Below, one piece after another: positions 1-64,000 of a stretch of DNA of 64,000 nucleotides. The stretch comes from Bacillota bacterium. GTDB lineage: Bacteria; Bacillota; Sulfobacillia; Sulfobacillales; Sulfobacillaceae. Below the pieces are notes generated by a model. It was not told where the DNA came from. It saw only the letters and a program-made list of their open reading frames with translations, and did no database searches. Location: the NCBI GenBank assembly GCA_021797515.1, contig JAJZZP010000187.1, positions 1 to 64,000 on the forward strand. Direction: 5' to 3'. Both the position numbers and the translations under genes were made by a program. Numbering within the stretch: position 1 is the first letter of the stretch; the number at the start of each line of letters is the position of its first letter.

Positions 1-25
1 GGCCTCCGACCGATATGACAAGATG

Positions 26-52
26 ACGGAGATGGCCGCAGGCCATCTCCGT
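26..52. terminator. Perfect 12-bp hairpin, possible terminator
   Basis: ACGGAGATGGCC (26-37) pairs perfectly with GGCCATCTCCGT (41-52) around a GCA loop. No U-tract follows on the plus strand, so a simple intrinsic terminator is not certain. It may end a gene lying to the left of the window. Confidence 0.4.
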
Positions 53-409
53 GACCCAACATGCCTCGAACCAAAATTCCGTCAAATGGCTGAATCGCCT
101 TCTCTAGGGGGTACCTGAATAGTTACCAAGTTTCAGACCAAGCGGATACCGGATCGATGAAATGCCGAAATCACGGGGGCAACCCTTGGTGCTGGTTGTG
201 AAGCGAATGAACTAGGAGCTTGTTCAAAAACTGATGGGCCATGGAATAGTTATCCACAATCTAGTCTGTTGGACGATCAGGCGCTCGCATCGTGCCGCCT
301 TCTGTGTGCTAACGAGTGGGCGGCCGTCTGTCCTCACGTCCTACGCAGTCTGAGGATCGACTGCTACAACCCCTAAATTCCCCATTGCTTTCCAGCAACG
401 GACCCGATT

Positions 410-435
410 ATTGGCTAAATTCGTAATTGGCTAAA
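410..435 (+). repeat. Tandem 10-bp direct repeat ATTGGCTAAA
   Basis: ATTGGCTAAA occurs at 410-419 and again at 426-435, a 16-bp period. It lies about 225 bases before the first gene of the T4SS-like operon. Spaced short direct repeats at such a place are often regulator sites; that role is inference. Confidence 0.5.
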
Positions 436-658
436 AGTACCATAGGCGTCGTAATTTTTAAAAAAGGCCTGTAAAAATGTCGATATGTGGCAAATACGAC
501 TGGAAAGCATTGAATTCCTTGACTCTTCCAAATTTATCTATTCAGAGTTGTCGAATGCTACTGGAAAATTTGGATAGTGTTTCATCAAAATTTCAATTGT
601 ATTATACATATGCGGCAGTTGCCAACAGGCGACTGGCGCCGGATTGGAGGGAGAGCCG

Positions 659-892
659 ATGCCTTCGGCCCAATTGCTTGTGATGATTTCCCGATTGACG
701 GGTATCTTGGTGGACTTGGCAGGTGGTGTGTTTACGCTGGTAATGGTCTATGGTGGGATTCGATTGATGGTAGCGCATAGTCCCAGAGCGGTGCAAAGCT
801 CCAAGGAGCTCATGGGGCGCGCAGCGATTGGCCTGGCTTTAATCTTGCTGGTTGACTTGATTCGTCAATTGTTGCAATATGTCGTCTCTTAA
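659..892 (+). CDS. VirB2/TrbC-like small membrane pilin protein
   Basis: A 77-residue protein with two hydrophobic segments (about residues 5-32 and 48-72) separated by a short basic loop, the layout of VirB2/TrbC-type pilin or pore subunits of type IV secretion systems. The start is taken at ATG 659 because GGAGGGAG lies just upstream; the TTG at 644 would place that site inside the gene. The end overlaps the next gene by 14 bases, as in a translationally coupled operon. Family assignment rests on size, topology and neighbours (VirB6-like, PrgI, VirB4); there is no catalytic motif. No long cleavable signal sequence of the Gram-negative VirB2 kind is seen. Confidence 0.6.
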   Translation: MPSAQLLVMISRLTGILVDLAGGVFTLVMVYGGIRLMVAHSPRAVQSSKELMGRAAIGLALILLVDLIRQLLQYVVS

Positions 893-1664
893 TCCTTTAA
901 CGTGGTCTCTGGAACAGTTGTCACGATGGGTTGATGAAGCACTGGTACAAGTTGCGGGTAGCTTGTTTCGCCAGGTCGTATTTGCTCCCATTCGTTGGAG
1001 CGCCATTGCAAGTGATCTTTATCGCACCAATTTGGACTTGGCTTTAACTGCGCTGTGTCTGGGACTGGTATGGAATCTAATCCAACATATGTGGCCAATA
1101 TGGGGAAACCGGATGGCTGGGACTTCGGTTCTCTCTTTGGAAAGAACCGTCACTGCAGCTCTGATGGCAGTTGCGGCGCTCCCCGTGATACGTGGGTTGC
1201 TGGAGGTTAATGATGATCTAGTCAGAAGTTTTACCACTCATTTGCCGACCGCTGCGGTGACAAGTTCTTCTCCACTGGAACTGTCTCTCAATCCGCTTTT
1301 GACGTTGGTGTTAGGAGCCATCGTGCTGGGTCTTTTGGTCTATCTGGGAGTGTTTTATGCGTTGCGCACGGTGGAAGTGTACATCCTTACGGGGTTAATT
1401 CCATGGTTTATGGTGCTGTGGGCAAATGATAGAGATGATGGGTGGCTTGGAAACCTATCGCGAGAGCTATTGGCGGCGATCTTCGTGCAATGTCTTCATG
1501 CGATGGTATTTTGGCTTTTTGTTCAGATGGCGGTGCATACATCGTCACTGGCTGATGAATTTTTTCAAGCTGGGGTGTTGTGGTACATGACTAAGATACC
1601 AGACCAATTGCGCCGACTATTTGGCACCGCAGGCAGTCGCGGGCGGCTACTCCCATGGATGTAA
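879..1664 (+). CDS. VirB6/TrbL-like polytopic membrane protein
   Basis: A 261-residue protein with about five or six membrane segments (near residues 52-70, 88-108, 138-160, 168-182 and 195-215). It resembles the VirB6/TrbL channel proteins of conjugation machines of Gram-positive bacteria. The C-terminal tail is basic and presumably cytoplasmic. The gene overlaps the pilin-like gene upstream and the PrgI gene downstream (1655). The call depends on topology and position between a VirB2-like and a PrgI/VirB4 gene; sequence motifs in this family are weak. A general membrane scaffold role is the safe minimum. Confidence 0.55.
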   Translation: MSSLNPLTWSLEQLSRWVDEALVQVAGSLFRQVVFAPIRWSAIASDLYRTNLDLALTALCLGLVWNLIQHMWPIWGNRMAGTSVLSLERTVTAALMAVAALPVIRGLLEVNDDLVRSFTTHLPTAAVTSSSPLELSLNPLLTLVLGAIVLGLLVYLGVFYALRTVEVYILTGLIPWFMVLWANDRDDGWLGNLSRELLAAIFVQCLHAMVFWLFVQMAVHTSSLADEFFQAGVLWYMTKIPDQLRRLFGTAGSRGRLLPWM

Positions 1665-1936
1665 GCCGTATTGTTCCCATACCGTTGGCCAAAGACCCCA
1701 CTGTTTTGTGGGGGCTCCACCTCAAAGATTTGATTTGGCTGGCCATAGGTGTGGTAGCCGACTTAGCATTATGGCCTCGCAATCAAGTACAGGCGACCAA
1801 CGTTGTTGCGATGGCACTGATTAGCGGTGTGAGTTTGGCTTTGGCTTGGGGCAAATATGAAGAAGTACCGTTGACCGAATGGTTGTATTTGATGCTCCGG
1901 TATCTAGTGAGGCCCAGAACCTACATCTCTCACTAG
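1655..1936 (+). CDS. PrgI-family (VirB3-like) protein
   Basis: A 93-residue protein with two hydrophobic segments (about 28-45 and 49-65). Its C-terminal pattern, LTEWLYLMLRYLVRPRTYI, is the hallmark of the PrgI family, small VirB3-like partners encoded directly before VirB4 ATPases in Gram-positive conjugation loci. The N-terminal part (IPLAKDPTVLWGLHLKDLIWL) also fits. It overlaps the end of the VirB6-like gene and is followed after 33 bases by the VirB4 N-terminal protein. It is expected to anchor the ATPase at the membrane. Confidence 0.8.
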   Translation: MDVSRIVPIPLAKDPTVLWGLHLKDLIWLAIGVVADLALWPRNQVQATNVVAMALISGVSLALAWGKYEEVPLTEWLYLMLRYLVRPRTYISH

Positions 1937-1969
1937 GCCGTTTAAAATAAATTGATTGAGGTGGATTAG

Positions 1970-2560
1970 ATGGTAGTGTCCTTAAACCGACTATTGCCAA
2001 TTCGTGCGATTGGCCCTGGAATTTGTCTCATTGGGCGGGACCGATTTTCATTAATCATGGAGGCAACGCCAGTAAATTTCTCATTGCGGTCTTTGGGGGA
2101 TCAGGATCGTTTGGTTCACGGTTATACGGCATTTCTCAACGGACTGCATTTTCCGGTAGAACTTTTGGTGAGATCCGACGTATTACGTTTGGACGATTAT
2201 TTGGGGGATTTGAAATCCCGTGAGGAGGAGATTGAACCAGCGTTGCGGCCCTCTTTGAGCGATTATATCGATTTCATACAAGAGGCCGTATCGGTACATC
2301 ACTTGCTGCGACGACGGTTTTTTGTGATTTTGCCGTGGCAAGGATCCGATAGCAGAAGTCGTCCGCTGCGTCGCGGGGAGGTGTTGTGGCAAGAGGCGGA
2401 ACAGGAACTTTTCCGACGCCGGGATATTATTACTCAAGGTATGCGCCCATTAGGCATTCGGCTTCGCATGTTTTCCAGTGAGGAAACATTTAAATTTTTC
2501 TATGCCAGTTTAGGAGGTGGACAGCCGTTGCCGCCGGGGGTCAATTGGGCATGGGACTAA
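1970..2560 (+). CDS. VirB4 N-terminal-domain protein (TraC-like, split)
   Basis: A 196-residue soluble protein that matches the N-terminal non-ATPase domain of Gram-positive VirB4/TraE proteins: an opening LLPI motif, a SLIMEATPVNFSLRS block (about residues 27-41), then YTAFLNGLHFPVELLVRS. In most systems this domain is fused to the ATPase; here it is a separate gene that overlaps the ATPase gene by 10 bases. It has no P-loop. It probably pairs with the downstream ATPase to rebuild a full VirB4. Start ATG 1970 follows a GAGGTGG site. Confidence 0.75.
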   Translation: MVVSLNRLLPIRAIGPGICLIGRDRFSLIMEATPVNFSLRSLGDQDRLVHGYTAFLNGLHFPVELLVRSDVLRLDDYLGDLKSREEEIEPALRPSLSDYIDFIQEAVSVHHLLRRRFFVILPWQGSDSRSRPLRRGEVLWQEAEQELFRRRDIITQGMRPLGIRLRMFSSEETFKFFYASLGGGQPLPPGVNWAWD

Positions 2561-4257
2561 TAGACCGTTTTTGGTCGCGAAAGGCATTGTCTACGATCTC
2601 GGCCGTACTTCCTGACGCTATTCGATTTGGTTCCGATAAATGGCAGATGCATGGACACTGGTACCGCAGTTTTGTAGTGGTAGCCTATCCGAGAGAAGTG
2701 CAAGCGGGATGGTTTGAACCACTTCTCCGCTTTCCACGTCCTCTGGTCCTGACGATATTTTCCGGACCCGTTCCGATTGATTCACAGCTGGGTTCCATGA
2801 ACCGCTCATTGTTATGGAATTTGGGAGAGGAGGAGGCTAACCGGCGTTCAGGTCGGTTAGCTGATCCGGTTCGCCATACAGCGATAGAAGATGCCGAACG
2901 AATCCGGGGGAAAGTGGCTCGGGGCGAAACCCGGTTGATTGAAACCCACTTGACCGCCACATTGTGGGCCGAATCTTTGGAAGCGTTGGACGATGCGTCC
3001 AACTTGCTGATGGGATTGGCATCGGGAATGCTTGTCGTGATGCGTTTGTTACGGTATCAGCAAGACCTGGGACTGCAACGAATGCTTCCCGTTTTTGGAC
3101 CGCCGTCGCATCCCCGAGAAATGGATGCCCATGCGTGGGCTACACTGTTTCCCTATGCTTCGCAAGAACTCATCCATGAACATGGACAAGTATGGGGAGC
3201 CAATGCCCAAACTCACTCGTTGGTGATTGTCGACCGGTTTCAACTGCCGTCTCCACACTCGGTAACTGTAGCCTGGTCGGGCGCAGGCAAAAGCTTCGCC
3301 GCGAAATTGGAAATTTTGCGGACTCGTTACCGGGGAATTCCCGTAAAGGTATTGGATCCCGAGGGAGAATACCAGGTTTTGGAACACATCGGAGCGCACA
3401 TTTGGAAGATTGGGGATCCGGGCAATCCGGAGTTTCCTTGGGATCCCTTCCTAATCGAGCTGAATGACACCCCGGAGGAGACGGAACGTCAAGTCGATTT
3501 TTTACTGCGGTTTGTGGAACGACTGGATCCTAACATCAAACAATTGACCTCGACTTTGGAACGGGCACTTTGGCGGATTATTAGACGACACCAGTCATCA
3601 ACTGCGCTTGACACGGGAACCACTTTGGTATTTCGGCAGCAAGCGGAGATCGTGTGCGATGACAAAATATTGTTGCGAGAACTCGAGACAATAGATTCGG
3701 CGATGAGCGAACGTATAGAGGCCGTGGTACATCGTTGGCGAGTATTGGCCCCGTCGGGGGCAAAGTCCGGATTTGCTTGTGAGGTGTTTGACTTGAGTCG
3801 GCTTACCGAAAAAATGAAAGCCGCGGCATATTTGGCACTGACAGAATATATCGCACGCACGGTGGCCGAGGTTCCCCGCCAGTTAGTCGTTTTTGATGAA
3901 GCCTGGCATTTGCTGAATGATCAGAACACCGCATTGTATCTGGAATCACTTTATCGACGAGCGAGAAAGTGGGGCACAGCTTTAGCTCTTCTTACCCAAG
4001 ACATCGGTGATTTTACTCGTAACAAAGCGGCTGAAGTGTGCCTAAGGAATTCTCCAATTGTTTTGCTATTGCGGCAGCACCCTGAGAGTTTGGCGGAGGT
4101 GACCCAACTGATGCGGTTAGAAGTCGGGGAAGTGGAGTTGTTGAATTTTGCTCAAAGAGGACAAGGGATTTTAATTGTCGGTGATGACCACGTGCCACTA
4201 AATGTGTTAGCTGCTCCCCATGAAGTGCGTCTTATCAATATGGCAACTGCGAGGTGA
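2551..4257 (+). CDS. VirB4/TraE-like secretion ATPase
   Basis: A 568-residue ATPase. The P-loop WSGAGKS lies at about residues 242-248, followed by KVLDPEGEY, the strand seen after the P-loop in VirB4/TraE proteins. Walker B is QLVVFDEAW with Asp449-Glu450, and a downstream ALLTQDIGDF segment matches the sensor/arginine-finger region of the family. It would power assembly of the secretion apparatus or substrate transfer at the inner membrane face. The start ATG 2551 overlaps the preceding split N-terminal gene; a TTG at 2545 is an alternative. The N-terminal half of a typical VirB4 is encoded separately just upstream. No relaxase or VirD4 coupling protein is found nearby. Confidence 0.88.
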   Translation: MGLIDRFWSRKALSTISAVLPDAIRFGSDKWQMHGHWYRSFVVVAYPREVQAGWFEPLLRFPRPLVLTIFSGPVPIDSQLGSMNRSLLWNLGEEEANRRSGRLADPVRHTAIEDAERIRGKVARGETRLIETHLTATLWAESLEALDDASNLLMGLASGMLVVMRLLRYQQDLGLQRMLPVFGPPSHPREMDAHAWATLFPYASQELIHEHGQVWGANAQTHSLVIVDRFQLPSPHSVTVAWSGAGKSFAAKLEILRTRYRGIPVKVLDPEGEYQVLEHIGAHIWKIGDPGNPEFPWDPFLIELNDTPEETERQVDFLLRFVERLDPNIKQLTSTLERALWRIIRRHQSSTALDTGTTLVFRQQAEIVCDDKILLRELETIDSAMSERIEAVVHRWRVLAPSGAKSGFACEVFDLSRLTEKMKAAAYLALTEYIARTVAEVPRQLVVFDEAWHLLNDQNTALYLESLYRRARKWGTALALLTQDIGDFTRNKAAEVCLRNSPIVLLLRQHPESLAEVTQLMRLEVGEVELLNFAQRGQGILIVGDDHVPLNVLAAPHEVRLINMATAR

Positions 4258-4261
4258 GATT

Positions 4262-4810
4262 ATGGCGGTTTCTTTCAAGGTCCCACGTTCCGGCGCTATT
4301 GCAATGATTGTTGCGGGGGTGTTATACGCCGCGTTGAGTGTTCCCCATCTATTCGCACACTCTGTCAAATTACCGGTGGCTACTCGCTACGTTTCTGGTG
4401 GGGAGCCCTTGCAACCCAGCGATTTTACGATGGCCACGGTGACGGCAAAGCCTTTGACTATGTCTTCTAACCAAGTGCTGAAAGATACGTTAGTACCAGG
4501 CCAAGTGATTACGGGTGCACTTCTAGGGACGTCGCCGCATGTGTCTGGAGTATTAGTGGCAGTGACGCCGTCCACCGCAGCAGACATTGAAGTAGCTTCA
4601 CCCGGCAGTGTGGTTTCTATTATCGTAATAACCAGCACTGGCCAGATGTGGCGCTCATCGGCAGTGCCAGTAGTGAGCACCCCGATCGGCAGCAATATCT
4701 TAGGCACTCAAACCAATGCAGTATTATTGCGGTTGTCTATGTATCAAGCCGAGAAATTTTTAAGGATGTCAACGCATGCCCAGGTTTTTTTGGTAGGGGT
4801 GGCGCGATGA
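4262..4810 (+). CDS. CpaB-like SAF-domain protein
   Basis: A 182-residue protein with one N-terminal membrane anchor (about residues 10-32) followed by an exported SAF-type domain: the segment VATRYVSGGEPLQPSDFTMA is the characteristic SAF opening also seen in CpaB/RcpC of Flp (Tad) pilus systems and FlgA. A second beta-rich half follows (VASPGSVVSIIVI). Start ATG 4262 sits 8 bases after GAGGTGAG, 4 bases after the VirB4 stop. Its location in an operon of type IV secretion parts is unusual, since CpaB normally accompanies the Tad secretion ATPase. It ends overlapping the next start. Confidence 0.65.
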   Translation: MAVSFKVPRSGAIAMIVAGVLYAALSVPHLFAHSVKLPVATRYVSGGEPLQPSDFTMATVTAKPLTMSSNQVLKDTLVPGQVITGALLGTSPHVSGVLVAVTPSTAADIEVASPGSVVSIIVITSTGQMWRSSAVPVVSTPIGSNILGTQTNAVLLRLSMYQAEKFLRMSTHAQVFLVGVAR

Positions 4811-5739
4811 TGGTGGTAGCCACTGGGCATAGCCAAGTTCAGCAGTTTGTTAAAACAACCCGACCCAACGTGCGCACGGTCGAGACTTGGGCCGAGGTTT
4901 TACAATTGTTGCCGCGCACTCGTGCGCTGTTTTTAGGTGAACGGTTATCGGGACGTCCGAATTGGGAACAAGTGTTGCCGATCATTACAACCACTGCAAA
5001 CCATGTCCGTTGGATGATCTGGTTGTCCCAAGACGACGACCGTAAAGTGTTTGTAGGAACTGGCGTAGAACTGCTGACCGGCGATTTGACTTCAGGTGAT
5101 TTGTTGAAATGGCTAGGGATTTTTTCCCCGTCAGAGTCGGTTTTAAGCTTGCCGAAACGGTGGGTGTTGTGGCGCCCCGATATGTCTTTAGGTCTAGGGA
5201 TAATCCCCAAACTTACTCAACTTGCACAAAGGCAATATGGTTCTGGGTGTTGGGTGGATTTGGATTGGAGTGTGGCGGGATTAACCGCCGAATTGTGCAG
5301 TGAGGTGTGGAATCAGGGGGATTTTTCTTATGAGAAACTCAAGGTGAAAGCGATGCATTGGGGTTGGCTGGCTCCAGCCCCACCCCCTTGGTCAGTAATA
5401 TTTCAAGTACCCACTGCAGAGGACCTGGATCGTCTGTTAAAACAGGGGTTTGGTTGGTGGGGTTTGGACATTGGTGCCAATTTTCGGGTGCCATTGGCGA
5501 TGAGTGCCATCGAATTGGCATCTCATGTGATTGTCATTGCACAAGGCTCACCAAAAATTTTGCATGAAGGACTGAAGGCGATTCGGATGATATGCCCTGG
5601 GGTTGAAATTATCGGGATCGGCACTGACCCTGCTATCGAAGCCGCAGTCATTCGCGCCAGCGGCATATGGTTCCAGTGGCAGTCCCTTAGTCCCTCAGCC
5701 AAGAAGCCATTTTTTCGCAAAAAACTATGGCGAGATTAG
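4807..5739 (+). CDS. Unknown protein, possible degenerate CpaE/TadZ-like
   Basis: A 310-residue soluble protein not firmly recognised. The start ATG 4807 overlaps the stop of the CpaB-like gene (ATGATGA). An internal segment WVDLDWSVAGLTAELC and a later GLDIGANFRVPLAMSAI are reminiscent of the VDLD and late strands of CpaE/TadZ ParA-like ATPases, which partner CpaB in Tad pili. However, no Walker A lysine motif is visible, so it would be a non-ATP-binding relative at best. It ends by overlapping the stop of the convergent paaI gene by 4 bases. Function unknown; the link to the secretion operon is from gene order. Confidence 0.5.
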   Translation: MMVVATGHSQVQQFVKTTRPNVRTVETWAEVLQLLPRTRALFLGERLSGRPNWEQVLPIITTTANHVRWMIWLSQDDDRKVFVGTGVELLTGDLTSGDLLKWLGIFSPSESVLSLPKRWVLWRPDMSLGLGIIPKLTQLAQRQYGSGCWVDLDWSVAGLTAELCSEVWNQGDFSYEKLKVKAMHWGWLAPAPPPWSVIFQVPTAEDLDRLLKQGFGWWGLDIGANFRVPLAMSAIELASHVIVIAQGSPKILHEGLKAIRMICPGVEIIGIGTDPAIEAAVIRASGIWFQWQSLSPSAKKPFFRKKLWRD

Positions 5740-6140
5740 TGGTGAGGTCCCGCTTTAGTCTCCCTCTCTTGTGGAATACGGAACACCGTGCCACGGAATA
5801 AAGCAACTAATTGGTCATGGCTTCTAACTTCGACCGTGTAGACTGCCACACGCCGTCTTAGAGCAGCCTCCTGGCAGTGGGCATAAAGCGTTTCACCATT
5901 GCGAGCAGCGCGGATAAAAGTCATGGAAGTATCCAAGGCCACTGCGGGAATGCCATGGATGTTGCTGGCCCGCGCAAACACTGCGTCAGCCAAAGTAAAG
6001 ATGACGCCCCCGTGGGCGGTCCCATGTTGGTTCAAATGCTTGTCAGATATGGGCAAGTGGGCTGTCACGTGGCCGGGTTCGGCCTGGTCAATGACGATCC
6101 CTAAATCTTCGCTAAAGATGTCTCGACTTTCTTCATTCAT
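5736..6140 (-). CDS. paaI: PaaI-type hotdog thioesterase
   Basis: A 134-residue hotdog-fold acyl-CoA thioesterase. The block LNQHGTAHGGVIFTLADA is the PaaI signature, with HGG and the downstream Asp for catalysis. PaaI releases CoA from stalled (hydroxy)phenylacetyl-CoA intermediates, so its place next to the paa genes makes sense. Start ATG 6140 lies about 9 bases after GAGGAGGG; the ATG at 6152 would sit inside that site and is rejected. It is divergent from paaA and shares the intergenic control region. Confidence 0.85.
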   Translation of the reverse strand: MNEESRDIFSEDLGIVIDQAEPGHVTAHLPISDKHLNQHGTAHGGVIFTLADAVFARASNIHGIPAVALDTSMTFIRAARNGETLYAHCQEAALRRRVAVYTVEVRSHDQLVALFRGTVFRIPQERETKAGPHH

Positions 6141-6273
6141 GTTGGCTAACATCCCTCCTCAACTGCGGTTTTACTCTGCCATCTCCTTACTGCGGACTTT
6201 GGGCAGCATGTCTCATATTATAGGAATCATTGCCATTTATTTGCCATATTTTTTATCGGATTTACGCAGGGAT

Positions 6274-6301
6274 TTGCTCGACGTTGAGGTATCCGTATGA
6301 T
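6274..6301 (+). promoter_or_regulatory. Candidate sigma-A promoter of paa operon
   Basis: TTGCTC (6274-6279), 16 bases, TATGAT (6296-6301), about 65 bases before the paaA start. Reasonable match to a vegetative promoter, judged by eye only. Confidence 0.35.
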
Positions 6302-6368
6302 ATTTTTTAGGCAAGCGATTGTTTTAAGAAATTTCGTTTTGTGCAACCGTGCGGAGGAGGGACATTCT

Positions 6369-7325
6369 GTGGAAGAGACCGAGCGAACCCGAATTTTTAT
6401 GGAACGGATCAATGCGGGCGAAAAAATTGAGGCCAATGACTGGATGCCCGCGGAATATCGTAATTTGTTGATTAAGCAAATTCACATGCATGGCATCAGT
6501 GAAATTATGGGTGCTTATCCAGAAAAAGAATGGGTGCCTAAGGCGCCGTCGATCCGTCGTAAACTCGCTCTTAATGCCAAGGTGCAAGATGAAATCGGTC
6601 ATGGCCAAATGCTTTTGAGGCTGGCCGAGGATTTAAGCCGTCCCTATGGCCGGGGACGTGAGGAATTGATGGACGATGTATTAGACGGACGAGTGAAGTT
6701 TCACAATGTGTTTCATATGGAAGCGCCAACCTGGGCGGATGCCGGTGTTATCGGATTCCTCGTGGATGGCGGTGCGATTATTACTCAAGCCATGCTCCTT
6801 GATAGTTCGTATGCACCGTATGCGCGGATGCTAAAACGGATTGTAGCAGAAGAAAGTTTTCACATGCAACATGGGGAAGCGGTGGTTTTAGCCTTGGCCG
6901 AAGGTAGCCAAGCGCAACGGGACATGTTGCAAGGAGCGATCAACCGCTGGTGGGAACCCATGATGTTTTTCTTTGGCCCTGTCCAAATGGGCAAAGGCGC
7001 TCAGCGTATGATGGAGTACAAGATTCGCACCAAAACCAACGAAGAGTTACGGCAAAAATTTATTAATCGCTATGTCCCCAGGATTACCTCGTTAGGCATG
7101 ACAATACCCGATTCCGAACTGAGACAGGATCCTGACACCAAAGAATGGCATTATTCGCAACCCGACTGGGAACGGTATAACGCGATGGTGCGCCTTAACT
7201 CGGGACCGATGTCCCAAGCTCGCATTGCCATGCGCCGTCAAGCGCACGAAGAACAGCGATGGGTACGTGAAGCAATGAATAAAGCCTCAGAGCGTCAAGT
7301 TTCTGAACATCAACCAGCTATTTGA
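6369..7325 (+). CDS. paaA: Phenylacetyl-CoA epoxidase catalytic subunit PaaA
   Basis: A 318-residue di-iron oxygenase subunit that inserts one oxygen into the ring of phenylacetyl-CoA. The ferritin-like ligand motifs are visible: DEIGHGQ (Glu75, His78) and EESFH (Glu161/162, His165). GTG 6369 is chosen as the start because GGAGGAGGG precedes it by 7 bases and the length then equals the family norm; an open frame reaches back to 6297 without support. It heads the order paaA-paaB-paaC-paaD-paaK. The reductase subunit gene paaE is not present in this window, so electrons must come from a protein encoded elsewhere. Confidence 0.95.
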   Translation: MEETERTRIFMERINAGEKIEANDWMPAEYRNLLIKQIHMHGISEIMGAYPEKEWVPKAPSIRRKLALNAKVQDEIGHGQMLLRLAEDLSRPYGRGREELMDDVLDGRVKFHNVFHMEAPTWADAGVIGFLVDGGAIITQAMLLDSSYAPYARMLKRIVAEESFHMQHGEAVVLALAEGSQAQRDMLQGAINRWWEPMMFFFGPVQMGKGAQRMMEYKIRTKTNEELRQKFINRYVPRITSLGMTIPDSELRQDPDTKEWHYSQPDWERYNAMVRLNSGPMSQARIAMRRQAHEEQRWVREAMNKASERQVSEHQPAI

Positions 7326-7370
7326 CATTTATTTGGTTGACCTTTACTTGAAAAGGAGGGGGACGATCGC

Positions 7371-7712
7371 ATGCAGGACACGGTCAGCAGCGAATATCCG
7401 GTGTTCGAGGTATTTGTACAAAAGGAGCCATTGGGGTTCCATACCAATGTTGGGAGCTTGCGAGCGGCAAACCCAGAGTTGGCGTTACAGATGGCACGGG
7501 AAACGTTTTTCCGTCGGGAAAATGCGTATGATATCTGGGTTGTGCCTCAAGACTGCATATTTGGCACTGCCCACGATGAAGCTCATTTACCGGTGTCTGG
7601 GTTAGATAAGGGGTATCGACTGCCGGGCGGGTACGACAACGCGTCTCATTGGAAAAAATTTCGGGCCAAGGCTATGACCATCGAAGAAGTAGCCGAGGAT
7701 ATGCGATCCTGA
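7371..7712 (+). CDS. paaB: Phenylacetyl-CoA epoxidase subunit PaaB
   Basis: A 113-residue structural subunit of the epoxidase that bridges the PaaA-PaaC heterodimers. Family features include the opening YPVFEVFVQKEPLGFHTNVG and the block FFRRENAYDIWVVP. Start ATG 7371 has AAAAGGAGGGGG upstream. Somewhat longer than the roughly 95-residue enterobacterial protein, with an added C-terminal tail of about 25 residues (YDNASHWKKFRAK). It lies 45 bases after paaA. Confidence 0.93.
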   Translation: MQDTVSSEYPVFEVFVQKEPLGFHTNVGSLRAANPELALQMARETFFRRENAYDIWVVPQDCIFGTAHDEAHLPVSGLDKGYRLPGGYDNASHWKKFRAKAMTIEEVAEDMRS

Positions 7713-7750
7713 AAATCGAATTTATGGCAAATCGGAGGAGGAACAATACC

Positions 7751-8524
7751 GTGGCAAATCTCGGGGAGTCCGAAACCCGTGCGTTAATCCAGTTGATTAA
7801 GCCCATCGCCGATGATGAGTGGATTGTGGGACATCGGGGCTCGGAGTGGTTGGCTCTGACACCGGATTTGGAAGAAGACTTGGCCTTTAGCTCGATTAGC
7901 CAAGATGAATTGGGACACGCGCAATTTTACTACGAACTGCTGCATTCTCTAGGACTGCCTTCAGCAGACGAGTTGGTCTATTTGCGGCCAGCCTCAGGTT
8001 GGACCAATGCTCAAGTGCTAGAGACGCCCAATCAGGACTGGGCGCATACCGTGGCTCTTCGGTATCTCTATGAGATACTTGACGATATCCGCCATGAGGC
8101 ACTCTTGGGATCTTGGTATCAACCTCTGACGGATGGAGTGCGAAAGATTAGGATGGAAGAAAAATACCATCTGCAACATTTCGCGACCGGGTTCGAGTTG
8201 CTGGCCACCGGAACTGAGTTATCACGGCAGCGTTTGATCGAGGGGATAGCTGACATTTGGCCCCGACTAGGCGACCTTTTTGCCTGGGGTGGTTCGGAGG
8301 AATTTCTCGAAAAATTGGGACTCCCCAATTTGGCACAAGCACAGCTGCGGCACAGCTGGACCACTCGGATGGAAAAAACTTTTCACGACTTAGAGTTGCC
8401 GTGGCCAGGGCCGATGCCGGGAGTGAACGTTAACGGGCGCAATGGCGAACACTCCCAAAATTTGTCAAAGTTGCTTGACGTGATGACTGAAGTGCGCCAA
8501 ATCGATGTGAACTCGCCTTGGTAA
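7751..8524 (+). CDS. paaC: Phenylacetyl-CoA epoxidase subunit PaaC
   Basis: A 257-residue ferritin-fold partner of PaaA. It keeps the family blocks DELGHAQ and EEKYHLQH while serving a structural, non-catalytic role in characterised epoxidases. GTG 7751 follows GGAGGAGG; an ATG at 7724 in the same frame would overlap that site. Located 38 bases after paaB in the same operon. Confidence 0.93.
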   Translation: MANLGESETRALIQLIKPIADDEWIVGHRGSEWLALTPDLEEDLAFSSISQDELGHAQFYYELLHSLGLPSADELVYLRPASGWTNAQVLETPNQDWAHTVALRYLYEILDDIRHEALLGSWYQPLTDGVRKIRMEEKYHLQHFATGFELLATGTELSRQRLIEGIADIWPRLGDLFAWGGSEEFLEKLGLPNLAQAQLRHSWTTRMEKTFHDLELPWPGPMPGVNVNGRNGEHSQNLSKLLDVMTEVRQIDVNSPW

Positions 8525-8574
8525 ATGACAGCGATGCAAGAACATGGATTTCATAGAGGGGCAGGGAGGATATC

Positions 8575-9021
8575 ATGACGGTCACTCGAGAGCATGTAAT
8601 GTCAGCATTAAGCCAAGTAATGGATCCGGAAATTCCGAGCCTCAGCATTGTCGATCTAGGCATGGTCGGGGATGTGATGATTGACGGAGATTCGGTCAGA
8701 GTGGATTTGATCCCTACGTTTTTGGGTTGTCCGGCACTGGACTTAATCCAACGAAATGTGGAACGGGCTCTTTCTGAAACTTCCGTGACCGTGCGTTGGG
8801 TTCACGAGCGCCCTTGGAGTTCCTCCATGATCTCCCGCCACGGACGTCAAGCATTGACCGAATGGGGCGTGGCCCCACCCTCGGATACTGAAGAAGTGGT
8901 GTGCCCATTTTGTGGATCCTGCAACACGAGTCATCAGAGCCCGTTTGGGCACAGTTTGTGCAAAGCTTTATATTATTGTCAGGACTGCTCACAGCCTTTC
9001 GAGAAAATCAAAACCATTTAA
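8575..9021 (+). CDS. paaD: PaaD, Fe-S/metal maturation protein
   Basis: A 148-residue protein with an N-terminal MIP18 (DUF59) domain (MDPEIPSLSIVDLGMV, about residues 15-30) and a C-terminal zinc ribbon (CPFCG and CQDC cysteine pairs). PaaD is required for assembling active phenylacetyl-CoA epoxidase. Start ATG 8575 is preceded by GGGAGGATATC. It completes paaABCD, separated from paaC by 50 bases. Confidence 0.93.
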   Translation: MTVTREHVMSALSQVMDPEIPSLSIVDLGMVGDVMIDGDSVRVDLIPTFLGCPALDLIQRNVERALSETSVTVRWVHERPWSSSMISRHGRQALTEWGVAPPSDTEEVVCPFCGSCNTSHQSPFGHSLCKALYYCQDCSQPFEKIKTI

Positions 9022-9100
9022 TCGTTGTCATACTTCCCGTAGTGCCAGCGAAATGGGTTGGTTTTAGGCGCATAAGATAGGAAAAGGGGACAGGTACGGC

Positions 9101-10423
9101 ATGATATTGGATTTGGCGACGGAAACCGCTTCCCGTTCTGATTTGGAAGCGTTGCAGTTGGATCGTTTGCAAAAGACGGTGAGGCACATGTATGACCATG
9201 TACCTTTTTACCGTCAGGAGATGGAGAAAGCGCAGGTAAAAGCTTCGGATATTACCAGTTTAGAGGACTTAGTTCGGCTTCCTTTTATGCGAAAGGACCA
9301 CTTGCGTGACAACTACCCTTTCGGGCTCATTGCGGTGCCCTTGGACCAAGTGGTGCGATTTCATGCGTCATCTGGCACTCGCGGCAAGCCTACTGTCGTG
9401 GCATATACCAAAGGCGATATCGAACGGTGGTCACGGATTGTCGCCAGAGCAGTTGCGTGTGCAGGGGGAAGACCCGGTGATCGATTCCACAATGCGTACG
9501 GGTATGGCCTGTTCACTGGAGGACTGGGCCTTCACTATGGTATTGAAGAGTTAGGCGCGGCGGTCATTCCGATCTCGGGAGGCAATACCCCCAGGCAAAT
9601 TCTGGTGATTCAAGACTTTGCCCCTCGTGGTATTGCGGGCACTCCTTCCTACGTGCTAAACATTGCTGACGAGATGAGGAAAATGGGTTTAGATCCGCGC
9701 AAAACGAGTTTGGATTATGGCATCTTAGGCGCCGAACCCTGGAGCGAAGCCCTGCGGCAGGAAATAGAAGAGGCTTTAGCCATTAAGGCTATGGACATTT
9801 ACGGGCTAAGTGAGGTCCTCGGTCCAGGCGTGGCCATGGAGTGCATTGAGGCACAAAATGGACTCCATATTGCAGAAGACCATTTTCTGCCGGAGATTGT
9901 CGATTCCAAAACAGGATTGCCATTGCCGTATGGGGAAACCGGCGAGTTGGTGTTCACTTCGCTGACCAAAGAGGCGTTTCCCGTTATACGTTATCGTACG
10001 GGGGATATTGCCTCTTTGAATCCCGATCCTTGTATCTGCGGTCGAACCTTGGTGCGAATGTCTCGCATCAAGGGCCGACTGGACGACATGCTGATTATCC
10101 GTGGTGTGAATGTATTTCCCACTGAGATCGAGTATGTCCTGCTTCGACTGAATGAAATTGCTCCACATTATCAAGTGGTGGTGGATCATCGGGGAGCATT
10201 GGACACCCTAGAAGTGCATTGCGAAGTAACGCCGGAGTACTTTGCCGAGGTCGGCTCCTTGGAAGCAGATCATATGCGCTCAAATGCCTTGCGGCAAAAG
10301 GTGCTGCATATGTTGCGAAGTGAGTTGGGGATTTCCGTGGGTTTACACGTGCATAAACCTGGCGTGTTGCCGCGCAGTGAAGGGAAAGCGGTTCGGATAG
10401 TGGATAAACGGCCGCAACAATAA
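9101..10423 (+). CDS. paaK: Phenylacetate-CoA ligase
   Basis: A 440-residue AMP-forming ligase that converts phenylacetate, ATP and CoA to phenylacetyl-CoA, the substrate of PaaABC. The adenylate-forming loop is SSGTRGKPTVV (about residues 90-100), followed by YGLFTGGLGLHYG and the late YRTGDI and GRLDDMLIIRGVNVFP blocks typical of PaaK. Length is the family norm. Start ATG 9101 follows GGGGACAGGTACGGC. It is 79 bases after paaD, probably the same transcript. Confidence 0.95.
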   Translation: MILDLATETASRSDLEALQLDRLQKTVRHMYDHVPFYRQEMEKAQVKASDITSLEDLVRLPFMRKDHLRDNYPFGLIAVPLDQVVRFHASSGTRGKPTVVAYTKGDIERWSRIVARAVACAGGRPGDRFHNAYGYGLFTGGLGLHYGIEELGAAVIPISGGNTPRQILVIQDFAPRGIAGTPSYVLNIADEMRKMGLDPRKTSLDYGILGAEPWSEALRQEIEEALAIKAMDIYGLSEVLGPGVAMECIEAQNGLHIAEDHFLPEIVDSKTGLPLPYGETGELVFTSLTKEAFPVIRYRTGDIASLNPDPCICGRTLVRMSRIKGRLDDMLIIRGVNVFPTEIEYVLLRLNEIAPHYQVVVDHRGALDTLEVHCEVTPEYFAEVGSLEADHMRSNALRQKVLHMLRSELGISVGLHVHKPGVLPRSEGKAVRIVDKRPQQ

Positions 10424-10453
10424 TTTTTGGGCGTGATGGCGGAGGCGATATTT

Positions 10454-12048
10454 TTGGCACAACAACTGCAAGCCGGGGCGCGCGTGCAAGCGTTTATCTA
10501 GCGGTCTCACCACCACTATATTGATGGGAACTGGGTCTCCTCGGTGTCGGGAAAAACCATGGACGACAAGGATCCATCCACTCGGGAAGTCCTTAGTCAA
10601 GTGGCGCGGCCAAGCCGCTGATGTTGGTGCGGCGGTTAATGCGGCGCAAGCCGCGTTTCGTGGCAAAGCATGGCGCCGAATGAGCCCGCAGGCTCGCAGT
10701 ACTTTGATTTGGCGACTAGCTGATTTAATGGCGGACCATCTTGAGGAATTGGCTCAGTTGGACAGTATCGGCATGGGAATGCCGATCCGCCAAGCTCGGT
10801 ATGGGAATACCCCGATGGCCATCGACCACATGCGCTACATGGCTGGGCCACCAAAATTGAAGGCGAAACAATCCCGGTATCAGCAGGCAATTTTTTTAAT
10901 TACCGGAATCGGGCGTAAAGCCCCGGCGTTCACGCCTGGGGATATGAGCCCGTTGGCCTGATAGGGCCAAATCTTGTTCCCTTGCAATGTTGTGCTAAAA
11001 TATTCTCAATCGACGACGACAACCCAGTCTTCGTCGTCATATTTCCGACAGGGCGGGACACGCCCGGTGGGTTTGGTACGAGCTATCATCCCATGGAATT
11101 TCCCGCTATTGATGGTGGTATGGAAATTAGGAGCGGCGTTGGCGACAGGTTGCACCGTGGTTTTAAAACCAGCGGAGCAATCGCCGCTAAGTGTTTTGCG
11201 GCTGGCGGACTTGGTGACCGGATATGGTCCGGAAGCTGGAGCCGCTTTAGCAGCTCATCCTGGGGTGAACAAAGTCTCCTTTACCGGTTCTGCGGAAGTA
11301 GGCAAATCTATTATGCGCACTGCTGCCGACCGCATGGCGCGCGTCTCTATGGAGTTGGGGGGCAAGTCTCCCAACATCATTTGTGCCGATGCCAATTTAA
11401 AATGCGCCATTTCCGGGGCCATGCTGGGAATTGTCATGAATCAAGGCGAAGTGTGTTCGGCTGGCTCCAGGATTTATGTGGCGCGGGAAATCTATGACCA
11501 GGCGCTAGAACAAATGGGCGACTATGCCAACCGAATGCGGGTCGGTAATCCTTTGGATCCAAAAACCCAAATGGGACCTGCGGTGTCTGAAGAACAATAC
11601 CAACGGGTATTGGGATATATTGATTCAGCCCGCCGCGAAGGCGCCAGCTTGGTAGCCGGAGGAGAAACCTTGCCGGAGGCCGGCAGTGGCTTTTACATTA
11701 AACCCACGGCATTTGCCAATGTCACCGACACTATGACCATTTCTCGGAAAGAAATTTTTGGACCAGTGGTAGCAGTGATGCCGTTTGACGATTTAGAAGA
11801 AGCTTTAGAACGTGCCAACTTTTCACAGTATGGGCTCGCCGCCGGAATCTGGACGGAAAACGTGCGGACAGCCCATTATCTTGCGCAAAACTTAGAGGCG
11901 GGCACGGTATGGGTCAATGCCTATCACATCTACGATGCTGCAGCACCTTGGGGGGGGGGGTTAAGCAATCGGGTTTCGGACGGAAATGGGCCATCACGCT
12001 TTGGAATTGTACACTGGACTAAAGGATGTGTGGATAAATTTGCAGTAG
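10454..12048 (+). pseudogene. Aldehyde dehydrogenase, multiply frameshifted
   Basis: Remnant of a roughly 500-residue NAD-dependent aldehyde dehydrogenase, perhaps phenylacetaldehyde dehydrogenase from its place after paaK. The TTG start at 10454 follows GGAGG; the frame hits TAG at 10499, then needs a shift near 10608 (reading resumes RGQAADVGAAV), another near 10850 (ATKIEGETIPVSAG), and is unreadable around 10915-11040. From 11050 a long frame holds IIPWNFPLLM, the NAD-binding FTGSAEVGK, ELGGKSP and a nucleophile region GEVCSAGSR. About 14 residues between VLRLADLV and TGYGPEAG are missing against the family. A G-run at 11950-11960 and a lost base near 11986 break the C-terminus; the repaired end reads EMGHHALELYTGLKDVW and stops at 12048. 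Confidence 0.85.
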
Positions 12049-12055
12049 TGACTGT

Positions 12056-12083
12056 GGCGAGGGTTCTTATCAGAACCCTCGCC
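12056..12083. terminator. Bidirectional terminator between convergent genes
   Basis: GGCGAGGGTTCT (12056-12067) and AGAACCCTCGCC (12072-12083) form a perfect 12-bp stem with a TATC loop. It sits exactly between the end of the aldehyde dehydrogenase remnant and the end of the minus-strand ligase at 12088. Confidence 0.8.
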
Positions 12084-12087
12084 AAAA

Positions 12088-13659
12088 TTACTGAGCTTCT
12101 TTGGCAAACTGCACCACTAAATCGCGTTTAAGAATTTTTCCTGAGGGATTTTTTGGTAACGCCTCAACAAAATGAATTGCTTTGGGCACTTCGAATCGCG
12201 CTAGGCGATTTTTGCAGACGTCGGTAATGACTTCAACGGTGACTTCGGAATTGGGGCTAAGCACTACCACTGCTACCACCGCTTCTATCCAATACGGGTC
12301 GGGGATTCCAATCACTGCAACTTCGGCCACCCCATGAACCGACGCAATGGCCTCTTCAACTTTTTGCGAGGAGACGTTCTCTCCACCACATTTGATAATG
12401 CCTTTTTTCCGGTCCACGAAATGAATGAAACCGTCGTCATCTTGATAGGCTACGTCCCCGGTGTGGTGCCACCCATGGCGGAATGCTTCGGCGGTGCGGG
12501 CGGCATCTTCAAAGTACCCGGCCATCACTGCTGGGGAGCGCACCACGATTTCGCCTGGCAGCCCTCGTGGCACTTCGTTGTCCTCAGCATCGACTAATTT
12601 CAGTTCTACTGGTAGATGGGGCAAACCAATGGGGTCCGGCTCGTCAGTGCGGTTCCAAAACTCTTCTGGCGGCATGGAGGCGCCGAGCGGAGTCAATTCC
12701 GATTGCCCCCAATAGGTGCTCCACTCAACGTGAGGCAGTTTGGCTTTCCAAGCATTTAATGGTGTGGTCGGGATATATTGAAACACCACACAACGCTTCA
12801 ATGATTTCAGGGAAGCGGACGGTAATTCCGGTTGCGCTAATAGGCCAATGAATACTGTGGCGGGAAGACAAGCCCAGGTCAATTGGCACCTGTCAATATC
12901 TCGTAGCAGGTCTTTAGGGATGATGCGGCGCATAAGGAATCCTTGGGCGCCGCTGCTTAAAGTGCCAAACAGGACATAAAGACCTGCAACATGAAAGAGG
13001 GGAAGAGCCAGCATCACCTTTTGATGGCGGTTCATCTCCAAATCACTCAGCATGCTCAGCAAAGCCGCATACCAGTTGGCATGGGTATTCATGACCCCTT
13101 TGGGTGCCGATTCGGTGCCACTGGTGAATAGAAGTGTACTCACTGCCTCGCTGGGGACATGGGATTCTACATAATCGGTCGGTTCTTGACCTACCGTTTC
13201 ATCCCAACTTTTCCATCTGGGTTGGGGAGATTCCAAGGTGGTCCGAATGAGACCTGGAGATTCGATCTGAGCTACGCCAGTCAACATCGCGTTATCAACA
13301 AAAAACATTTTGGCTCGCACTCTTTGCAAGGTTGCGGCGATGTCTTTGGCTGGCAGCATTGGATTGATGGGACAATAGACAGCACCCATACGGGCGGCAC
13401 CCATCCAGAGCGCGACTAAGCGCGGATGATTCAGGGCTAACGCGGCGATCACGTCGCCACTTTTGACACCGTGATTTAGAAGATATCGGGAGACCTGGTT
13501 TGCCCATCCATCCAGATCTTGATAGGATACTTGAGTGTCTTCGAAAGTCAAGGCGGCGCGGTGGGGATAGCGTAGTGCGCTGCGGTGCAAGGCGTCAGCT
13601 ACATTGAACCTTCGCAATAAATTGAGTTCCAAGCTTTCGACGTAATCGGATTCGGTCAT
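12088..13659 (-). CDS. AMP-forming acyl-CoA ligase
   Basis: A 523-residue adenylate-forming enzyme of the fatty/aryl acyl-CoA synthetase family. The P-loop-like motif LLFTSGTESAPKG, the STYWGQSELTPLG block, HTGDVAYQDDDGF and the C-terminal lysine in NPSGKILKRDL are all present. It would activate a carboxylic acid for the beta-oxidation-like steps encoded around it. Start ATG 13659 follows AGGAGGTTGAGATT. It lies 24 bases behind the acyl-CoA dehydrogenase gene in one minus-strand operon. Substrate cannot be read from the sequence; a branched or terpenoid acid is suggested by the neighbours. Confidence 0.88.
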   Translation of the reverse strand: MTESDYVESLELNLLRRFNVADALHRSALRYPHRAALTFEDTQVSYQDLDGWANQVSRYLLNHGVKSGDVIAALALNHPRLVALWMGAARMGAVYCPINPMLPAKDIAATLQRVRAKMFFVDNAMLTGVAQIESPGLIRTTLESPQPRWKSWDETVGQEPTDYVESHVPSEAVSTLLFTSGTESAPKGVMNTHANWYAALLSMLSDLEMNRHQKVMLALPLFHVAGLYVLFGTLSSGAQGFLMRRIIPKDLLRDIDRCQLTWACLPATVFIGLLAQPELPSASLKSLKRCVVFQYIPTTPLNAWKAKLPHVEWSTYWGQSELTPLGASMPPEEFWNRTDEPDPIGLPHLPVELKLVDAEDNEVPRGLPGEIVVRSPAVMAGYFEDAARTAEAFRHGWHHTGDVAYQDDDGFIHFVDRKKGIIKCGGENVSSQKVEEAIASVHGVAEVAVIGIPDPYWIEAVVAVVVLSPNSEVTVEVITDVCKNRLARFEVPKAIHFVEALPKNPSGKILKRDLVVQFAKEAQ

Positions 13660-13683
13660 AATCTCAACCTCCTGCCTGTGGTT

Positions 13684-14829
13684 TCAGCGATCACCGAGCA
13701 ATTCGCGTGCAATGAGGATACGGCGGATTTCATTAGTGCCGGCGCCGATGTCTAATAGTTTTGCGTCACGAAAGAAACGTTCGATGGCAAAATCTTTGGT
13801 AAAACCATAGCCTCCATGAATTTGCAAGGCATGATTCGTGGCACGGTTTGCCGCTTCGGCGGCGAACAGCAAAGCCGACGCCGCTAGTCGACTAACCCGC
13901 TGACCAGTTTGGGCTAACGACAGCACATGGTAGGTGAAGAGGCGTGCCGCATCTAATTGCGTGGCCATGTCCGCCAATTTTTCCTGAATTAATTCAAATT
14001 GCGCTATAGGATGCCCGAATTGTTCCCTTTGTCGAGCGTAATCCAGTGACTGGTCCAACATCTCCTCGATGATGCCGATAGCATTGGCTGAATAATAGGC
14101 GCGCTCTAAGTCGAGCCCGCTCATAATTACTTGGACGCCGCTATTTGGAGACCCGAGGACATGGCCGTCTGGCACTTCCATGTGGTCAAAAACCAGTTCT
14201 CCGGTGGGAGACCCTCGCATGCCCAGTTTGTCGAGAGATTTGGCCACCTGAAATCCCGGCCATGCGGTCTCAATTACAAAGGCGGTCAGCCCATGTCGGC
14301 CCATCTTAGGGTCGCTAACCGCGTAGACCACAAGAACATCCGCAATGGGACCATTGGTAATAAAGGTTTTCGCGCCGGTTAGCAGATAGCCGCCCTTAAT
14401 CGGTTCGGCACGGGTACGAATACTCATGGCATCGGAACCGGCGTTGGGCTCCGTCAATGCCATGCCGCCGACCAGAGTGCCCGACGCCAATCCGGGCAAG
14501 TATTGTTGTTTTAGGGCGAGTGAACCGTTGCGAAAAATGTTATGCATGCACAGGTTGACGTGCGCTCCGACTGAAAGCGCGATAGCAGGACTAATCCGGG
14601 AAATGGCCTGCCCCACCAGGGCAGCAGCCAGGTAGTCACCCCCGGTGCCGCCGAATGTTTCGTCAACGCCGACACCGAGATAGCCGGATTCTGCGAGTTC
14701 CCGCCAAATGTCGGCTGGGAACACGTTTTGCGATTCCATGATTTCCACATAACCTGCAAGTTTTTCTCGGGCTAGCTTTAGGGCTGTATCATAAATTAAC
14801 TGATGTTCGCTGTCCAATACTTGACTCAC
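13684..14829 (-). CDS. Acyl-CoA dehydrogenase, isovaleryl/citronellyl type
   Basis: A 381-residue FAD acyl-CoA dehydrogenase. It has ALTEPNAGSD and TGAKTFITNG in the middle domain and QIHGGYGFTKDFAIERFFRD at the FAD-binding C-terminal part. The usual catalytic Glu in YEGT is replaced (IGAGTNEIRR), while SGLDLERAYY supplies Glu at about residue 242. This is the arrangement of isovaleryl-CoA dehydrogenase and relatives, pointing to a branched acyl-CoA substrate. Start is GTG 14829. It leads the minus-strand operon, divergent from the TetR gene. Confidence 0.9.
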   Translation of the reverse strand: MSQVLDSEHQLIYDTALKLAREKLAGYVEIMESQNVFPADIWRELAESGYLGVGVDETFGGTGGDYLAAALVGQAISRISPAIALSVGAHVNLCMHNIFRNGSLALKQQYLPGLASGTLVGGMALTEPNAGSDAMSIRTRAEPIKGGYLLTGAKTFITNGPIADVLVVYAVSDPKMGRHGLTAFVIETAWPGFQVAKSLDKLGMRGSPTGELVFDHMEVPDGHVLGSPNSGVQVIMSGLDLERAYYSANAIGIIEEMLDQSLDYARQREQFGHPIAQFELIQEKLADMATQLDAARLFTYHVLSLAQTGQRVSRLAASALLFAAEAANRATNHALQIHGGYGFTKDFAIERFFRDAKLLDIGAGTNEIRRILIARELLGDR

Positions 14830-14915
14830 GGCTTAAACCCCCATAATGCAAGACGTTTGACAAATTTGCGCTTTGATTCTAACATGAGCCATAGATCAAT
14901 ACTAGTCACAATAAT

Positions 14916-14926
14916 GAACAATGTTC
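14916..14926. promoter_or_regulatory. Candidate TetR operator GAACA-A-TGTTC
   Basis: An 11-base inverted repeat with a single central base, between the divergent acyl-CoA dehydrogenase and TetR genes and just before the AAAGGAGTGG site of the latter. Position suits an autoregulated operator; binding is inferred. Confidence 0.45.
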
Positions 14927-14948
14927 GTACAAAGGAGTGGGAATTTAG

Positions 14949-15611
14949 GTGCCCCTCGATGAATTGACCAAGCCTCAACAGCGGCAAGAGATTAGGCGGC
15001 GCCATCGCTTAAAACAGTTACTTGCCGTAGCTTCTCGGCTCTTCGCCGACAAAGGCTATGATGCGACGACTTTAGACATGATTGCCGGGGACCTGGGACT
15101 CACCAAGACGGGGCTTTACAATTATGTTCAGAGTAAAGAAGAAATCGCTGCATTAATTTTGGAAGGTGCTATTAGCCATCTTTTGCAGGCGCTGACGGAT
15201 TTCGAACATCACAGCGCTGATCCGCGGCAGGTGTTGCACCAGATTATCATTGAGCAAGTGGAAAGTCTGGCTCATCATCCGGCTGGCCCCCTGCTCATCA
15301 TGCATTTTGATCAGATTCTGGATCCGGATACCTTTCCTGGGTTGTACGCCTTGCGCCATAGCTATGAGATTCAGTTGCGCCAAGTGATCGAGCGGGGAAT
15401 TCAACAAGGTTTATTTGCTGTCGATGATGCCAAGTTGGGATCCTTGTTGTTGCTAGGGGCAGTGAACTGGGTGGCGCGGTGGTTTCCCGGTCAGGATGCT
15501 AGCGCCATCCCGAACGCTCACCATATAGGTCAATGGTTCGCCCAAGTGATTGTGGGCGGATTGCGTTCCCCCGATATGGGGCTAGGGAGCAATGAGGAGG
15601 GAAAGTCGTGA
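14949..15611 (+). CDS. TetR-family transcriptional regulator
   Basis: A 220-residue regulator with an N-terminal TetR helix-turn-helix (about residues 18-64: RLFADKGYDATTLDMIAGDL, then GLTKTGLYNYVQSKEE) and a divergent ligand-binding C-terminal domain. GTG 14949 follows AAAGGAGTGGGAATTTAG. It is divergent from the dehydrogenase-ligase operon and overlaps the enoyl-CoA hydratase gene by 4 bases, so it probably controls both arms in response to an acyl-CoA. Similar regulators sit in leucine and terpene catabolic clusters. Confidence 0.9.
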   Translation: MPLDELTKPQQRQEIRRRHRLKQLLAVASRLFADKGYDATTLDMIAGDLGLTKTGLYNYVQSKEEIAALILEGAISHLLQALTDFEHHSADPRQVLHQIIIEQVESLAHHPAGPLLIMHFDQILDPDTFPGLYALRHSYEIQLRQVIERGIQQGLFAVDDAKLGSLLLLGAVNWVARWFPGQDASAIPNAHHIGQWFAQVIVGGLRSPDMGLGSNEEGKS

Positions 15612-16375
15612 GTTGCGTCAAATTTGAAGTTGCTGAGGGCATGGCTAAAATTTGCATGGATTATCCTCAAAAAGGGAACGCGTTATCGGACAGCATGGTG
15701 CGAGAATTAACGGGTGCCCTTTCCGAGGCAGATCAGAGGTCTGACGTGGGTGCAATCATTTTAACGGCAGAAGGTGCGAATTTCTGTACCGGGGGTGATC
15801 TGGATGACTTCATTGCTGCTAGCAGAAAGCCTTTAGAAGAAGGCTACCAGGATATTCAACCAAGTATGACGCTATTTGCCTTGGGGTTTCAGCTGCGTAC
15901 TCCACTGATTGCTCGTGTCCAAGGAGCGGTGCGGGGCGGGGGTGTTGGTGTGGCGGCGTTAGCGCACCTGGTGGTGGCTGATCCGGGTAGTACTTTTGCT
16001 TTGCCAGAAGTGCAACTCGGCTTGTTCCCGTTTGGGATCTTCCCCTTATTGTCCCGAGCCATGGGACCGCGCCGCACTTTGGAATTAGCTTTGTCTAGTC
16101 GAATTTTTGATGCCGAAGAGGCTAAGAGTTACGGTTTGGTTCACTATATCGCGCCGGATAGTCTGGAGGTGGCAGAGGGGCTGGGCCGGATGTTGGCATC
16201 ACGGAGTCGGCTTGCGCTGACTACAGGACTGGAAGCATATAACCATTTGACGGATCCGGGGTCGTGGCCGTTGGATTATTTGGGTCTTTTACGTCAACTC
16301 ACATTTAAAAGCGAAATATTGGCTGGTAATGTGGAGAAATTTCTGGCGCGACGAAAGGGATCTCCTAAAAACTGA
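15608..16375 (+). CDS. Enoyl-CoA hydratase/isomerase family protein
   Basis: A 255-residue crotonase-fold enzyme. The oxyanion hole segments FCTGGDLDDF and VRGGGVGVAALAHLVVA and the ALPEVQLGLFPFG block with the catalytic Glu are visible. In this context it is a candidate methylglutaconyl-CoA or isohexenylglutaconyl-CoA hydratase (LiuC/AtuE type), acting after the carboxylase. Start GTG 15608 overlaps the TetR stop and follows GAGGAGGGAAAGTC. The precise substrate is inference. Confidence 0.88.
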   Translation: MSCVKFEVAEGMAKICMDYPQKGNALSDSMVRELTGALSEADQRSDVGAIILTAEGANFCTGGDLDDFIAASRKPLEEGYQDIQPSMTLFALGFQLRTPLIARVQGAVRGGGVGVAALAHLVVADPGSTFALPEVQLGLFPFGIFPLLSRAMGPRRTLELALSSRIFDAEEAKSYGLVHYIAPDSLEVAEGLGRMLASRSRLALTTGLEAYNHLTDPGSWPLDYLGLLRQLTFKSEILAGNVEKFLARRKGSPKN

Positions 16376-16396
16376 TGGACACAGGGGGGGATTACG

Positions 16397-17761
16397 TTGG
16401 ATACGCTGCGTGTAGGTGCTGGCGTGGGGTTTTATGGCGACACCTTTTTACCGGCATTGGAAATGATGCAACAATCGGCAGTCGATTTCGTTTGCTTTGA
16501 GGACCTGGCAGAACTTACTTTAGCCATATTGCAAAAAGATCGCGCACGAAACCCTAAACAGGGCGGATATACCAAAGACTTGATTCCGATGTTGGAAGCG
16601 GGTCTTGGCACCGCCTTACACAACCGCGTTCGCATCATCACCAATGCGGGCGGATTGAATCCCGACGCGGCAGCGCAGGCGGTGACGGAGTTAGCTAAGC
16701 GGCTGGGACTGTCGCTCAAGATAGCTACGGTGACGGGTGATGCCATTTTGGAACGGTTGGGGGAATTTTTACCGTTTCCCCACATGGAAACCGGGCAACC
16801 ACTGCCCCAAGACATTAGTCGGCGGGCACTGTTTGCCAATGTGTATTTAGGAGCCCGTCCCATAGTGCGGGCATTAGAAGAAGGAGCAGACCTGGTGATT
16901 ACCGGGAGGGTAGCCGATCCGTCTTTGTTTTTGGCACCTGTGGTTTATCATTTTGGGTGGGATTGGGACAACTGGGACCGAATTGCTTTGGGTACCGTTG
17001 TCGGGCATCTGCTGGAATGTTCTAGCCAGGTTACCGGTGGCAATCATGGGGGACACTGGGATGCTATTGAAGGATTGGATCAGATTGGTTTCCCGATTGC
17101 CGAGGTGAATAGTGACGACCAAGTGGTAATTACTAAGCTTCCGGGAAGTGGTGGGCGCGTTGACGTAGATACGGTACGGGAACAACTGCTTTATGAAATT
17201 CACGATCCCAGCGCTTACCTGACGCCTGATGTGGTGGTAAACGTTACGGGAGCTCGTCTCGAGCTCGTGGGTCGGGATCGAGTTAAGGTCTCCGGTATCC
17301 GGGGAACACAGAGACCTGCCCAGTATAAGGCGCTTTTAGGTTATGAGGACGGCTATATGGGACAAGGGATGATGGGATACAGTTGGCCGGACGCCTTAAA
17401 AAAGGCGCAAGCTGTCGAAGCCATTATGCGGCGCCAGATTTCCCGGTTCAACCTTCCGGTGGACGAGATCCGAGCCGAATATTTAGGATACAATTCCCTT
17501 CACGGTCCTCTGGCTAACGAAGAGTATGCAGATCAGCTTAACGAGGTGTACTTGCGGTTTGCGGTGCGGACCCCAGACCGACGGACCGCAGAGCAAATCA
17601 GTCGGTTAATGGTTCCGCTTGCGCTTGGCGGCCCGCCTACCGCCAGCGGACTCATTGGCGTGGATCGGGTGAGAAGTCTGATGGGCCTCTGGCCCACTCT
17701 GATTGACCGTAATGTGGTGGACGATCAGGTTTCGGTAAAGGTTGAGGAGGTGGGGACGTGA
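16397..17761 (+). CDS. AtuA-like acyclic terpene utilisation protein (DUF1446)
   Basis: A 454-residue member of the AtuA/DUF1446 family. Family hallmarks are GAGVGFYGD at the start, VDFVCFEDLAELT, ITNAGGLNP, VITGRVADPSLFLAP and the GGNHGGHWD region. AtuA is required for growth on citronellol and geraniol in pseudomonads, but its reaction is not established. Start TTG 16397 follows an AGGGGGG run. The next gene, encoding the small C-terminal module found fused or adjacent in this family, overlaps by 4 bases. Its presence tilts the cluster toward terpenoid rather than plain leucine catabolism. Confidence 0.85.
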   Translation: MDTLRVGAGVGFYGDTFLPALEMMQQSAVDFVCFEDLAELTLAILQKDRARNPKQGGYTKDLIPMLEAGLGTALHNRVRIITNAGGLNPDAAAQAVTELAKRLGLSLKIATVTGDAILERLGEFLPFPHMETGQPLPQDISRRALFANVYLGARPIVRALEEGADLVITGRVADPSLFLAPVVYHFGWDWDNWDRIALGTVVGHLLECSSQVTGGNHGGHWDAIEGLDQIGFPIAEVNSDDQVVITKLPGSGGRVDVDTVREQLLYEIHDPSAYLTPDVVVNVTGARLELVGRDRVKVSGIRGTQRPAQYKALLGYEDGYMGQGMMGYSWPDALKKAQAVEAIMRRQISRFNLPVDEIRAEYLGYNSLHGPLANEEYADQLNEVYLRFAVRTPDRRTAEQISRLMVPLALGGPPTASGLIGVDRVRSLMGLWPTLIDRNVVDDQVSVKVEEVGT

Positions 17762-18075
17762 GAATTCAAGATGTGGCTTATGCCCGATCTTCCGATAAGG
17801 GGGACCACGTCGACATCGGACTATTTGCTTATGTTGAACCATCATACCAGCTTCTGTTGGAGGAACTGACGGTAGATCGGTTACAAAAATTTTTTGCTCC
17901 AATGGGGATTGGCAAGGTGGATCGGTACCCCGTACCTGGTCTTTTGGCAATTAAATTTGTGATTCATAATGCGCTAGATGGTGGGGGGGCCCGTTCGCTT
18001 CGGGCCGACAATCAAGGCAAGACATGGAGCGGCGCTCTACTGAGATATGCACAAGTTCGTTTAGACGAAAGGTAA
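17758..18075 (+). CDS. AtuA-associated small C-terminal-domain protein
   Basis: A 105-residue protein matching the small domain that accompanies AtuA, with an opening AYARSSDKGDHVDIGLFAY and the late block FVIHNALDGGGARSLRADNQGK. In many genomes it is the C-terminal part of the AtuA polypeptide; here it is a separate gene starting at GTG 17758 and overlapping the AtuA stop. It presumably forms a complex with AtuA. Function unknown. Confidence 0.82.
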   Translation: MRIQDVAYARSSDKGDHVDIGLFAYVEPSYQLLLEELTVDRLQKFFAPMGIGKVDRYPVPGLLAIKFVIHNALDGGGARSLRADNQGKTWSGALLRYAQVRLDER

Positions 18076-18105
18076 ATTCAAATTTGTGAAGAGGGGACGG
18101 CCAAC

Positions 18106-19638
18106 GTGGGTAACCGGGAACAACGGGTTTTAAGAGCTCAGGAACAAATTCAACAGGGAGGACCTCCCAAGGGACATCAACGGCAGAAACAAGCGGGGAA
18201 ACTCTTTGTGCGGGACCGCCTGAACCTGTTTTTTGATCACGGTCAATCCTTAACCGAATTTGGGAGGTTTGCTCACTGGCCCGAAGAGGAGTTTTCCGCT
18301 GACGGAGTGGTGACCGGATCGGGTCTTATCGATGGACGGACGGTGTTTTTTGCCGCCAACGACTTTACCGTTAAAGCGGGTTCCATTGGACGATATCATG
18401 GGGAAAAGCTAATTCGCACCCAACAAGCGGCGATTCGGGCCAGAAAACCAATTCTCTATTTAGTTGATTCGTCAGGAGCTCGCATTGATGAAGTCGCTGG
18501 CCATCATGTGGATCGGGACAGTGCGGGACGGTTGTTTTATCTGCACAGTGTAATGTCAGGGTCGGTACCACAAATCGGTGTGCTTTATGGTACCTGCTTT
18601 GCAGGAACCGCTTATACCCCGGTGTTTACCGATTTGCTAGTGATGATGAAAGATGCCGCCATGGCCATTGCATCTCCTCGCATGGTGGAAATGGCTATTG
18701 GACAGAAGGTCGACCCGCACCAATTAGGAGGAGTGGAGGTACACACCAAAATTAATGGCACGGCGCATTTTATCGCGGGCAGTGAAGAAGAAGCAGCGAC
18801 CTTGGTCAAGAGAATATTATCGTACTTTCCGAGTTCATTTGATCAATCTCCACCATCGGTCCCAGTTCAACAACCCCTCCGAAACCCAAACGACATTGAT
18901 GACATAATTCCCGAAGACCCTAACCGTCCTTACGATGTGCGGGAACTAATCAACGCCGTAATTGATGGCAACAGCTTTTTAGAGGTGAAGGCGCACTATG
19001 CGGAAGAATTGGTCACTGGCTTTGCGCGTTTGCAAGGGCGTGTAATTGGGGTGATCGCCAATCAACCTCTGGTTAAGGGCGGAACCATATTTCCCGAAAG
19101 TTCCGACAAAGGGGCGGAGTTTGTTTGGCTTTGTGACGCCTACAACATTCCGCTACTGTATTTGGTGGATACGCCCGGATTCATGGTGGGCACTGCGGTG
19201 GAAAAAAATGGCATCCTGCGGCGCGGCAGGAAGTTTATCTTTGCGACCTCATCCGCAACCGTTCCCCGCATATGCGTTGTGGTGCGCAAGGCTTATGGAG
19301 CCGGCATTTATGCGATGTCGGGGCCCGCATATGATCCAGAGGTGACGTTGGCGTTGCCGTCTGCGGAAATTGCTGTCATGGGACCGGAGGCTGCGATAAA
19401 CGCCGTGTACCTGAATAAACTAAACGCCATTGAAGATCCCGCAGAACGACAACAAATGGTCACCAAACTTCGGGAGGAGTATCGGGCCAGCTATGATATT
19501 TTCAAACTGGCAGCGGAACTGGTGGTCGACGAGGTAATCCCTCCCAGAGCATTGCGGGACGAGTTGGCTCGGTATTTCGCGCTTTATGCGGATAAAAAAG
19601 TGGTGCTGCCCCCGAGAAAGCATGCCACCATTTTATAG
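18106..19638 (+). CDS. Acyl-CoA carboxylase, carboxyltransferase (beta) subunit
   Basis: A 510-residue carboxyltransferase of the propionyl/methylcrotonyl/geranyl-CoA carboxylase group. Blocks include GVVTGSGLIDGRTVFFAANDFTV, LVDSSGARIDE and SGSVPQIGVLYGTCFAG in the N-terminal half and LYLVDTPGFMVG with RKAYGAGIYAMSGPA in the C-terminal half. It transfers carboxylate from biotin to an acyl-CoA. No biotin carboxylase or biotin carrier subunit is encoded in the window, so a partner encoded elsewhere is needed. With AtuA and an isovaleryl-type dehydrogenase nearby, a geranyl- or methylcrotonyl-CoA substrate is likely but unproven. GTG 18106 follows AGGGGACGGCCAAC. Confidence 0.87.
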   Translation: MGNREQRVLRAQEQIQQGGPPKGHQRQKQAGKLFVRDRLNLFFDHGQSLTEFGRFAHWPEEEFSADGVVTGSGLIDGRTVFFAANDFTVKAGSIGRYHGEKLIRTQQAAIRARKPILYLVDSSGARIDEVAGHHVDRDSAGRLFYLHSVMSGSVPQIGVLYGTCFAGTAYTPVFTDLLVMMKDAAMAIASPRMVEMAIGQKVDPHQLGGVEVHTKINGTAHFIAGSEEEAATLVKRILSYFPSSFDQSPPSVPVQQPLRNPNDIDDIIPEDPNRPYDVRELINAVIDGNSFLEVKAHYAEELVTGFARLQGRVIGVIANQPLVKGGTIFPESSDKGAEFVWLCDAYNIPLLYLVDTPGFMVGTAVEKNGILRRGRKFIFATSSATVPRICVVVRKAYGAGIYAMSGPAYDPEVTLALPSAEIAVMGPEAAINAVYLNKLNAIEDPAERQQMVTKLREEYRASYDIFKLAAELVVDEVIPPRALRDELARYFALYADKKVVLPPRKHATIL

Positions 19639-19665
19639 TCGGATTAGATGAAAGGGGATGAGGTG

Positions 19666-21231
19666 ATGCCATGGGCGCAATCTTTGTTGCTTCGAGATGT
19701 TCTTTGGCGCAACGTTCATATTTGCCCAGAGAATATAGCGATTGTCGACAGCGAGAAACAACTGTCTTATCGTGAGTTGGTGGATCGGGTGGATGAGGCG
19801 TGTAGTGTGCTGTGGTCGCTTGGATTTCGACCCGGTGATCGGGTCGGTCTATTGATGGAAAATTCCACGGACTATATTGAGTTGCTACTGGCGGCGGCGA
19901 AATTAGGGGGGATTGCAGTTCCGTTGAATATTCGCCTAACAGTCTCCGAATTGCAGTTTATCTTAAACGATGCAGAAGCCTTGCTTTTGGTAACGAGTCC
20001 GAATTTCCTGGCCTTAGCGCAAGAGGTCTGGTCTGGCGTAAAAACAATTCGCTACGGACTCGTGGTGGGGACCTTAGACTTCTTGGGAAATTTTCAGTCG
20101 TTTAATCAACTGCGTCAGAACATCCAGCCTATGGACGAGGCAGAGATTCCCCAATTGGATAGTGACTCCACGGTAATTTTGCTCTATACCAGCGGAACTA
20201 CGGGAGCTCCTAAGGGATGCATGACCACCCAAGGATCGTGGGTTGGGAATAACGTGAACATGTTAACGGGATTTGGAATTTCCGCTGAAGATCGGTATTT
20301 AGCGTTGCTTCCCTTTTTCCATGTTGCTGGATTAGGGACCCTGTTTTCCCACTTGCATGCAGGTGGGTCTGTTGTGCCCATGGCTAAATATACGGCTCTA
20401 GGTGTGGCGGAAATGATTGAGCGACACCGGATTACCGTGGCATTTTTGGTGCCGCCTATGTTGCAGCAATTGCTGGGGCTGGAAAACCGGGATCACTATG
20501 ACTTAAGTTCGTTGCGGATAATGATTGGAGGAGCTGGATTTGAGCCAGACTGGGTCTCGAATCGGGTAGAAGACGAGTTGAATGCCAAATTTTATGGAAT
20601 ATACGGCCAATCGGAATCAGGCAACATTGTGACTGCAGCGACTCGCCAAAACATCGCTCAGCGGGGTGGTTCCTACGGGTATGAAATGTTTGGCTTTCGG
20701 GTGCGTATTGTCGATGAAGATGACCGTGAAGTTCCAGAAGAAATGCCGGGAGAGCTAACATTGCGAGGGCTTTCGGTAATGAAAGGATACTGGAAGCGTG
20801 AAAAAGCCACTCAAGACGCCTTGCAGGGAGGATGGCTGCACACCGGCGATATCTTTGTTCGCCATAGTGACGGGGCATTAGAAATGATCGACCGCAAGAA
20901 ATACATCATTAAAACTGGCGGTGAAAATGTTTACCCGGCGGAAGTTGAGCATGTGCTATTGACGCATCCGGCCGTAAACGATGTGAGTGTCATCGGCATT
21001 GCGGACCCGGTCTGGGGCGAAACGGTTAAGGCTTTTGTGGTGCTGATGTCTGGAGCTTCGGTGTCTCGGGTTGAATTAGATACGTGGTGCCGGGAGAAAT
21101 TGGCTGGGTATAAGCGTCCGCGCTATATCGAGTACATTGATGAGATACCTAGGAACCATTCGGGAAAGCCGTTGAAAAATCTCCTCGAGGCGAGACCAGT
21201 TGATCCGAGCCAGCAGGTGCCAAGGCACTAG
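19666..21231 (+). CDS. AMP-forming acyl-CoA synthetase
   Basis: A 521-residue acyl-CoA ligase with LLYTSGTTGAPKG (about residues 170-182), YGIYGQSESG, HTGDIFVRHSDG, the hinge KKYIIKTGGENVYP and the C-terminal catalytic lysine in NHSGKPLKN. It ends the plus-strand catabolic operon and probably activates the entry acid or an intermediate. ATG 19666 is preferred, spaced from AAAGGGG; ATG 19648 adds six residues and lies before that site. It is a second ligase besides the minus-strand one at 12088, suggesting two different acid substrates. Confidence 0.9.
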   Translation: MPWAQSLLLRDVLWRNVHICPENIAIVDSEKQLSYRELVDRVDEACSVLWSLGFRPGDRVGLLMENSTDYIELLLAAAKLGGIAVPLNIRLTVSELQFILNDAEALLLVTSPNFLALAQEVWSGVKTIRYGLVVGTLDFLGNFQSFNQLRQNIQPMDEAEIPQLDSDSTVILLYTSGTTGAPKGCMTTQGSWVGNNVNMLTGFGISAEDRYLALLPFFHVAGLGTLFSHLHAGGSVVPMAKYTALGVAEMIERHRITVAFLVPPMLQQLLGLENRDHYDLSSLRIMIGGAGFEPDWVSNRVEDELNAKFYGIYGQSESGNIVTAATRQNIAQRGGSYGYEMFGFRVRIVDEDDREVPEEMPGELTLRGLSVMKGYWKREKATQDALQGGWLHTGDIFVRHSDGALEMIDRKKYIIKTGGENVYPAEVEHVLLTHPAVNDVSVIGIADPVWGETVKAFVVLMSGASVSRVELDTWCREKLAGYKRPRYIEYIDEIPRNHSGKPLKNLLEARPVDPSQQVPRH

Positions 21232-22683
21232 GGAAGCCATTAGTGTGATAATGAGAACACCGCAAAGTAACGGTAAAGGCCGCAATTGGTGATGTTTGCC
21301 TTTTGGATGACGGCCCTTTGCCGGGCGGATTCCATTTTCCTGAGCGCGGTGCTGATCTCGGTCGTCAGCCAGGATCTCGTGCATTACTTTCGGTGACGGA
21401 TCACCCGATTAGTAAGGCGGCGGTCCAAGTGTTTCACGGTGCGACTGGTTGGGGGCAGTAATAATCCAATGGCGGTATTGCGCTGCGTCGCCATTACCTG
21501 GGGACTCGTGAGGACTTACGATCGGCCTTCATCTTGGGTGCCGTCGCGTTTCGATACTCACTCATTTCATTCGGACCAAGACCCGTGATGCCAAATCTCA
21601 CTTCGTCTCGCTGCTTTTACCCAAGAGGTCGGTGACATGGCGCTCCACGCGAAACTCCTGGTCCACGTGGAGCCAGTCCAGATGGGTATCGAGAACAGTC
21701 GACGTGCCCGGGCGGCTGTGCCCCTTGTCGAGAGTTCGGTTCGGATGGGGGAAACCCTCCAGGTTGAGTACTTTATGAAGGGTACGTTGATTCTCTCTCG
21801 TGTCCATCACCTAATGGACGACCTTCTCAATAACCAGGTTCCGCCGCGTGTGGCTCGCATTGGTGGTGGCAGCGGTAGACGGAATATCGAGCGGATCCAA
21901 GAGATCTCACGTCACGGATAGTCGATAGGGGGACCCCTGTTTTGGCTACCTCTTTTTGTCATCGTTGTGCGCGGTTTGAAGGTGCAGCCTCGCGCCGGAA
22001 TCCGGCCTCATCCTTTTTCTTCGCGTTGGTGTAGGCCGGGTGTGTGGGCCGTACGCCCAACGCGAATCCCAGCCTATAGGGCTGAATCTAGTCGGGGCTT
22101 GCGTCAGTAGAGTCTCTCGGATCTGATGACAGATGAGTGAGTCGAAGTGATGGCAATTAGCATTAGCGCCAACAATTCCATCCCACGCTCATATGCGCCA
22201 GCTTATGGAACCTTGAAATCCATGCGGCCCTACGTCTAAGTGAATGGGGCGAAGCCTTTTCCTGAGGTATGGCGATTGAGGTCAAGCGTGTGCACCAGAA
22301 CAATACTAGCCCATAATCAGTTTAAGGGCCAATGCGGAAGATACGGACCGCCTCTAGGGGTCGCTCCAAGTACTCCATTACAGGGTCCTTTCATTTGGTC
22401 ACTGATTGAAATATTGCTCCCAATCGGGTAAAACGCACTCCCTTCTCCTAGAAACTGCGAAAAGAATCGAAATGTTTGGCGGGACTGTGTCATGCCACAT
22501 CTGATTCGGCTTGATTATTGGCAAAGGCACCACGAAATTCCACATAAACCAAAGCATTTCAATTTGATCGACGTCCAAAGGAATTAACTTTCATCATATT
22601 GTTCCGGCAGTTTGGGACTTGTCAATGTACAACAGAATGATATATTAGAAACGTATATATTAAGTTATTTATGGAAATGAGGT
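21232..22683. other. 1.45-kb region without a recognisable gene
   Basis: Several short open frames occur on both strands (for example 21637-21921 plus) but none has a ribosome site, a recognisable motif or support from neighbours. Composition looks like decayed coding sequence rather than a simple promoter region. The last 70 bases carry the candidate promoter of the MarR gene. Confidence 0.6.
22619..22646 (+). promoter_or_regulatory. Candidate promoter of marR-RND operon
   Basis: TTGTCA (22619-22624), 16 bases, TATATT (22641-22646), followed by an AT-rich ATATAT...ATATAT inverted repeat ending near 22660 that could be a MarR operator. Judged by eye; AT-rich repeats are weak evidence. Confidence 0.35.
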
Positions 22684-23109
22684 GTGGCGGTATTGTCGCT
22701 AGAAGATCAGATTGACGAGCAATTGTTTACAATCATGGATTTCCTCAAACCCCGGAATCTAACCTTACCCATCTCGCTTCCGCATCTGGCTATGCTACGT
22801 TGGCTCTACCGCAATCCTGTTTTATCTATTTCGATGGCCGCTGCCTATAGCCAGGTTAGCCAGCCAGCCATGACCCAAGCAGCTCAGAAATTGGAGCGAG
22901 AGGGATGGATAATACGTAGGCGGGACGAAAATGATCAGCGCGTGGTTTGGATATCGCTTACACCTGAGGGACGAAAGCATGTAGAGAGTGTAGAAGCCAT
23001 GCAGCATGAGCGCTTAAGGCAGCTCATCAGGAATCTCGATGCTGAGGACAAAGAATCACTGTCGCGGGTCTTAGCCAAGATTCAGCACAATGTGAGCCAA
23101 TTAGGTTAA
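22684..23109 (+). CDS. MarR-family transcriptional regulator
   Basis: A regulator of about 140 residues with a MarR winged helix: the recognition region YSQVSQPAMTQAAQKLEREG and wing RRRDENDQRVVWISLTPEGRKH are clear. GTG 22684 overlaps a GAGGTG sequence; TTG 22693 is an alternative with better spacing. It precedes an unknown gene and an RND transporter, so it most likely represses the pump until a ligand binds, as MarR proteins commonly do. Confidence 0.88.
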   Translation: MAVLSLEDQIDEQLFTIMDFLKPRNLTLPISLPHLAMLRWLYRNPVLSISMAAAYSQVSQPAMTQAAQKLEREGWIIRRRDENDQRVVWISLTPEGRKHVESVEAMQHERLRQLIRNLDAEDKESLSRVLAKIQHNVSQLG

Positions 23110-23133
23110 CTATTTTATGCAAGGAGGTTTGTT

Positions 23134-23640
23134 GTGAGTTCAAAGCGTCCTTTTCCTCCTAATCCATCTCCGAATACCAGACCGCTTAGCTTGATAGTGG
23201 CTGCGCCCGTCGTTTCTGGACGCCCCGTTCTAATCTGGCGCACCACGCTTCATCACGATCAGTCCATGCCCATTGCGACTCCCCTGGGAATTTTAAACGC
23301 CTTGGTAGGGCTCACCACGCAGGTATCGGCAAATCTACCCTTATCCCAGGTGATGCCTGAGGCACCAACGTTTTTAACTCTGGGACAACGTGCCACGATC
23401 GATGTGCCTGACCAATCAGCCCCGGGATGTCGTCGTTCCGACTTCGGCCTCGTTCTGGGGGAATCGGGCGGTAACACTGTGTTCAATCATGGCCTGATAA
23501 ACAAAAGGGCCGTGCGCCTCTTGCTTCCCACCAGGAATCAGGCCATCATCTCATCTCTCACGCCCAGTACAGCAATTGATTTTTCAGCCAATCAGGAACT
23601 AACGGCTGGGACGCGTTTTCGGGTTATCGAGAGGAGATAG
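23134..23640 (+). CDS. Unknown protein between MarR and RND pump
   Basis: A 168-residue protein that is not recognised. GTG 23134 follows a strong AAGGAGG. The N-terminus is proline- and serine-rich, there is no membrane segment or signal peptide, and the body is rich in small and beta-forming residues. It sits 15 bases before the RND transporter gene where a membrane-fusion protein is expected, but it lacks the coiled-coil and lipoyl features of such adaptors. A role with the pump is inferred only from position. Confidence 0.6.
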   Translation: MSSKRPFPPNPSPNTRPLSLIVAAPVVSGRPVLIWRTTLHHDQSMPIATPLGILNALVGLTTQVSANLPLSQVMPEAPTFLTLGQRATIDVPDQSAPGCRRSDFGLVLGESGGNTVFNHGLINKRAVRLLLPTRNQAIISSLTPSTAIDFSANQELTAGTRFRVIERR

Positions 23641-23655
23641 CAAAGGGGACAATCA

Positions 23656-26600
23656 ATGAATCTGACATACTGGTCCATGAAACGGCCTTTGACCATCGTA
23701 ATGATATTTCTCGCTGTGATCCTGCTGGGTGTGGATGGTTACTTGCATTTGCCCGTGCGCCGGTTTCCCCAGGTCAGCATTCCTGTCGCGCAAGTGGTGG
23801 TGAATGACCCTGGCACCTCTCCCTCCGGAGTGATGAATACGGTCTCTAATCCTTTAGAGAATCAACTCGCCACGATCTCCGGGCTCTATACCATCAAGGC
23901 CACATCTTTAGCGGGGCAATCCCGCATTTTGGTTCAATTTGACCAAGGCACGTCATTGAATGCCGACATGGCTCAGGTTAACGCAGCCATCCAACGGATG
24001 GCTAAATCCTTGCCAACCGGGGCCAGTTATCCCGCAGTCATTGAGGCCAATCCTTCCTCATTGCCCATTTTAAATGTGGCGGTTCTTGGATCCCCCGCCG
24101 CTCCTCTCCCCTCATCCTGGGTGCAAAATACTCTGATACCCCGTCTGGAAGAAGTGCCGGGTGTGGGTCAGGTCCAAAGTTTTGGAGAATCCACACCGAC
24201 GGTTAACGTGGACCTGAATTCCACATTGCTTCAGTCGCTGCATTTGCCTGTGATCCGTGTGGGACAGCAAGTGGCCGCAGCAAATGTCTCGCAATCTAAC
24301 GGCTATTTGACCTCGGGCTCCCGTTCCTATCAGGTGAGCACCCAAGCGCAGTTTACGAGTCTTAGCGCGCTGAAAAACCTGACGATTATGGTGCCTTCCA
24401 TGTCCAAACATACTCAGCCAACGGCCATGCCGCTCCATGATCTGGCCTCGGTGATGACGGGGAATATCCCGCCAGTGTCCGAAGCGTCGTACAATGGACA
24501 TCCGGCTCTCGGACTCAGTATTACGGAACAACCGGGCGCCAATACGCTCAATGTCACCCATGCTCTTCTCACGACCTTGCACGGTATGGCAGCCACTTTC
24601 CCACCTGGGGTCAGTGTTAAAACCACTAGCAATTCGGCCAATTTCACCCAGAGCGCGCTGGATTCAACCCAGATCGATTTGTTTTTGGCGGTGTTCTTCG
24701 CCGGTATCATACTGTTTGCTTTTTTGCACCGCTGGCGCCACACTCTAATTATCTTGATTGCGATCCCTGTGTCCATTATCGCTACCATGGGAGTGATGTG
24801 GGTGCTGGGCTTTAGCCTGGACCTGATCTCGCTTATGGCGTTGTCTCTTCTGATTGGGTTTTTAGTCGATGATGCCGTAGTTGTTTTGGAAAACATTCAC
24901 CGCCATCAGTCACTGGGTAAAACGCCGTGGAATGCAGCTTTTGATGGACGCATGGAAATTGGGGCGGCGGCGGTAGCCATTACCTTAACCGATGTCGTCG
25001 TATATCTGCCGCTGGCACTCGTGAGCGGTAACGTCGGTGCGATGTTTCGCGAGTTTGGATTAACCATCGTTAGTGCCATCTTATTTTCCTTGCTGGTGTC
25101 GTTTACACTGACACCGCTCTTGGCGGCAAGATGGGGAAACCACAGTGCGGAGCCCAGATGGGCTGCCCAATTGGACCAGGCATTTAACTCCGTGAGAAAC
25201 GTTTATGCCAAGACTTTGCACGCTCTGCTTCACCACCGCTGGATTGCGGTGCTAACGGTTATCGCCACAATAGGGATAACAGCGTCATACTTTCCCTTGG
25301 GTCTTATTCACACCACCTTTATTCCCCCAGAGAATACCGGTCTCTTTACCATGAACCTCACCCTTCCACCCGGAACACCCCTTAACACAACCCAAGGGGA
25401 TATCAAGAAACTTTCCCAGAACATTCGAAGGATTTCTGGCGTCGACTCCGTTTTTGCCACGGCCGGTTCAAGTGTCGCGTCCAATGTGGGCCAGCTAAGC
25501 GTGCAGTTGACTGGTTCCGGAAGGGAGAGTGTCATCACCCGCATAGAAAACCAGAGTGACCAGTATGCCGCGAATATTCCTAATTTAACGGCAACAACCG
25601 TAACGGCCAATCCTCTGACTCCCGGGATTGGCCAGCCGATAGCCGTCCGCGTGCTGGGACCAAAGCTTTCCACGGTCCAGAATCTTGCCTCAGCTGTTGC
25701 TAAGAAAATGGCAGGACTGAGATCGTTGAAGCAAGTCATTAATGATTCACCAGTAGCCTTTCCCCAACTCGGGGTGAGGATATCTCACCAAGCTGCGCAA
25801 AAGCTCGGAGTATCGGTTCAAGATGTGGTGAAGACGATTCAGACCGAAACCCAGGGGCTGGCAATTTCCACCTATCAACCGAGGGCGGGCAGCACTCCTT
25901 CAAATATTCTTTTACAGACTCAAGGCTCGAACTTAGGCAATCTTTTATCAGCCCCGGTTCCTTCTACGGCCGAAGGCGCAGTGTCGGTGTCCACCGTGGC
26001 GCACCTGGTGCCATCCTTCACAGCTACCGCCATTCAACAACAAAATCGACTATATGCCGATACCATTTCGGCTGGGCTGAGCCAGCCTGGAACGTTAGGA
26101 TCAGCCACTCAATCCATAAAAGCGGCTATTAACAACATACCGATGCCTTCAGGTTATGAAGTGGTCTACGGGGGGCAGGTGCATCAGCAAAAGACAGCAT
26201 TCGAACCGCTTTTCAAGGCTTTGGGACTGTCGATTCTTCTGGTATACATGCTCATGGCAGCGCTCTACGAATCGTTAGTGCTGCCGTTGGCCATCATGGT
26301 CTCAGTCCCTTTATCCGCTCTTGGGGCCGTGACGGCTTTGGCCTTCACTGGTCAGACAATCAATATTTTTTCGATTGTGGGTTTGATTATGCTGATGGGG
26401 ATCGTTACCAAGAATGCTATTTTATTAGTCGACTATACCCAAACTCTGCGCAAGCGGGGGCAGGACCGCGAATCGGCATTGATTGAAGCGGGGCGAACAC
26501 GGTTGAGACCGATCTTGATGACCTCGCTAACAATGATCATGGCCATGATTCCTCTAGCTGTCGGCATTGGTTCTGGAGCCCAGGATCATCAGGCGATGGC

Positions 26601-26760
26601 CATTGCGGTCATCGGCGGCCTGCTCTCATCGACAGTGCTAACTCTCGGCATTATTCCGGTAGCCTATACGTTTCTGGATGACTGGTTGCCATGGACCATC
26701 AACGAAAAGATCCCCATGCAAATGTCTGCCCCGAAGGCAAACCGCCGCGAACAGGCCTAA
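23656..26760 (+). CDS. RND-family efflux transporter (HAE1/AcrB-like)
   Basis: A 1034-residue RND permease with the expected two-fold layout: an N-terminal membrane segment, a large extracellular loop (about 35-330), six membrane segments, a second loop (about 550-850) and six more segments. The proton-relay pair is in GFLVDDAVVVLENIHRH, and the conserved GIVTKNAILLVDY and GRTRLRPILMT blocks are present. It would export hydrophobic compounds or lipids using the proton gradient. No membrane-fusion protein or outer-membrane channel gene accompanies it, as expected for a monoderm. ATG 23656 follows AAAGGGGACAATCA. Confidence 0.93.
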   Translation: MNLTYWSMKRPLTIVMIFLAVILLGVDGYLHLPVRRFPQVSIPVAQVVVNDPGTSPSGVMNTVSNPLENQLATISGLYTIKATSLAGQSRILVQFDQGTSLNADMAQVNAAIQRMAKSLPTGASYPAVIEANPSSLPILNVAVLGSPAAPLPSSWVQNTLIPRLEEVPGVGQVQSFGESTPTVNVDLNSTLLQSLHLPVIRVGQQVAAANVSQSNGYLTSGSRSYQVSTQAQFTSLSALKNLTIMVPSMSKHTQPTAMPLHDLASVMTGNIPPVSEASYNGHPALGLSITEQPGANTLNVTHALLTTLHGMAATFPPGVSVKTTSNSANFTQSALDSTQIDLFLAVFFAGIILFAFLHRWRHTLIILIAIPVSIIATMGVMWVLGFSLDLISLMALSLLIGFLVDDAVVVLENIHRHQSLGKTPWNAAFDGRMEIGAAAVAITLTDVVVYLPLALVSGNVGAMFREFGLTIVSAILFSLLVSFTLTPLLAARWGNHSAEPRWAAQLDQAFNSVRNVYAKTLHALLHHRWIAVLTVIATIGITASYFPLGLIHTTFIPPENTGLFTMNLTLPPGTPLNTTQGDIKKLSQNIRRISGVDSVFATAGSSVASNVGQLSVQLTGSGRESVITRIENQSDQYAANIPNLTATTVTANPLTPGIGQPIAVRVLGPKLSTVQNLASAVAKKMAGLRSLKQVINDSPVAFPQLGVRISHQAAQKLGVSVQDVVKTIQTETQGLAISTYQPRAGSTPSNILLQTQGSNLGNLLSAPVPSTAEGAVSVSTVAHLVPSFTATAIQQQNRLYADTISAGLSQPGTLGSATQSIKAAINNIPMPSGYEVVYGGQVHQQKTAFEPLFKALGLSILLVYMLMAALYESLVLPLAIMVSVPLSALGAVTALAFTGQTINIFSIVGLIMLMGIVTKNAILLVDYTQTLRKRGQDRESALIEAGRTRLRPILMTSLTMIMAMIPLAVGIGSGAQDHQAMAIAVIGGLLSSTVLTLGIIPVAYTFLDDWLPWTINEKIPMQMSAPKANRREQA

Positions 26761-26881
26761 TCGCAGCGGTTAAATCGTCTATCGAGCAGTTAGGGTCTAC
26801 TATCTCCGCATCGAGATTCTTGGTTTGGGTTAAGCGGGATTAGATCTCTCTTCTCGTTGGGGTGATGGCTTTTGATCCTCA

Positions 26882-27327
26882 TCAAAGATGGTCAATTTCA
26901 TCTGCCGTAAGTACACGTTTGGTGAACGGAAACCCAAACAGATTGTCTTTTTTCATATGCGTTGAGAATGCTCCCCGTAAGTCTGTGCCATGCTTACGTC
27001 AAATGCCTCATCTCCTCATCATCACCGTTGCGCCAAATTCGGTAATACTGTTGGGAAGCTCGGCTAGCCGTGCGACTGACTCGGTGTTCTTCTACCCTCA
27101 CGGAAACCGGGCTGTCAGGTGAACGGTTCAATACTTTGGGAAAAATCTTCTTCGCGCTGAGCATGTGCGTCTAATTCCGTGGTCAGTGCCTTCAAAAGCC
27201 TGTCCATGGTTTCGATGGAAATATCTCCACGACCATTGATACGAATTCCTTTGATGGTTTCAGCCAATGCCGTTAATTGGAGTACATAATCTTGGTGTTC
27301 TTGTGTCAGTTTACCGATGAGATTCAT
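26882..27327 (-). pseudogene. Hemerythrin-like domain protein, frameshifted
   Basis: The intact N-terminal frame starts at ATG 27327 (MNLIGKLTQEHQDYV) and stops at 27115 after AQREEDFSQSIEPF. Beyond the stop another frame continues as DSPVSVRVEEHRVSRT, the EEHR motif typical of the second half of hemerythrin-type four-helix proteins, and a third frame ends LRGAFSTHMKKDNLFGFPF at 26882. The pieces lie in order, as expected for one roughly 150-residue HHE cation-binding protein broken by at least two frameshifts. The native role would be di-iron O2 or NO binding. Confidence 0.65.
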
Positions 27328-27653
27328 ATTTCTTCCGTTCTTTCTTTTCCAACCAAAACCGTTGGACCAAGCGCCTATTGAGTTTGACCGGATGCCTGAG
27401 GCGAAGGTGCGGCTTCGCTCGGTGTTTACCGTAAACTGATTGGAAATTATGGGTTTTGACAACAATCGACACGGAACTAACGACCATGTAATGATACAAT
27501 CGAGATGAGGTAGGATGCCTCGTGCTGGCGTAGGAAGACCTGTAGTGATAGCCTGGGGCTAAATAGTTCTCGAAAGCTATCGCCTGCCACAATGTTCTTT
27601 ACGGTTTGACAGAGAGTTTGCTATAAACCCAGCTCAATTGAGAGATAAGGACA
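27328..27653. other. Intergenic region before the GH1 gene
   Basis: A divergent region of 326 bases between the hemerythrin remnant and the beta-glucosidase. Minus-strand open frames here have no ribosome site and are treated as noise. No clear operator or promoter was identified. Confidence 0.5.
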
Positions 27654-29018
27654 GTGCCAATTATTATGGATCATCTGAAGACATTGAATTTCCCCCCAGG
27701 ATTTACTTTTGGAGTGGCAACCTCTTCCTATCAAATTGAAGGCGCGGCCTTCAAGGACGGGCGAGTGCCATCGCACTGGGATACTTTTTCACATACGCCG
27801 GGCAAGACTCACAATGGTGATACCGGAGATGTAGCCTGTGATCATTACCACCGGTACCGGGAAGACATTGAGTTAATGGCGCAAATCGGGGTATCATCCT
27901 ATCGCTTTTCATTTGCCTGGCCGAGGATCATGACCGAAGCCAACAAAGTGAGCCAAAAGGGTCTAGACTTTTATCAGCGGGTGCTCGATAGCCTTCTGGA
28001 GCACAATATTGCTCCGGCGGCTACCATATACCACTGGGACTTGCCCCAATGGCTTGCCGATAGAGGTGGCTGGGTAAACCGCGACACCGTAGGATATTTT
28101 GGCGATTTCGCCGAAGTGTTGTTCAAGACGTTCGGTGACCGCATTCACTTATGGATTACCCATAACGAACCTTGGTGCTCGTCGTTTTTAAGTTATGGTC
28201 TTGGGGAGCATGCGCCAGGGCATCATGACTGGCGCGAAGCTGTGGTGGCCGCTCACCATATTTTGCTGTCTCACGGTGAGACTGTGCTTAGATATAGGGA
28301 CATGGGGATGAAAGGCGACATTGGCATTACTCTCAACCTCACTCCCGTCTATGCGAAAACCGATAGGGAAGAAGATCGTGAAACGGCAACGAGGGCCGAC
28401 GGATTTTCCAACCGCTGGTTCCTGGATCCGATATTACAAGGCGCTTATCCTGACGATATGCTGGAATTGTTCCGCCCTTATGTGAAAACCGATGAATTCA
28501 TTCGCGATGGGGACCTGGCAGCCATCAGCCGTCCGCTCGACTTTTTAGGGGTGAATTATTATACCCGCTCCGTCGTATTCCAACAAGCACACACCGGGCT
28601 GCTCAATCTAGGGCAGGACGAACCCCCTATGCATAAAGCTACTGCCATGGGTTGGGAAGTTTATCCCGACGCGCTCTATAGTCTCTTAAGGCGATTGCAC
28701 ACACAATACCCGCCATTGCCGCTGTATATTACGGAAAATGGGGCTGCGTACCCAGATGCGATTGCTCCAGACGGAATGGTACACGATACGCAACGCATCG
28801 GCTATCTCGAGCAGCATTTGTTGGCTGCCCAACGGTTTGCTGCGGAGGGTGGCCTTCTCAAAGGGTACTATCTTTGGTCGCTGCTGGATAATTTCGAGTG
28901 GGGATACGGGTATTCGAAACGTTTTGGCATTGTGCATGTGGATTTTTCCACGCAAAAACGCCTACTCAAAGAAAGTGCCCATTGGTACCGTAATGTCATT
29001 GCCTCCCAGCCTAAATAA
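27654..29018 (+). CDS. GH1 family beta-glucosidase/beta-glycosidase
   Basis: A 454-residue glycoside hydrolase family 1 enzyme, probably cytoplasmic since there is no signal peptide. The opening FGVATSSYQIEGA, the acid/base motif HNEPW with Glu172 and the nucleophile motif ITENGAA with Glu361 are present, along with WSLLDNFEWGYGY near the end. It hydrolyses beta-linked disaccharides or aryl glycosides. GTG 27654 follows AAGGAC; ATG 27666 is an alternative start four codons later. It stands alone and its end overlaps the convergent cydC gene by 8 bases. Confidence 0.93.
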   Translation: MPIIMDHLKTLNFPPGFTFGVATSSYQIEGAAFKDGRVPSHWDTFSHTPGKTHNGDTGDVACDHYHRYREDIELMAQIGVSSYRFSFAWPRIMTEANKVSQKGLDFYQRVLDSLLEHNIAPAATIYHWDLPQWLADRGGWVNRDTVGYFGDFAEVLFKTFGDRIHLWITHNEPWCSSFLSYGLGEHAPGHHDWREAVVAAHHILLSHGETVLRYRDMGMKGDIGITLNLTPVYAKTDREEDRETATRADGFSNRWFLDPILQGAYPDDMLELFRPYVKTDEFIRDGDLAAISRPLDFLGVNYYTRSVVFQQAHTGLLNLGQDEPPMHKATAMGWEVYPDALYSLLRRLHTQYPPLPLYITENGAAYPDAIAPDGMVHDTQRIGYLEQHLLAAQRFAAEGGLLKGYYLWSLLDNFEWGYGYSKRFGIVHVDFSTQKRLLKESAHWYRNVIASQPK

Positions 29019-30693
29019 TGTTTTCGGCGGCGTTGGCCACCAATTGGTCGGTCAATTGCCCATCATGCAGGGTAAACACTCGATCTACCAGCGTCAAATG
29101 GGCAGGATCGTGCGTGATCCATAACACGGTTTTGCCCTTAAGTGATGTCATGATGCGAGTCATGATGCGGCGTGCCGATAAGGCATCCAAGCCTTCGGTC
29201 GGCTCATCTAAGAGGACGACCCCAGTTTCTTTCAACAATGCACGAGCCAAAGCCAGTTTCTTGCGGTGGCCACCGGACATCCCTTGGCCATGTTCTCCGA
29301 CAAACACCTCGAGTCCTTCAGGGAGGAATGTAGCCCAATCTTTAAGTTCTACCATCTCAAGAATATTCCAAAGCACGGTTTCTGAAGCTTGAGGGTTTGC
29401 CAGCAACAGATTCTGCCTGAGTGTGGTATCGAATATATGCGGATCTTGGGGGACAGCGGAGATATTTTTCCGTACGGATTCCCCATCGAAGTTGAGCAGG
29501 TCTTCCTGACCGTAGAGCAACGATCCGCTGATCGGATCCAGAAAACGGAGGACCAGACTGATCAAAGTCGATTTGCCAGCACCGCTTTCGCCCATCACGG
29601 CCACATGGGCACCGGGATCCAAAGTCATAGATACATCTTCCAATATCCAAGGCTCACATAGACCATAACGGTACCACACGTGAGACCATTCCAACGATTT
29701 GGGCTGCGGTTGGTAGAGTATTAAGGGCTTGGGAGCTGTCGCCCAGGACTCGCTATCGGCTAAGTCCATTATTCGGCGATCCGCTGCGGTCAAAGTTCCA
29801 CGCATTTGAAATGCCATGGCCAAGGGCCGAATGGCTTCGAAACTGGCCAGTGCCAACAAGACGGCCACCGGCAGCAAGAACCCCTGCACTTTACCGCTAA
29901 TGACCAGTCCTGAGCCAACCACTAGAATAACCCAGGCGATGGCGTGGCTGCCCAGTTCATTAAGCCCGGCGGCAATGCCTTTTAAGTGGTTGAGACGACG
30001 GCTAATTACGCGCCATCGGGATTCCAGCACCTCTTGGGCGGTTTGATATTGTGGGAAGGCACCCAGGGTGATGAGGTCGGATAGACCAAATATCGCATCA
30101 ACCCACCGGACGGATCGAGTGGCACGGATGGCGACGGTTTCTTCGGCATATCCTCGAGTGATGCGATCCATAGCCCAGGGCAGGCCAACCCCAACCAAAA
30201 CCAGCATTGCGAGCAATAACAAGGCCAAACCGAAAGAAATCAGCCATTCCAAACCGGCGGCTATGAGAAGCCCGCCTGCCGCTACGACAACCGGTGTTAC
30301 CAGACCTAGATAGGCATTTTGCAAGGTTTCTACATCGGCGCCAAATCGTGTCCATAAGTCACCGCTTAAATGCCGCTTTAGTGCGGCGGGACTTAATGGC
30401 TCGATCATCCGATAGAGGCTTTGCCGGAGATCCTTGAGAAGGCGAAACGTCACGTCGTGTGAGAAATACCGATCCCCATAACGAAAGACCCCTCTTGAAG
30501 TGCCAAAGAACCGCACCCCGACGATAGGGACCCAGAGCAGCAAGATGGTGGACGGGTGTTGAGCCGCCTTGGCAATTAAATAGGCCGCGGTGGACATGAG
30601 GCCTAAATTGGCAGCAATGGTGAACACGCCGAACATTAATGCCAGTGCCACGCCGTAGCGATAGGGGTAAAGGCGGCTAACCCAGTGTTTCAT
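29011..30693 (-). CDS. cydC: ABC transporter CydC
   Basis: A 560-residue half-transporter: six membrane segments in the N-terminal half, then an ATPase domain with Walker A GESGAGKST, signature MSGGHRKK and Walker B VVLLDEPTEG. With CydD it exports glutathione/cysteine-type thiols or haem-related cargo needed to assemble cytochrome bd. ATG 30693 follows GAGGAGAAGG and overlaps the cydD end by 17 bases. The pair is divergent from cydAB. Confidence 0.9.
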   Translation of the reverse strand: MKHWVSRLYPYRYGVALALMFGVFTIAANLGLMSTAAYLIAKAAQHPSTILLLWVPIVGVRFFGTSRGVFRYGDRYFSHDVTFRLLKDLRQSLYRMIEPLSPAALKRHLSGDLWTRFGADVETLQNAYLGLVTPVVVAAGGLLIAAGLEWLISFGLALLLLAMLVLVGVGLPWAMDRITRGYAEETVAIRATRSVRWVDAIFGLSDLITLGAFPQYQTAQEVLESRWRVISRRLNHLKGIAAGLNELGSHAIAWVILVVGSGLVISGKVQGFLLPVAVLLALASFEAIRPLAMAFQMRGTLTAADRRIMDLADSESWATAPKPLILYQPQPKSLEWSHVWYRYGLCEPWILEDVSMTLDPGAHVAVMGESGAGKSTLISLVLRFLDPISGSLLYGQEDLLNFDGESVRKNISAVPQDPHIFDTTLRQNLLLANPQASETVLWNILEMVELKDWATFLPEGLEVFVGEHGQGMSGGHRKKLALARALLKETGVVLLDEPTEGLDALSARRIMTRIMTSLKGKTVLWITHDPAHLTLVDRVFTLHDGQLTDQLVANAAENII

Positions 30694-32428
30694 AGGACCT
30701 TCTCCTCTCTTGAGTGTTCCAGGCATGGCCCAAGTCGCGGAACAAACCGGATTGGCGCCCTAAGGTTTCGGGTGTGCCGTAGTCTACCATCTGGCCATGA
30801 TCCAGCACAGCAATTTTTGCAATGCTTTGAATGGTGGTAAGGCGGTGCGCAACGATGATAACGGTGCGAGTTTGGCACAGATCGAAGAGCGACCGTTGCA
30901 GTTGCGATTCGCTGACTTCATCCAAGTGGGCGCTCGGTTCATCCATGATCACTATCGGTGCCTGTTTCAAGAAGACCCGGGACAGCGCCAACCGTTGTCT
31001 TTCCCCCCTGGACAACCTTATCCCGTTTTCTCCCACGGGGGTATTGAGACCTTTGGGGAATCGGGCCAGGACCTCGTCGAAATGCGCGTGGGACACCGCC
31101 TCTTGGATCATTTCCGGGGTAGCATTGGGGTCGGCGAATTTGAGATTGTCTAGGATGGTTCCGGCAAACAAATATGGCGTCTGACTTACATAAGCTAGTT
31201 GGCGATGCCACCAATCACGATCAAGGTCCTGGAGTGCAATATCGCCCACGCGGATACTGCCTTCGATTGCCGGCATAAAACCGAGCAGCACGGATAACAG
31301 AGTGGTTTTACCACTGCCGGTAGGACCCACTAGAGCGAGGGATGATTGGGGCTCAATGGTCAATGTGATGTCTTTTATGGCGTACGGGGTATCCGGGCGA
31401 TAGCGGAAGGAACATTCGCTAATGGCAATAGGCCAGGGGCCGTTTCCCTCAGGAATACGGTGGCCGATACCTTTGGCCCATTCCGGCCGATCCAACATGT
31501 CAAATATACGGGATGCGGCTGCGAGACCGTTTAAGCCGTCATGAAATTTCGCTCCCAACGCCCGCCAGGGGGCATAGAAATCGGGGACTAAAATTAACAA
31601 AAAGAAAGCTTTCTGAAACGAGATGTCGCCTCCTACCAAACGCAAGCCAACAGCCACTGCGATCATGGCCATACTCAATGAGGCGAGCAGTTCTAGTACT
31701 AACCCGGACAAAAATGCCAACCGCAGGGTGGCCATCGTGCTTTTGCGAAAAGATTCGGCGGCGGACCCGATCGCGTGGTTTTGCTGACGACTTTGGCCAA
31801 AAATTTTCAACGTCTCTAGCCCTTGCACAATGTCGAGGAAATGGGAACCTAAACGCCCTAGTGTCACCCAACGTTTTTCGGTTTCTCTTTCCGCCTGCCG
31901 CCCGATCAAAATCATAAAAAACGGGATTAGGGGTACGGTTACCAATAGAATGCAAGCGGAAATCCAGTCGGTAAAAGCGACTTTGATGCCGATAACTAAA
32001 GGAATTAAAGCCGTCAACACAATCTGCGGAAGATAACGGGCTAAAAAAGTTTCCAGATTATCGATGCCTTGAATTACTGTGTTGACTAACTCGCCGGTAT
32101 GGTCGTTAGCCCATACCATCGGCCCAGTCGTTTCCAATTTCTGAAGCAATCGGTCCCTTAATGATGATTCAACCGAGGTCGACAAGTTTAGTGAGGCCGT
32201 TTCGGTCAGACCAGCAATGACGGCCCGCAAGAGCAATATTCCGAGCAAAATAGCCAGCCAGGGTTTGATAACGTTCCATCCTTGGTGTCGAATATACACC
32301 GTTGCCACCACTTCCGCCAGGAGCTCTGCTTGCAACACAATAAGGATGCCCGACATGATGCCATATCCAGCGACTGTGGCCAAAAGCCACCGAATCGGCC
32401 GCACCTCTTTTACCAGTCGTTGATACAT
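30677..32428 (-). CDS. cydD: ABC transporter CydD
   Basis: A 583-residue half-transporter with an N-terminal six-helix domain and a C-terminal ATPase: Walker A GPTGSGKTT, signature LSRGERQRLALSR, Walker B VIMDEPSAHLD. It forms the CydDC heterodimer needed for a functional bd oxidase. ATG 32428 follows GGAGAGAATCCGAC; the open frame reaches further upstream without support. It is transcribed away from cydA, sharing a 287-base control region. Confidence 0.9.
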   Translation of the reverse strand: MYQRLVKEVRPIRWLLATVAGYGIMSGILIVLQAELLAEVVATVYIRHQGWNVIKPWLAILLGILLLRAVIAGLTETASLNLSTSVESSLRDRLLQKLETTGPMVWANDHTGELVNTVIQGIDNLETFLARYLPQIVLTALIPLVIGIKVAFTDWISACILLVTVPLIPFFMILIGRQAERETEKRWVTLGRLGSHFLDIVQGLETLKIFGQSRQQNHAIGSAAESFRKSTMATLRLAFLSGLVLELLASLSMAMIAVAVGLRLVGGDISFQKAFFLLILVPDFYAPWRALGAKFHDGLNGLAAASRIFDMLDRPEWAKGIGHRIPEGNGPWPIAISECSFRYRPDTPYAIKDITLTIEPQSSLALVGPTGSGKTTLLSVLLGFMPAIEGSIRVGDIALQDLDRDWWHRQLAYVSQTPYLFAGTILDNLKFADPNATPEMIQEAVSHAHFDEVLARFPKGLNTPVGENGIRLSRGERQRLALSRVFLKQAPIVIMDEPSAHLDEVSESQLQRSLFDLCQTRTVIIVAHRLTTIQSIAKIAVLDHGQMVDYGTPETLGRQSGLFRDLGHAWNTQERRRSYETLG

Positions 32429-32489
32429 GTCGGATTCTCTCCTTTTAGTTAACCAAGCCGTTTCTTTCAGCCTAGCGAGCCTTTGAATA

Positions 32490-32518
32490 TTGTGCAACTC
32501 CAGGTCGCCAGATATTAC
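32490..32518 (+). promoter_or_regulatory. Candidate promoter of first cydAB operon
   Basis: TTGTGC (32490-32495), 17 bases, TATTAC (32513-32518), in the cydD-cydA divergent region about 200 bases before cydA. By eye only; other weak hexamers exist in the same region. Confidence 0.3.
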
Positions 32519-32715
32519 ACCGGGAAACTTATGAACCTTAAGGTCTTTAGCAATTTAGTACTCCTGTATTTTGCGACCAATGGACCGCCGATAAGTCCGA
32601 TGGATCCCCGCAAAGTTTGGCCGATAGGGGAAGTGAATCTAGGACTGAGGAGGGATGCAGACGTTTTCTCTATGTTACAGGATATAGCCAGGAATCATCA
32701 GAAGGAGGCTGAATT

Positions 32716-34107
32716 ATGAGCCAACTTGGTCTAGCGCGATTACAGTTTGGAATCACGACAATTTACCACTTCTTCTTTGCTCCTGTCACCATAGGCATGG
32801 CGGTGCTTTTGGCCATCCTGGAATCGATGTATGTTGCGACGGGAAACGAAGAGTACAAAGCCCTGACAAAATTCTGGGGCAAACTGTTTTTGATCAACTT
32901 CACCGTTGGGGTTGTGACGGGAATTTTGCAGGAGTTTCAATTTGGCCTGGATTGGGCCAACTACTCGCGCTTTGTCGGGGATATTTTTGGCGCCCCGCTC
33001 GCGATTGAAGCGCTGGCCGCATTTTTCTTGGAGTCGACGTTTATCGGCATTTGGCAGTTCGGTTGGGAGCAAGTGTCAAAGAAAGTTCATTTGATTGCCA
33101 TTTGGATGGTGGCACTCGGCACCACCTTATCGGGTTTCTGGATCCTTACGGCGAACTCCTTCATGCAGGAACCGGTGGGATATATGTTGGTCCACGGCAA
33201 AGCGGAGATGAACAGTTTTGGCGATTTACTGACAAATCCCCAACTTTGGGTCGAATTTCCCCATACCATTACCGCTGCCTATCTCACCGCGTCCGTGTTC
33301 ATGCTGGCGATTTCCGCCTATCAAATTCTTCACAAGCGTAATCCTGAGTTGTTTAAGAAGACGTTTAAATTGGCAGCCGTGGCGGTACTCATCACGGGTG
33401 TTGCAGTAGCTGCTATTGGCGACCAACAAGCGACCCATTTAGTTACCGCACAGCCGATGAAAATGGCGGCGGCAGAGGCGATTTGGCATAATACTTCCGA
33501 CCATGCGCCGTGGACGGTGATTGGCGTTGTCGATAGCAAGACACATCAAATAAAGGATGCCGTTCAGGTCCCCGATATGCTGTCGATATTGGCGTATAAA
33601 CGACTGTCAGGTTCACTACAAGGAATCAATACTCTCCAGGCTCAAGACGTGAGCAAATATGGCGCAGGAAACTACGTGCCCCCGGTGGCACCGACATTTT
33701 ATGCGTTTCGCGTGATGATTTTAATGGGGGTGTTGATGGTTTTGGCTGGACTTTGGGCCACGATACGGATTAAAGGAGAAAAATTTCTCAAAAATCCGCG
33801 CATGCTCAAACTGCTGATTTGGACATTGCCGATGCCATACATCGCCAACGCCGCCGGGTGGATCATGACCGAGGTGGGCCGCCAACCTTGGGTGGTATAT
33901 GGATTGCTATCCACCGCAAAAGGTGTGTCGCCGGCACAAACGGTACCGGCACTGGACATCTGGACCTCGTTGGTATTATTTTCTGCCATTTACACGGCTC
34001 TGGCGGTTGCGGCAGTGTTTCTCTTCAAGAAGTACACCGATTTGGGAGCAACACCAGCCAGGGCTCCTGTCGAAGGCGAAGGGGATGGGTATCTCCATGT
34101 GATTTAA
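32716..34107 (+). CDS. cydA: Cytochrome bd ubiquinol/menaquinol oxidase subunit I
   Basis: A 463-residue nine-helix oxidase subunit that carries haems b558, b595 and d and oxidises quinol while reducing O2. Ligand positions are visible: His18 (ARLQFGITTIYHF), His183 (WVEFPHT) and Met384 in the MTEVGRQPW block. The Q-loop is short, as in most Gram-positive enzymes. ATG 32716 follows AGAAGGAGGCTGAATT. cydB follows after 82 bases. A second, distinct cydAB pair lies at 47295-49777. Confidence 0.95.
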   Translation: MSQLGLARLQFGITTIYHFFFAPVTIGMAVLLAILESMYVATGNEEYKALTKFWGKLFLINFTVGVVTGILQEFQFGLDWANYSRFVGDIFGAPLAIEALAAFFLESTFIGIWQFGWEQVSKKVHLIAIWMVALGTTLSGFWILTANSFMQEPVGYMLVHGKAEMNSFGDLLTNPQLWVEFPHTITAAYLTASVFMLAISAYQILHKRNPELFKKTFKLAAVAVLITGVAVAAIGDQQATHLVTAQPMKMAAAEAIWHNTSDHAPWTVIGVVDSKTHQIKDAVQVPDMLSILAYKRLSGSLQGINTLQAQDVSKYGAGNYVPPVAPTFYAFRVMILMGVLMVLAGLWATIRIKGEKFLKNPRMLKLLIWTLPMPYIANAAGWIMTEVGRQPWVVYGLLSTAKGVSPAQTVPALDIWTSLVLFSAIYTALAVAAVFLFKKYTDLGATPARAPVEGEGDGYLHVI

Positions 34108-34189
34108 GGTTGGAACCTCTCAGTATCCCGATGAGAGAATTTCAGAGGTCGGCGTGGACAAGTATTTTTAGAGGGGAGGAGGGGCCCTC

Positions 34190-35197
34190 ATGAACCTGAA
34201 TATTCTGTGGTTTATCCTAATTGGGGTGCTCTTTGTCGGTTATTTTTTTCTCGAGGGTTTCGACTACGGGGTCGGCATGATTTATCAGTTTCTTGGTCAT
34301 TCGGACACCGAACGCAGAGTAGCCTTAAATGCCATTGGACCTACCTGGGGGGCCAATGAAGTGTGGCTGATTACCGCCGGGGGGGCGATTTTTGCAGCAT
34401 TCCCGCAATGGTACGCCTCTCTTTTCAGCGGTTTCTATCTAGCCTTAGTGTTGATGCTGCTGGGTCTTATTGCCCGCGGAGTGGCGCTTGAATACCGCAG
34501 TCGCCATGACAAGCCGGGATGGCGCCGTGTGTGGGATTGGGCACTAACCATTGGGAGCTTTATCCCTGCGTTGTTATGGGGAGTCGCGGTGGCCAACTTG
34601 GTGAGGGGTGTGCCCATCAACGGACAGATGAACTTTACCGGCAATCTCTTGACGTTGTTAAATCCCTATGCATTGTGGTCGGGGTTGACCATGGTCATCA
34701 TCTTTATTGCCCATGGTGCATATTTCCTGAACATGAAGACTGGGGGGATGATGAGTTACCGCGCCAAACAACTGGTGAAGCCGATGGGATACATCGGCAC
34801 GTTTATGGTCTTGGTGCTCTTGGTCTGGAGTTCTACACTAAATGACCTGCGGCTGGGAGCAGTGCCGGCTGCGGTGGGATTGATCGCTCTGATTTTGATT
34901 GCGTCCGCGGTCCTTGCTGAAGGCCGCAATCGGGCCCGTACAGCGTTTTTTATGCATGGCATTGGCATCGCCTCTTTGACCGTATCGTTTTTTGTTGCTC
35001 TGTTTCCGCGGGTTATGATCTCCAGCCTGAACCCTCACTGGAGTCTCACCATCTACAACGCCGCATCGAATGAATACACACTGCATGTGATGACGATTGT
35101 GGCTCTGACTATGGTCCCCATTGTGCTGGCGTATCAAATCTGGACCTACTGGATTTTTCGTCGCCGGGTGGGAACCAAAACTCCCATGGAGTATTAA
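34190..35197 (+). CDS. cydB: Cytochrome bd oxidase subunit II
   Basis: A 335-residue polytopic partner of CydA. The opening FLEGFDYGVGM, the block IGPTWGANEVWLITAGGAIFAAFP and the late ISSLNPHWSLTIYNAAS are typical of CydB. ATG 34190 follows GGGGAGGAGG. Followed by a clear hairpin terminator at 35217. Confidence 0.94.
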   Translation: MNLNILWFILIGVLFVGYFFLEGFDYGVGMIYQFLGHSDTERRVALNAIGPTWGANEVWLITAGGAIFAAFPQWYASLFSGFYLALVLMLLGLIARGVALEYRSRHDKPGWRRVWDWALTIGSFIPALLWGVAVANLVRGVPINGQMNFTGNLLTLLNPYALWSGLTMVIIFIAHGAYFLNMKTGGMMSYRAKQLVKPMGYIGTFMVLVLLVWSSTLNDLRLGAVPAAVGLIALILIASAVLAEGRNRARTAFFMHGIGIASLTVSFFVALFPRVMISSLNPHWSLTIYNAASNEYTLHVMTIVALTMVPIVLAYQIWTYWIFRRRVGTKTPMEY

Positions 35198-35216
35198 TTG
35201 GATGCACCTTCTCAGT

Positions 35217-35250
35217 GCGCACCCTGAAATTTCTCCGGGTGCGCTTTTCT
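35217..35250 (+). terminator. Intrinsic terminator after cydAB
   Basis: GCGCACCC (35217-35224) pairs with GGGTGCGC (35237-35244) followed by TTTTCT. Well placed 19 bases after the cydB stop. Confidence 0.8.
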
Positions 35251-35361
35251 CGTGAACCACTTGTCACGGCAAGACAACGCTTAACTCTTTCAATGCTTTG
35301 GAGATCGTGATAGGCTTTAAGGGTCAGGGCATCTTAGGCAACTAGGTATGGGAGTGGGCGC

Positions 35362-36744
35362 ATGTCAAATCCGAGCACGGTGACAGGTGGCTGGAGATAC
35401 CGGATAGCGGCCACGTTGCTGGCTATGGCTGGAGTTATCGCTACGATTGTGGTTTATCGGCATTATATTGACCACCTTCATCGCTTCTACGGCGACAAGC
35501 TGCTATATTTAGGCATCGTGCTGGTGTTTTTTACCGGAGTTTTTTCTTTTGTGGTGTTTGGCCTGCTGGAAACCCAACAACGGCGTTTGGCTGAAATGAA
35601 CAATGAATTGCAACGGCAACGCGACATTTTACAGGGATTATGGGATGCCACCGGGGTCGTTGCCAGCCTTCCCGACATGGAAGCGGTTTTGCAGAGAATT
35701 GTAGACGTCTCGCGACCGCTGTTCGGTGCACAATATGCGGCGTTGGCGGTATTATCCGAAGATGACCCGGTTAAGATTCGTCAGTTTATTACCTCGGGAC
35801 TGTCGGATGAAGAACGAGAAAAGATTGGTGGATTCCCCCAAGGGCGGGGAATTTTGGGCGAAGTGATTCGCACCAAAAGAGTATTGCGCCTGTCTGAGCT
35901 AGCCACGCATCCAGCGTCGTCCGGGTTCCCTCCTTACCATCCGGAAATGCGTAGTTTTCTCGGATTGCCTCTGTTGTATCGGGGAGCAATTGTCGGACAC
36001 CTCTATTTAACCAACAAACCGGGAGGATTTACAGCACAGGATGAAATGCTGGGTCAACTGTTTGCCCGTCAGGCCTCGGTCGTCATTGCCAATGCCCGCT
36101 TATATCAGGGGCGCGAAGAATGGGCCACGGTCCAGGAGCGGGAACGCATCGGACGCGAATTGCACGATGGGGTGTTGCAAACCCTGTATGGGCTAAATCT
36201 AGCCTTAGACTTTCTGCTGGATTCAGAATTGTCACTCAGCGATATTGGGAAGCGTGAGATGACACGTATTACCGAAACCCTCAGTCTGACAATGACCGAT
36301 ATTCGCATGTACATTCAAAGTCTGGGCTCTTCTCCGGTGGATTTTCAGGTTGCGGTGCGTGACATGCTTCAGCGATCCGGAGGCATGGACGACATTTTGT
36401 TGGAATTTCGCGATACTGAATATCTCTCGCTTAATCCCGAATTAATCCATGATTTGGTGATGTCGGTTCAAGAAGCTGTGTCTAATGCCAGACGTCATGG
36501 TCGTGCTGACCATATTGTGGTGGGGTGGGATGGCCACCCTGACTCGCATTTTCGAGTTTGGATTGAGGATAACGGGCAAGGCTTTAACGTCGAGGGTGCC
36601 AATCGGGAAAATCATTTTGGACTCACTAACATGCGGCGGCGCACAGAGCATTGGCACGGGGAAATACATGTCTCTAGCAAACTGGGGAAAGGAACCCGGG
36701 TAGAATTTCATATTCCTAAGAGCAGTGATACACAAATAGCTTGA
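35362..36744 (+). CDS. NarL-type sensor histidine kinase with GAF domain
   Basis: A 460-residue membrane sensor. Two membrane segments (about 13-33 and 45-67) leave almost no extracellular loop; a short coiled region leads to a GAF domain (about 95-245), then a HisKA_3 module with the phospho-acceptor His268 in GRELHDGVLQT and a C-terminal ATPase (EAVSNARRHG, DNGQGF, FGLTNMRRR). The architecture suits detection of redox or a small intracellular ligand through the GAF domain. It is followed by a LuxR-type response regulator after 26 bases. ATG 35362 is preceded by a GGGAGTGGGCGC stretch. Confidence 0.9.
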   Translation: MSNPSTVTGGWRYRIAATLLAMAGVIATIVVYRHYIDHLHRFYGDKLLYLGIVLVFFTGVFSFVVFGLLETQQRRLAEMNNELQRQRDILQGLWDATGVVASLPDMEAVLQRIVDVSRPLFGAQYAALAVLSEDDPVKIRQFITSGLSDEEREKIGGFPQGRGILGEVIRTKRVLRLSELATHPASSGFPPYHPEMRSFLGLPLLYRGAIVGHLYLTNKPGGFTAQDEMLGQLFARQASVVIANARLYQGREEWATVQERERIGRELHDGVLQTLYGLNLALDFLLDSELSLSDIGKREMTRITETLSLTMTDIRMYIQSLGSSPVDFQVAVRDMLQRSGGMDDILLEFRDTEYLSLNPELIHDLVMSVQEAVSNARRHGRADHIVVGWDGHPDSHFRVWIEDNGQGFNVEGANRENHFGLTNMRRRTEHWHGEIHVSSKLGKGTRVEFHIPKSSDTQIA

Positions 36745-36770
36745 AGCGTCGGAAAGGGGAAGGCATAAAC

Positions 36771-37427
36771 ATGCCGGAACAAATGATTCGTGTGGTCATT
36801 GTCGATGACCACGAAGTCGTGCGGGTGGGACTGAAAAATCTCATTGACTTGCAGCAGGATTTGATGGTGGTAGGAGATTACGCGACTGGCCAGGCCGCGA
36901 TTGACAACGTCCCTCATCATGCGGATGTGGTGGTGTTGGATGTCCGGCTGCCAGACCTCAGTGGCTTTGAAGTGTGCCGTCAAATTAAGGGACAGGATGA
37001 TCATATCCATATTATTATGCTCACCTCGTTTGGCCAAGATGAAATGGTAGTGGATGCGATTAATGCGGGGGCGTCGGGTTATTTGTTGAAAGAGGCTCGG
37101 GGGCACACGGTTATTGAAGGCATTCGCACGGTAGCCCAGGGGGGATCGCTTTTTAGTCCCCAAGTAACGGCACCGCTGTTCCAACGATTGCGTTCTATGC
37201 ACAGCTCATCCGATCCGGTAGAAGAATTAACCGAAAACGAGAAGAAAATTCTTGAGCTGGTGGCACAGGGTAAGACCAATCGCGAGATAGGGGTGGATTT
37301 GTTTCTCAGTGAAAAAACCATTAAACACTATGTGAGCAGCATCTTAAGCAAATTGGGCTATACCCGGCGATCTGAGGCTGCGGCGCATTTTGCTCGATAT
37401 CAATCGGACCGCCATCGCAATGAGTAA
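36771..37427 (+). CDS. NarL/LuxR-family response regulator
   Basis: A 218-residue regulator: receiver domain with Asp12-Asp13 and phospho-acceptor Asp57 (VVVLDVRLPD), Lys in SGYLLKEA, and a C-terminal LuxR helix-turn-helix (LTENEKKILELVAQGKTNRE, SEKTIKHYVSSILSKLGY). It is the partner of the upstream kinase. ATG 36771 follows AAGGGGAAGG; an upstream TTG lies before that site. Its target genes are not evident, though the adjacent cyd genes are candidates. Confidence 0.92.
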   Translation: MPEQMIRVVIVDDHEVVRVGLKNLIDLQQDLMVVGDYATGQAAIDNVPHHADVVVLDVRLPDLSGFEVCRQIKGQDDHIHIIMLTSFGQDEMVVDAINAGASGYLLKEARGHTVIEGIRTVAQGGSLFSPQVTAPLFQRLRSMHSSSDPVEELTENEKKILELVAQGKTNREIGVDLFLSEKTIKHYVSSILSKLGYTRRSEAAAHFARYQSDRHRNE

Positions 37428-37541
37428 TTAGTGGTGATGGGTGAGGCGGTAAATGCCCCAAATCACCAGGGCCCAAATGCCAATTTGCCATAGCCCCATG
37501 GTGAGCCAGACTCTCATGTGCGAGAATATTTGCGCGGCCAT
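37428..37541 (-). CDS. 37-residue small membrane protein
   Basis: A short gene too small for routine ORF calling. ATG 37541 follows GGAGG with 8 bases between. The product begins MAAQIFSHMRV and then has one strongly hydrophobic, tryptophan-rich helix (WLTMGLWQIGIWALVIWGIY), ending RLTHHH. Its stop abuts the response-regulator stop on the other strand (37427). It resembles other unnamed single-span proteins in which a Trp-rich helix is followed by a short basic or histidine tail. Function unknown; the His-rich tail might bind metal. Confidence 0.6.
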   Translation of the reverse strand: MAAQIFSHMRVWLTMGLWQIGIWALVIWGIYRLTHHH

Positions 37542-37631
37542 CACCGGAACCTCCTTCTGGGTCACGATATAGTCGTTCTTGATGCTTCACCAATCTGTGC
37601 CTACACTATAGCGGACGCATTTAGGGTCTGC

Positions 37632-37649
37632 AGGGGCCATATGGCCCCT
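37632..37649. terminator. 18-bp perfect palindrome followed by T-tract
   Basis: AGGGGCCAT-ATGGCCCCT with no unpaired loop, followed on the plus strand by CTCTTTTT. It may act as a terminator or as a protein-binding palindrome ahead of the germination operon. Loop-less palindromes fold less well, so both readings stay open. Confidence 0.45.
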
Positions 37650-37817
37650 CTCTTTTTCGCAAACGGTCCCGGTTTCGTGAGTCCTATTCTACGGACCAAA
37701 ACCAGTAGCGACTTGGTCCAAATGGACCTAAATTGGAGGACCGATCGCCCCTTCTGTCGGGCCGCGATGGGCATATCTTTTAACCCGAGGGGCACAATAT
37801 CCCCGAGGTGCCCTGTA

Positions 37818-39416
37818 ATGAACCTGAAACCTACGAAAGGGCTAGAGCAACTTGCTAAGCAACTAGACAAGGAATTGAGCGGATGGCTTTCCGCATTGAA
37901 TTTGGAGCCGACCACACCTGCGGATCACTATGTGCCTGATGTCGATGCCGCCTACGAACGACTCAAGGCCGGCATGGGGCGCAGTTCGGATGTGCTGTTG
38001 CGCAAAATTCAAGTGCCAGCCTGCGGGGAAAATGTAGTGTTGATTGCGTGCCTGGATGGCATGGCCGACACACAGATGGTGGACCAGGACATCATACAGC
38101 GATTGATGTCGACAAAATCCGCTCCAGAAGCCTGGGATCAAACGGCCATAACCCCGGTGCATATTTCCCGAGAGAAATCGTGGTCCAAAATATTGCAGGA
38201 TTTGACTGCGGGCAACACTCTCATTTTTGCGCCGGGCCTTGCTTTTGTCTGGATTGTGGATACGGTGAAATTTAATCAGAGGGCCATTGAACGGCCTCAG
38301 ACCGAATTGTCGGTGCGAGGCACGGAAGAAGCCTTCAACGAAATCTTGCTGACCCAAAAGAACCAAATCCGACGTCATTTGCTGACCCCTACTTTGCAGT
38401 TTCACGATATTGTGGTGGGTCGCGTGCAGCATACCACGGTGTCCGTCGCTTACCTCGAAGATGTAACCAATTCGGCCTTGGTTGATGAGGCGATTAAACG
38501 ATTGGAAGCCATCAAGGTTGATGGTGTGGCCAACTCTACTACCATTGCCGGCATAATCCGCGACCATCCCCTATCCATTTTTCCTACGATGCGTTCGACG
38601 GAACGGGTGGATATTGTCATTTGGCGCCTGTTGGAAGGAGCGGTCGCGGTCTTGACCGAAGGGGATCCGTTTGTCTTGATTGCCCCTTCACCATTGGTGG
38701 ATTTTTATCGAACCGCCATGGATTACTCAAGTTCCTGGGCCGATAGCAGTTTTGTGCGCATGATTCGCTTTGCCGGTTGGATTCTCGGAATGTATCTTCC
38801 GGCCTTGTATTTGGCCTTGGCCGATGTCAATCCCAATGTGCTGCCCACCGAACTTTTTGTGGTGATGCAGGGAAGCCATGCGGGATTGCCGTTTCCCCCT
38901 ACGGTAGAGATGGTGCTGATGATTTTGGTGATTGAAATTCTACGGGAATCGGCACTCCGATTACCCAAAGTTTTAAGCGTTACTTTAGGCACTGTGGGCG
39001 CCATCGTAGTTGGCACCGCCGTAGTCAAAGCCGGTTTGGTGGATCCGCAAATAATCGTGATTATGACACTGACGGCACTGAGTCTCTTTTCCACCCCGGT
39101 GTATGAACTGACTGGAACCTGGCGAGTATTTGGGTTTTTGCTGCTTTTGGGCGGGGCTTTCTTGGGGATTTTGGGGGTCGTTGTGGTAACGATTGGGGTC
39201 TTGGCGGTGATGATGGATATGGAGACTTTTGGCACTCCATATTTTGCTCCGTGGGCGCCATTTCGACCTCGAGACTGGAAAGATACCATTGTTCGAGTGC
39301 CATGGACCAATTTTGTTACCCGTTGGCACAGCACGCGAGCGCAGCGGGTAGCTTGGCGAACTCCTGTCGAGGTTTCCGGTCGTCCGCATTTACTCAAACG
39401 CAGGCGGTCGTCATGA
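37818..39416 (+). CDS. GerA-family spore germinant receptor subunit A
   Basis: A 532-residue membrane protein of the GerAA/GerA family that senses nutrients in the inner membrane of spores. The soluble N-terminal domain (about 1-290) precedes the family blocks ERVDIVIWRLLEGAVAVLTE and PFVLIAPSPLVDF and then several membrane segments; the end is basic. ATG 37818 follows CCGAGGTG; the frame extends upstream to 37518 but without a suitable site. It overlaps the next gene (GerC type) by 4 bases. Order A-C-B in this operon is common in Firmicutes. Confidence 0.93.
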   Translation: MNLKPTKGLEQLAKQLDKELSGWLSALNLEPTTPADHYVPDVDAAYERLKAGMGRSSDVLLRKIQVPACGENVVLIACLDGMADTQMVDQDIIQRLMSTKSAPEAWDQTAITPVHISREKSWSKILQDLTAGNTLIFAPGLAFVWIVDTVKFNQRAIERPQTELSVRGTEEAFNEILLTQKNQIRRHLLTPTLQFHDIVVGRVQHTTVSVAYLEDVTNSALVDEAIKRLEAIKVDGVANSTTIAGIIRDHPLSIFPTMRSTERVDIVIWRLLEGAVAVLTEGDPFVLIAPSPLVDFYRTAMDYSSSWADSSFVRMIRFAGWILGMYLPALYLALADVNPNVLPTELFVVMQGSHAGLPFPPTVEMVLMILVIEILRESALRLPKVLSVTLGTVGAIVVGTAVVKAGLVDPQIIVIMTLTALSLFSTPVYELTGTWRVFGFLLLLGGAFLGILGVVVVTIGVLAVMMDMETFGTPYFAPWAPFRPRDWKDTIVRVPWTNFVTRWHSTRAQRVAWRTPVEVSGRPHLLKRRRSS

Positions 39417-40507
39417 TGATCAGGATGCGAGTCCTAGCCATAGGCGCCATATTTTTGATCATCGTAATGCTGGGGGGATGCTGGGATTCGGAGCCTGACA
39501 CGGATCGCGCCTCGGCGTTGGTGCTCACGGTATCTCAAGCTTCTCCTAAAGAATGGCATTGGACGTTTTATTTTCCTAATCCCACGGTGACCGTCAGCAG
39601 TTTAAGCCAATTAAAGCCGTCCAATCAATTTTATACCATGGGAGTAACCGCCTCTTCCCTGGACCGGGCGTACACTCGAGTTCAACAAAAGCTAGCGCGC
39701 GATTTATATTTAGGACAATTGGAAGTCATTATCCTCTCATCCAAATTGACCAAGCCAGAGATGCTCAGGTTGCTCAATGCTTACAATCGAGAAGGAGTGA
39801 CGCCGAAAACTGCCTATATATTGGTAGGAACGCCTCCCGTAAATGACCTGGCGTTGGTCACCCCCCAGGAATCGATTCCATCCGTGTACTGGGAAAGCTA
39901 TTTTGAGTGTCATCAATGCCAGCCGGAATATCTGGGTCACCCCGAGTGGAAAGTGTGGGACGACATGGTTACGCCGGGGGTGTCGCCGGTAGTGCCTTAT
40001 GGGACAAAGGCCTATGAAATGACGAAAATTGCGGTGTATCCGGGAAAAGGGCGACCAATAATTTACTCCACGCAAGCAACCGAGGGTTGGGCCTATCTTA
40101 AGGGTCAGGTAGCAAAAGAAACGTTGGCATTTGAGACGCCTTGGGGTCGAATTACGCTGGCAAACGTCCACGGCACTGCGCACAATCAGGTACGCCCGGG
40201 AAACGGGACAATTGATGTCAGCACCGACATTCATTTAAGTGTCACGTTGGCAGAATGGGGATCTTCAGTGGAACTGACACCAAGTATATTAAAACAGATC
40301 GAAATATTGGGGGAGCGTGCGGTGTTGTCGCGATGCCTGCTGTCCATCGGAGAAGCCAATCGTACCCACACTGATCCCTTCGGTTATGGGAGAAGTCTAT
40401 GGTTTCAGCATCAGGCTCCTGAAAAATTGGCACGTGGAGGCTGGGAACCGATTTCGTCCCAGGTGACGGTGACGCTGCAAATTCGATCCGCGGGGAGTGG
40501 GGTCTAA
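39413..40507 (+). CDS. GerC-family germinant receptor lipoprotein
   Basis: A 364-residue lipoprotein. A hydrophobic signal ends in the lipobox LGGC with Cys23, followed by WDSEP, the family opening after the cysteine. The middle region has the GerC pattern FYTMGVTASSLDRAY and LYLGQLEVIILS. It partners the A and B subunits of the receptor on the outer face of the inner membrane. ATG 39413 overlaps the A-subunit stop; two further in-frame ATGs lie close behind. Confidence 0.9.
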   Translation: MMIRMRVLAIGAIFLIIVMLGGCWDSEPDTDRASALVLTVSQASPKEWHWTFYFPNPTVTVSSLSQLKPSNQFYTMGVTASSLDRAYTRVQQKLARDLYLGQLEVIILSSKLTKPEMLRLLNAYNREGVTPKTAYILVGTPPVNDLALVTPQESIPSVYWESYFECHQCQPEYLGHPEWKVWDDMVTPGVSPVVPYGTKAYEMTKIAVYPGKGRPIIYSTQATEGWAYLKGQVAKETLAFETPWGRITLANVHGTAHNQVRPGNGTIDVSTDIHLSVTLAEWGSSVELTPSILKQIEILGERAVLSRCLLSIGEANRTHTDPFGYGRSLWFQHQAPEKLARGGWEPISSQVTVTLQIRSAGSGV

Positions 40508-40545
40508 CGGGACCTGTCGAGCCCATCTCGAAAGGGCAATATTTC

Positions 40546-41619
40546 TTGATGGTCACGATGTCGGTGGTGGCTGGTGCCATCTATATCTGGCCGCAGTATA
40601 TTATTCAAACCGCTGGTATCAATGGCTTATGGAGCCTTTTTACCACGGCCGGGATATCACTTGCGGTTCTGGCCCTTCAAATAGCATGGGTTAGTTTGAC
40701 GAAATCAACGCCATTTGCGGCCGTGGTGCGAAATACCTGGGGAGTCTTTGGCATGTGGGTAGTGGTCAGCATGACTGGTATTCTGTGCATGACCGTTGAT
40801 GCCATCATGCTGGCCCTTTTTGGACAAATGCTGCATGTGTTCTTTTATCCGTTAACCCCCATGGTGGTGCCTATAATTCTGATTGGGCTTGCCGGAATAT
40901 GGATTGCTATGCGTTCGCTTAATACCGTGGCGCGCAATGTGCAGTTTTGGTTCCCCTTGATTATATTGTCGTTTGGTTTCGTGTTGTTCCTAAGTTTCAG
41001 AAATGTGCGGTTTCCAGCAGCGCTATTGCCTTCGCCTACTATTGTGATTCCCCAATGGCTTCGGGCCACCTTGGGCACGTGGTTTTTGTATGCCAATGGT
41101 GCTGTGGTGGCTAGTTTGATACCTCATATCCGCTGGACCAGGCGGCCCCGGCCGGTCTTATGGACAGCTTTGGCGATAGGGTTTCAAACTATGGTGCTCG
41201 TGGTGGTTTTCGTCACTGTGATCAGCACGCTGGGACCCGCCGCGACCGCCCAATTGCAGTGGCCGATGGTGTATGTGTTCTCTTTGGTGAGCGTGAAAAC
41301 CTTCTTTTTTAAAGGTGTCGGGATGTTTGTGATTATTACCTGGACGACGGCGTTGGTGCTGTACTTAGCGGTGCACATTTATTGTTTTTCATGGAATGTG
41401 CAGACTATGGCAGATCTCTCATCGTTAGTTCGGCGGTGGATTGCGCTGGGAGCGGGAATTGTGGTGACAACCATTGCCATATTGATCCCGTCTACAATCT
41501 CGGCAGGGAAGATATTGTTCGGCGTGCTTAATCCCGTAGATTTAAGTTGGACGGTGGGAGCGACCGTGTTGTCGGTGATTGTGGCCTGGGTACGGCATAG
41601 GAGGCGTAAGCATTCATGA
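40546..41619 (+). CDS. GerB-family germinant receptor permease-like subunit
   Basis: A 357-residue protein with about ten membrane segments, a member of the APC-like GerAB family. The start is uncertain: TTG 40546 follows AAAGGGCAATATTTC, but the frame is open upstream to 40423 and that part (ISKGQYFLM) looks like the natural N-terminus of the family, yet no ATG/GTG/TTG is found there. A non-standard start codon, or a small frameshift after the GerC gene, is possible. It overlaps the next gene by 4 bases. Confidence 0.87.
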   Translation: MMVTMSVVAGAIYIWPQYIIQTAGINGLWSLFTTAGISLAVLALQIAWVSLTKSTPFAAVVRNTWGVFGMWVVVSMTGILCMTVDAIMLALFGQMLHVFFYPLTPMVVPIILIGLAGIWIAMRSLNTVARNVQFWFPLIILSFGFVLFLSFRNVRFPAALLPSPTIVIPQWLRATLGTWFLYANGAVVASLIPHIRWTRRPRPVLWTALAIGFQTMVLVVVFVTVISTLGPAATAQLQWPMVYVFSLVSVKTFFFKGVGMFVIITWTTALVLYLAVHIYCFSWNVQTMADLSSLVRRWIALGAGIVVTTIAILIPSTISAGKILFGVLNPVDLSWTVGATVLSVIVAWVRHRRRKHS

Positions 41620-43073
41620 CAGGGACGGGAATAGTGGTGCTGTGGGTGATCGGGGGCAACCTCCTGATATTTCTAGTTGTTGGTGTGGGGCTGGTCTTTG
41701 TTCTGCGGCGTATGGCAATTCGCTTGGAACGTGGTTTAGGGAAAAATCCGACCGGGACCCTGTGGGAAACGCTCTATACCATCAATGCCAATTCGGGAAC
41801 CCAACTGGCCCTGACCATGCAGCGCGCGGAACAGGGGAAACCTGCGATGCATCCGATGGGCTCATCGCCTGCGGTGTTTTGGCTGGATCAAATCGGTTTT
41901 GATCCAGCAACCTTAGATCCGGTTCCGAGAAGTAGGGAGGTGGCGGTAGATTTGACAGTGCAACTAGGACCGCATGCCAAAACACCACTCAAGTTATCAC
42001 TACCGGTGTTGATTGCACCGATGGGATATGGCGTGGCACTAAATGATCGGGCCAAAATTGCGTTGGCCCAAGCATCGAGTTTGGTGGGTACCGCTATTTC
42101 AAGTGGGGAAGGCCCGTTTTTACCGGAAGAACGCGCTTTTGCCACCAAATGGATTTTGCAGTGGAGCCGGTCCGCGTGGGCTCATCAAACGGAGGTGGTG
42201 CAACTCGCCGATATGATAGAAATACAATTGGGGCAAGGGTCGGAAGCTGGCATCGGTATTGTCAAAGATCCCGGAGCGGTGTCGCCAAGGGCAGCCGACG
42301 CCGTGCATGGGAACGTGGAAATTCGAACGATTTCACGGGGACAGGTACCAGAGTGGATTCGGGAATTCAAAGGAAAGGTTCCGATTGGTGTTAAAGTTCC
42401 GGCCAATCAGCACCTGGAACAGGATTTGGCCTTGTTAACCAAATGGGGGGTTGATGTCATTACTCTGGATGGGTCTTCTGCTGGTAGTGCCGGCAGTCCG
42501 GCGGTAATCTCCGATCATTTTGGCCTGGATGTGGGGTTGGCGATACATCGAGCGCATCGATGGTTAGTCGCGGCAGGAATCCGCGAACAGGTGAGTTTGG
42601 TAGGGTCCGGCGGCATTCATGATGCAGCCGATATCGCCAAGCTGTTGGCGTTGGGTGCCGATGCGGTGGCTGTAGGCTCTACCCTACTGTTTGCCTTGAG
42701 TCATGAACAGGTGGCAGAAAACTTGCCTGATATGCCCCCGACCGGGCTGACGATGGGTCAACACAAGGAAACGGCGCCGGTAACACTGGATTTGGACCGC
42801 GCCGGTGAGCATGTGGCGGCTTGGTTTGAGGCCACCCGGATCGAACTGGCGATGATCTGCCAGGCCTTAGGGGTGACGTCTATCCATGATTTGGGCCCGC
42901 AGCATCTTGTGGCACGGACTATCGAAGCATCTACCCGATTTCGGCTTGCCAGCGATGCCGACCCACTTTGTTGGATGCGGATCAATGAAGCGTTAAATCA
43001 ATTGGTAGCGCACTATCAAGCATCAAACGCCGTATTAACGCACCTTGCGGACCAACCTTGGTTTGCGGATTAA
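41616..43073 (+). CDS. FMN-binding glutamate synthase-family protein
   Basis: A 485-residue protein with an N-terminal membrane helix (about 6-30) and a glutamate synthase FMN domain. The TIM-barrel blocks are APMGYGVAL, IEIQLGQGSEAG, VDVITLDGSSAGSAGSP, VGSGGIHDAADIAKLLALGADAVAVGS. Such stand-alone, membrane-anchored relatives (YerD type in Bacillus) are of unsure function. ATG 41616 overlaps the germination permease stop and follows AGGAGGCG, so it appears to be the fourth gene of the ger operon, an unusual association. Confidence 0.88.
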   Translation: MTGTGIVVLWVIGGNLLIFLVVGVGLVFVLRRMAIRLERGLGKNPTGTLWETLYTINANSGTQLALTMQRAEQGKPAMHPMGSSPAVFWLDQIGFDPATLDPVPRSREVAVDLTVQLGPHAKTPLKLSLPVLIAPMGYGVALNDRAKIALAQASSLVGTAISSGEGPFLPEERAFATKWILQWSRSAWAHQTEVVQLADMIEIQLGQGSEAGIGIVKDPGAVSPRAADAVHGNVEIRTISRGQVPEWIREFKGKVPIGVKVPANQHLEQDLALLTKWGVDVITLDGSSAGSAGSPAVISDHFGLDVGLAIHRAHRWLVAAGIREQVSLVGSGGIHDAADIAKLLALGADAVAVGSTLLFALSHEQVAENLPDMPPTGLTMGQHKETAPVTLDLDRAGEHVAAWFEATRIELAMICQALGVTSIHDLGPQHLVARTIEASTRFRLASDADPLCWMRINEALNQLVAHYQASNAVLTHLADQPWFAD

Positions 43074-43187
43074 TTGGCACACCCGAATCAACCCAGGAAA
43101 GGTAGAGGTCGACAAAATATTTTTTCTCCATTCTGGATGATACATCGCACTCGTTACTTCCTATTTGACATCCAAAACTTTATAATG

Positions 43188-43201
43188 AGTGAGCGCTCAC
43201 T
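43188..43201. promoter_or_regulatory. Perfect 14-bp palindrome, TetR operator
   Basis: AGTGAGC-GCTCACT immediately overlaps the region right after a TATAAT-like hexamer (43181-43186), 23 bases before the tetR start. The position and symmetry are typical of an autoregulatory TetR/AcrR operator. Confidence 0.75.
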
Positions 43202-43223
43202 TTTATTTAAGGGATGTTGATAG

Positions 43224-43853
43224 ATGCCCAAGGTCACAGAATCCCATAAGGACCGGCGAAAACAAGCCATTCTGGAAGCGGCCGAGGAAGTCTTCTTGGG
43301 AAAAGGTTATCAACTCGCGACGGTGGACGATATTGCAGCACGAGGTCGTTTAAGCGTAGGTACTCTTTATCGGTACTTCTCAAGCAAAAGTGAGATCATG
43401 CTGACTTTGATGGAGGAACGATTGGGACGAACTCCTGATCTTTTGAAACGATTGACCACGGGGGAGACAGGGCCGTGGGAACGGCTTAGTCGTTGTGTGG
43501 ATATTTTTGTCCTCGCACTGCGGATGCGCCATCCCAGCACGGGACGTCTACTGTTGGTCGCGTGGGGGGAAGCACTCCAGGACTCCACAGTGCGGGCAGG
43601 GTTAGTGCGTCGGTACGCAAGGCTCGTGGAGTACTTAGAAGACGTGATACAACAGGGTATTGCGTCGGGGGAGTTTCGCCGGGATACGGATGTCAATGTT
43701 TTGGCTGCGCTCCTCATCTGCCTCGCCGACGGGGTTACTTTCTATTGGTCGGCTAACACCCCAGGCCTCGAGCTTGCGCGGATTCGTGCCACGGTGATGT
43801 CCATGCTCCGTTCCTATCTTAGTCCCAAAATTTCTAGAGAGGAGACGTTTTAG
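43224..43853 (+). CDS. TetR-family regulator upstream of fabF
   Basis: A 209-residue regulator with a TetR helix-turn-helix (AEEVFLGKGYQLATVDDIAA, then RLSVGTLYRYFSSKSE) and a C-terminal ligand domain. It resembles regulators of fatty-acid genes such as FadR-type TetR proteins. ATG 43224 follows AAGGGATGTTGATAG. It is followed directly by fabF, so it likely controls that gene and itself through the palindrome at 43188. Confidence 0.9.
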   Translation: MPKVTESHKDRRKQAILEAAEEVFLGKGYQLATVDDIAARGRLSVGTLYRYFSSKSEIMLTLMEERLGRTPDLLKRLTTGETGPWERLSRCVDIFVLALRMRHPSTGRLLLVAWGEALQDSTVRAGLVRRYARLVEYLEDVIQQGIASGEFRRDTDVNVLAALLICLADGVTFYWSANTPGLELARIRATVMSMLRSYLSPKISREETF

Positions 43854-43854
43854 G

Positions 43855-45075
43855 GTGATGCGTCGCGTCGTTATCACGGGTATAGGGTTGGTAACTCCTC
43901 TGGGAAACAGCCGATTGGCGAACTGGTTGGCCATTGTCTCCGGACGTTCCGGCATTGGACCGATTACGCTGTTTGATGCCTCTCAGTTAGGATGTCAGAT
44001 CGCTGGTGAAGTGCGGGATTTTGATCCCCGTGAGGTGTTAGAATCTAAAGAGGTGCGTCATTATGATCGATTCATCCACTTCGCTGTGGCGGCTACGGAT
44101 GAGGCTTTAAAGGATGCGAGGCTAACATTCGATGACGATTTGACCGAGCGCACAGGCGTAATCTATGGAAGTGCGATGGGCGGCTTGATGACGATTGTGG
44201 AAGCTCAGAATACGCTGTCCAACCGAGGAACACGGCGTGTCTCTCCGTTTTTGGCTCCGGGTAGTGCCATTAATATGGCGGCGGGAATTATCTCCATTCG
44301 TTGGGGCTTTAAGGGACCGAACTATGCAACTGCTTCCGCCTGCTCGACATCGGCGCACGCTATTGCAGACGGTTTTTATGCCATCCAGCGTGGTGACGCC
44401 GAGGTAATGGTGACCGGGGGTAGTGAAGCGGTAATAACGGAACTAACTGTGGCGGCATTTGATAACGCAGGGGCACTATCCAAAGAAGATTCGCGGCCGT
44501 TTGACGCTAACCGCGACGGATTTGTCATGGCGGAAGGGGGGGCCACGATCATCCTCGAGGAACTCGAGCATGCTCGTGCGAGGGGTGCCAGTATCTATGC
44601 CGAGGTGGCCGGCGTCGGTATGGCGGGGGATGCATATCACATTACTGCCCCCGATCCGGCAGGGGCAGGTGCTTCCCGGGCCATGACCCAAGCTCTGCGC
44701 TCCGCACATCTCAATCCGGAAGAAGTTTCGTATATTAACGCCCATGCGACCTCAACAAAATCGGGTGACGCTAGTGAGACGGCCGCCATCAAGTCCGTGT
44801 TTGGGCATCACGCTTATCAGCTTGCCGTCAGTTCCACCAAATCGATGACAGGTCACTTATTGGGCGCAGCGGGAGCCACAGAGGCGGCTTATACCGCCTT
44901 GGCGCTGTACCATCAGATATTGCCGCCCACCATTAATCTCCGGACTCAGGATCCCGACTGCGATCTGGATTATATTCCTCAGGAGGCTCGTTCAGGGCCG
45001 GTCGCGGTCGCGTTGTCTAACAGCAATGGTTTTGGCGGAGCCAATATTACCCTCGTGCTAAAGCGCTATGATTAG
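43855..45075 (+). CDS. fabF: Beta-ketoacyl-ACP synthase II
   Basis: A 406-residue condensing enzyme. It has the active-site Cys163 in ASACSTSAHA and the two catalytic histidines in INAHATSTKSGD and STKSMTGHLLGA. It elongates acyl-ACP with malonyl-ACP. GTG 43855 or ATG 43858 starts after GAGAGGAGACG. It stands outside any fab cluster and is co-transcribed with a TetR regulator, so it could be a specialised paralogue setting membrane lipid composition rather than the housekeeping FabF. Confidence 0.93.
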   Translation: MMRRVVITGIGLVTPLGNSRLANWLAIVSGRSGIGPITLFDASQLGCQIAGEVRDFDPREVLESKEVRHYDRFIHFAVAATDEALKDARLTFDDDLTERTGVIYGSAMGGLMTIVEAQNTLSNRGTRRVSPFLAPGSAINMAAGIISIRWGFKGPNYATASACSTSAHAIADGFYAIQRGDAEVMVTGGSEAVITELTVAAFDNAGALSKEDSRPFDANRDGFVMAEGGATIILEELEHARARGASIYAEVAGVGMAGDAYHITAPDPAGAGASRAMTQALRSAHLNPEEVSYINAHATSTKSGDASETAAIKSVFGHHAYQLAVSSTKSMTGHLLGAAGATEAAYTALALYHQILPPTINLRTQDPDCDLDYIPQEARSGPVAVALSNSNGFGGANITLVLKRYD

Positions 45076-45105
45076 TGCCCTATTTGATTGAAATATCGCG
45101 AGGAT

Positions 45106-45142
45106 GCCCCTAAAGGAGCGAATGGTTCAGTCCTTTAGGGGC
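45106..45142 (+). terminator. 12-bp hairpin after fabF
   Basis: GCCCCTAAAGGA (45106-45117) pairs perfectly with TCCTTTAGGGGC (45131-45142). A T-run follows only about 15 bases later (ATTTTTT), so termination is likely but not textbook. Confidence 0.65.
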
Positions 45143-45186
45143 GTGATGGACGGTTATATTTTTTGTGCCACAAGTTGCGCTAATGG

Positions 45187-47122
45187 CTAGGCGCAATTGG
45201 GGATCTTGCCATGGGTGCGGCAAACCCGATCTTTAATATTGGTTCTTAAGAGGGAATGGAGTCGGTTTTGATTACCTGTTTCCTGCCTCCGTACCAGGTA
45301 TCGGATTTGATGGAAAAAGCTTGGTGACGCCCCATATCTCCGATGTGCAATTGATGCTCGGCCTAAATGGCAAATCACCATCTTCTTTAGATAGTCGTCA
45401 GACATCCATGGCGATTCGCCCAGCAACCACTACGGCTTGCAGGTGCGTGGTCCAACTCCACTTTGGGAACTACCAGGGCAGACGCGTCGCCCGCCGCCAA
45501 ATCATTGGGATTCTTGGGGTTCCGCATCTTAGGGTCGGTGACAATGAATCCGCGATCATCGCTGATGGGCAAACCTTGCAAGAAGGGATGAGCAGCCCAG
45601 TCTGGAAAAACAATCTTAAGTTCAGCTTCGACACAGACGCCATTTTCAAACTCAATGCCATCAGACGTAATTTGTTTGATGTCACGGGTGGGATTCATGT
45701 AGTGATGCCCTTAAATCCATGTTCAAATTTCCCATAGACGTTCCTTTTTTACCGGAGGGCCTTCGCAATCCGCGTTTGCTGTCAGTACTAGATCTTGGGC
45801 CTGGGTACCCTGGCGAAAATGGGCCGCGCCTACTGCGGCCTGCCCCCTTTTATATTCATGTGAGGCTGGGGGATGGGTCCTCGGAAACTGACGCACGAGA
45901 TGCGGGTTGCCGCCTGCGTTCAGACACCGCATGAGGTCGCAGACCTCGTCTTGGCCTTGGCCCTGAGCGGAGCCGATTTGGAAGCACAGGTGAAAGAACT
46001 GACGCGTCAACTCCATCAAAATAGTTGCAATAGCAAGCGCCCGTCGCGTGATGGCTACGAGAAACGGACGCCCACAAGTCGGCGGGAGACCAGCGGCAAC
46101 GCGAGCGGAGGGCAACCGGGGCATTCTGGGGCCGGCCCGGTGAGCCTGTCGGAATGATCCCGATCCTGTGGTCGTGCATCCGCCGACTCGCTGTGAGCAC
46201 TGTGGGGAGGACCTCCAAAACCGCCCGGCCGCCGCATCGATCCGGCGTCAAGTCTATGACTGGGTCGTGCGTAGGGAAGTCACGGAGGGGTCCAAGAAAC
46301 GGGGGCGCGTGAAGCAACCGAAAACGCGGAACCTATGAGAACGTCTGGACGTTCAGCGGGACGCGGTGCTCTTGTTTATGCGGGACTTCCCAGTGGGATA
46401 TCCGAACAATCAGGCAGAGCAGGATGTGGAGATAATCAAAATCCACCAAAAGATTTCCGGAACCTTTTGTAGCCTGCACGGCGCCGCAATCTTCTGCCGC
46501 ATCCGCCGTGATATTTCGACCCTCAAAAAGCAAGGATTGCCGGTCTCTGAATATGCTCAGACGGCCTTTCAGGGCGAACCTTGATGCCAGAGCCGCCTAA
46601 AGTTCCCTATTGCAACGATTCTTACGACAATTCGTCCAAGTAGGAGTATACCCCTACTTGATGATGTCACTGAGTAGTTACCATGAAGGAAGTAGTGATG
46701 GAGGCGATTGCCGTAATAGGTACCGATGACGGTATAGTCAAATTCATCAGAGCCAGTGATTTGGTCATAGGCCAACTGATTGCCTAGGGCAACCACTAAG
46801 TAGTCATAGGTTAGCGACATAGGTGCAGCACCAGGGCGTTCGTGAGGCACATAGTCGGGCCGTTTGGCGTCGACTTTTCCCACAATACAGGTGGTTTTGT
46901 CCTCGTTGAGGACAGGGGGGCAAACTCATATGCAATGATACCGCAGGATCCCGGTTGCTTAGGGCTTCCAATCCAATATTGGGGACAAACAGGAGGTAAA
47001 ATTTTTGATCCGTCACGGCAATTCGGACCGTGTCACCTGCCAATTTACGCAGTGGGTGCGCCACTTCCAAACCGGCGAAAGTTGCGCGCTAAGACTACCA
47101 CATGCATTGCTTCCTGAGTCAT
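45187..47122 (-). pseudogene. Sulfide:quinone reductase-like gene, disrupted
   Basis: An FAD disulfide-oxidoreductase of the SQR type broken by an insertion and several frameshifts. It begins at ATG 47122 after AAAGGAGTGGGTAGT. Fragments in order are LEVAHPLRKLAGDTVRIAVT and YLLFVPNIGLEAL, then YDYLVVALGNQLAYDQI, then, past the IS66 remnant, VGAAHFRQGTQAQDLV and ANADCEGPPV, then DPKMRNPKNPNDLAAGDASA, THLQAVVVAGRIAMDV and AFSIKSDTWYGG, ending HGKIPNCA near 45187. The gene would have fed electrons from sulfide to the quinone pool used by the adjacent cytochrome bd. It faces away from cydA2, sharing its promoter region. Confidence 0.82.
45866..46600 (+). mobile_element. IS66-family transposase remnant
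   Basis: The plus strand encodes the N-terminal part of an IS66 transposase (LEAQVKELTRQLHQNSCNSK and the GGQPGHSG motif), its zinc finger (PPTRCEHCGEDLQNRPAAAS) and, after a frame break, the C-terminal part (NNQAEQDVEIIKIHQKISGT). The whole DDE core between them is missing, leaving only the last catalytic Glu in NNQAE. It lies inside the SQR-like gene. Ends are approximate; terminal repeats and the 8-bp target duplication expected for IS66 were not found. Confidence 0.8.
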
Positions 47123-47151
47123 ACTACCCACTCCTTTTATTGTAATTTTGG

Positions 47152-47164
47152 GGTAATTATTACC
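47152..47164. promoter_or_regulatory. Palindrome GGTAAT-T-ATTACC in divergent region
   Basis: A perfect 13-base inverted repeat, flanked by TTTTG on the left and AAAAC on the right, between the disrupted SQR-like gene and cydA2. It may be the operator of a regulator acting on both genes. Confidence 0.5.
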
Positions 47165-47294
47165 AAAACACTTGAATTTTATCGATTTTGTAAGCTTTTA
47201 GGAGATATCCCAGAATTGGAGGTCGATAACGATTCACTGAAAAATTTGCATGGGGGCCAAAAAATCGGAAACCCTACCACATGGGAGGTGCGCT

Positions 47295-48689
47295 ATGACG
47301 GTTGTGGGGTTAGCTCGGCTACAGTTTGGAGTCACGACTATCTATCACTTTCTAATAGTTCCTTTAACAATCGGCACCGCGTTGCAATTGGCGATTTTAG
47401 AGACTATCTATTGGAAAAATCCTACCCCTAAGATGCGGGCGTTGTTGGATTTCTTTGGACGTCTGTTCTTGCTTAATTTTGCTTTGGGCGTGGTGACTGG
47501 GATTCTGCAAGAATTTCAGTTTGGCATGAATTGGTCCAGTTATTCCCGATTTGTCGGGGATGTATTTGGCGCACCGCTGGCCGTTGAGGCCTTGGCCGCA
47601 TTCTTTTTGGAGTCTACATTCATCGCCATTTGGATCTTTGGCTGGGATTGGGTCTCGCCACGCCTGCATCTATGGTCAATATGGTTGGTGGCGTTTGGCA
47701 CCAGTCTCTCCGCGTTTTGGATTTTGACCGCAAATTCTTTTATGCAGGAACCGGTGGGATTTGTTCTGCGCCATGGCCGGGCGGAAATGGTGAATTTTTT
47801 TGCCTTGTTGGGCAACCCTCAGTTATGGGTGGAATTCCCGCATACCGAAATTGCGGCGTTGGCCACCGGGGGTTTCTTTGTGGCGGGGATTAGCGCCGTA
47901 TTTCTTCGCAAGGGGAAACACGTAGAGGAGTTCCATCTCTCGTTCCGGGTGGCTATTTTGACGGCTGCGGTGGCCAGCATTTTGGTGATCATAATTGGTC
48001 ATGAACAGGCCCAACATCTTATTGTGTCCCAGCCTATGAAGATGGCGGCATCAGAAGCGCTGTACCACACTAGTTCACTGCATGCCCCATGGACGTTAAT
48101 TGCTTGGATTGGTCCGGTTCGGCAGGTCAACCGCTTCGTTATGGCCATTCCCTATACGTTGTCGATTTTAGCCTATAACAGTTTATCAGGGCGAGTGGTG
48201 GGGATTGATGCGCTTCAACATCTTTATGTGCATCGGTATGGACCGGGATGGTATGTACCTCCGATAGTCGTCACCTTTTGGGCATTTCGCCTCATGATTT
48301 TGACCGGATTTCTGATGGCGGCCATCGCATTGCGGGCTATATGGCTGGAGCACAAGGGGATTTTGCTCAAGGCCAGCAATTTTTTAAGGGTCGTGTCATG
48401 GTCGATTGGGTTGCCGCTGTTGGGTAATATCATGGGCTGGGTAATGACCGAAGTAGGCCGCCAGCCTTGGATAGTGTTTAGCCTCATGAAGACGGCCGAT
48501 GGTGTGTCGCCCACGGTGCCGATGGCGGACGTTTGGATTACCCTAGTAGGATTTGGCGGATTGTATGGCATTTTGGGATATATTGATACCCGCCTACTGA
48601 TCAAGTATGTGCGTCTAGGGCCCGAAGCCAACGAGCCGGAAAGTCCCCATCCGCCATTGTTCCAAGTTGTTAACCCCACAGATTCGTGA
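47295..48689 (+). CDS. cydA: Cytochrome bd oxidase subunit I, second copy
   Basis: A 464-residue CydA paralogue. The opening GLARLQFGVTTIYHF carries the first haem His, WVEFPHTEI the second, and MTEVGRQPW the third-haem Met and quinol-side block. It is clearly diverged from the copy at 32716 but keeps every ligand, so it should be active. ATG 47295 follows GGGAGGTG; the frame extends upstream without support. Unlike the first copy it has no cydDC nearby and instead adjoins an SQR-like gene, suggesting use under different donors or O2 levels. Confidence 0.94.
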   Translation: MTVVGLARLQFGVTTIYHFLIVPLTIGTALQLAILETIYWKNPTPKMRALLDFFGRLFLLNFALGVVTGILQEFQFGMNWSSYSRFVGDVFGAPLAVEALAAFFLESTFIAIWIFGWDWVSPRLHLWSIWLVAFGTSLSAFWILTANSFMQEPVGFVLRHGRAEMVNFFALLGNPQLWVEFPHTEIAALATGGFFVAGISAVFLRKGKHVEEFHLSFRVAILTAAVASILVIIIGHEQAQHLIVSQPMKMAASEALYHTSSLHAPWTLIAWIGPVRQVNRFVMAIPYTLSILAYNSLSGRVVGIDALQHLYVHRYGPGWYVPPIVVTFWAFRLMILTGFLMAAIALRAIWLEHKGILLKASNFLRVVSWSIGLPLLGNIMGWVMTEVGRQPWIVFSLMKTADGVSPTVPMADVWITLVGFGGLYGILGYIDTRLLIKYVRLGPEANEPESPHPPLFQVVNPTDS

Positions 48690-48763
48690 AGGACATTTCA
48701 AATGGGGCAGGCATAGGTGTAGAGACGGGTTATCGTATGAGTAAGTGACTAGGAGGATGCGCC

Positions 48764-49777
48764 GTGCACTTGCCAAGTGTCTGGTTTGGCTTGATTGCTG
48801 TGTTGTTTGTGGGCTATCTGTTTTTGGAAGGATTTGACTACGGGGTTGGTATATTGGTGCCCTTTCTAGGGCGAACCGATCAAGAACGCCGCGCCTTAGT
48901 TGGGACCATCGGGCCGGTTTGGGATGCCAATGAGGTGTGGCTAATCACGGCCGGAGGCGCCATTTTTGCCGCTTTTCCCGACTGGTACGCCACGCTGTTC
49001 AGCGGATTCTATCTTGTTTTAGCGCTTTTATTGGCAGCTTTGATCATTCGTGCTGTAGCACTGGAGTATAGATCTAAGGATGATCGGCCTCAGTGGCGCG
49101 CCAGATGGGATGAGCTCTTGGTGGTCGGCAGCGCCATTCCCGCCTTTGTCTGGGGAGCAGCTATGGGAAACATGTTGCATGGGGTGCCGATCAATGCACA
49201 GATGAACTATGTCGGGGGATTTTTTACCTTGCTTAATCCCTATGCCATAATTGGCGGGATTGCCTCATTGCTGTTGTTTACTCTTCACGGGGCACTGTTC
49301 TTGTCGATGAAGGCGCCGCTAGAATTAGCAAAACGCGCGGATCAGGCAGCATTTAGGATTGGATGGCTGACTACCCTATTCTATTTTAGTTTTGTGGTTC
49401 TTAGTTACTACTTCGCCAATTTACGGGTGAGATTGGGCGTCGACCCCGGACCGGTTCCCGTATTAGCGGGATTTTGTATGATTGCCATTCGGTTTGTGTT
49501 GCAGCGGGGACTGCGGGGATGGGCTTTTGCGTTGACTGGTTTGACAATTGTGCTATCCACTATCAGCGTGTTTTTGACGCTCTACCCGCGTCTGATGATT
49601 TCCACATTAAATCCTCGGTGGAGTCTCACCATTTACAATGCGTCCTCTAATGGATATAGCCTTATGGTTATGACGATAGTCGCGATTACCGTGCTGCCCA
49701 TTGTTCTGGTATATCAAGTATGGACCTACTGGCTTTTTCGCAAGTGGGTGAGTATGGACGATGCCTTTCATTATTAA
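48764..49777 (+). CDS. cydB: Cytochrome bd oxidase subunit II, second copy
   Basis: A 337-residue CydB paralogue, with FLEGFDYGVGI, DANEVWLITAGGAIFAAFP and the late ISTLNPRWSLTIYNASS blocks. GTG 48764 follows AGGAGG. It is 74 bases after cydA2. A short GC-rich hairpin (GCGCCCG/CGGGCGC, 49797-49817) follows and may terminate the operon, though without a T-run. Confidence 0.93.
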   Translation: MHLPSVWFGLIAVLFVGYLFLEGFDYGVGILVPFLGRTDQERRALVGTIGPVWDANEVWLITAGGAIFAAFPDWYATLFSGFYLVLALLLAALIIRAVALEYRSKDDRPQWRARWDELLVVGSAIPAFVWGAAMGNMLHGVPINAQMNYVGGFFTLLNPYAIIGGIASLLLFTLHGALFLSMKAPLELAKRADQAAFRIGWLTTLFYFSFVVLSYYFANLRVRLGVDPGPVPVLAGFCMIAIRFVLQRGLRGWAFALTGLTIVLSTISVFLTLYPRLMISTLNPRWSLTIYNASSNGYSLMVMTIVAITVLPIVLVYQVWTYWLFRKWVSMDDAFHY

Positions 49778-50286
49778 TTGTGCGGGATAACGAGAAGCGC
49801 CCGTTGGTTGCGGGCGCCATGGTTATAGGTTGATCTTTGACATCGGGACTTCCGAATAAAGCCGATTTCGCCAGAGGCCATCATCTTCCGCTGCGAACAA
49901 CTTGGTGCTGGTCGTTCCATAGTGAACGCTATACAAATATGCTTTGATTGTGGCCGAGGTCTTGAATCCATAGAGGTTCGTGGACATTCCCTGAGTATGC
50001 GAAATGTTGCGGTGTTGGACGGATACACATATTATTGCGATCGCGTGGGACGGTGGCATGTGATTGTTTCTTCCTCGAACCTTTCCGCATCACTCTAGTT
50101 GGTCCGTTGATATACTGAAGGTGAGCTGGTTTTCTCCGACACAATCTCCGATCGGCTGGCGCACCGAATCTGCGATCTGCCGCGTCGTAGGGGCGAGCAG
50201 AACCGGGCGAGGTGGTCTGCCCACTTCAGCGTCCGTAGCATTGGTGTGTCTGATTGGCCAAATCTATTCACAAGGAGAAGAACTCC
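49778..50286. other. Intergenic region after cydB2
   Basis: About 510 bases. It holds the GC-rich hairpin at 49797-49817. A minus-strand frame of 78 codons (49823-50059) has a moderate GAGGAA site but no recognisable motif, so it is left as a possible small gene only. The right end is the leader of the unknown gene at 50287. Confidence 0.45.
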
Positions 50287-50766
50287 ATGAATGATTTACG
50301 TCTTACCCTTCGCCGGCTCTGGGTCAACGCTCAGGGAGATGTCCGCGCAGTCAACATGAATGAAACTACTGCTGTTCAAGAATGGGCCGATACATCTGTC
50401 TTAGGAGTTTCGTTGATCGGAACTGCCGAAGGCCGACGCATTCTCTGGTTTCAGCAATTTGATTTCTCCAGTATTCGTTTAGATGTCCAAGGCCGAAGAA
50501 TTCCGGATTTGGAAGCACAAAGAGTCGCCGTTGAACAAATGGAACGGGTCCTGTTCCCACATCTATCTACACATCGTGGCCGTATCGCAGCTATTTGTGT
50601 TCCTACGCGAACACAACAACTGGCTATTATGACCGTTTTAACGAAACGTTGGCCTGATGCCATGAATCACTCCATCTCTCACAGTAGTTGGCGTCAAGCG
50701 ATCAATCCGAATCCCGCCCATGTTCGCGGTGTGCGACGGCCTCGTGTGACATTCCAAAACAAGTGA
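50287..50766 (+). CDS. Unknown 159-residue protein
   Basis: Not recognised. ATG 50287 follows a good AAGGAGAAGAACTCC site. The product is soluble, without signal or membrane segments; it has alternating beta-type and amphipathic stretches (SVLGVSLIGTAEGRRILWF, GRIAAICVPTRTQQLAIMTV) and a basic, proline-containing tail. It is a stand-alone gene between cydB2 and an IS605-like hairpin, so it may be accessory DNA. Confidence 0.55.
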   Translation: MNDLRLTLRRLWVNAQGDVRAVNMNETTAVQEWADTSVLGVSLIGTAEGRRILWFQQFDFSSIRLDVQGRRIPDLEAQRVAVEQMERVLFPHLSTHRGRIAAICVPTRTQQLAIMTVLTKRWPDAMNHSISHSSWRQAINPNPAHVRGVRRPRVTFQNK

Positions 50767-51257
50767 TAATTCCGCTCTGTGGAAATAGTCTGCTCGATAT
50801 GCCATCTGAATCAATCTGAGTGGACATCCTCCCATAGCTAAAGCTTGGGGCTTCCACCCAAAAGACCAGTGTTTTGAGAAGGCATTGAACCTTCGCAGAA
50901 CCGGCACTACTGACTTCGTGAATAAAGTCTGGGGATTGCTAACGCGTGCCTTTTCGATCATTGCGTAAGAATTGGTGCTAGCCTGCCATCCGGGCGTTCC
51001 GGGGCTGCGATCTGCCGATTCATCCGAGTGTGAGCAAAACCGGAAGGGAGTGGTGCTGATGCGCCTCCACGTTGTGATTGCCGGTATCGGTGCGGTTGTG
51101 CGAACCATCCCCGCGGTGCTTGCTAATCGATCACAGACTTCGGAGTTCTGCGCGCCATCCAGGTAGGAGCCAAGTGGTGTGCATTTGGCATCTGCACACA
51201 ATATACCGCCCCATACAGAATGCAAGGTATCGAAAGGATGGTGATCTGAGAGCGAGT
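50767..51257. other. Gene-poor region with an IS605-type end
   Basis: About 490 bases with no supported gene. A long minus-strand frame across it is mostly antisense to the flavoprotein gene and has no motif. The hairpin at 50829-50856 resembles the right end of IS200/IS605 elements, so the region may hold decayed tnpB sequence, though no TnpB motif could be read with confidence. Confidence 0.45.
50829..50856 (-). repeat. IS200/IS605-like right-end hairpin
   Basis: Read on the minus strand: GAAGCCCCAAGCTTTAGCTA followed by TGGGAGGATGTCCAC. The pattern GAAGCCCC-stem-loop-GGGAGGATGTC is commonly seen at the 3' end of TnpB genes, where it is part of the guide RNA scaffold and element end. No intact tnpA or tnpB accompanies it. 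Confidence 0.4.
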
Positions 51258-52439
51258 CTATGGCATTACGGGAAGAGAACCGGTAGTCCACACATAGCCT
51301 CGCTGGAAACCTCGTTTGATCCAAGCGGGCCAGCGTCCCTGATACACTATGTTGCGAGTGCCCCCATAAAAAACGTCGGTTATGGTAAATTGCGAATATG
51401 GGCCTCCGGTTTCCAGTAACCAAACCAGATAAGGATGATAGGGTGCAGGAAGTTTTTTCTGGTGGCGTTTGGCATGCCAGTGGTGCACCGCGACCCGCGA
51501 CTGCACCATGGCGGCGTGCCCCATTTTTGGCCACGGATGGCTGGTGCCGTCGCCTACCGCATAAATGTTTTCAAATCGGGGATGGTTTAAGTGATTATCG
51601 GTGGGGATCCAGCCATACCCGTCATCAATTTTGGTACCGGTCAGCCACGAAGGCCCCTTTGTTGGTGGCACCCACAAAGAGCCGTCATAGGGAATACGGT
51701 GCCCTTTAATATAAATGTCCTTGTCGGTGATCCGCTCAAATTGGCATTGGGTGAGCACTTCAATGCCGTGGGTTTTCATAAGCTGGGCCACCTGACGCTG
51801 GATTTTTGGACTACCGTTTTCCGCTAGCGAGGCAGCCGGAGTCAGCGTCGTGATCTTCGTCTTGTGTCGTAACCCCCGTTTGACCAACCAGGATTCAAAC
51901 AACAAAGCGCTTTCTAACAACGGGCACTCGCATCCGACGGTGATTTTGGGGCGCCACTGGGGGGAGCCAACAATCGGGCCGACGCCAAAAACGAAATGGC
52001 CTTGTGTCCACTGTTCCCGTTTCCAGGAACTGTGACGGGCCTGATATCCTTCGCATACTCCACCATGCCTGACATTGAGCCCGGGAATATGCTCCCAAGC
52101 TGGTTCGCTTCCAGTGGCAATGAACAGTACGTCATAGGCAATGGGAGGCAAGCTGGCAGTATATACTTTTTGGCTATCGGGATCGACTTCTACGATGATG
52201 TCTTGCACAGATCTGATGTGGAGGCGCCGACAATGGTCTGATAAAGGCATTGAAACCCGATGGATAAATTCGAAAGGTGGCTGATCCATCGCATGCACCA
52301 ACCCCGGTCGATAAATGGCGTCTTGCCAGCGGTCGATAAGGATAACGTCAAGCTCTTGCGGGGAATAGAGACGACGCAGCCAAGTAGTCACTGCCAGACC
52401 GCCAAAACGAGCACCGAGCACCACGGCACGGGTTGTCAT
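51258..52439 (-). CDS. SQR/NDH-2-like FAD oxidoreductase
   Basis: A 393-residue flavoprotein of the sulfide:quinone reductase and type II NADH dehydrogenase superfamily. The FAD-binding fold is VVLGARFGGLAV with the acidic LIDRW ending the second strand; ATGSEPAW and ENIYAVGDGTS are the later FAD motifs. Cysteines near residues 128 and 167-171 (GGVCEG, GCECPLL) could form a redox pair, but their spacing differs from classical SQR. ATG 52439 follows a perfect AAGGAGGTCATCAAAA. It may replace or complement the broken SQR-like gene at 45187. Substrate not assigned. Confidence 0.8.
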   Translation of the reverse strand: MTTRAVVLGARFGGLAVTTWLRRLYSPQELDVILIDRWQDAIYRPGLVHAMDQPPFEFIHRVSMPLSDHCRRLHIRSVQDIIVEVDPDSQKVYTASLPPIAYDVLFIATGSEPAWEHIPGLNVRHGGVCEGYQARHSSWKREQWTQGHFVFGVGPIVGSPQWRPKITVGCECPLLESALLFESWLVKRGLRHKTKITTLTPAASLAENGSPKIQRQVAQLMKTHGIEVLTQCQFERITDKDIYIKGHRIPYDGSLWVPPTKGPSWLTGTKIDDGYGWIPTDNHLNHPRFENIYAVGDGTSHPWPKMGHAAMVQSRVAVHHWHAKRHQKKLPAPYHPYLVWLLETGGPYSQFTITDVFYGGTRNIVYQGRWPAWIKRGFQRGYVWTTGSLPVMP

Positions 52440-52650
52440 TTTTGATGACCTCCTTCGCTAATGTTAGGTATGACTCATTGTGGCTCAGTTTATGCGGAAC
52501 CCGAGAGGTGGAATGGATTTGTCTGCTGGCAAGATGTAGCGCCGAACAAATTTTTAAAACTAATTGTCTATGGAGTGATTACCGACCCTGGTTCCCAAGC
52601 GTTATTCCTAAAATGCTGAGTGGCAATGCTTAAGGGAGGGCGGAAGGAAT

Positions 52651-54009
52651 TTGACCAATGGGGCACGACAGTCGCTTGAAAGTGCACATTTGACACGGAT
52701 TCACATGTTTTGGTTGCTACTAGCAGCTTTGGCATGGTTGATTGAAGCTTACGACATTGGGCTTGTGGGAGTTGTATTAGTTCCTATGCGCCATTTGTGG
52801 AATCTTACCGCCTCAAATACTGGAATTTTGGTCTCGGCATCCACCATGGGCATTGTTATGGGCGTAATTCCCGCGGGGTACCTCATAGATCGTTATGGGC
52901 GAAAGCGCTTGTTGGTGGCCTCACTGATCTTTTATTCTTCGGTCTCAATGCTGACGGGATGGGCAGGGTCGTGGCAAGAAGTCGCCTGGTTGCGGTTGGT
53001 GGCCGGGTTGGGGCTGGGCGCTATGTTTCCCATTCCTTACACCTTGTTAACGGAACTGAGCCCCAATCACTTGCGGGGAATGGCCGCCGGCATTCTTGAT
53101 GCGTTCTTGTCGGTGGGATACTTCGCGGCGCCTCTGTTGGCTGCATGGTTCATACCTGCCTTGGGTCTAGATGCCGGGTGGCGTGTACTCTTCTTTTTTT
53201 CCGGGATAGGGCTAATTTACGCTTATATATTACATAGGTATTTGCCGGAATCTCCACGGTGGCTGATAGCTCAGGGGAGGCACGCGGAAGCATCCGCGAT
53301 TCTGGGGAGGCTCGGGTTAAGCCCAGATGAACCCTCCTATCCTCGGGACTTGCCGCCAGAAAGGGCGTCTAGGTTGTTCCATGCTCCCTATTTGAGGCGC
53401 ACTATGATGATGTGGATTGCGTTTCCAACCATTTTATTCATGTTTTATGCGATTATGAGTTTCATGCCCACCGTGTTGGTTAAGGAGGGCTTTAGTAGTC
53501 GTGACGCCTATTTATTCTCTAGCTTAATAATGGCTGCCTCCATTCCCGGGAAATTTTTGGAGGGATGGTTGGTGGAGCGTTGGGGACGGAAATCCTTGAT
53601 TATCACATTTTCGCTGTCTGCCGGGGTCGCTGCATTGTTGTTTCCGTTGGCACGAGGGACTTTTTCCATTGTCGCCGTAGGAATTTTGCTAGCATTCTTT
53701 GGTATTGCCGTGGACCCAGCAATTAAAGTATTTTCCGCAGAGCAGTATCCAACGACGCTGCGCGGCAAGGGGGTTGCTTTTACTGAAGGTGTGGGCCGTT
53801 TACTGGGGGGAGCGCTGGCACCGTATATTATGGCTTTGGTTTTAGCCAATGGGGGAATTAGCCGAAGTTTTGATTTTGTAGCCGCGGTTGCCGCAGTCGG
53901 CGCCCTGTCAGTTGCCACATTGGGCCGTGAGACCAAAGGATTGGCATTGGAGGAACGGGCGTTGGGAAGCAACTCCGGGATAAACATGGTGGGTGAGGGG
54001 ACAACATGA
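52651..54009 (+). CDS. MFS transporter (sugar/aromatic acid porter-like)
   Basis: A 452-residue major facilitator with twelve membrane segments. The loop 2-3 motif is GYLIDRYGRKRLL, with RYLPESPRWL after helix 6 and a second WLVERWGRKSLI motif between helices 8 and 9, the pattern of the sugar porter and aromatic acid-proton symporter groups. TTG 52651 follows GAGGGCGGAAGG. It overlaps the next gene, an acid-CoA ligase, by 4 bases, so uptake of a carboxylic acid is likely; this is inference from order. Confidence 0.88.
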   Translation: MTNGARQSLESAHLTRIHMFWLLLAALAWLIEAYDIGLVGVVLVPMRHLWNLTASNTGILVSASTMGIVMGVIPAGYLIDRYGRKRLLVASLIFYSSVSMLTGWAGSWQEVAWLRLVAGLGLGAMFPIPYTLLTELSPNHLRGMAAGILDAFLSVGYFAAPLLAAWFIPALGLDAGWRVLFFFSGIGLIYAYILHRYLPESPRWLIAQGRHAEASAILGRLGLSPDEPSYPRDLPPERASRLFHAPYLRRTMMMWIAFPTILFMFYAIMSFMPTVLVKEGFSSRDAYLFSSLIMAASIPGKFLEGWLVERWGRKSLIITFSLSAGVAALLFPLARGTFSIVAVGILLAFFGIAVDPAIKVFSAEQYPTTLRGKGVAFTEGVGRLLGGALAPYIMALVLANGGISRSFDFVAAVAAVGALSVATLGRETKGLALEERALGSNSGINMVGEGTT

Positions 54010-55445
54010 GCCAAATTCAACAGCAGTTGCAGGAGTGGAGTCAAAATACCCCGCAGTTTTTATGGTTGGGTGAGGGAGCGACTGGAGACTGGGTTACGGT
54101 GGCAGATGCCGCGCGGCTTGTTCGACATTATGTGGCTATGCTGACTGATTTCGGCGTTGAGCCTGGACAACGCGTTCTGCTAGGGGTGTCGCGTCCGATT
54201 CGTTTTGCTTTACTTTGGCTGGCGCTATTAGATTTAGGTGCAGTAGCGGTACCAGTCGATAGTTCTGCGCCGACATCCGAGCGGATCAGGATTGCAGGTC
54301 AAATCTCTGTGTCATGGATGGTGGCCGATGAATCTACCGCGGGCGAGACCGCGCCCGGAGTTGGGGTAGTGATGGTGGACGGCAAAGGCCGTCTGTCTTT
54401 ACTACGTTCAGATCTTCAAACAGGTGACCGATATACCAGTGGGGGTGTGGTGCTGTTTACCTCAGGATCCACCGGGGAGCCCAAGCCGGTCGGCTTGCCC
54501 CTTGCCGCTCTGTGCCAAGCGGCAAAAAGAGTGGCGGTTAGCCATCATTTGGGACCTAATGACCGTGGTTATTGTCCCTTGCCGTTATTCCACGTCAATG
54601 CCGAAGTGGTTGGAGTCTTGAGCAGCTTGGCAGCTAGGTCTAGTCTGATTCTTGATCTAAGGATGATGCGTCATCGGTTTTGGCAAAACATGAAGGAATG
54701 GAAGATTACCTGGATTAATCTGGTTCCCACGTTGTTGACCCTTTTGATTAAGGACAGCGGCTATCTTCCTTTTCGCTCAGAACGGGTCCGCTTTTTGCGA
54801 ACTGCGTCAGCGTCATTGCCAACTTCCGTCAAAATCGCGGCCGAAAATATGTTTGATATTGAAGTGGTGCAAAGCTATGGCATCTCGGAGGCTTGCGGGC
54901 CGGTTACCGTCAATACAGCGGGGAAGGAAAAGCCCCACAGTGTGGGAGTGCCCGATGGCGTTGAGATCACCTTGTTGATGGGTGGAGAAATTGGAATTCG
55001 CGGGCCACAGGTTATTGACCCCGCGTGGGGGCCTAATGAATGGGCGCAATCTCGATATTTTGACGGATGGTATCGGACGGGAGACTTGGGGCACTGTGAC
55101 CCAGATGGGTACCTTTACATCGATGGGCGAGTGAAGGATGTCATCAACCGCGGAGGAGAGAAAATATTTCCTGCGGAAGTGGAGTCGGTGCTGCTGGCTC
55201 ATCCCGCTGTATATGAATGTGCCGTGGTTGGCCGCCCCAATCCGGTATTGGGGGAAGAGGTTGTGGCCTTTTTGGTGACTAATAATTTGAATACCATTGA
55301 ACCGGAATTGCGCTCCTTGGTTGCTTCCCAGTTGAGCCCATATAAGGCACCTACGGTATACATGGCAGTAAATCAGTTACCACGCAATCGATCAGGAAAG
55401 ATATTACGCCATCAGTTGCTCCCAAGGAGCACGCAACCGGCATGA
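54006..55445 (+). CDS. AMP-dependent acyl-CoA/carboxylate ligase
   Basis: A 479-residue adenylate-forming enzyme, a little shorter than the typical 500-550. LFTSGSTGEPK (about residues 154-164), SYGISEACGP, RTGDLGHCDPDGYL and the hinge KDVINRGGEKIFP are present, with the catalytic lysine in NRSGKILRHQL. ATG 54006 overlaps the transporter stop, and its end overlaps the acyltransferase start. It would activate the acid imported by the transporter or supply an acyl group for the acyltransferase. Confidence 0.88.
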   Translation: MSQIQQQLQEWSQNTPQFLWLGEGATGDWVTVADAARLVRHYVAMLTDFGVEPGQRVLLGVSRPIRFALLWLALLDLGAVAVPVDSSAPTSERIRIAGQISVSWMVADESTAGETAPGVGVVMVDGKGRLSLLRSDLQTGDRYTSGGVVLFTSGSTGEPKPVGLPLAALCQAAKRVAVSHHLGPNDRGYCPLPLFHVNAEVVGVLSSLAARSSLILDLRMMRHRFWQNMKEWKITWINLVPTLLTLLIKDSGYLPFRSERVRFLRTASASLPTSVKIAAENMFDIEVVQSYGISEACGPVTVNTAGKEKPHSVGVPDGVEITLLMGGEIGIRGPQVIDPAWGPNEWAQSRYFDGWYRTGDLGHCDPDGYLYIDGRVKDVINRGGEKIFPAEVESVLLAHPAVYECAVVGRPNPVLGEEVVAFLVTNNLNTIEPELRSLVASQLSPYKAPTVYMAVNQLPRNRSGKILRHQLLPRSTQPA

Positions 55446-56599
55446 TGGAATCTATGGCTAAATCTAAGAAACCATATGTGCGCTCATTGGATGTGGTACG
55501 GGCAGTTACCATCGTATCGGTGATTATGGTGCACAGTACCTGGTTCACCGCTAATGGCGGTGGTTCCATTGCCGCGGGGGCGGTATTGTCGGTACTGCAT
55601 TTCACCCGGGAGTCATTCATGGCGTTGACGGGATTTGTCCTGACCTATAGTCTTTGGGATCGGCCTGCTCGGTGGGGACGTTTCTGGGTTAAACGGTATC
55701 GTTTGATCGCTATTCCCTATATTATTTGGAGCGCAGCCTATTTGACGTTGTCGATGCCAGTATGGCCCATCTTGCCCTATGTGAGCAAACTACTGCAAGA
55801 CTTGCCCACCGGAGCCGCCTGGTTTCATTTATACTACCTGTTGATTACCATGCAGTTTTATTTGCTTATGCCAGGGTTTTTGTGGCTCATCCGTCGATTT
55901 CAAAATCATGCCGGATGGCTGGTGGGAGTGGTGGCCGTTATGGAGATCCTCCTCATGGTTTATGATCAATACGGTTTGTCGGCTCATCCTGGCGGTCTCA
56001 ACGCCTATACTGGCACTGAAGTGTGGACCTATGGTCTGTACTTTATTATTGGTGGCGTGATGGCGTCCCGCTGGCCAGAGATCTCAAAGTGGCTGGAAAG
56101 CCACTCTCGGGCTGTGCTGGGATTTTTTGTGTTTGGCATTATGGTGATGCTCGGATTCTATTTCGGCCAGTTGCAGGGCCAGGTGAGTCGGGTTAACTTT
56201 GCGGACGCGGTGTTGCAACCGGCCATGGTTGTGGAGTCGGCAGCGATATTCCTGGCGTTGGTCCGGGTTGGCATTTGGTATCAGAAATATTGGCGGCAAC
56301 CCGGAATCCCGTGGCACGCTCGTGTGATGAAGCGCATAGCGGATGTCTCTTTTGGCATGTATTTGATGCATCCGATGATTTTGCAGGGTTGGTTGCTACT
56401 TGTACACTATTGGCGGTGGAAGCCTGAACTCTGGTTTTTGGATGGGCTTACGGTGGTGGTCTTGGTGGTATTCAGTGCTGCAATTACAGGGCTGTTGGCA
56501 AGAACTCCCTGGGCACCTTGGATCATTGGGCGATCAGCAATCGGGAGGGCGCGGACAAAACCCGCGGAGGAACCCACTTGGGCACCATCTAACGCGTAG
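55442..56599 (+). CDS. Acyltransferase-3 family membrane protein
   Basis: A 385-residue polytopic protein with about ten membrane segments. The opening RSLDVVRAVTIVSVIMVHS contains the catalytic His of the acyltransferase-3 (OafA/YrhL) family, and ALTGFVLTYSLW follows. Such enzymes acylate sugars or lipids at the cell surface. It overlaps the ligase gene upstream and is followed after 16 bases by a sigma factor gene. The tail is basic and proline-rich. Confidence 0.87.
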   Translation: MMESMAKSKKPYVRSLDVVRAVTIVSVIMVHSTWFTANGGGSIAAGAVLSVLHFTRESFMALTGFVLTYSLWDRPARWGRFWVKRYRLIAIPYIIWSAAYLTLSMPVWPILPYVSKLLQDLPTGAAWFHLYYLLITMQFYLLMPGFLWLIRRFQNHAGWLVGVVAVMEILLMVYDQYGLSAHPGGLNAYTGTEVWTYGLYFIIGGVMASRWPEISKWLESHSRAVLGFFVFGIMVMLGFYFGQLQGQVSRVNFADAVLQPAMVVESAAIFLALVRVGIWYQKYWRQPGIPWHARVMKRIADVSFGMYLMHPMILQGWLLLVHYWRWKPELWFLDGLTVVVLVVFSAAITGLLARTPWAPWIIGRSAIGRARTKPAEEPTWAPSNA

Positions 56600-56615
56600 A
56601 CGAAGGACGGTTCGC

Positions 56616-57155
56616 GTGGAACAAAAGGTGGTAAAAGCATTAAACGACGTGTGGCGGGAACAACGTGAGGGCCATGAAGAGCAGCTGCAGGCGATGGTGG
56701 AGCAAATGGGTCCCCGTTTATATCGCTTTGCCGTGGCGATGCTTGCCAACAAAGATGCAGCTGACGACGTGGTTCAGGAATGTTTTGTGCGGTATTGGCG
56801 TCATCTGGAGAACCATCCTGAACGTGAATTGGGACCCGGATGGTTGATGCGGGTGACCGCCCGCCTTTGCTTAGATGAAGGGCGCCGCAGGCAAAGACAG
56901 CAAACGGCCATGCAAAGGTGGCAGGAGTGGCATCGCCTCACATCCTCGGATGGCGAGGATCCAGCGGATGAGCAACTCATGGAATTAATTTTGAGATTAA
57001 AACCGAAAGACCGCCTTGCGGTTGTTTTAGTGTACTATCAAGACTTGTCTTTGGCGGAGGCGGCGGCCATCTTAGGTACGACACCCACTTTTTTAAAGAC
57101 GAAGTTAGGGCGAATTCGGAGACGGCTCAAAACAGAATGGGAGCGAGGACAATGA
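56616..57155 (+). CDS. ECF-type RNA polymerase sigma factor
   Basis: A 179-residue sigma-70 family ECF factor: region 2 (RLYRFAVAMLANKDAADDVV, QECFVRYWRHL) and region 4 (LKPKDRLAVVLVYYQDLSLA, EAAAILGTTPTFLKTKLGRI). GTG 56616 follows GAAGGACGG. It overlaps the next gene, a membrane-anchored protein that is probably its anti-sigma factor, by 4 bases. Being at the end of a transport-ligase-acyltransferase operon, it may respond to or control that function. Confidence 0.9.
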   Translation: MEQKVVKALNDVWREQREGHEEQLQAMVEQMGPRLYRFAVAMLANKDAADDVVQECFVRYWRHLENHPERELGPGWLMRVTARLCLDEGRRRQRQQTAMQRWQEWHRLTSSDGEDPADEQLMELILRLKPKDRLAVVLVYYQDLSLAEAAAILGTTPTFLKTKLGRIRRRLKTEWERGQ

Positions 57156-58594
57156 AGCCAGAAGACATTCGTCGGGTTTTGCATCACCATCTAGATGGGA
57201 TCTCAATTCCGGATGCAACACGTTGGATTCAAGGCGCTATGTCGCAAGAACACGTACCCCAGCATCCGCATTGGGGTCGACTTAAAGTGGCCGCAACCGC
57301 TTTGGCATCTTTGGCCGTTGTCGGGGGTTTTTGGCTAGGCACTCGTACCCGAGGACCCCATACGGTTGCAGGACCACGGTTTATCGGCACCGCCAGTGCG
57401 CTAAATTTTGCGGTGCCCTATTTGGCCAAACATAAAGTGAGCGCCATCCATGTTCCAACATTTTTACCGTTCACCGTGGCCACTTCCCTGAAACCCCAAC
57501 CGGCTCTTGTGCCCATTGTCAGGGCAGGAACCGGAAAACTTCCCCAGTTGCTGTCTCCGCAATTGCCTGGAGTAAACCATGCTGTCTATTGGATTGCTGT
57601 CAGCAGTCAAGGAGCACCGCTGTCGGTGGCTGCGCAGATTGGGGACCAGCACACCATTACTCAACTGATGCAAAGACAAATTCCGTGGGTGATTGTGGTT
57701 GCTAGCCGCAAGTCTTTGTTCCCCGGCGGGAATGGGGTCGACCAAAAACTGTTCCACGGTCGTTATTGGACCAGTTCTCAGATGGCCTTGTATCTCAATC
57801 AAGTGAACCAGGCTGAGGCTGTTGACTGGCAGCAGGGAAAAGACACTTATACCATCGTGGTCACCGACCAACGCGTATCGCAACCGGAACTGATATGGCT
57901 GGCCCGCACCATGCAGTCAACGACCTTACGCCATCCCCAGGCGTTTGCGGTGGTGTATCGGGCACTGGTAGAAGCCAAGGCGGGAAAACCTCAGTTGGAA
58001 ACTTGGGTAATGTCGGCAACGCCCTACGATAAGGGGTACCATACTCAGGTGAGCTTGTCTCGTTTAGCGTTGTTGCATCCTGCACATGAACGGCAGCGAC
58101 TTGAAGTCACACTGCCCAAACCGCCAATTGCAGCACATATTCCGGTGGTTTTGCCCCATCAGTGGTCGGTCTTTGCCCGCCCTTTCTTTGCTGGAGTATC
58201 CTATCAATTTAATCCTGGGGGCTATCGGGTAGCGTGGTACAAGACCACCACTGCGGTAACAGTTCCGGTTAACGCACCTCCCAAAGAAGTTCCTTTTCTC
58301 GAGGTGACTGCAGGGGATTTGGCAACCGGCATCATGCCTCGGTTCGACCAACCTGTGCTTTCCCTCGCGGATTACCGGAATCTGGTGGCCAATGCAGTGG
58401 TGGGGGATGTGGCAGATATCGTAAGGATTGGTCCGGATAAAGTATTTGTCACGACTCGGTTGACTGATGCCGCGTCTTTTTCGATGGTCCAATTTTCCTA
58501 TCGGGGAACCCTGTTCCAAGTGGCATCGCCGTCACTGTGGCATGCATTGTCGGCTGCCTGTCAAATGTTGGGGGTCGATGCGAACAACCTCTAG
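57152..58594 (+). CDS. Membrane-anchored putative anti-sigma factor with large sensor domain
   Basis: A 480-residue protein: a short cytoplasmic N-terminal part (about 1-47) that could hold the sigma factor, one membrane helix (about 48-66) and a roughly 410-residue outside domain rich in beta-forming residues with no family motif recognised. Start ATG 57152 overlaps the sigma stop, typical of sigma/anti-sigma pairs. The cytoplasmic part shows no zinc-binding HxxxCxxC motif, so the anti-sigma call rests on order and topology. Confidence 0.65.
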   Translation: MKPEDIRRVLHHHLDGISIPDATRWIQGAMSQEHVPQHPHWGRLKVAATALASLAVVGGFWLGTRTRGPHTVAGPRFIGTASALNFAVPYLAKHKVSAIHVPTFLPFTVATSLKPQPALVPIVRAGTGKLPQLLSPQLPGVNHAVYWIAVSSQGAPLSVAAQIGDQHTITQLMQRQIPWVIVVASRKSLFPGGNGVDQKLFHGRYWTSSQMALYLNQVNQAEAVDWQQGKDTYTIVVTDQRVSQPELIWLARTMQSTTLRHPQAFAVVYRALVEAKAGKPQLETWVMSATPYDKGYHTQVSLSRLALLHPAHERQRLEVTLPKPPIAAHIPVVLPHQWSVFARPFFAGVSYQFNPGGYRVAWYKTTTAVTVPVNAPPKEVPFLEVTAGDLATGIMPRFDQPVLSLADYRNLVANAVVGDVADIVRIGPDKVFVTTRLTDAASFSMVQFSYRGTLFQVASPSLWHALSAACQMLGVDANNL

Positions 58595-58734
58595 TTTTAC
58601 CTATTCACGAGTGCTTTATATTCTCCTGCCCTCAACAGATTCGATAAGTTTATCGAGATCGTGCATCCAAGCTGTCTCATTTCTGCGTATTACCCCAGTG
58701 AAGTCATCCAGTGATTTCAAGGGGAGGGTTCAAT

Positions 58735-60741
58735 GTGACAAAAAAGACATTGCCTGCATTGGCCATGGCGTCGTCAATGGCTATGTTGGGACTGCTGCCA
58801 GCGACCGTATTCGCTGCCAGCACATCGTCGATGGTCATGCTGTCCTCGAGTGCCACTACCGTCAATGTGGGACAGACGGTAACTTATCAGGTTAGCGACA
58901 GCGCAGCGACCAGATCCACAGAGTATCAATTTTGGGTGCAGTCGCCTTCCGGCCAGTGGCGGGTAGGACAAAATTATTCTTTCAGCAATTCGTTTACGGT
59001 GCATGCAACCCAAGCGGGAAGTGAAACTGTTGTGGCTTACGCGCTTTCCCAAACGGCAGTTTTGGCCCACGACTGGGGACAGGCGTTGGCGACCAATCCT
59101 GACCCTCTTTATGCGGGCAGCCAAGTCTCATTGACCGTGTCGCCGATAGCCTCCAGTGACAATCCCATCGCCCATGTCACCGTAACCGCGAAAAACGTCA
59201 TGAGTCCGTTGTATCAGTTGTGGTGGAAAACACCGGCAGGGGTGTGGGAACAAAGTGGAGGATATCAAGCTTCGTCGCTATTTACGGTAGCTTTGCCAGA
59301 AGCAGGAAACTATCAATTTGTGGCGTATGCCAAAGCACCGGATGCCATGCCCACTGCTGCCGAAGCGGTCTACACTCCAGGGCAGATGGTTGCTGTGACA
59401 GTGCCTGCAGCTCGAGTGGTGGTGACCCCGGCAGTCTCTGCACTGAAAGCCGGGAGTCAAGGGGTGGATCCGTTGATGGTTGCCGTTGAAGATGCGGCAG
59501 GCAATCCCATCATGAATTTTAACGGAACGGTCACGGTAATGGATACCGAGGGCCTGTTGATAGGTAATAACAGCACCAGCAATACCGTATCCGTTGCCAT
59601 ATCTCACGGCATCGGGATGGCGCAAGTTATGGCGGCGGCAACTTCTGGCGTGAGTGACACCATTACCGCCGGGAGTTTAACGGCGAATGCCGGAAACTTA
59701 GTGCAACCGACGGTGAATTATGGATCGACCACGGTGACTAGTCGATCATTTTCTGGCAACATATCCCAGTTAAATAGCATTACCCAAATAGCGAGCACCG
59801 TCTCTGCCAGCAACGGGGATCAAAATCCTTATGGTTTGACTTATTACAATCCTCCTAACGGCCCTGCCACGGATCCGTTCAACGGAGATTTCTTGGTTTC
59901 TAACTTTTCCAACAGTGGAGGCACCAACGGTGCTGGCTCTGCCATTGTGGCGGTCAACCCGAATACAGGAGCAGTTACTCCTTTTGCCAGCACGGCTGCG
60001 GGGCCTGTCAATTTGGCGGTTAGTCCATTAGGACCGGTATGGGTCGCCAATTTTGGCACTCAGGGCACTAACGGCAACGACCAGGTATTGACGCCGATAG
60101 GCGGGGAATTTCCTCAGGGCGGCAGCATCATTACTTCTCCCTTCTTAGATGGGCCCTGGGGGCAAGCCTTTGTGCCTAGCGCGGCAGGACCAGCGTTTTT
60201 CGTGAGCAATGCATTAAGTGGCACTATTGATGCGATGTATGGGTTTTCTCCCCCGAGTTTTAATACCGATACCAAATTTACCGTCATTGGGCAGAGATTG
60301 GCTCACCAAGGCACCACAGCGGCCTCCGTGCAAGGACCACAAGGCATGATTTACGATGCATCCACGCACCTGGTGTATGTGACCGACACTGCGGACAACT
60401 CGATTCGTGCTTATTACTGGAATGGACCCAATACCCCAAATCAGGGGATGGGGCAACTAATCTACCAAGGTGCCCCGCTTAAGGCACCGGTGGGAATTAC
60501 CATCGATCCGCTCAATGGCGATTTGCTGGTGGCTAACCAGGGCAATAACAATTTGGTAGAAATTGCGTTAAATGATGGCCACGCATACGTGGCTGGCCAA
60601 AAAGTCTTGGATAACACGCCGGTAAATCCTCAAACCGGGGCCGGATCAGCACTGTTTGGAGTGTACGCGTTGGTCAACAACGGTCAATTGGAAGTGTTTT
60701 TTACCGATGACAACACCAATACTTTGGATGTATTGAAGTAG
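58735..60741 (+). CDS. Large secreted protein, Ig-like repeats plus beta-propeller-like domain
   Basis: A 668-residue exported protein. A signal peptide (about 1-27, ending ATVFA) is followed by two related repeats of about 90 residues (EYQFWVQSPSGQWRVGQNYS and LYQLWWKTPAGVWEQSGGYQ), an Ig-like domain (about 230-330) and a C-terminal region with NHL/propeller-type strands (GPVNLAVSPLGPVWVANFG, APVGITIDPLNGDLLVANQG). GTG 58735 follows AAGGGGAGGG. It lies 140 bases after the anti-sigma-like gene and could be a target of that sigma factor. Probably a cell-surface or spore-coat-like binding protein. Confidence 0.75.
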   Translation: MTKKTLPALAMASSMAMLGLLPATVFAASTSSMVMLSSSATTVNVGQTVTYQVSDSAATRSTEYQFWVQSPSGQWRVGQNYSFSNSFTVHATQAGSETVVAYALSQTAVLAHDWGQALATNPDPLYAGSQVSLTVSPIASSDNPIAHVTVTAKNVMSPLYQLWWKTPAGVWEQSGGYQASSLFTVALPEAGNYQFVAYAKAPDAMPTAAEAVYTPGQMVAVTVPAARVVVTPAVSALKAGSQGVDPLMVAVEDAAGNPIMNFNGTVTVMDTEGLLIGNNSTSNTVSVAISHGIGMAQVMAAATSGVSDTITAGSLTANAGNLVQPTVNYGSTTVTSRSFSGNISQLNSITQIASTVSASNGDQNPYGLTYYNPPNGPATDPFNGDFLVSNFSNSGGTNGAGSAIVAVNPNTGAVTPFASTAAGPVNLAVSPLGPVWVANFGTQGTNGNDQVLTPIGGEFPQGGSIITSPFLDGPWGQAFVPSAAGPAFFVSNALSGTIDAMYGFSPPSFNTDTKFTVIGQRLAHQGTTAASVQGPQGMIYDASTHLVYVTDTADNSIRAYYWNGPNTPNQGMGQLIYQGAPLKAPVGITIDPLNGDLLVANQGNNNLVEIALNDGHAYVAGQKVLDNTPVNPQTGAGSALFGVYALVNNGQLEVFFTDDNTNTLDVLK

Positions 60742-60756
60742 CGCGCGCATAATTTT

Positions 60757-60787
60757 GGCCTGACCCTGTTATTGACGGGGTCAGGCC
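60757..60787 (+). terminator. Hairpin after the secreted protein gene
   Basis: GGCCTGACCC (60757-60766) pairs with GGGTCAGGCC (60778-60787), 15 bases after the stop. Followed by TCTGATTATTT rather than a clean T-run. Confidence 0.65.
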
Positions 60788-61148
60788 TCTGATTATTTAA
60801 GGGTATCCGTATTCTGTGATTGATCTTCTTTTTCAGAAATTCTTGTCGCTCGGAGGCAAAATCGTATTGTATGATTGATGACCATGCGCGCGGGGCACTG
60901 TCAAATGATGAGTGCACGCTGTAGTGGGACTCCTAGCGTTAACACGATGGCTATGCTCATTGACGACCGTGTACACTGGAATCGGGTCATCGTTAATGCA
61001 TTAACGGGCAGGTTAACGACTGCACACAAGTTTCTGCCGAAACCGGTTCGGGCTTGTATGTCCGGTGGGTGGTGTCGAGCGATTTGTCGAGAACGACTTT
61101 TCGTGTGGCGCATCGTCCATGGTATTATAAAAAAAAGGGGGTATCAGC
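60788..61148. other. Intergenic region before toxin-antitoxin pair
   Basis: About 360 bases with short overlapping frames on both strands and no recognisable product. The right end includes the AAAAAAAGGGGG ribosome site of the antitoxin gene. Confidence 0.5.
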
Positions 61149-61400
61149 ATGTCAACGCGCGTTCCCTGGCGACCATCGGGTTTTGATGAGCTCCCCACGG
61201 ACGAAAAGGTGGAATATGTCCAATCCCTCTGGGATCGGATTGCGGCCTCTGACGAGACGGTGCCCGTTCCCGAATGGCACAAGGCCATCATTCACCAACG
61301 TGTCAACGAACTTGAAACGGCTCCTGACAGTGTGGTTGACTGGGCTGAGGTTCGTGATCAGATTACCCGTGACTTGCACCGTTTCCGGCACAATCCATGA
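61149..61400 (+). CDS. Addiction-module antitoxin (TIGR02574 type)
   Basis: An 83-residue acidic protein of the addiction module component family: ELPTDEKVEYVQSLWDRIAA and VPVPEWHKAIIHQRVNELE are its marks. It would neutralise the RelE/ParE-type toxin encoded directly behind it; the toxin start ATG 61397 overlaps its stop. Start ATG 61149 follows AAAAAAAAGGGGGTATCAGC. Confidence 0.85.
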   Translation: MSTRVPWRPSGFDELPTDEKVEYVQSLWDRIAASDETVPVPEWHKAIIHQRVNELETAPDSVVDWAEVRDQITRDLHRFRHNP

Positions 61401-61694
61401 GCGTCCGTGTTCGTCTGGGAGGGGGCGCCCAACGCGACGTGCAAGATGCCGCCGCCATGGTACCACGAGAAACAGCTCGGGTTAGGCGAACGTTTCCTCG
61501 AGGCGCTCGGCCGTCTCTTTGATCGGATTATGGAGAATCCTCGACAGTTTCCCGTCGTAGAATTAGAGGTGCGCCGAGCGCTTCTTCGCCACTTCCCATA
61601 CGGCGTGTACTTTACAGTCACCAGCGACCACATTCAGGTTATTGCTGTTTTGCATTTGCGGCGGTATCCCCAAGAGTGGCAGCGTCGGATCTGA
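61397..61694 (+). pseudogene. RelE/ParE-family toxin, frameshifted
   Basis: From ATG 61397 the frame reads MSVRVRLGGGAQRDVQDAAA, the expected toxin N-terminus, then derails at about 61457. The plus-one frame continues WYHEKQLGLGERFLEALGRL and ends VIAVLHLRRYPQEWQRRI at 61694, a normal ParE C-terminus. One extra base in GCCGCCGCCATGG explains the break. The toxin is therefore probably inactive unless a downstream start in the second frame is used. Confidence 0.8.
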
Positions 61695-62302
61695 CAGCCG
61701 CAGGGAATGGGGCTGACCGGGCCCCCTATCATCACCTACTTTTTTATCGGCCGTTAACGCTGAACTATCGGGGCCAGTGCCCACAGGGACGAATCCCGTG
61801 AAAGGCGAATACACAGACAGCAGGGGGTATGGGGCAGGTTAGCGGGTTAACACCACACAACTGGGGGGATAGAGATTAAGGCTGAAAGCAGCTCTGGATC
61901 GACTGGTCCTCAAGGCTCTAACCATGAGTATTGAACAGTTCTGAAGGATTTGCTTCAACTTCATATAGGAATTTCCGTGGGGATCATGTGGCCGATTGCA
62001 GGACGATACCTCGTGAAGTTAGGTCACGCATTGTGGAATGCCCAAACATAGAGGAAGACGTCACCTTACGCGTGGGTGTGTCTCCCCATCACCCACCGCG
62101 GTAAGATGAGCGGCGTTGTAGGGCTATTGGGGGCGAATATGCCTTAAGCACAAGGGACCGGAGAACCTACCCATCAACCAACTTTGGCTCGCCGCCCTGC
62201 CGCCCAGGCGAGGCCTCGATCAACAGGCGAAGCCCCGGTTCATTCAAGGCGAGGCGACGGCAGATCAATCACGAAATACGGATACCCTTATTTAAATGTC
62301 GT
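61695..62302. other. 600-base region without a recognisable gene
   Basis: No frame with a ribosome site and motif was seen on either strand. Nothing resembling an insertion sequence end, tRNA or hairpin terminator was identified. Confidence 0.5.
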
Positions 62303-62923
62303 TTATGAGGATTTAGCGGGCCAGCGGCCAAAAAAGATGCGCGGTCCCGTAGGGAAGGGCATATTCGGGGCTGGTTCTAGGGTGACTCCGATGGCTTGGT
62401 AACCCAAGTGCGGATTTGGCACGGTAAAGGTGATCGTTGCCGACCGGGAAACACTGGGGATTAAGGCTACCGGTACATGGGTTCGGCCATGAATCATCCA
62501 CACCTCCAATACGCGGTTAGGAATCGAAGGGACCGAGGTGACGGTCAAGGTGCCGATTTGGGACCCCGGACTCCAGGTGACTCTTATCCGAGATCCACCA
62601 AATGCTGTGCTCTCGGCATGTAGTGTTAATGCGGGAATGGGGGGGACATGGGTACTAGACGATACCAGAAACAGTCCCAGAATTGACAGTAGTAGGGCCA
62701 GGCTAAACGCAACCAAGGGTGATCGAGGCTGCCGTTGGGTCCGCAACAAAATATCGTGGGCACTGACCAACGGTTCTCTGAGCGGAGCCAGACCCAAGGG
62801 ATGGGTTGCGATGGCTAACTCTGCCAGGCGCTGTTGGCAAAGGGTGCACGCAGCGACGTGGTTTTGGTGAAACTGTTTGGGCCCGAGATTTTCAAGCAAC
62901 TCTGCGTCTGTTAGGTGTTTCAT
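62303..62923 (-). CDS. RskA-like anti-sigma factor
   Basis: A 206-residue membrane protein. The cytoplasmic N-terminal part holds the zinc-type anti-sigma motif HQNHVAACTLC (about residues 19-29), a membrane helix follows (about 70-90), and the outside domain resembles RskA with VLEVWMIHG and the ending AIGVTLEPAPNMPFPTGPRI. It would hold the upstream-encoded sigma factor at the membrane until a signal triggers release. It overlaps the sigma gene by 4 bases. The ribosome site is GGAGGG within the sigma gene end. Confidence 0.87.
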   Translation of the reverse strand: MKHLTDAELLENLGPKQFHQNHVAACTLCQQRLAELAIATHPLGLAPLREPLVSAHDILLRTQRQPRSPLVAFSLALLLSILGLFLVSSSTHVPPIPALTLHAESTAFGGSRIRVTWSPGSQIGTLTVTSVPSIPNRVLEVWMIHGRTHVPVALIPSVSRSATITFTVPNPHLGYQAIGVTLEPAPNMPFPTGPRIFFGRWPAKSS

Positions 62924-63543
62924 TCTCGGCCCTCCTTGATGAATCTTTGTTCTTCTTGGTGATGGCGGATCAGTGGCATCTTCTCATTGGTATCGCAATG
63001 ATTCTCCGAACCATACTGCTGTCTGAGCTTGGTGAGGCCTCGGCGAACCCAACTCTTTACGGTTCCCAGCGGGCGTTGCATGATCTCGGCTACGTCATTT
63101 TGCGTGAACCCGTACCACAAAATGAGTTCAATGGCTAATCGTTCTTCGCGGCTCAAGATGGCTAGTGATTGCTCCACCTGAATCCTGCTGACGACCATAG
63201 TTTCATTGCTAGGCGTTCGGAAGTTTTCGTCACGGATGCTTGGCTCGGAAGCGGTCAGTTCCCAGCGCCGTCGATTTTTTCTCAGAAAATCAATGGTTCG
63301 ACTCTTAGCTACTTGAAACAAAAAAGCAGTTACTGGCCCAGACTGCGGCCGATATACTCTGGGATGCTGCCATACATATAGGAATACGTTTTGTAACACG
63401 TCTTCAGATTCATGGCGGTCAGGAATAATATGCTGTATCAACCCTAAAAGGCGCGGAGCATAACGCGCATAAAGAATTTCGAAGGATTGTGCATGATGTT
63501 CGGCGATGCCTAACATCAACTCGTTGTCGGAGGGTTGGTCCAT
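62920..63543 (-). CDS. ECF sigma factor, SigK-like
   Basis: A 207-residue ECF sigma factor: region 2 (FEILYARYAPRLLGLI, SEDVLQNVFLYVWQH, TAFLFQVAKSRTIDFLRKNR) and region 4 (LSREERLAIELILWYGFTQN, DVAEIMQRPLGTVKSWVRRG). The partner RskA-like anti-sigma gene follows on the same strand. SigK/RskA pairs commonly answer redox or envelope stress. It is the second ECF unit in the window; its partner is of a different kind from that at 57152. Confidence 0.9.
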   Translation of the reverse strand: MDQPSDNELMLGIAEHHAQSFEILYARYAPRLLGLIQHIIPDRHESEDVLQNVFLYVWQHPRVYRPQSGPVTAFLFQVAKSRTIDFLRKNRRRWELTASEPSIRDENFRTPSNETMVVSRIQVEQSLAILSREERLAIELILWYGFTQNDVAEIMQRPLGTVKSWVRRGLTKLRQQYGSENHCDTNEKMPLIRHHQEEQRFIKEGRE

Positions 63544-63627
63544 GATGGCTCCTGTACTAAGATGGCCCTATCATATCATGAATCTAGTCAATCAGTGCAG
63601 CTAACTATTGCTGTGTAGGGACGCGTG

Positions 63628-64000
63628 TTAGCCGTATTTTTTGACCGTGATGCGTAAGACGAGGCTACCCGCGGTTGCCATGCGTTCGGCCGTGTTCTGC
63701 ATGTGGCGATAGACTTCACGCCTTTTGATGATTGCGTGCATGTCGGTTTCATTTCCTAAACTTAAGATAGCATGACGGTACAGATCGGCCATGTCATTTT
63801 GCATGGTCATGGCGGACAGAGCATGCTGTTGGGCCTGAAGTGGGTCCGATGACAAAACTTGCACCGCCTGATACAAGTCTTGACTACCATTTTGCAAATG
63901 GTGGGCCATGTCCAAAATGAGGGGGTTGATGGCGATTTGGTATAGCTCCAGTTCGCGGATGGTAATGTCTCCGTAGTTGATCATGTCTTCCATGATTTGA
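63628..64000 (-). CDS. DUF47/PhoU-like protein, 5' end outside window
   Basis: At least 121 residues visible; the gene starts beyond the right edge. The helical sequence and the C-terminal VYRHMQNTAERMATAGSLVL with a final IRIT-like KKYG match the end of DUF47 (PhoU-related) proteins, which usually accompany PiT-type phosphate transporters. No transporter gene is visible within the window on this side. Because the N-terminus is missing the call is moderate. Confidence 0.65.
   Translation of the reverse strand, partial: QIMEDMINYGDITIRELELYQIAINPLILDMAHHLQNGSQDLYQAVQVLSSDPLQAQQHALSAMTMQNDMADLYRHAILSLGNETDMHAIIKRREVYRHMQNTAERMATAGSLVLRITVKKYG

Follow-up and report, generated by a model that had tools for sequence, protein, structure and literature searches.

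Seven open reading frames, all on the forward strand, occupy positions 659 to 5739 of the 64,000-nucleotide stretch of Sulfobacillaceae DNA analysed here (the window). An earlier note, made from the letters alone, had described them as packed genes with a VirB2-like pilin, a VirB6-like protein, PrgI, a split VirB4 and a CpaB-like SAF protein, and this description was confirmed. The first gene (659–892, +) encodes a VirB2-like pilin of 77 aa that matches Pfam T4SS_pilin above the cut-off (1.6e-6); in relatives the protein is exactly 77 aa long at 55–97% identity, with dN/dS values of 0.02–0.04. It is followed by a VirB6/TrbL-like polytopic membrane channel protein (879–1664, +; 261 aa; Pfam TrbL_4 at 9e-7, above cut-off), whose gene is kept in all complete loci, and by a PrgI/VirB3-like membrane protein (1655–1936, +; 93 aa) with a Pfam PrgI match just under the cut-off (4.5e-5). 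The PrgI/VirB3 gene is conserved in place. In the relatives L131 and L132 it shares a frame with the N-terminal region of VirB4, and in L131 this frame, of 928 aa, takes in the VirB4 ATPase as well.

VirB4 itself is encoded in two halves. The N-terminal domain has its own gene (1970–2560, +; 196 aa; dN/dS 0.013–0.017); the window protein gave no Pfam match, and 9 of 21 relatives match the NCBIfam VirB4 model of the CD1110 family, the best at 2e-7. The C-terminal ATPase (2545–4257, +; 570 aa) matches AAA_10 and TraG above cut-off and the CD1110 family model at 1.7e-58, a score below that model's equivalog cut-off. Its Walker A (WSGAGKS) and Walker B (FDEAW) motifs are intact with invariant key residues, and the VirB4 family profile matches the solved VirB4 4ag5 at 1.8e-34. 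A split VirB4 was rejected as a unique trait because other loci in the phylum likewise have the N- and C-terminal regions in separate frames. On these profile matches, the VirB4 ATPase, VirB6 and VirB3/PrgI that characterize a T4SS of the monoderm (MPF_FATA-like) type are all assigned, while Pfam and NCBIfam searches recognized neither a VirB8-like protein nor a cell-wall hydrolase among the seven genes.

The two remaining genes are of Tad type. The sixth (4262–4810, +) encodes an RcpC/CpaB-like protein of 182 aa with an N-terminal helix, a SAF domain and an RcpC C-terminal domain. Its Pfam SAF match is weak (0.067); its profile aligned over the full length with CpaB from the Tad locus of the same genome (E = 2e-5; control 0.64), and its structural model matched Tad RcpC 9gzr_A (Z 8.9, residues 94–182) and the SAF domain of FlgA (Z 7.5). 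A DotH/IcmK identity for this protein (match 0.012) was rejected as below cut-off. The frame of the seventh gene (363 aa) opens earlier, and an ATG at 4807 overlaps the preceding stop codon as ATGA, giving a CpaE/TadZ-like product of 310 aa (4807–5739, +) with a receiver-like and a MinD/ParA-like domain. This protein has no Pfam match; its model (pLDDT 89) resembles SpoOF over residues 1–108 (Z 12.8) and ParA/MinD over residues 116–298 (Z 13.5), with no TadZ-labelled protein among the matches listed, and its profile aligned with Tad CpaE over most of the length (E = 9e-5; control 0.07). The MinD/ParA-like domain has no Walker A lysine and its ATP site is degenerate. Judged by profile comparison and predicted fold, the RcpC/CpaB and CpaE/TadZ assignments hold, which bears out the suggestion of a possible CpaE-type last gene.

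The Tad contribution, first recognized from the CpaB-like and CpaE-type genes alone, proved larger, since genes for CpaF, a TadB-like and a TadC-like protein also belong to the system. They lie directly downstream of the seven genes in most genera and are relocated in others, and the ancestral operon was longer by these three genes. In the genome of the window they are found on another contig (C69). CpaF matches PF00437 at 2e-42 and the TadB-like protein was assigned at 1.7e-10, which assigns a CpaF motor with a TadB/TadC platform, its TadC-like part weakly. No operon-type CpaF was found in genome G121 (94% complete), and G104 holds a fragment only. In Sulfobacillus, inspection by eye of the sequence that follows the TadC-like gene revealed no open reading frame for an Flp/TadE pilin or a prepilin peptidase.

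An alignment of six genomes shows that the region upstream of the operon (560–658, +) is conserved across the genus and, in part, in the next one. Close to the ribosome-binding site it has an inverted repeat (TTGCCTA-n-GGCAA), a putative functional element; no such repeat was seen ahead of the VirD4 module or the CpaF module. A promoter scan performed no better than shuffles, comparison of the operon with the VirD4 locus revealed neither LexA-type boxes nor a shared upstream motif, and an Rfam search of positions 1–9000 returned no match.

Of the 42 genomes sampled from the order, which were those of Sulfobacillus and its relatives, 40 carry the operon, usually as one close copy. The seven-gene order was identical in all fetched loci and, in a second, partly overlapping set, in every locus free of a contig-end cut, and because the same order recurs across loci the arrangement is not a product of chance. 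Against the two nearest relatives, dN/dS ranges from 0.013 to 0.23 over all seven genes, indicating purifying selection. Operon distances agree with those of GatB (r = 0.90; 0 of 2000 permutations), and operon trees follow the GatB tree. Most operon loci adjoin gatB–LD-carboxypeptidase–rumA–permease. The window starts at a contig end, and intact relatives reveal what stands to the left: according to the earlier note, a relaxase or VirD4 there, or a CpaB-like and last gene not conserved with VirB4, would have pointed to a fragment of an integrative element, but the intact left flanks carry the gatB, LD-carboxypeptidase, rumA and permease genes instead, and both Tad-type genes are kept with VirB4 in every complete locus. 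The operon shows neither the sporadic presence nor the variable site of a mobile element, and the window has no tRNA; its site is fixed order-wide. Both the anatomy and the vertical inheritance are well supported, and we conclude that the operon is chromosomal, fixed in site and inherited like a housekeeping gene set. The proposal of a chromosomal machine with a VirB4 motor and Tad-type assembly factors is supported, and the operon is not a mobile element.

Outside the order, relatives are remote. Viral contigs yielded no convincing relative, and plasmids carried only distant VirB4s that share no more than about 30% identity. In a sample of 398 genomes from the phylum, no match outside the order was better than 1e-75, which is where ordinary VirB4s score. 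The same hybrid design recurs, highly diverged, in other families of the class, where VirB6, VirB4, SAF, CpaE-like, CpaF, TadB/C and TadE-like genes stand next to metG (the TadE-like frame only in family f25) and VirD4 is encoded elsewhere.

In the rest of the window we found no tRNA, nor any relative of the VirD4, TadB/TadC-like or Replic_Relax proteins that belong to this system. An absence of coupling and DNA-processing parts from the genome, however, is not supported: an unlinked contig (C45) encodes a VirD4-like coupling ATPase (489 aa; PF02534 at 1.2e-12, above cut-off) adjoining a gene for a Replic_Relax-family protein, and the pair lies beside minC at a site as fixed as that of the operon. 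By these profiles the pair occurs in the order and essentially nowhere else in the class. Operon-bearing genomes more than about 87% complete have it, or have it cut by a contig end, while G100 (96% complete) is missing the operon, the pair and the operon-type CpaF together. Operon, CpaF and VirD4 modules go together, whether present or lost. The family membership of the Sulfobacillus Replic_Relax protein is weak (4e-4 to 1e-6), and neither it nor the VirD4 profile had a usable match among solved structures; the protein is a DNA-processing candidate, relaxase activity not being readable from its sequence, and the VirD4-like ATPase may well work with the operon. Because this pair shares the operon's distribution, DNA transfer cannot be set against a secretion or appendage machine, as had been done.

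None of the order's 42 genomes has ComEC. Across the class it is present in 80 of 154 genomes and absent in 53 of the 56 with a strong VirD4-like match, three genomes having both. This pattern is phylogenetically clumped, and one ancestral gain with one loss of ComEC could explain most of it. Since these bacteria lack the usual DNA-uptake channel, the operon may encode a machine for DNA exchange.

T4SSs and Tad pili count as distinct families; in the chimeras known so far, T4SS motors are coupled either to type VII secretion or, as in PAPI-1, to a type IV pilus of a different kind. The closest parallels are Ced and Ted, the DNA-exchange systems of Thermoproteota that operate with Ups pili (PMC9905601, PMC11868833). 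Like these relaxase-less systems, the operon is a chromosomal, vertically inherited T4SS derivative with a minimal VirB2/VirB6/VirB4 set, and parts can be encoded at distal loci. Further likenesses are the MinD/ParA ATPase of Ted loci, the VirB4-type N-terminal domain formed jointly by CedB and CedD in Sulfolobales, and the pairing of a transfer machine with a pilus, Ced working with the separate type IV pilus Ups. In contrast, the system described here has a Tad-type pilus motor, whose gene belongs to the same ancestral operon, as well as PrgI/VirB3 and a VirD4-like protein. Orthology to CedA or CedB was not supported (CedB model 4e-5, 22 of the 700 bits required; no match to the CedA model).

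The transfer system of PAPI-1 in Pseudomonas aeruginosa is likewise a chimera, in which VirB4 and VirD4 join genes of a type IV pilus, but it belongs to a mobile island and uses another kind of type IV pilus (PMC12857230), whereas the operon has Tad factors and VirB2/VirB3/VirB6 and no sign of mobility. Patescibacterial T4SSs resemble it in being chromosomal, with a monoderm-type VirB4 and a VirB2-like pilin (PF18895), usually without relaxase; a word search of the text describing them (PMC12102498) found no mention of Tad genes. Gram-positive/actinobacterial conjugation genes of the CD1110/CD1115 type share PrgI, VirB4, VirD4 and the replication-relaxation protein, which stand side by side on the nearest plasmid relative. 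Unlike the operon system, these are genes of plasmids or elements, and on the Embleya plasmid NZ_CP108778 they form a single cluster that also encodes an NlpC/P60 hydrolase and in which no Tad genes are annotated. RcpC/CpaB, CpaE/TadZ, CpaF, TadB-like and TadC-like components are shared with the Tad/Flp pilus of the same genome, from which the operon differs by its VirB2 pilin in place of Flp, its pseudo-ATPase CpaE and, in Sulfobacillus, the lack of a visible prepilin peptidase or TadE gene.

We lean, somewhat cautiously, towards a domesticated chromosomal T4SS/Tad chimera that would move DNA between cells, as Ced or Ted do with Ups. PrgI, VirB6 and both VirB4 halves would form a membrane complex that produces a thin VirB2 pilus and offers DNA a route. 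A motor of CpaF and the TadB/TadC-like proteins, which CpaE would hold in place and an RcpC ring would guide, may drive filament extension or retraction, drawing cells together. VirD4 and the Replic_Relax protein would select and process the DNA passing through the VirB complex, the likely outcome being exchange of chromosomal DNA among relatives, as in archaea.

Less probable, though still to be reckoned with, is a machine for surface filaments, in which VirB4, VirB6 and PrgI, together with Tad factors, build a VirB2 pilus that adheres to minerals or cells, neither DNA nor effectors pass and the VirD4 pair is unrelated. The operon itself, whose products are limited to a pilin, a channel, a motor and pilus factors, would suit such a role, as would RcpC and TadZ, which are pilus proteins, and Tad pili mediate aggregation and attachment (PMC12307814). 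However, the same genome already has a canonical Tad locus with an Flp pilin (C179), and the VirD4/Replic_Relax pair, whose counterparts adjoin VirB4 on the nearest plasmid relative, tracks both presence and loss of the operon. That pair also bears on a conjugation-derived protein-secretion system with VirD4 as receptor of protein substrates, a role in line with the non-conjugal functions proposed for chromosomal T4SSs without a standard relaxase, as in Patescibacteria (PMC12102498). We regard this as improbable, given that VirD4 neighbours a DNA-processing candidate rather than an effector, and no effector or toxin genes were noticed in the loci read near the operon and VirD4. Homology of the parts to Gram-positive conjugation genes, and the conjugative plasmids that exist in Sulfobacillus, would fit an integrative conjugative element of which a remnant became fixed by chance. 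This reading is very unlikely and was rejected on the grounds of the same site and gene order across the order, the usually single copy, the purifying selection and the vertical signal; the lack of a tRNA in the window and the remoteness of plasmid VirB4s also oppose it.

Sulfobacillus species are heat- and acid-loving; they can be grown in culture and serve in biomining, and for S. thermotolerans both a complete genome and plasmids are known. More tentatively than the DNA-moving chimera itself, we consider it possible that VirB channel, VirB2 pilus and Tad motor together form a new class of DNA-exchange machine, chromosomal and vertically inherited, which took over the acquisition of DNA in a bacterial lineage after the loss of ComEC and corresponds to Ced/Ups of archaea in a similarly hot, acidic habitat. 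An operon that joins VirB parts to a Tad platform and does housekeeping duty throughout an order would illustrate how bacteria domesticate conjugation machinery, and it makes DNA acquisition by lineages without ComEC testable.

The seven open reading frames of the operon were recovered at window positions 659–5739 on the forward strand, in agreement with the earlier note, with adjacent genes either overlapping by 4 to 16 bases or separated by gaps of 4 to 33 bases. The VirB2-type pilin, the TrbL/VirB6 protein, PrgI and the VirB4 ATPase, in which the motifs WSGAGKS and FDEAW are conserved, are supported by models of Pfam and NCBIfam. As the CD1110 VirB4 model was matched by 9 of 21 relatives of the 196-aa first VirB4 piece, and as a divergent locus (L131) encodes PrgI, this piece and the ATPase in one 928-aa frame, we assign the 196-aa protein, by sequence comparison, as the VirB4 N-terminal domain. 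An inverted repeat immediately 5' of the ribosome-binding site (610–640, TTGCCTA-n-GGCAA) is retained in two genera and represents a possible operator or RNA hairpin.

Database models left the last gene unnamed and matched the sixth only weakly, and family profiles were therefore compared with the canonical Tad proteins that the same genome encodes on contig C179 (Flp pilin, RcpC, CpaE, TadB, TadC and TadE by Pfam; CpaF by separate search). For the sixth protein, the alignment to CpaB spans the entire sequence (E = 2e-5, against 0.64 for the control), and the predicted model of this protein comprises a SAF domain (FlgA, Z 7.5) followed by an RcpC C-terminal domain (9gzr, Z 8.9). The alignment of the last protein to CpaE extends over most of the sequence (9e-5, against 0.07 for the control). 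The predicted model of the last protein (pLDDT 89) places a receiver-like domain (Z 12.8) ahead of a MinD/ParA-like domain (Z 13.5), and its degenerate P-loop, legible as GGLGTTT or GGVGTTT in family f2 of the order, is absent in Sulfobacillus. Thus, we concluded that the last protein is CpaE/TadZ-like and probably a pseudo-ATPase.

In most genera and in family f2, a CpaF ATPase (PF00437, 2e-42) lies immediately 3' of the last gene, followed by a TadB-like protein (1.7e-10 against TadB) and a weakly matching TadC-like protein (1.4e-3 to TadB; T2SSF 0.02). This trio is relocated in at least some genomes of the window's genus and of genera g6, g9 and g10: in the window's genome it resides on contig C69, where CpaF shares 54% identity with the operon type, compared with 39% for the canonical Tad CpaF, and in S. 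thermotolerans (G111) it lies ~29 kb downstream. Given this distribution, the ancestral operon is most simply reconstructed as VirB2, VirB6, PrgI, VirB4N, VirB4C, CpaB, CpaE, CpaF, TadB-like and TadC-like. Within this set, VirB2 was the sole pilin recognised.

Class-wide searches detected VirB4 in 40 of the order's 42 genomes (families f1–f3), the exceptions being G100 and G124, with absences subject to MAG incompleteness, and located the CpaE-like gene at the same places. The seven-gene order was kept in all fetched loci and in all complete loci of a second, partly overlapping set of named records (S. thermotolerans, S. benefaciens, S. harzensis, S. acidophilus and related MAGs). Most loci with enough sequence share a left flank of gatA, gatB, LD-carboxypeptidase, rumA and an amino-acid permease, and GatB distances correlate with those of VirB4 (r = 0.90) and CpaE (r = 0.89; 0 of 2000 permutations each). 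Compared with the two nearest relatives, the seven genes show dN/dS values of 0.013–0.23. Plasmid records contained no VirB4 above ~30% identity, and the conjugative S. thermotolerans plasmid pY0017 carries a different system. In genome G091 the whole operon is duplicated: ~12 kb from the intact copy lies a decaying one with frameshifts (L056:6244–11342; C1 ~1596200–1601300). Elsewhere in the window, translations read by eye revealed two cytochrome bd oxidase-like gene sets (cydAB; 32716–35197 and 47250–49777), with an ABC exporter pair ahead of the first set on the opposite strand.

A VirD4 search of the class identified a ~490–515 aa protein in almost all of the order's genomes; where the surroundings were inspected, its gene adjoins minC and a cell-shape/division-type cluster. 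The gene beside it encodes a protein that matches Replic_Relax weakly (up to 1e-6) and has a conserved D…LExDxGKE motif, which could be a nuclease site. With family profiles, every operon-bearing genome more than ~87% complete shows this pair, either whole or truncated at a contig end; elsewhere in the class the two are hardly ever found together. The genes for VirB4, VirD4 and a replication-relaxation protein adjoin one another in the nearest plasmid relative. G100, a member of the family from genus g7 that is 96% complete, lacks the operon, the VirD4 pair and the operon-type CpaF together, and the same search recognised no canonical Tad CpaF, making this genome a case of natural loss of the whole set. 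Shortly past minC and the VirD4 pair, the window's genome contains a 2717-codon open frame (L072:8615–16768, contig C45), and in G121 (L085) a long frame likewise begins after this region.

Two further families of the class, f24 and f25, carry VirB6, VirB4, SAF, CpaE-like, CpaF and TadB/TadC-like genes adjoining metG, some pieces being unrecognised in some genomes, with an additional TadE-like frame in f25. VirD4 occupies a separate site in both, followed in f24 by a clear Replic_Relax protein (3e-10). The same design in such divergent families argues that the VirB–Tad hybrid is old. ComEC (PF03772) was found in no genome of the order (n = 42), and in 3 of 56 class genomes with a strong VirD4-like profile match (E ~1e-44 or better) versus 77 of 98 others, which are not independent events. 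A possible archaeal T4SS-pilus hybrid occurs in Cenarchaeum/Thaumarchaeota MAGs (L128:1–10095, L129, L130), where consecutive frames encode a weak PrgI-like protein, a protein with multiple membrane spans, a CpaF-type ATPase (PF00437, 2.6e-25), a VirB4-like ATPase and a product with weak likeness to flagellin/pilin.

A literature search that covered few subscription journals returned neither a paper describing a VirB–Tad hybrid nor one about ComEC in Sulfobacillus. The nearest working analogy is Sulfolobales Ced plus Ups, which combine DNA exchange with aggregation pili and in which the VirB4 N-terminal domain is also divided between two proteins (PMC9905601, PMC11868833). By sequence the operon is no member of Ced. 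Among the motors, VirB4, CpaF and VirD4 have intact motifs and one further motor is degenerate, and the parts are inherited in common and lost in common. We propose that the VirB, Tad and VirD4 modules would form one machine, in which VirB4, VirB6 and PrgI would supply the membrane path together with the VirB2 pilus, a filament would be guided or moved by the Tad platform and RcpC ring, and DNA would be brought by VirD4 with the Replic_Relax protein.
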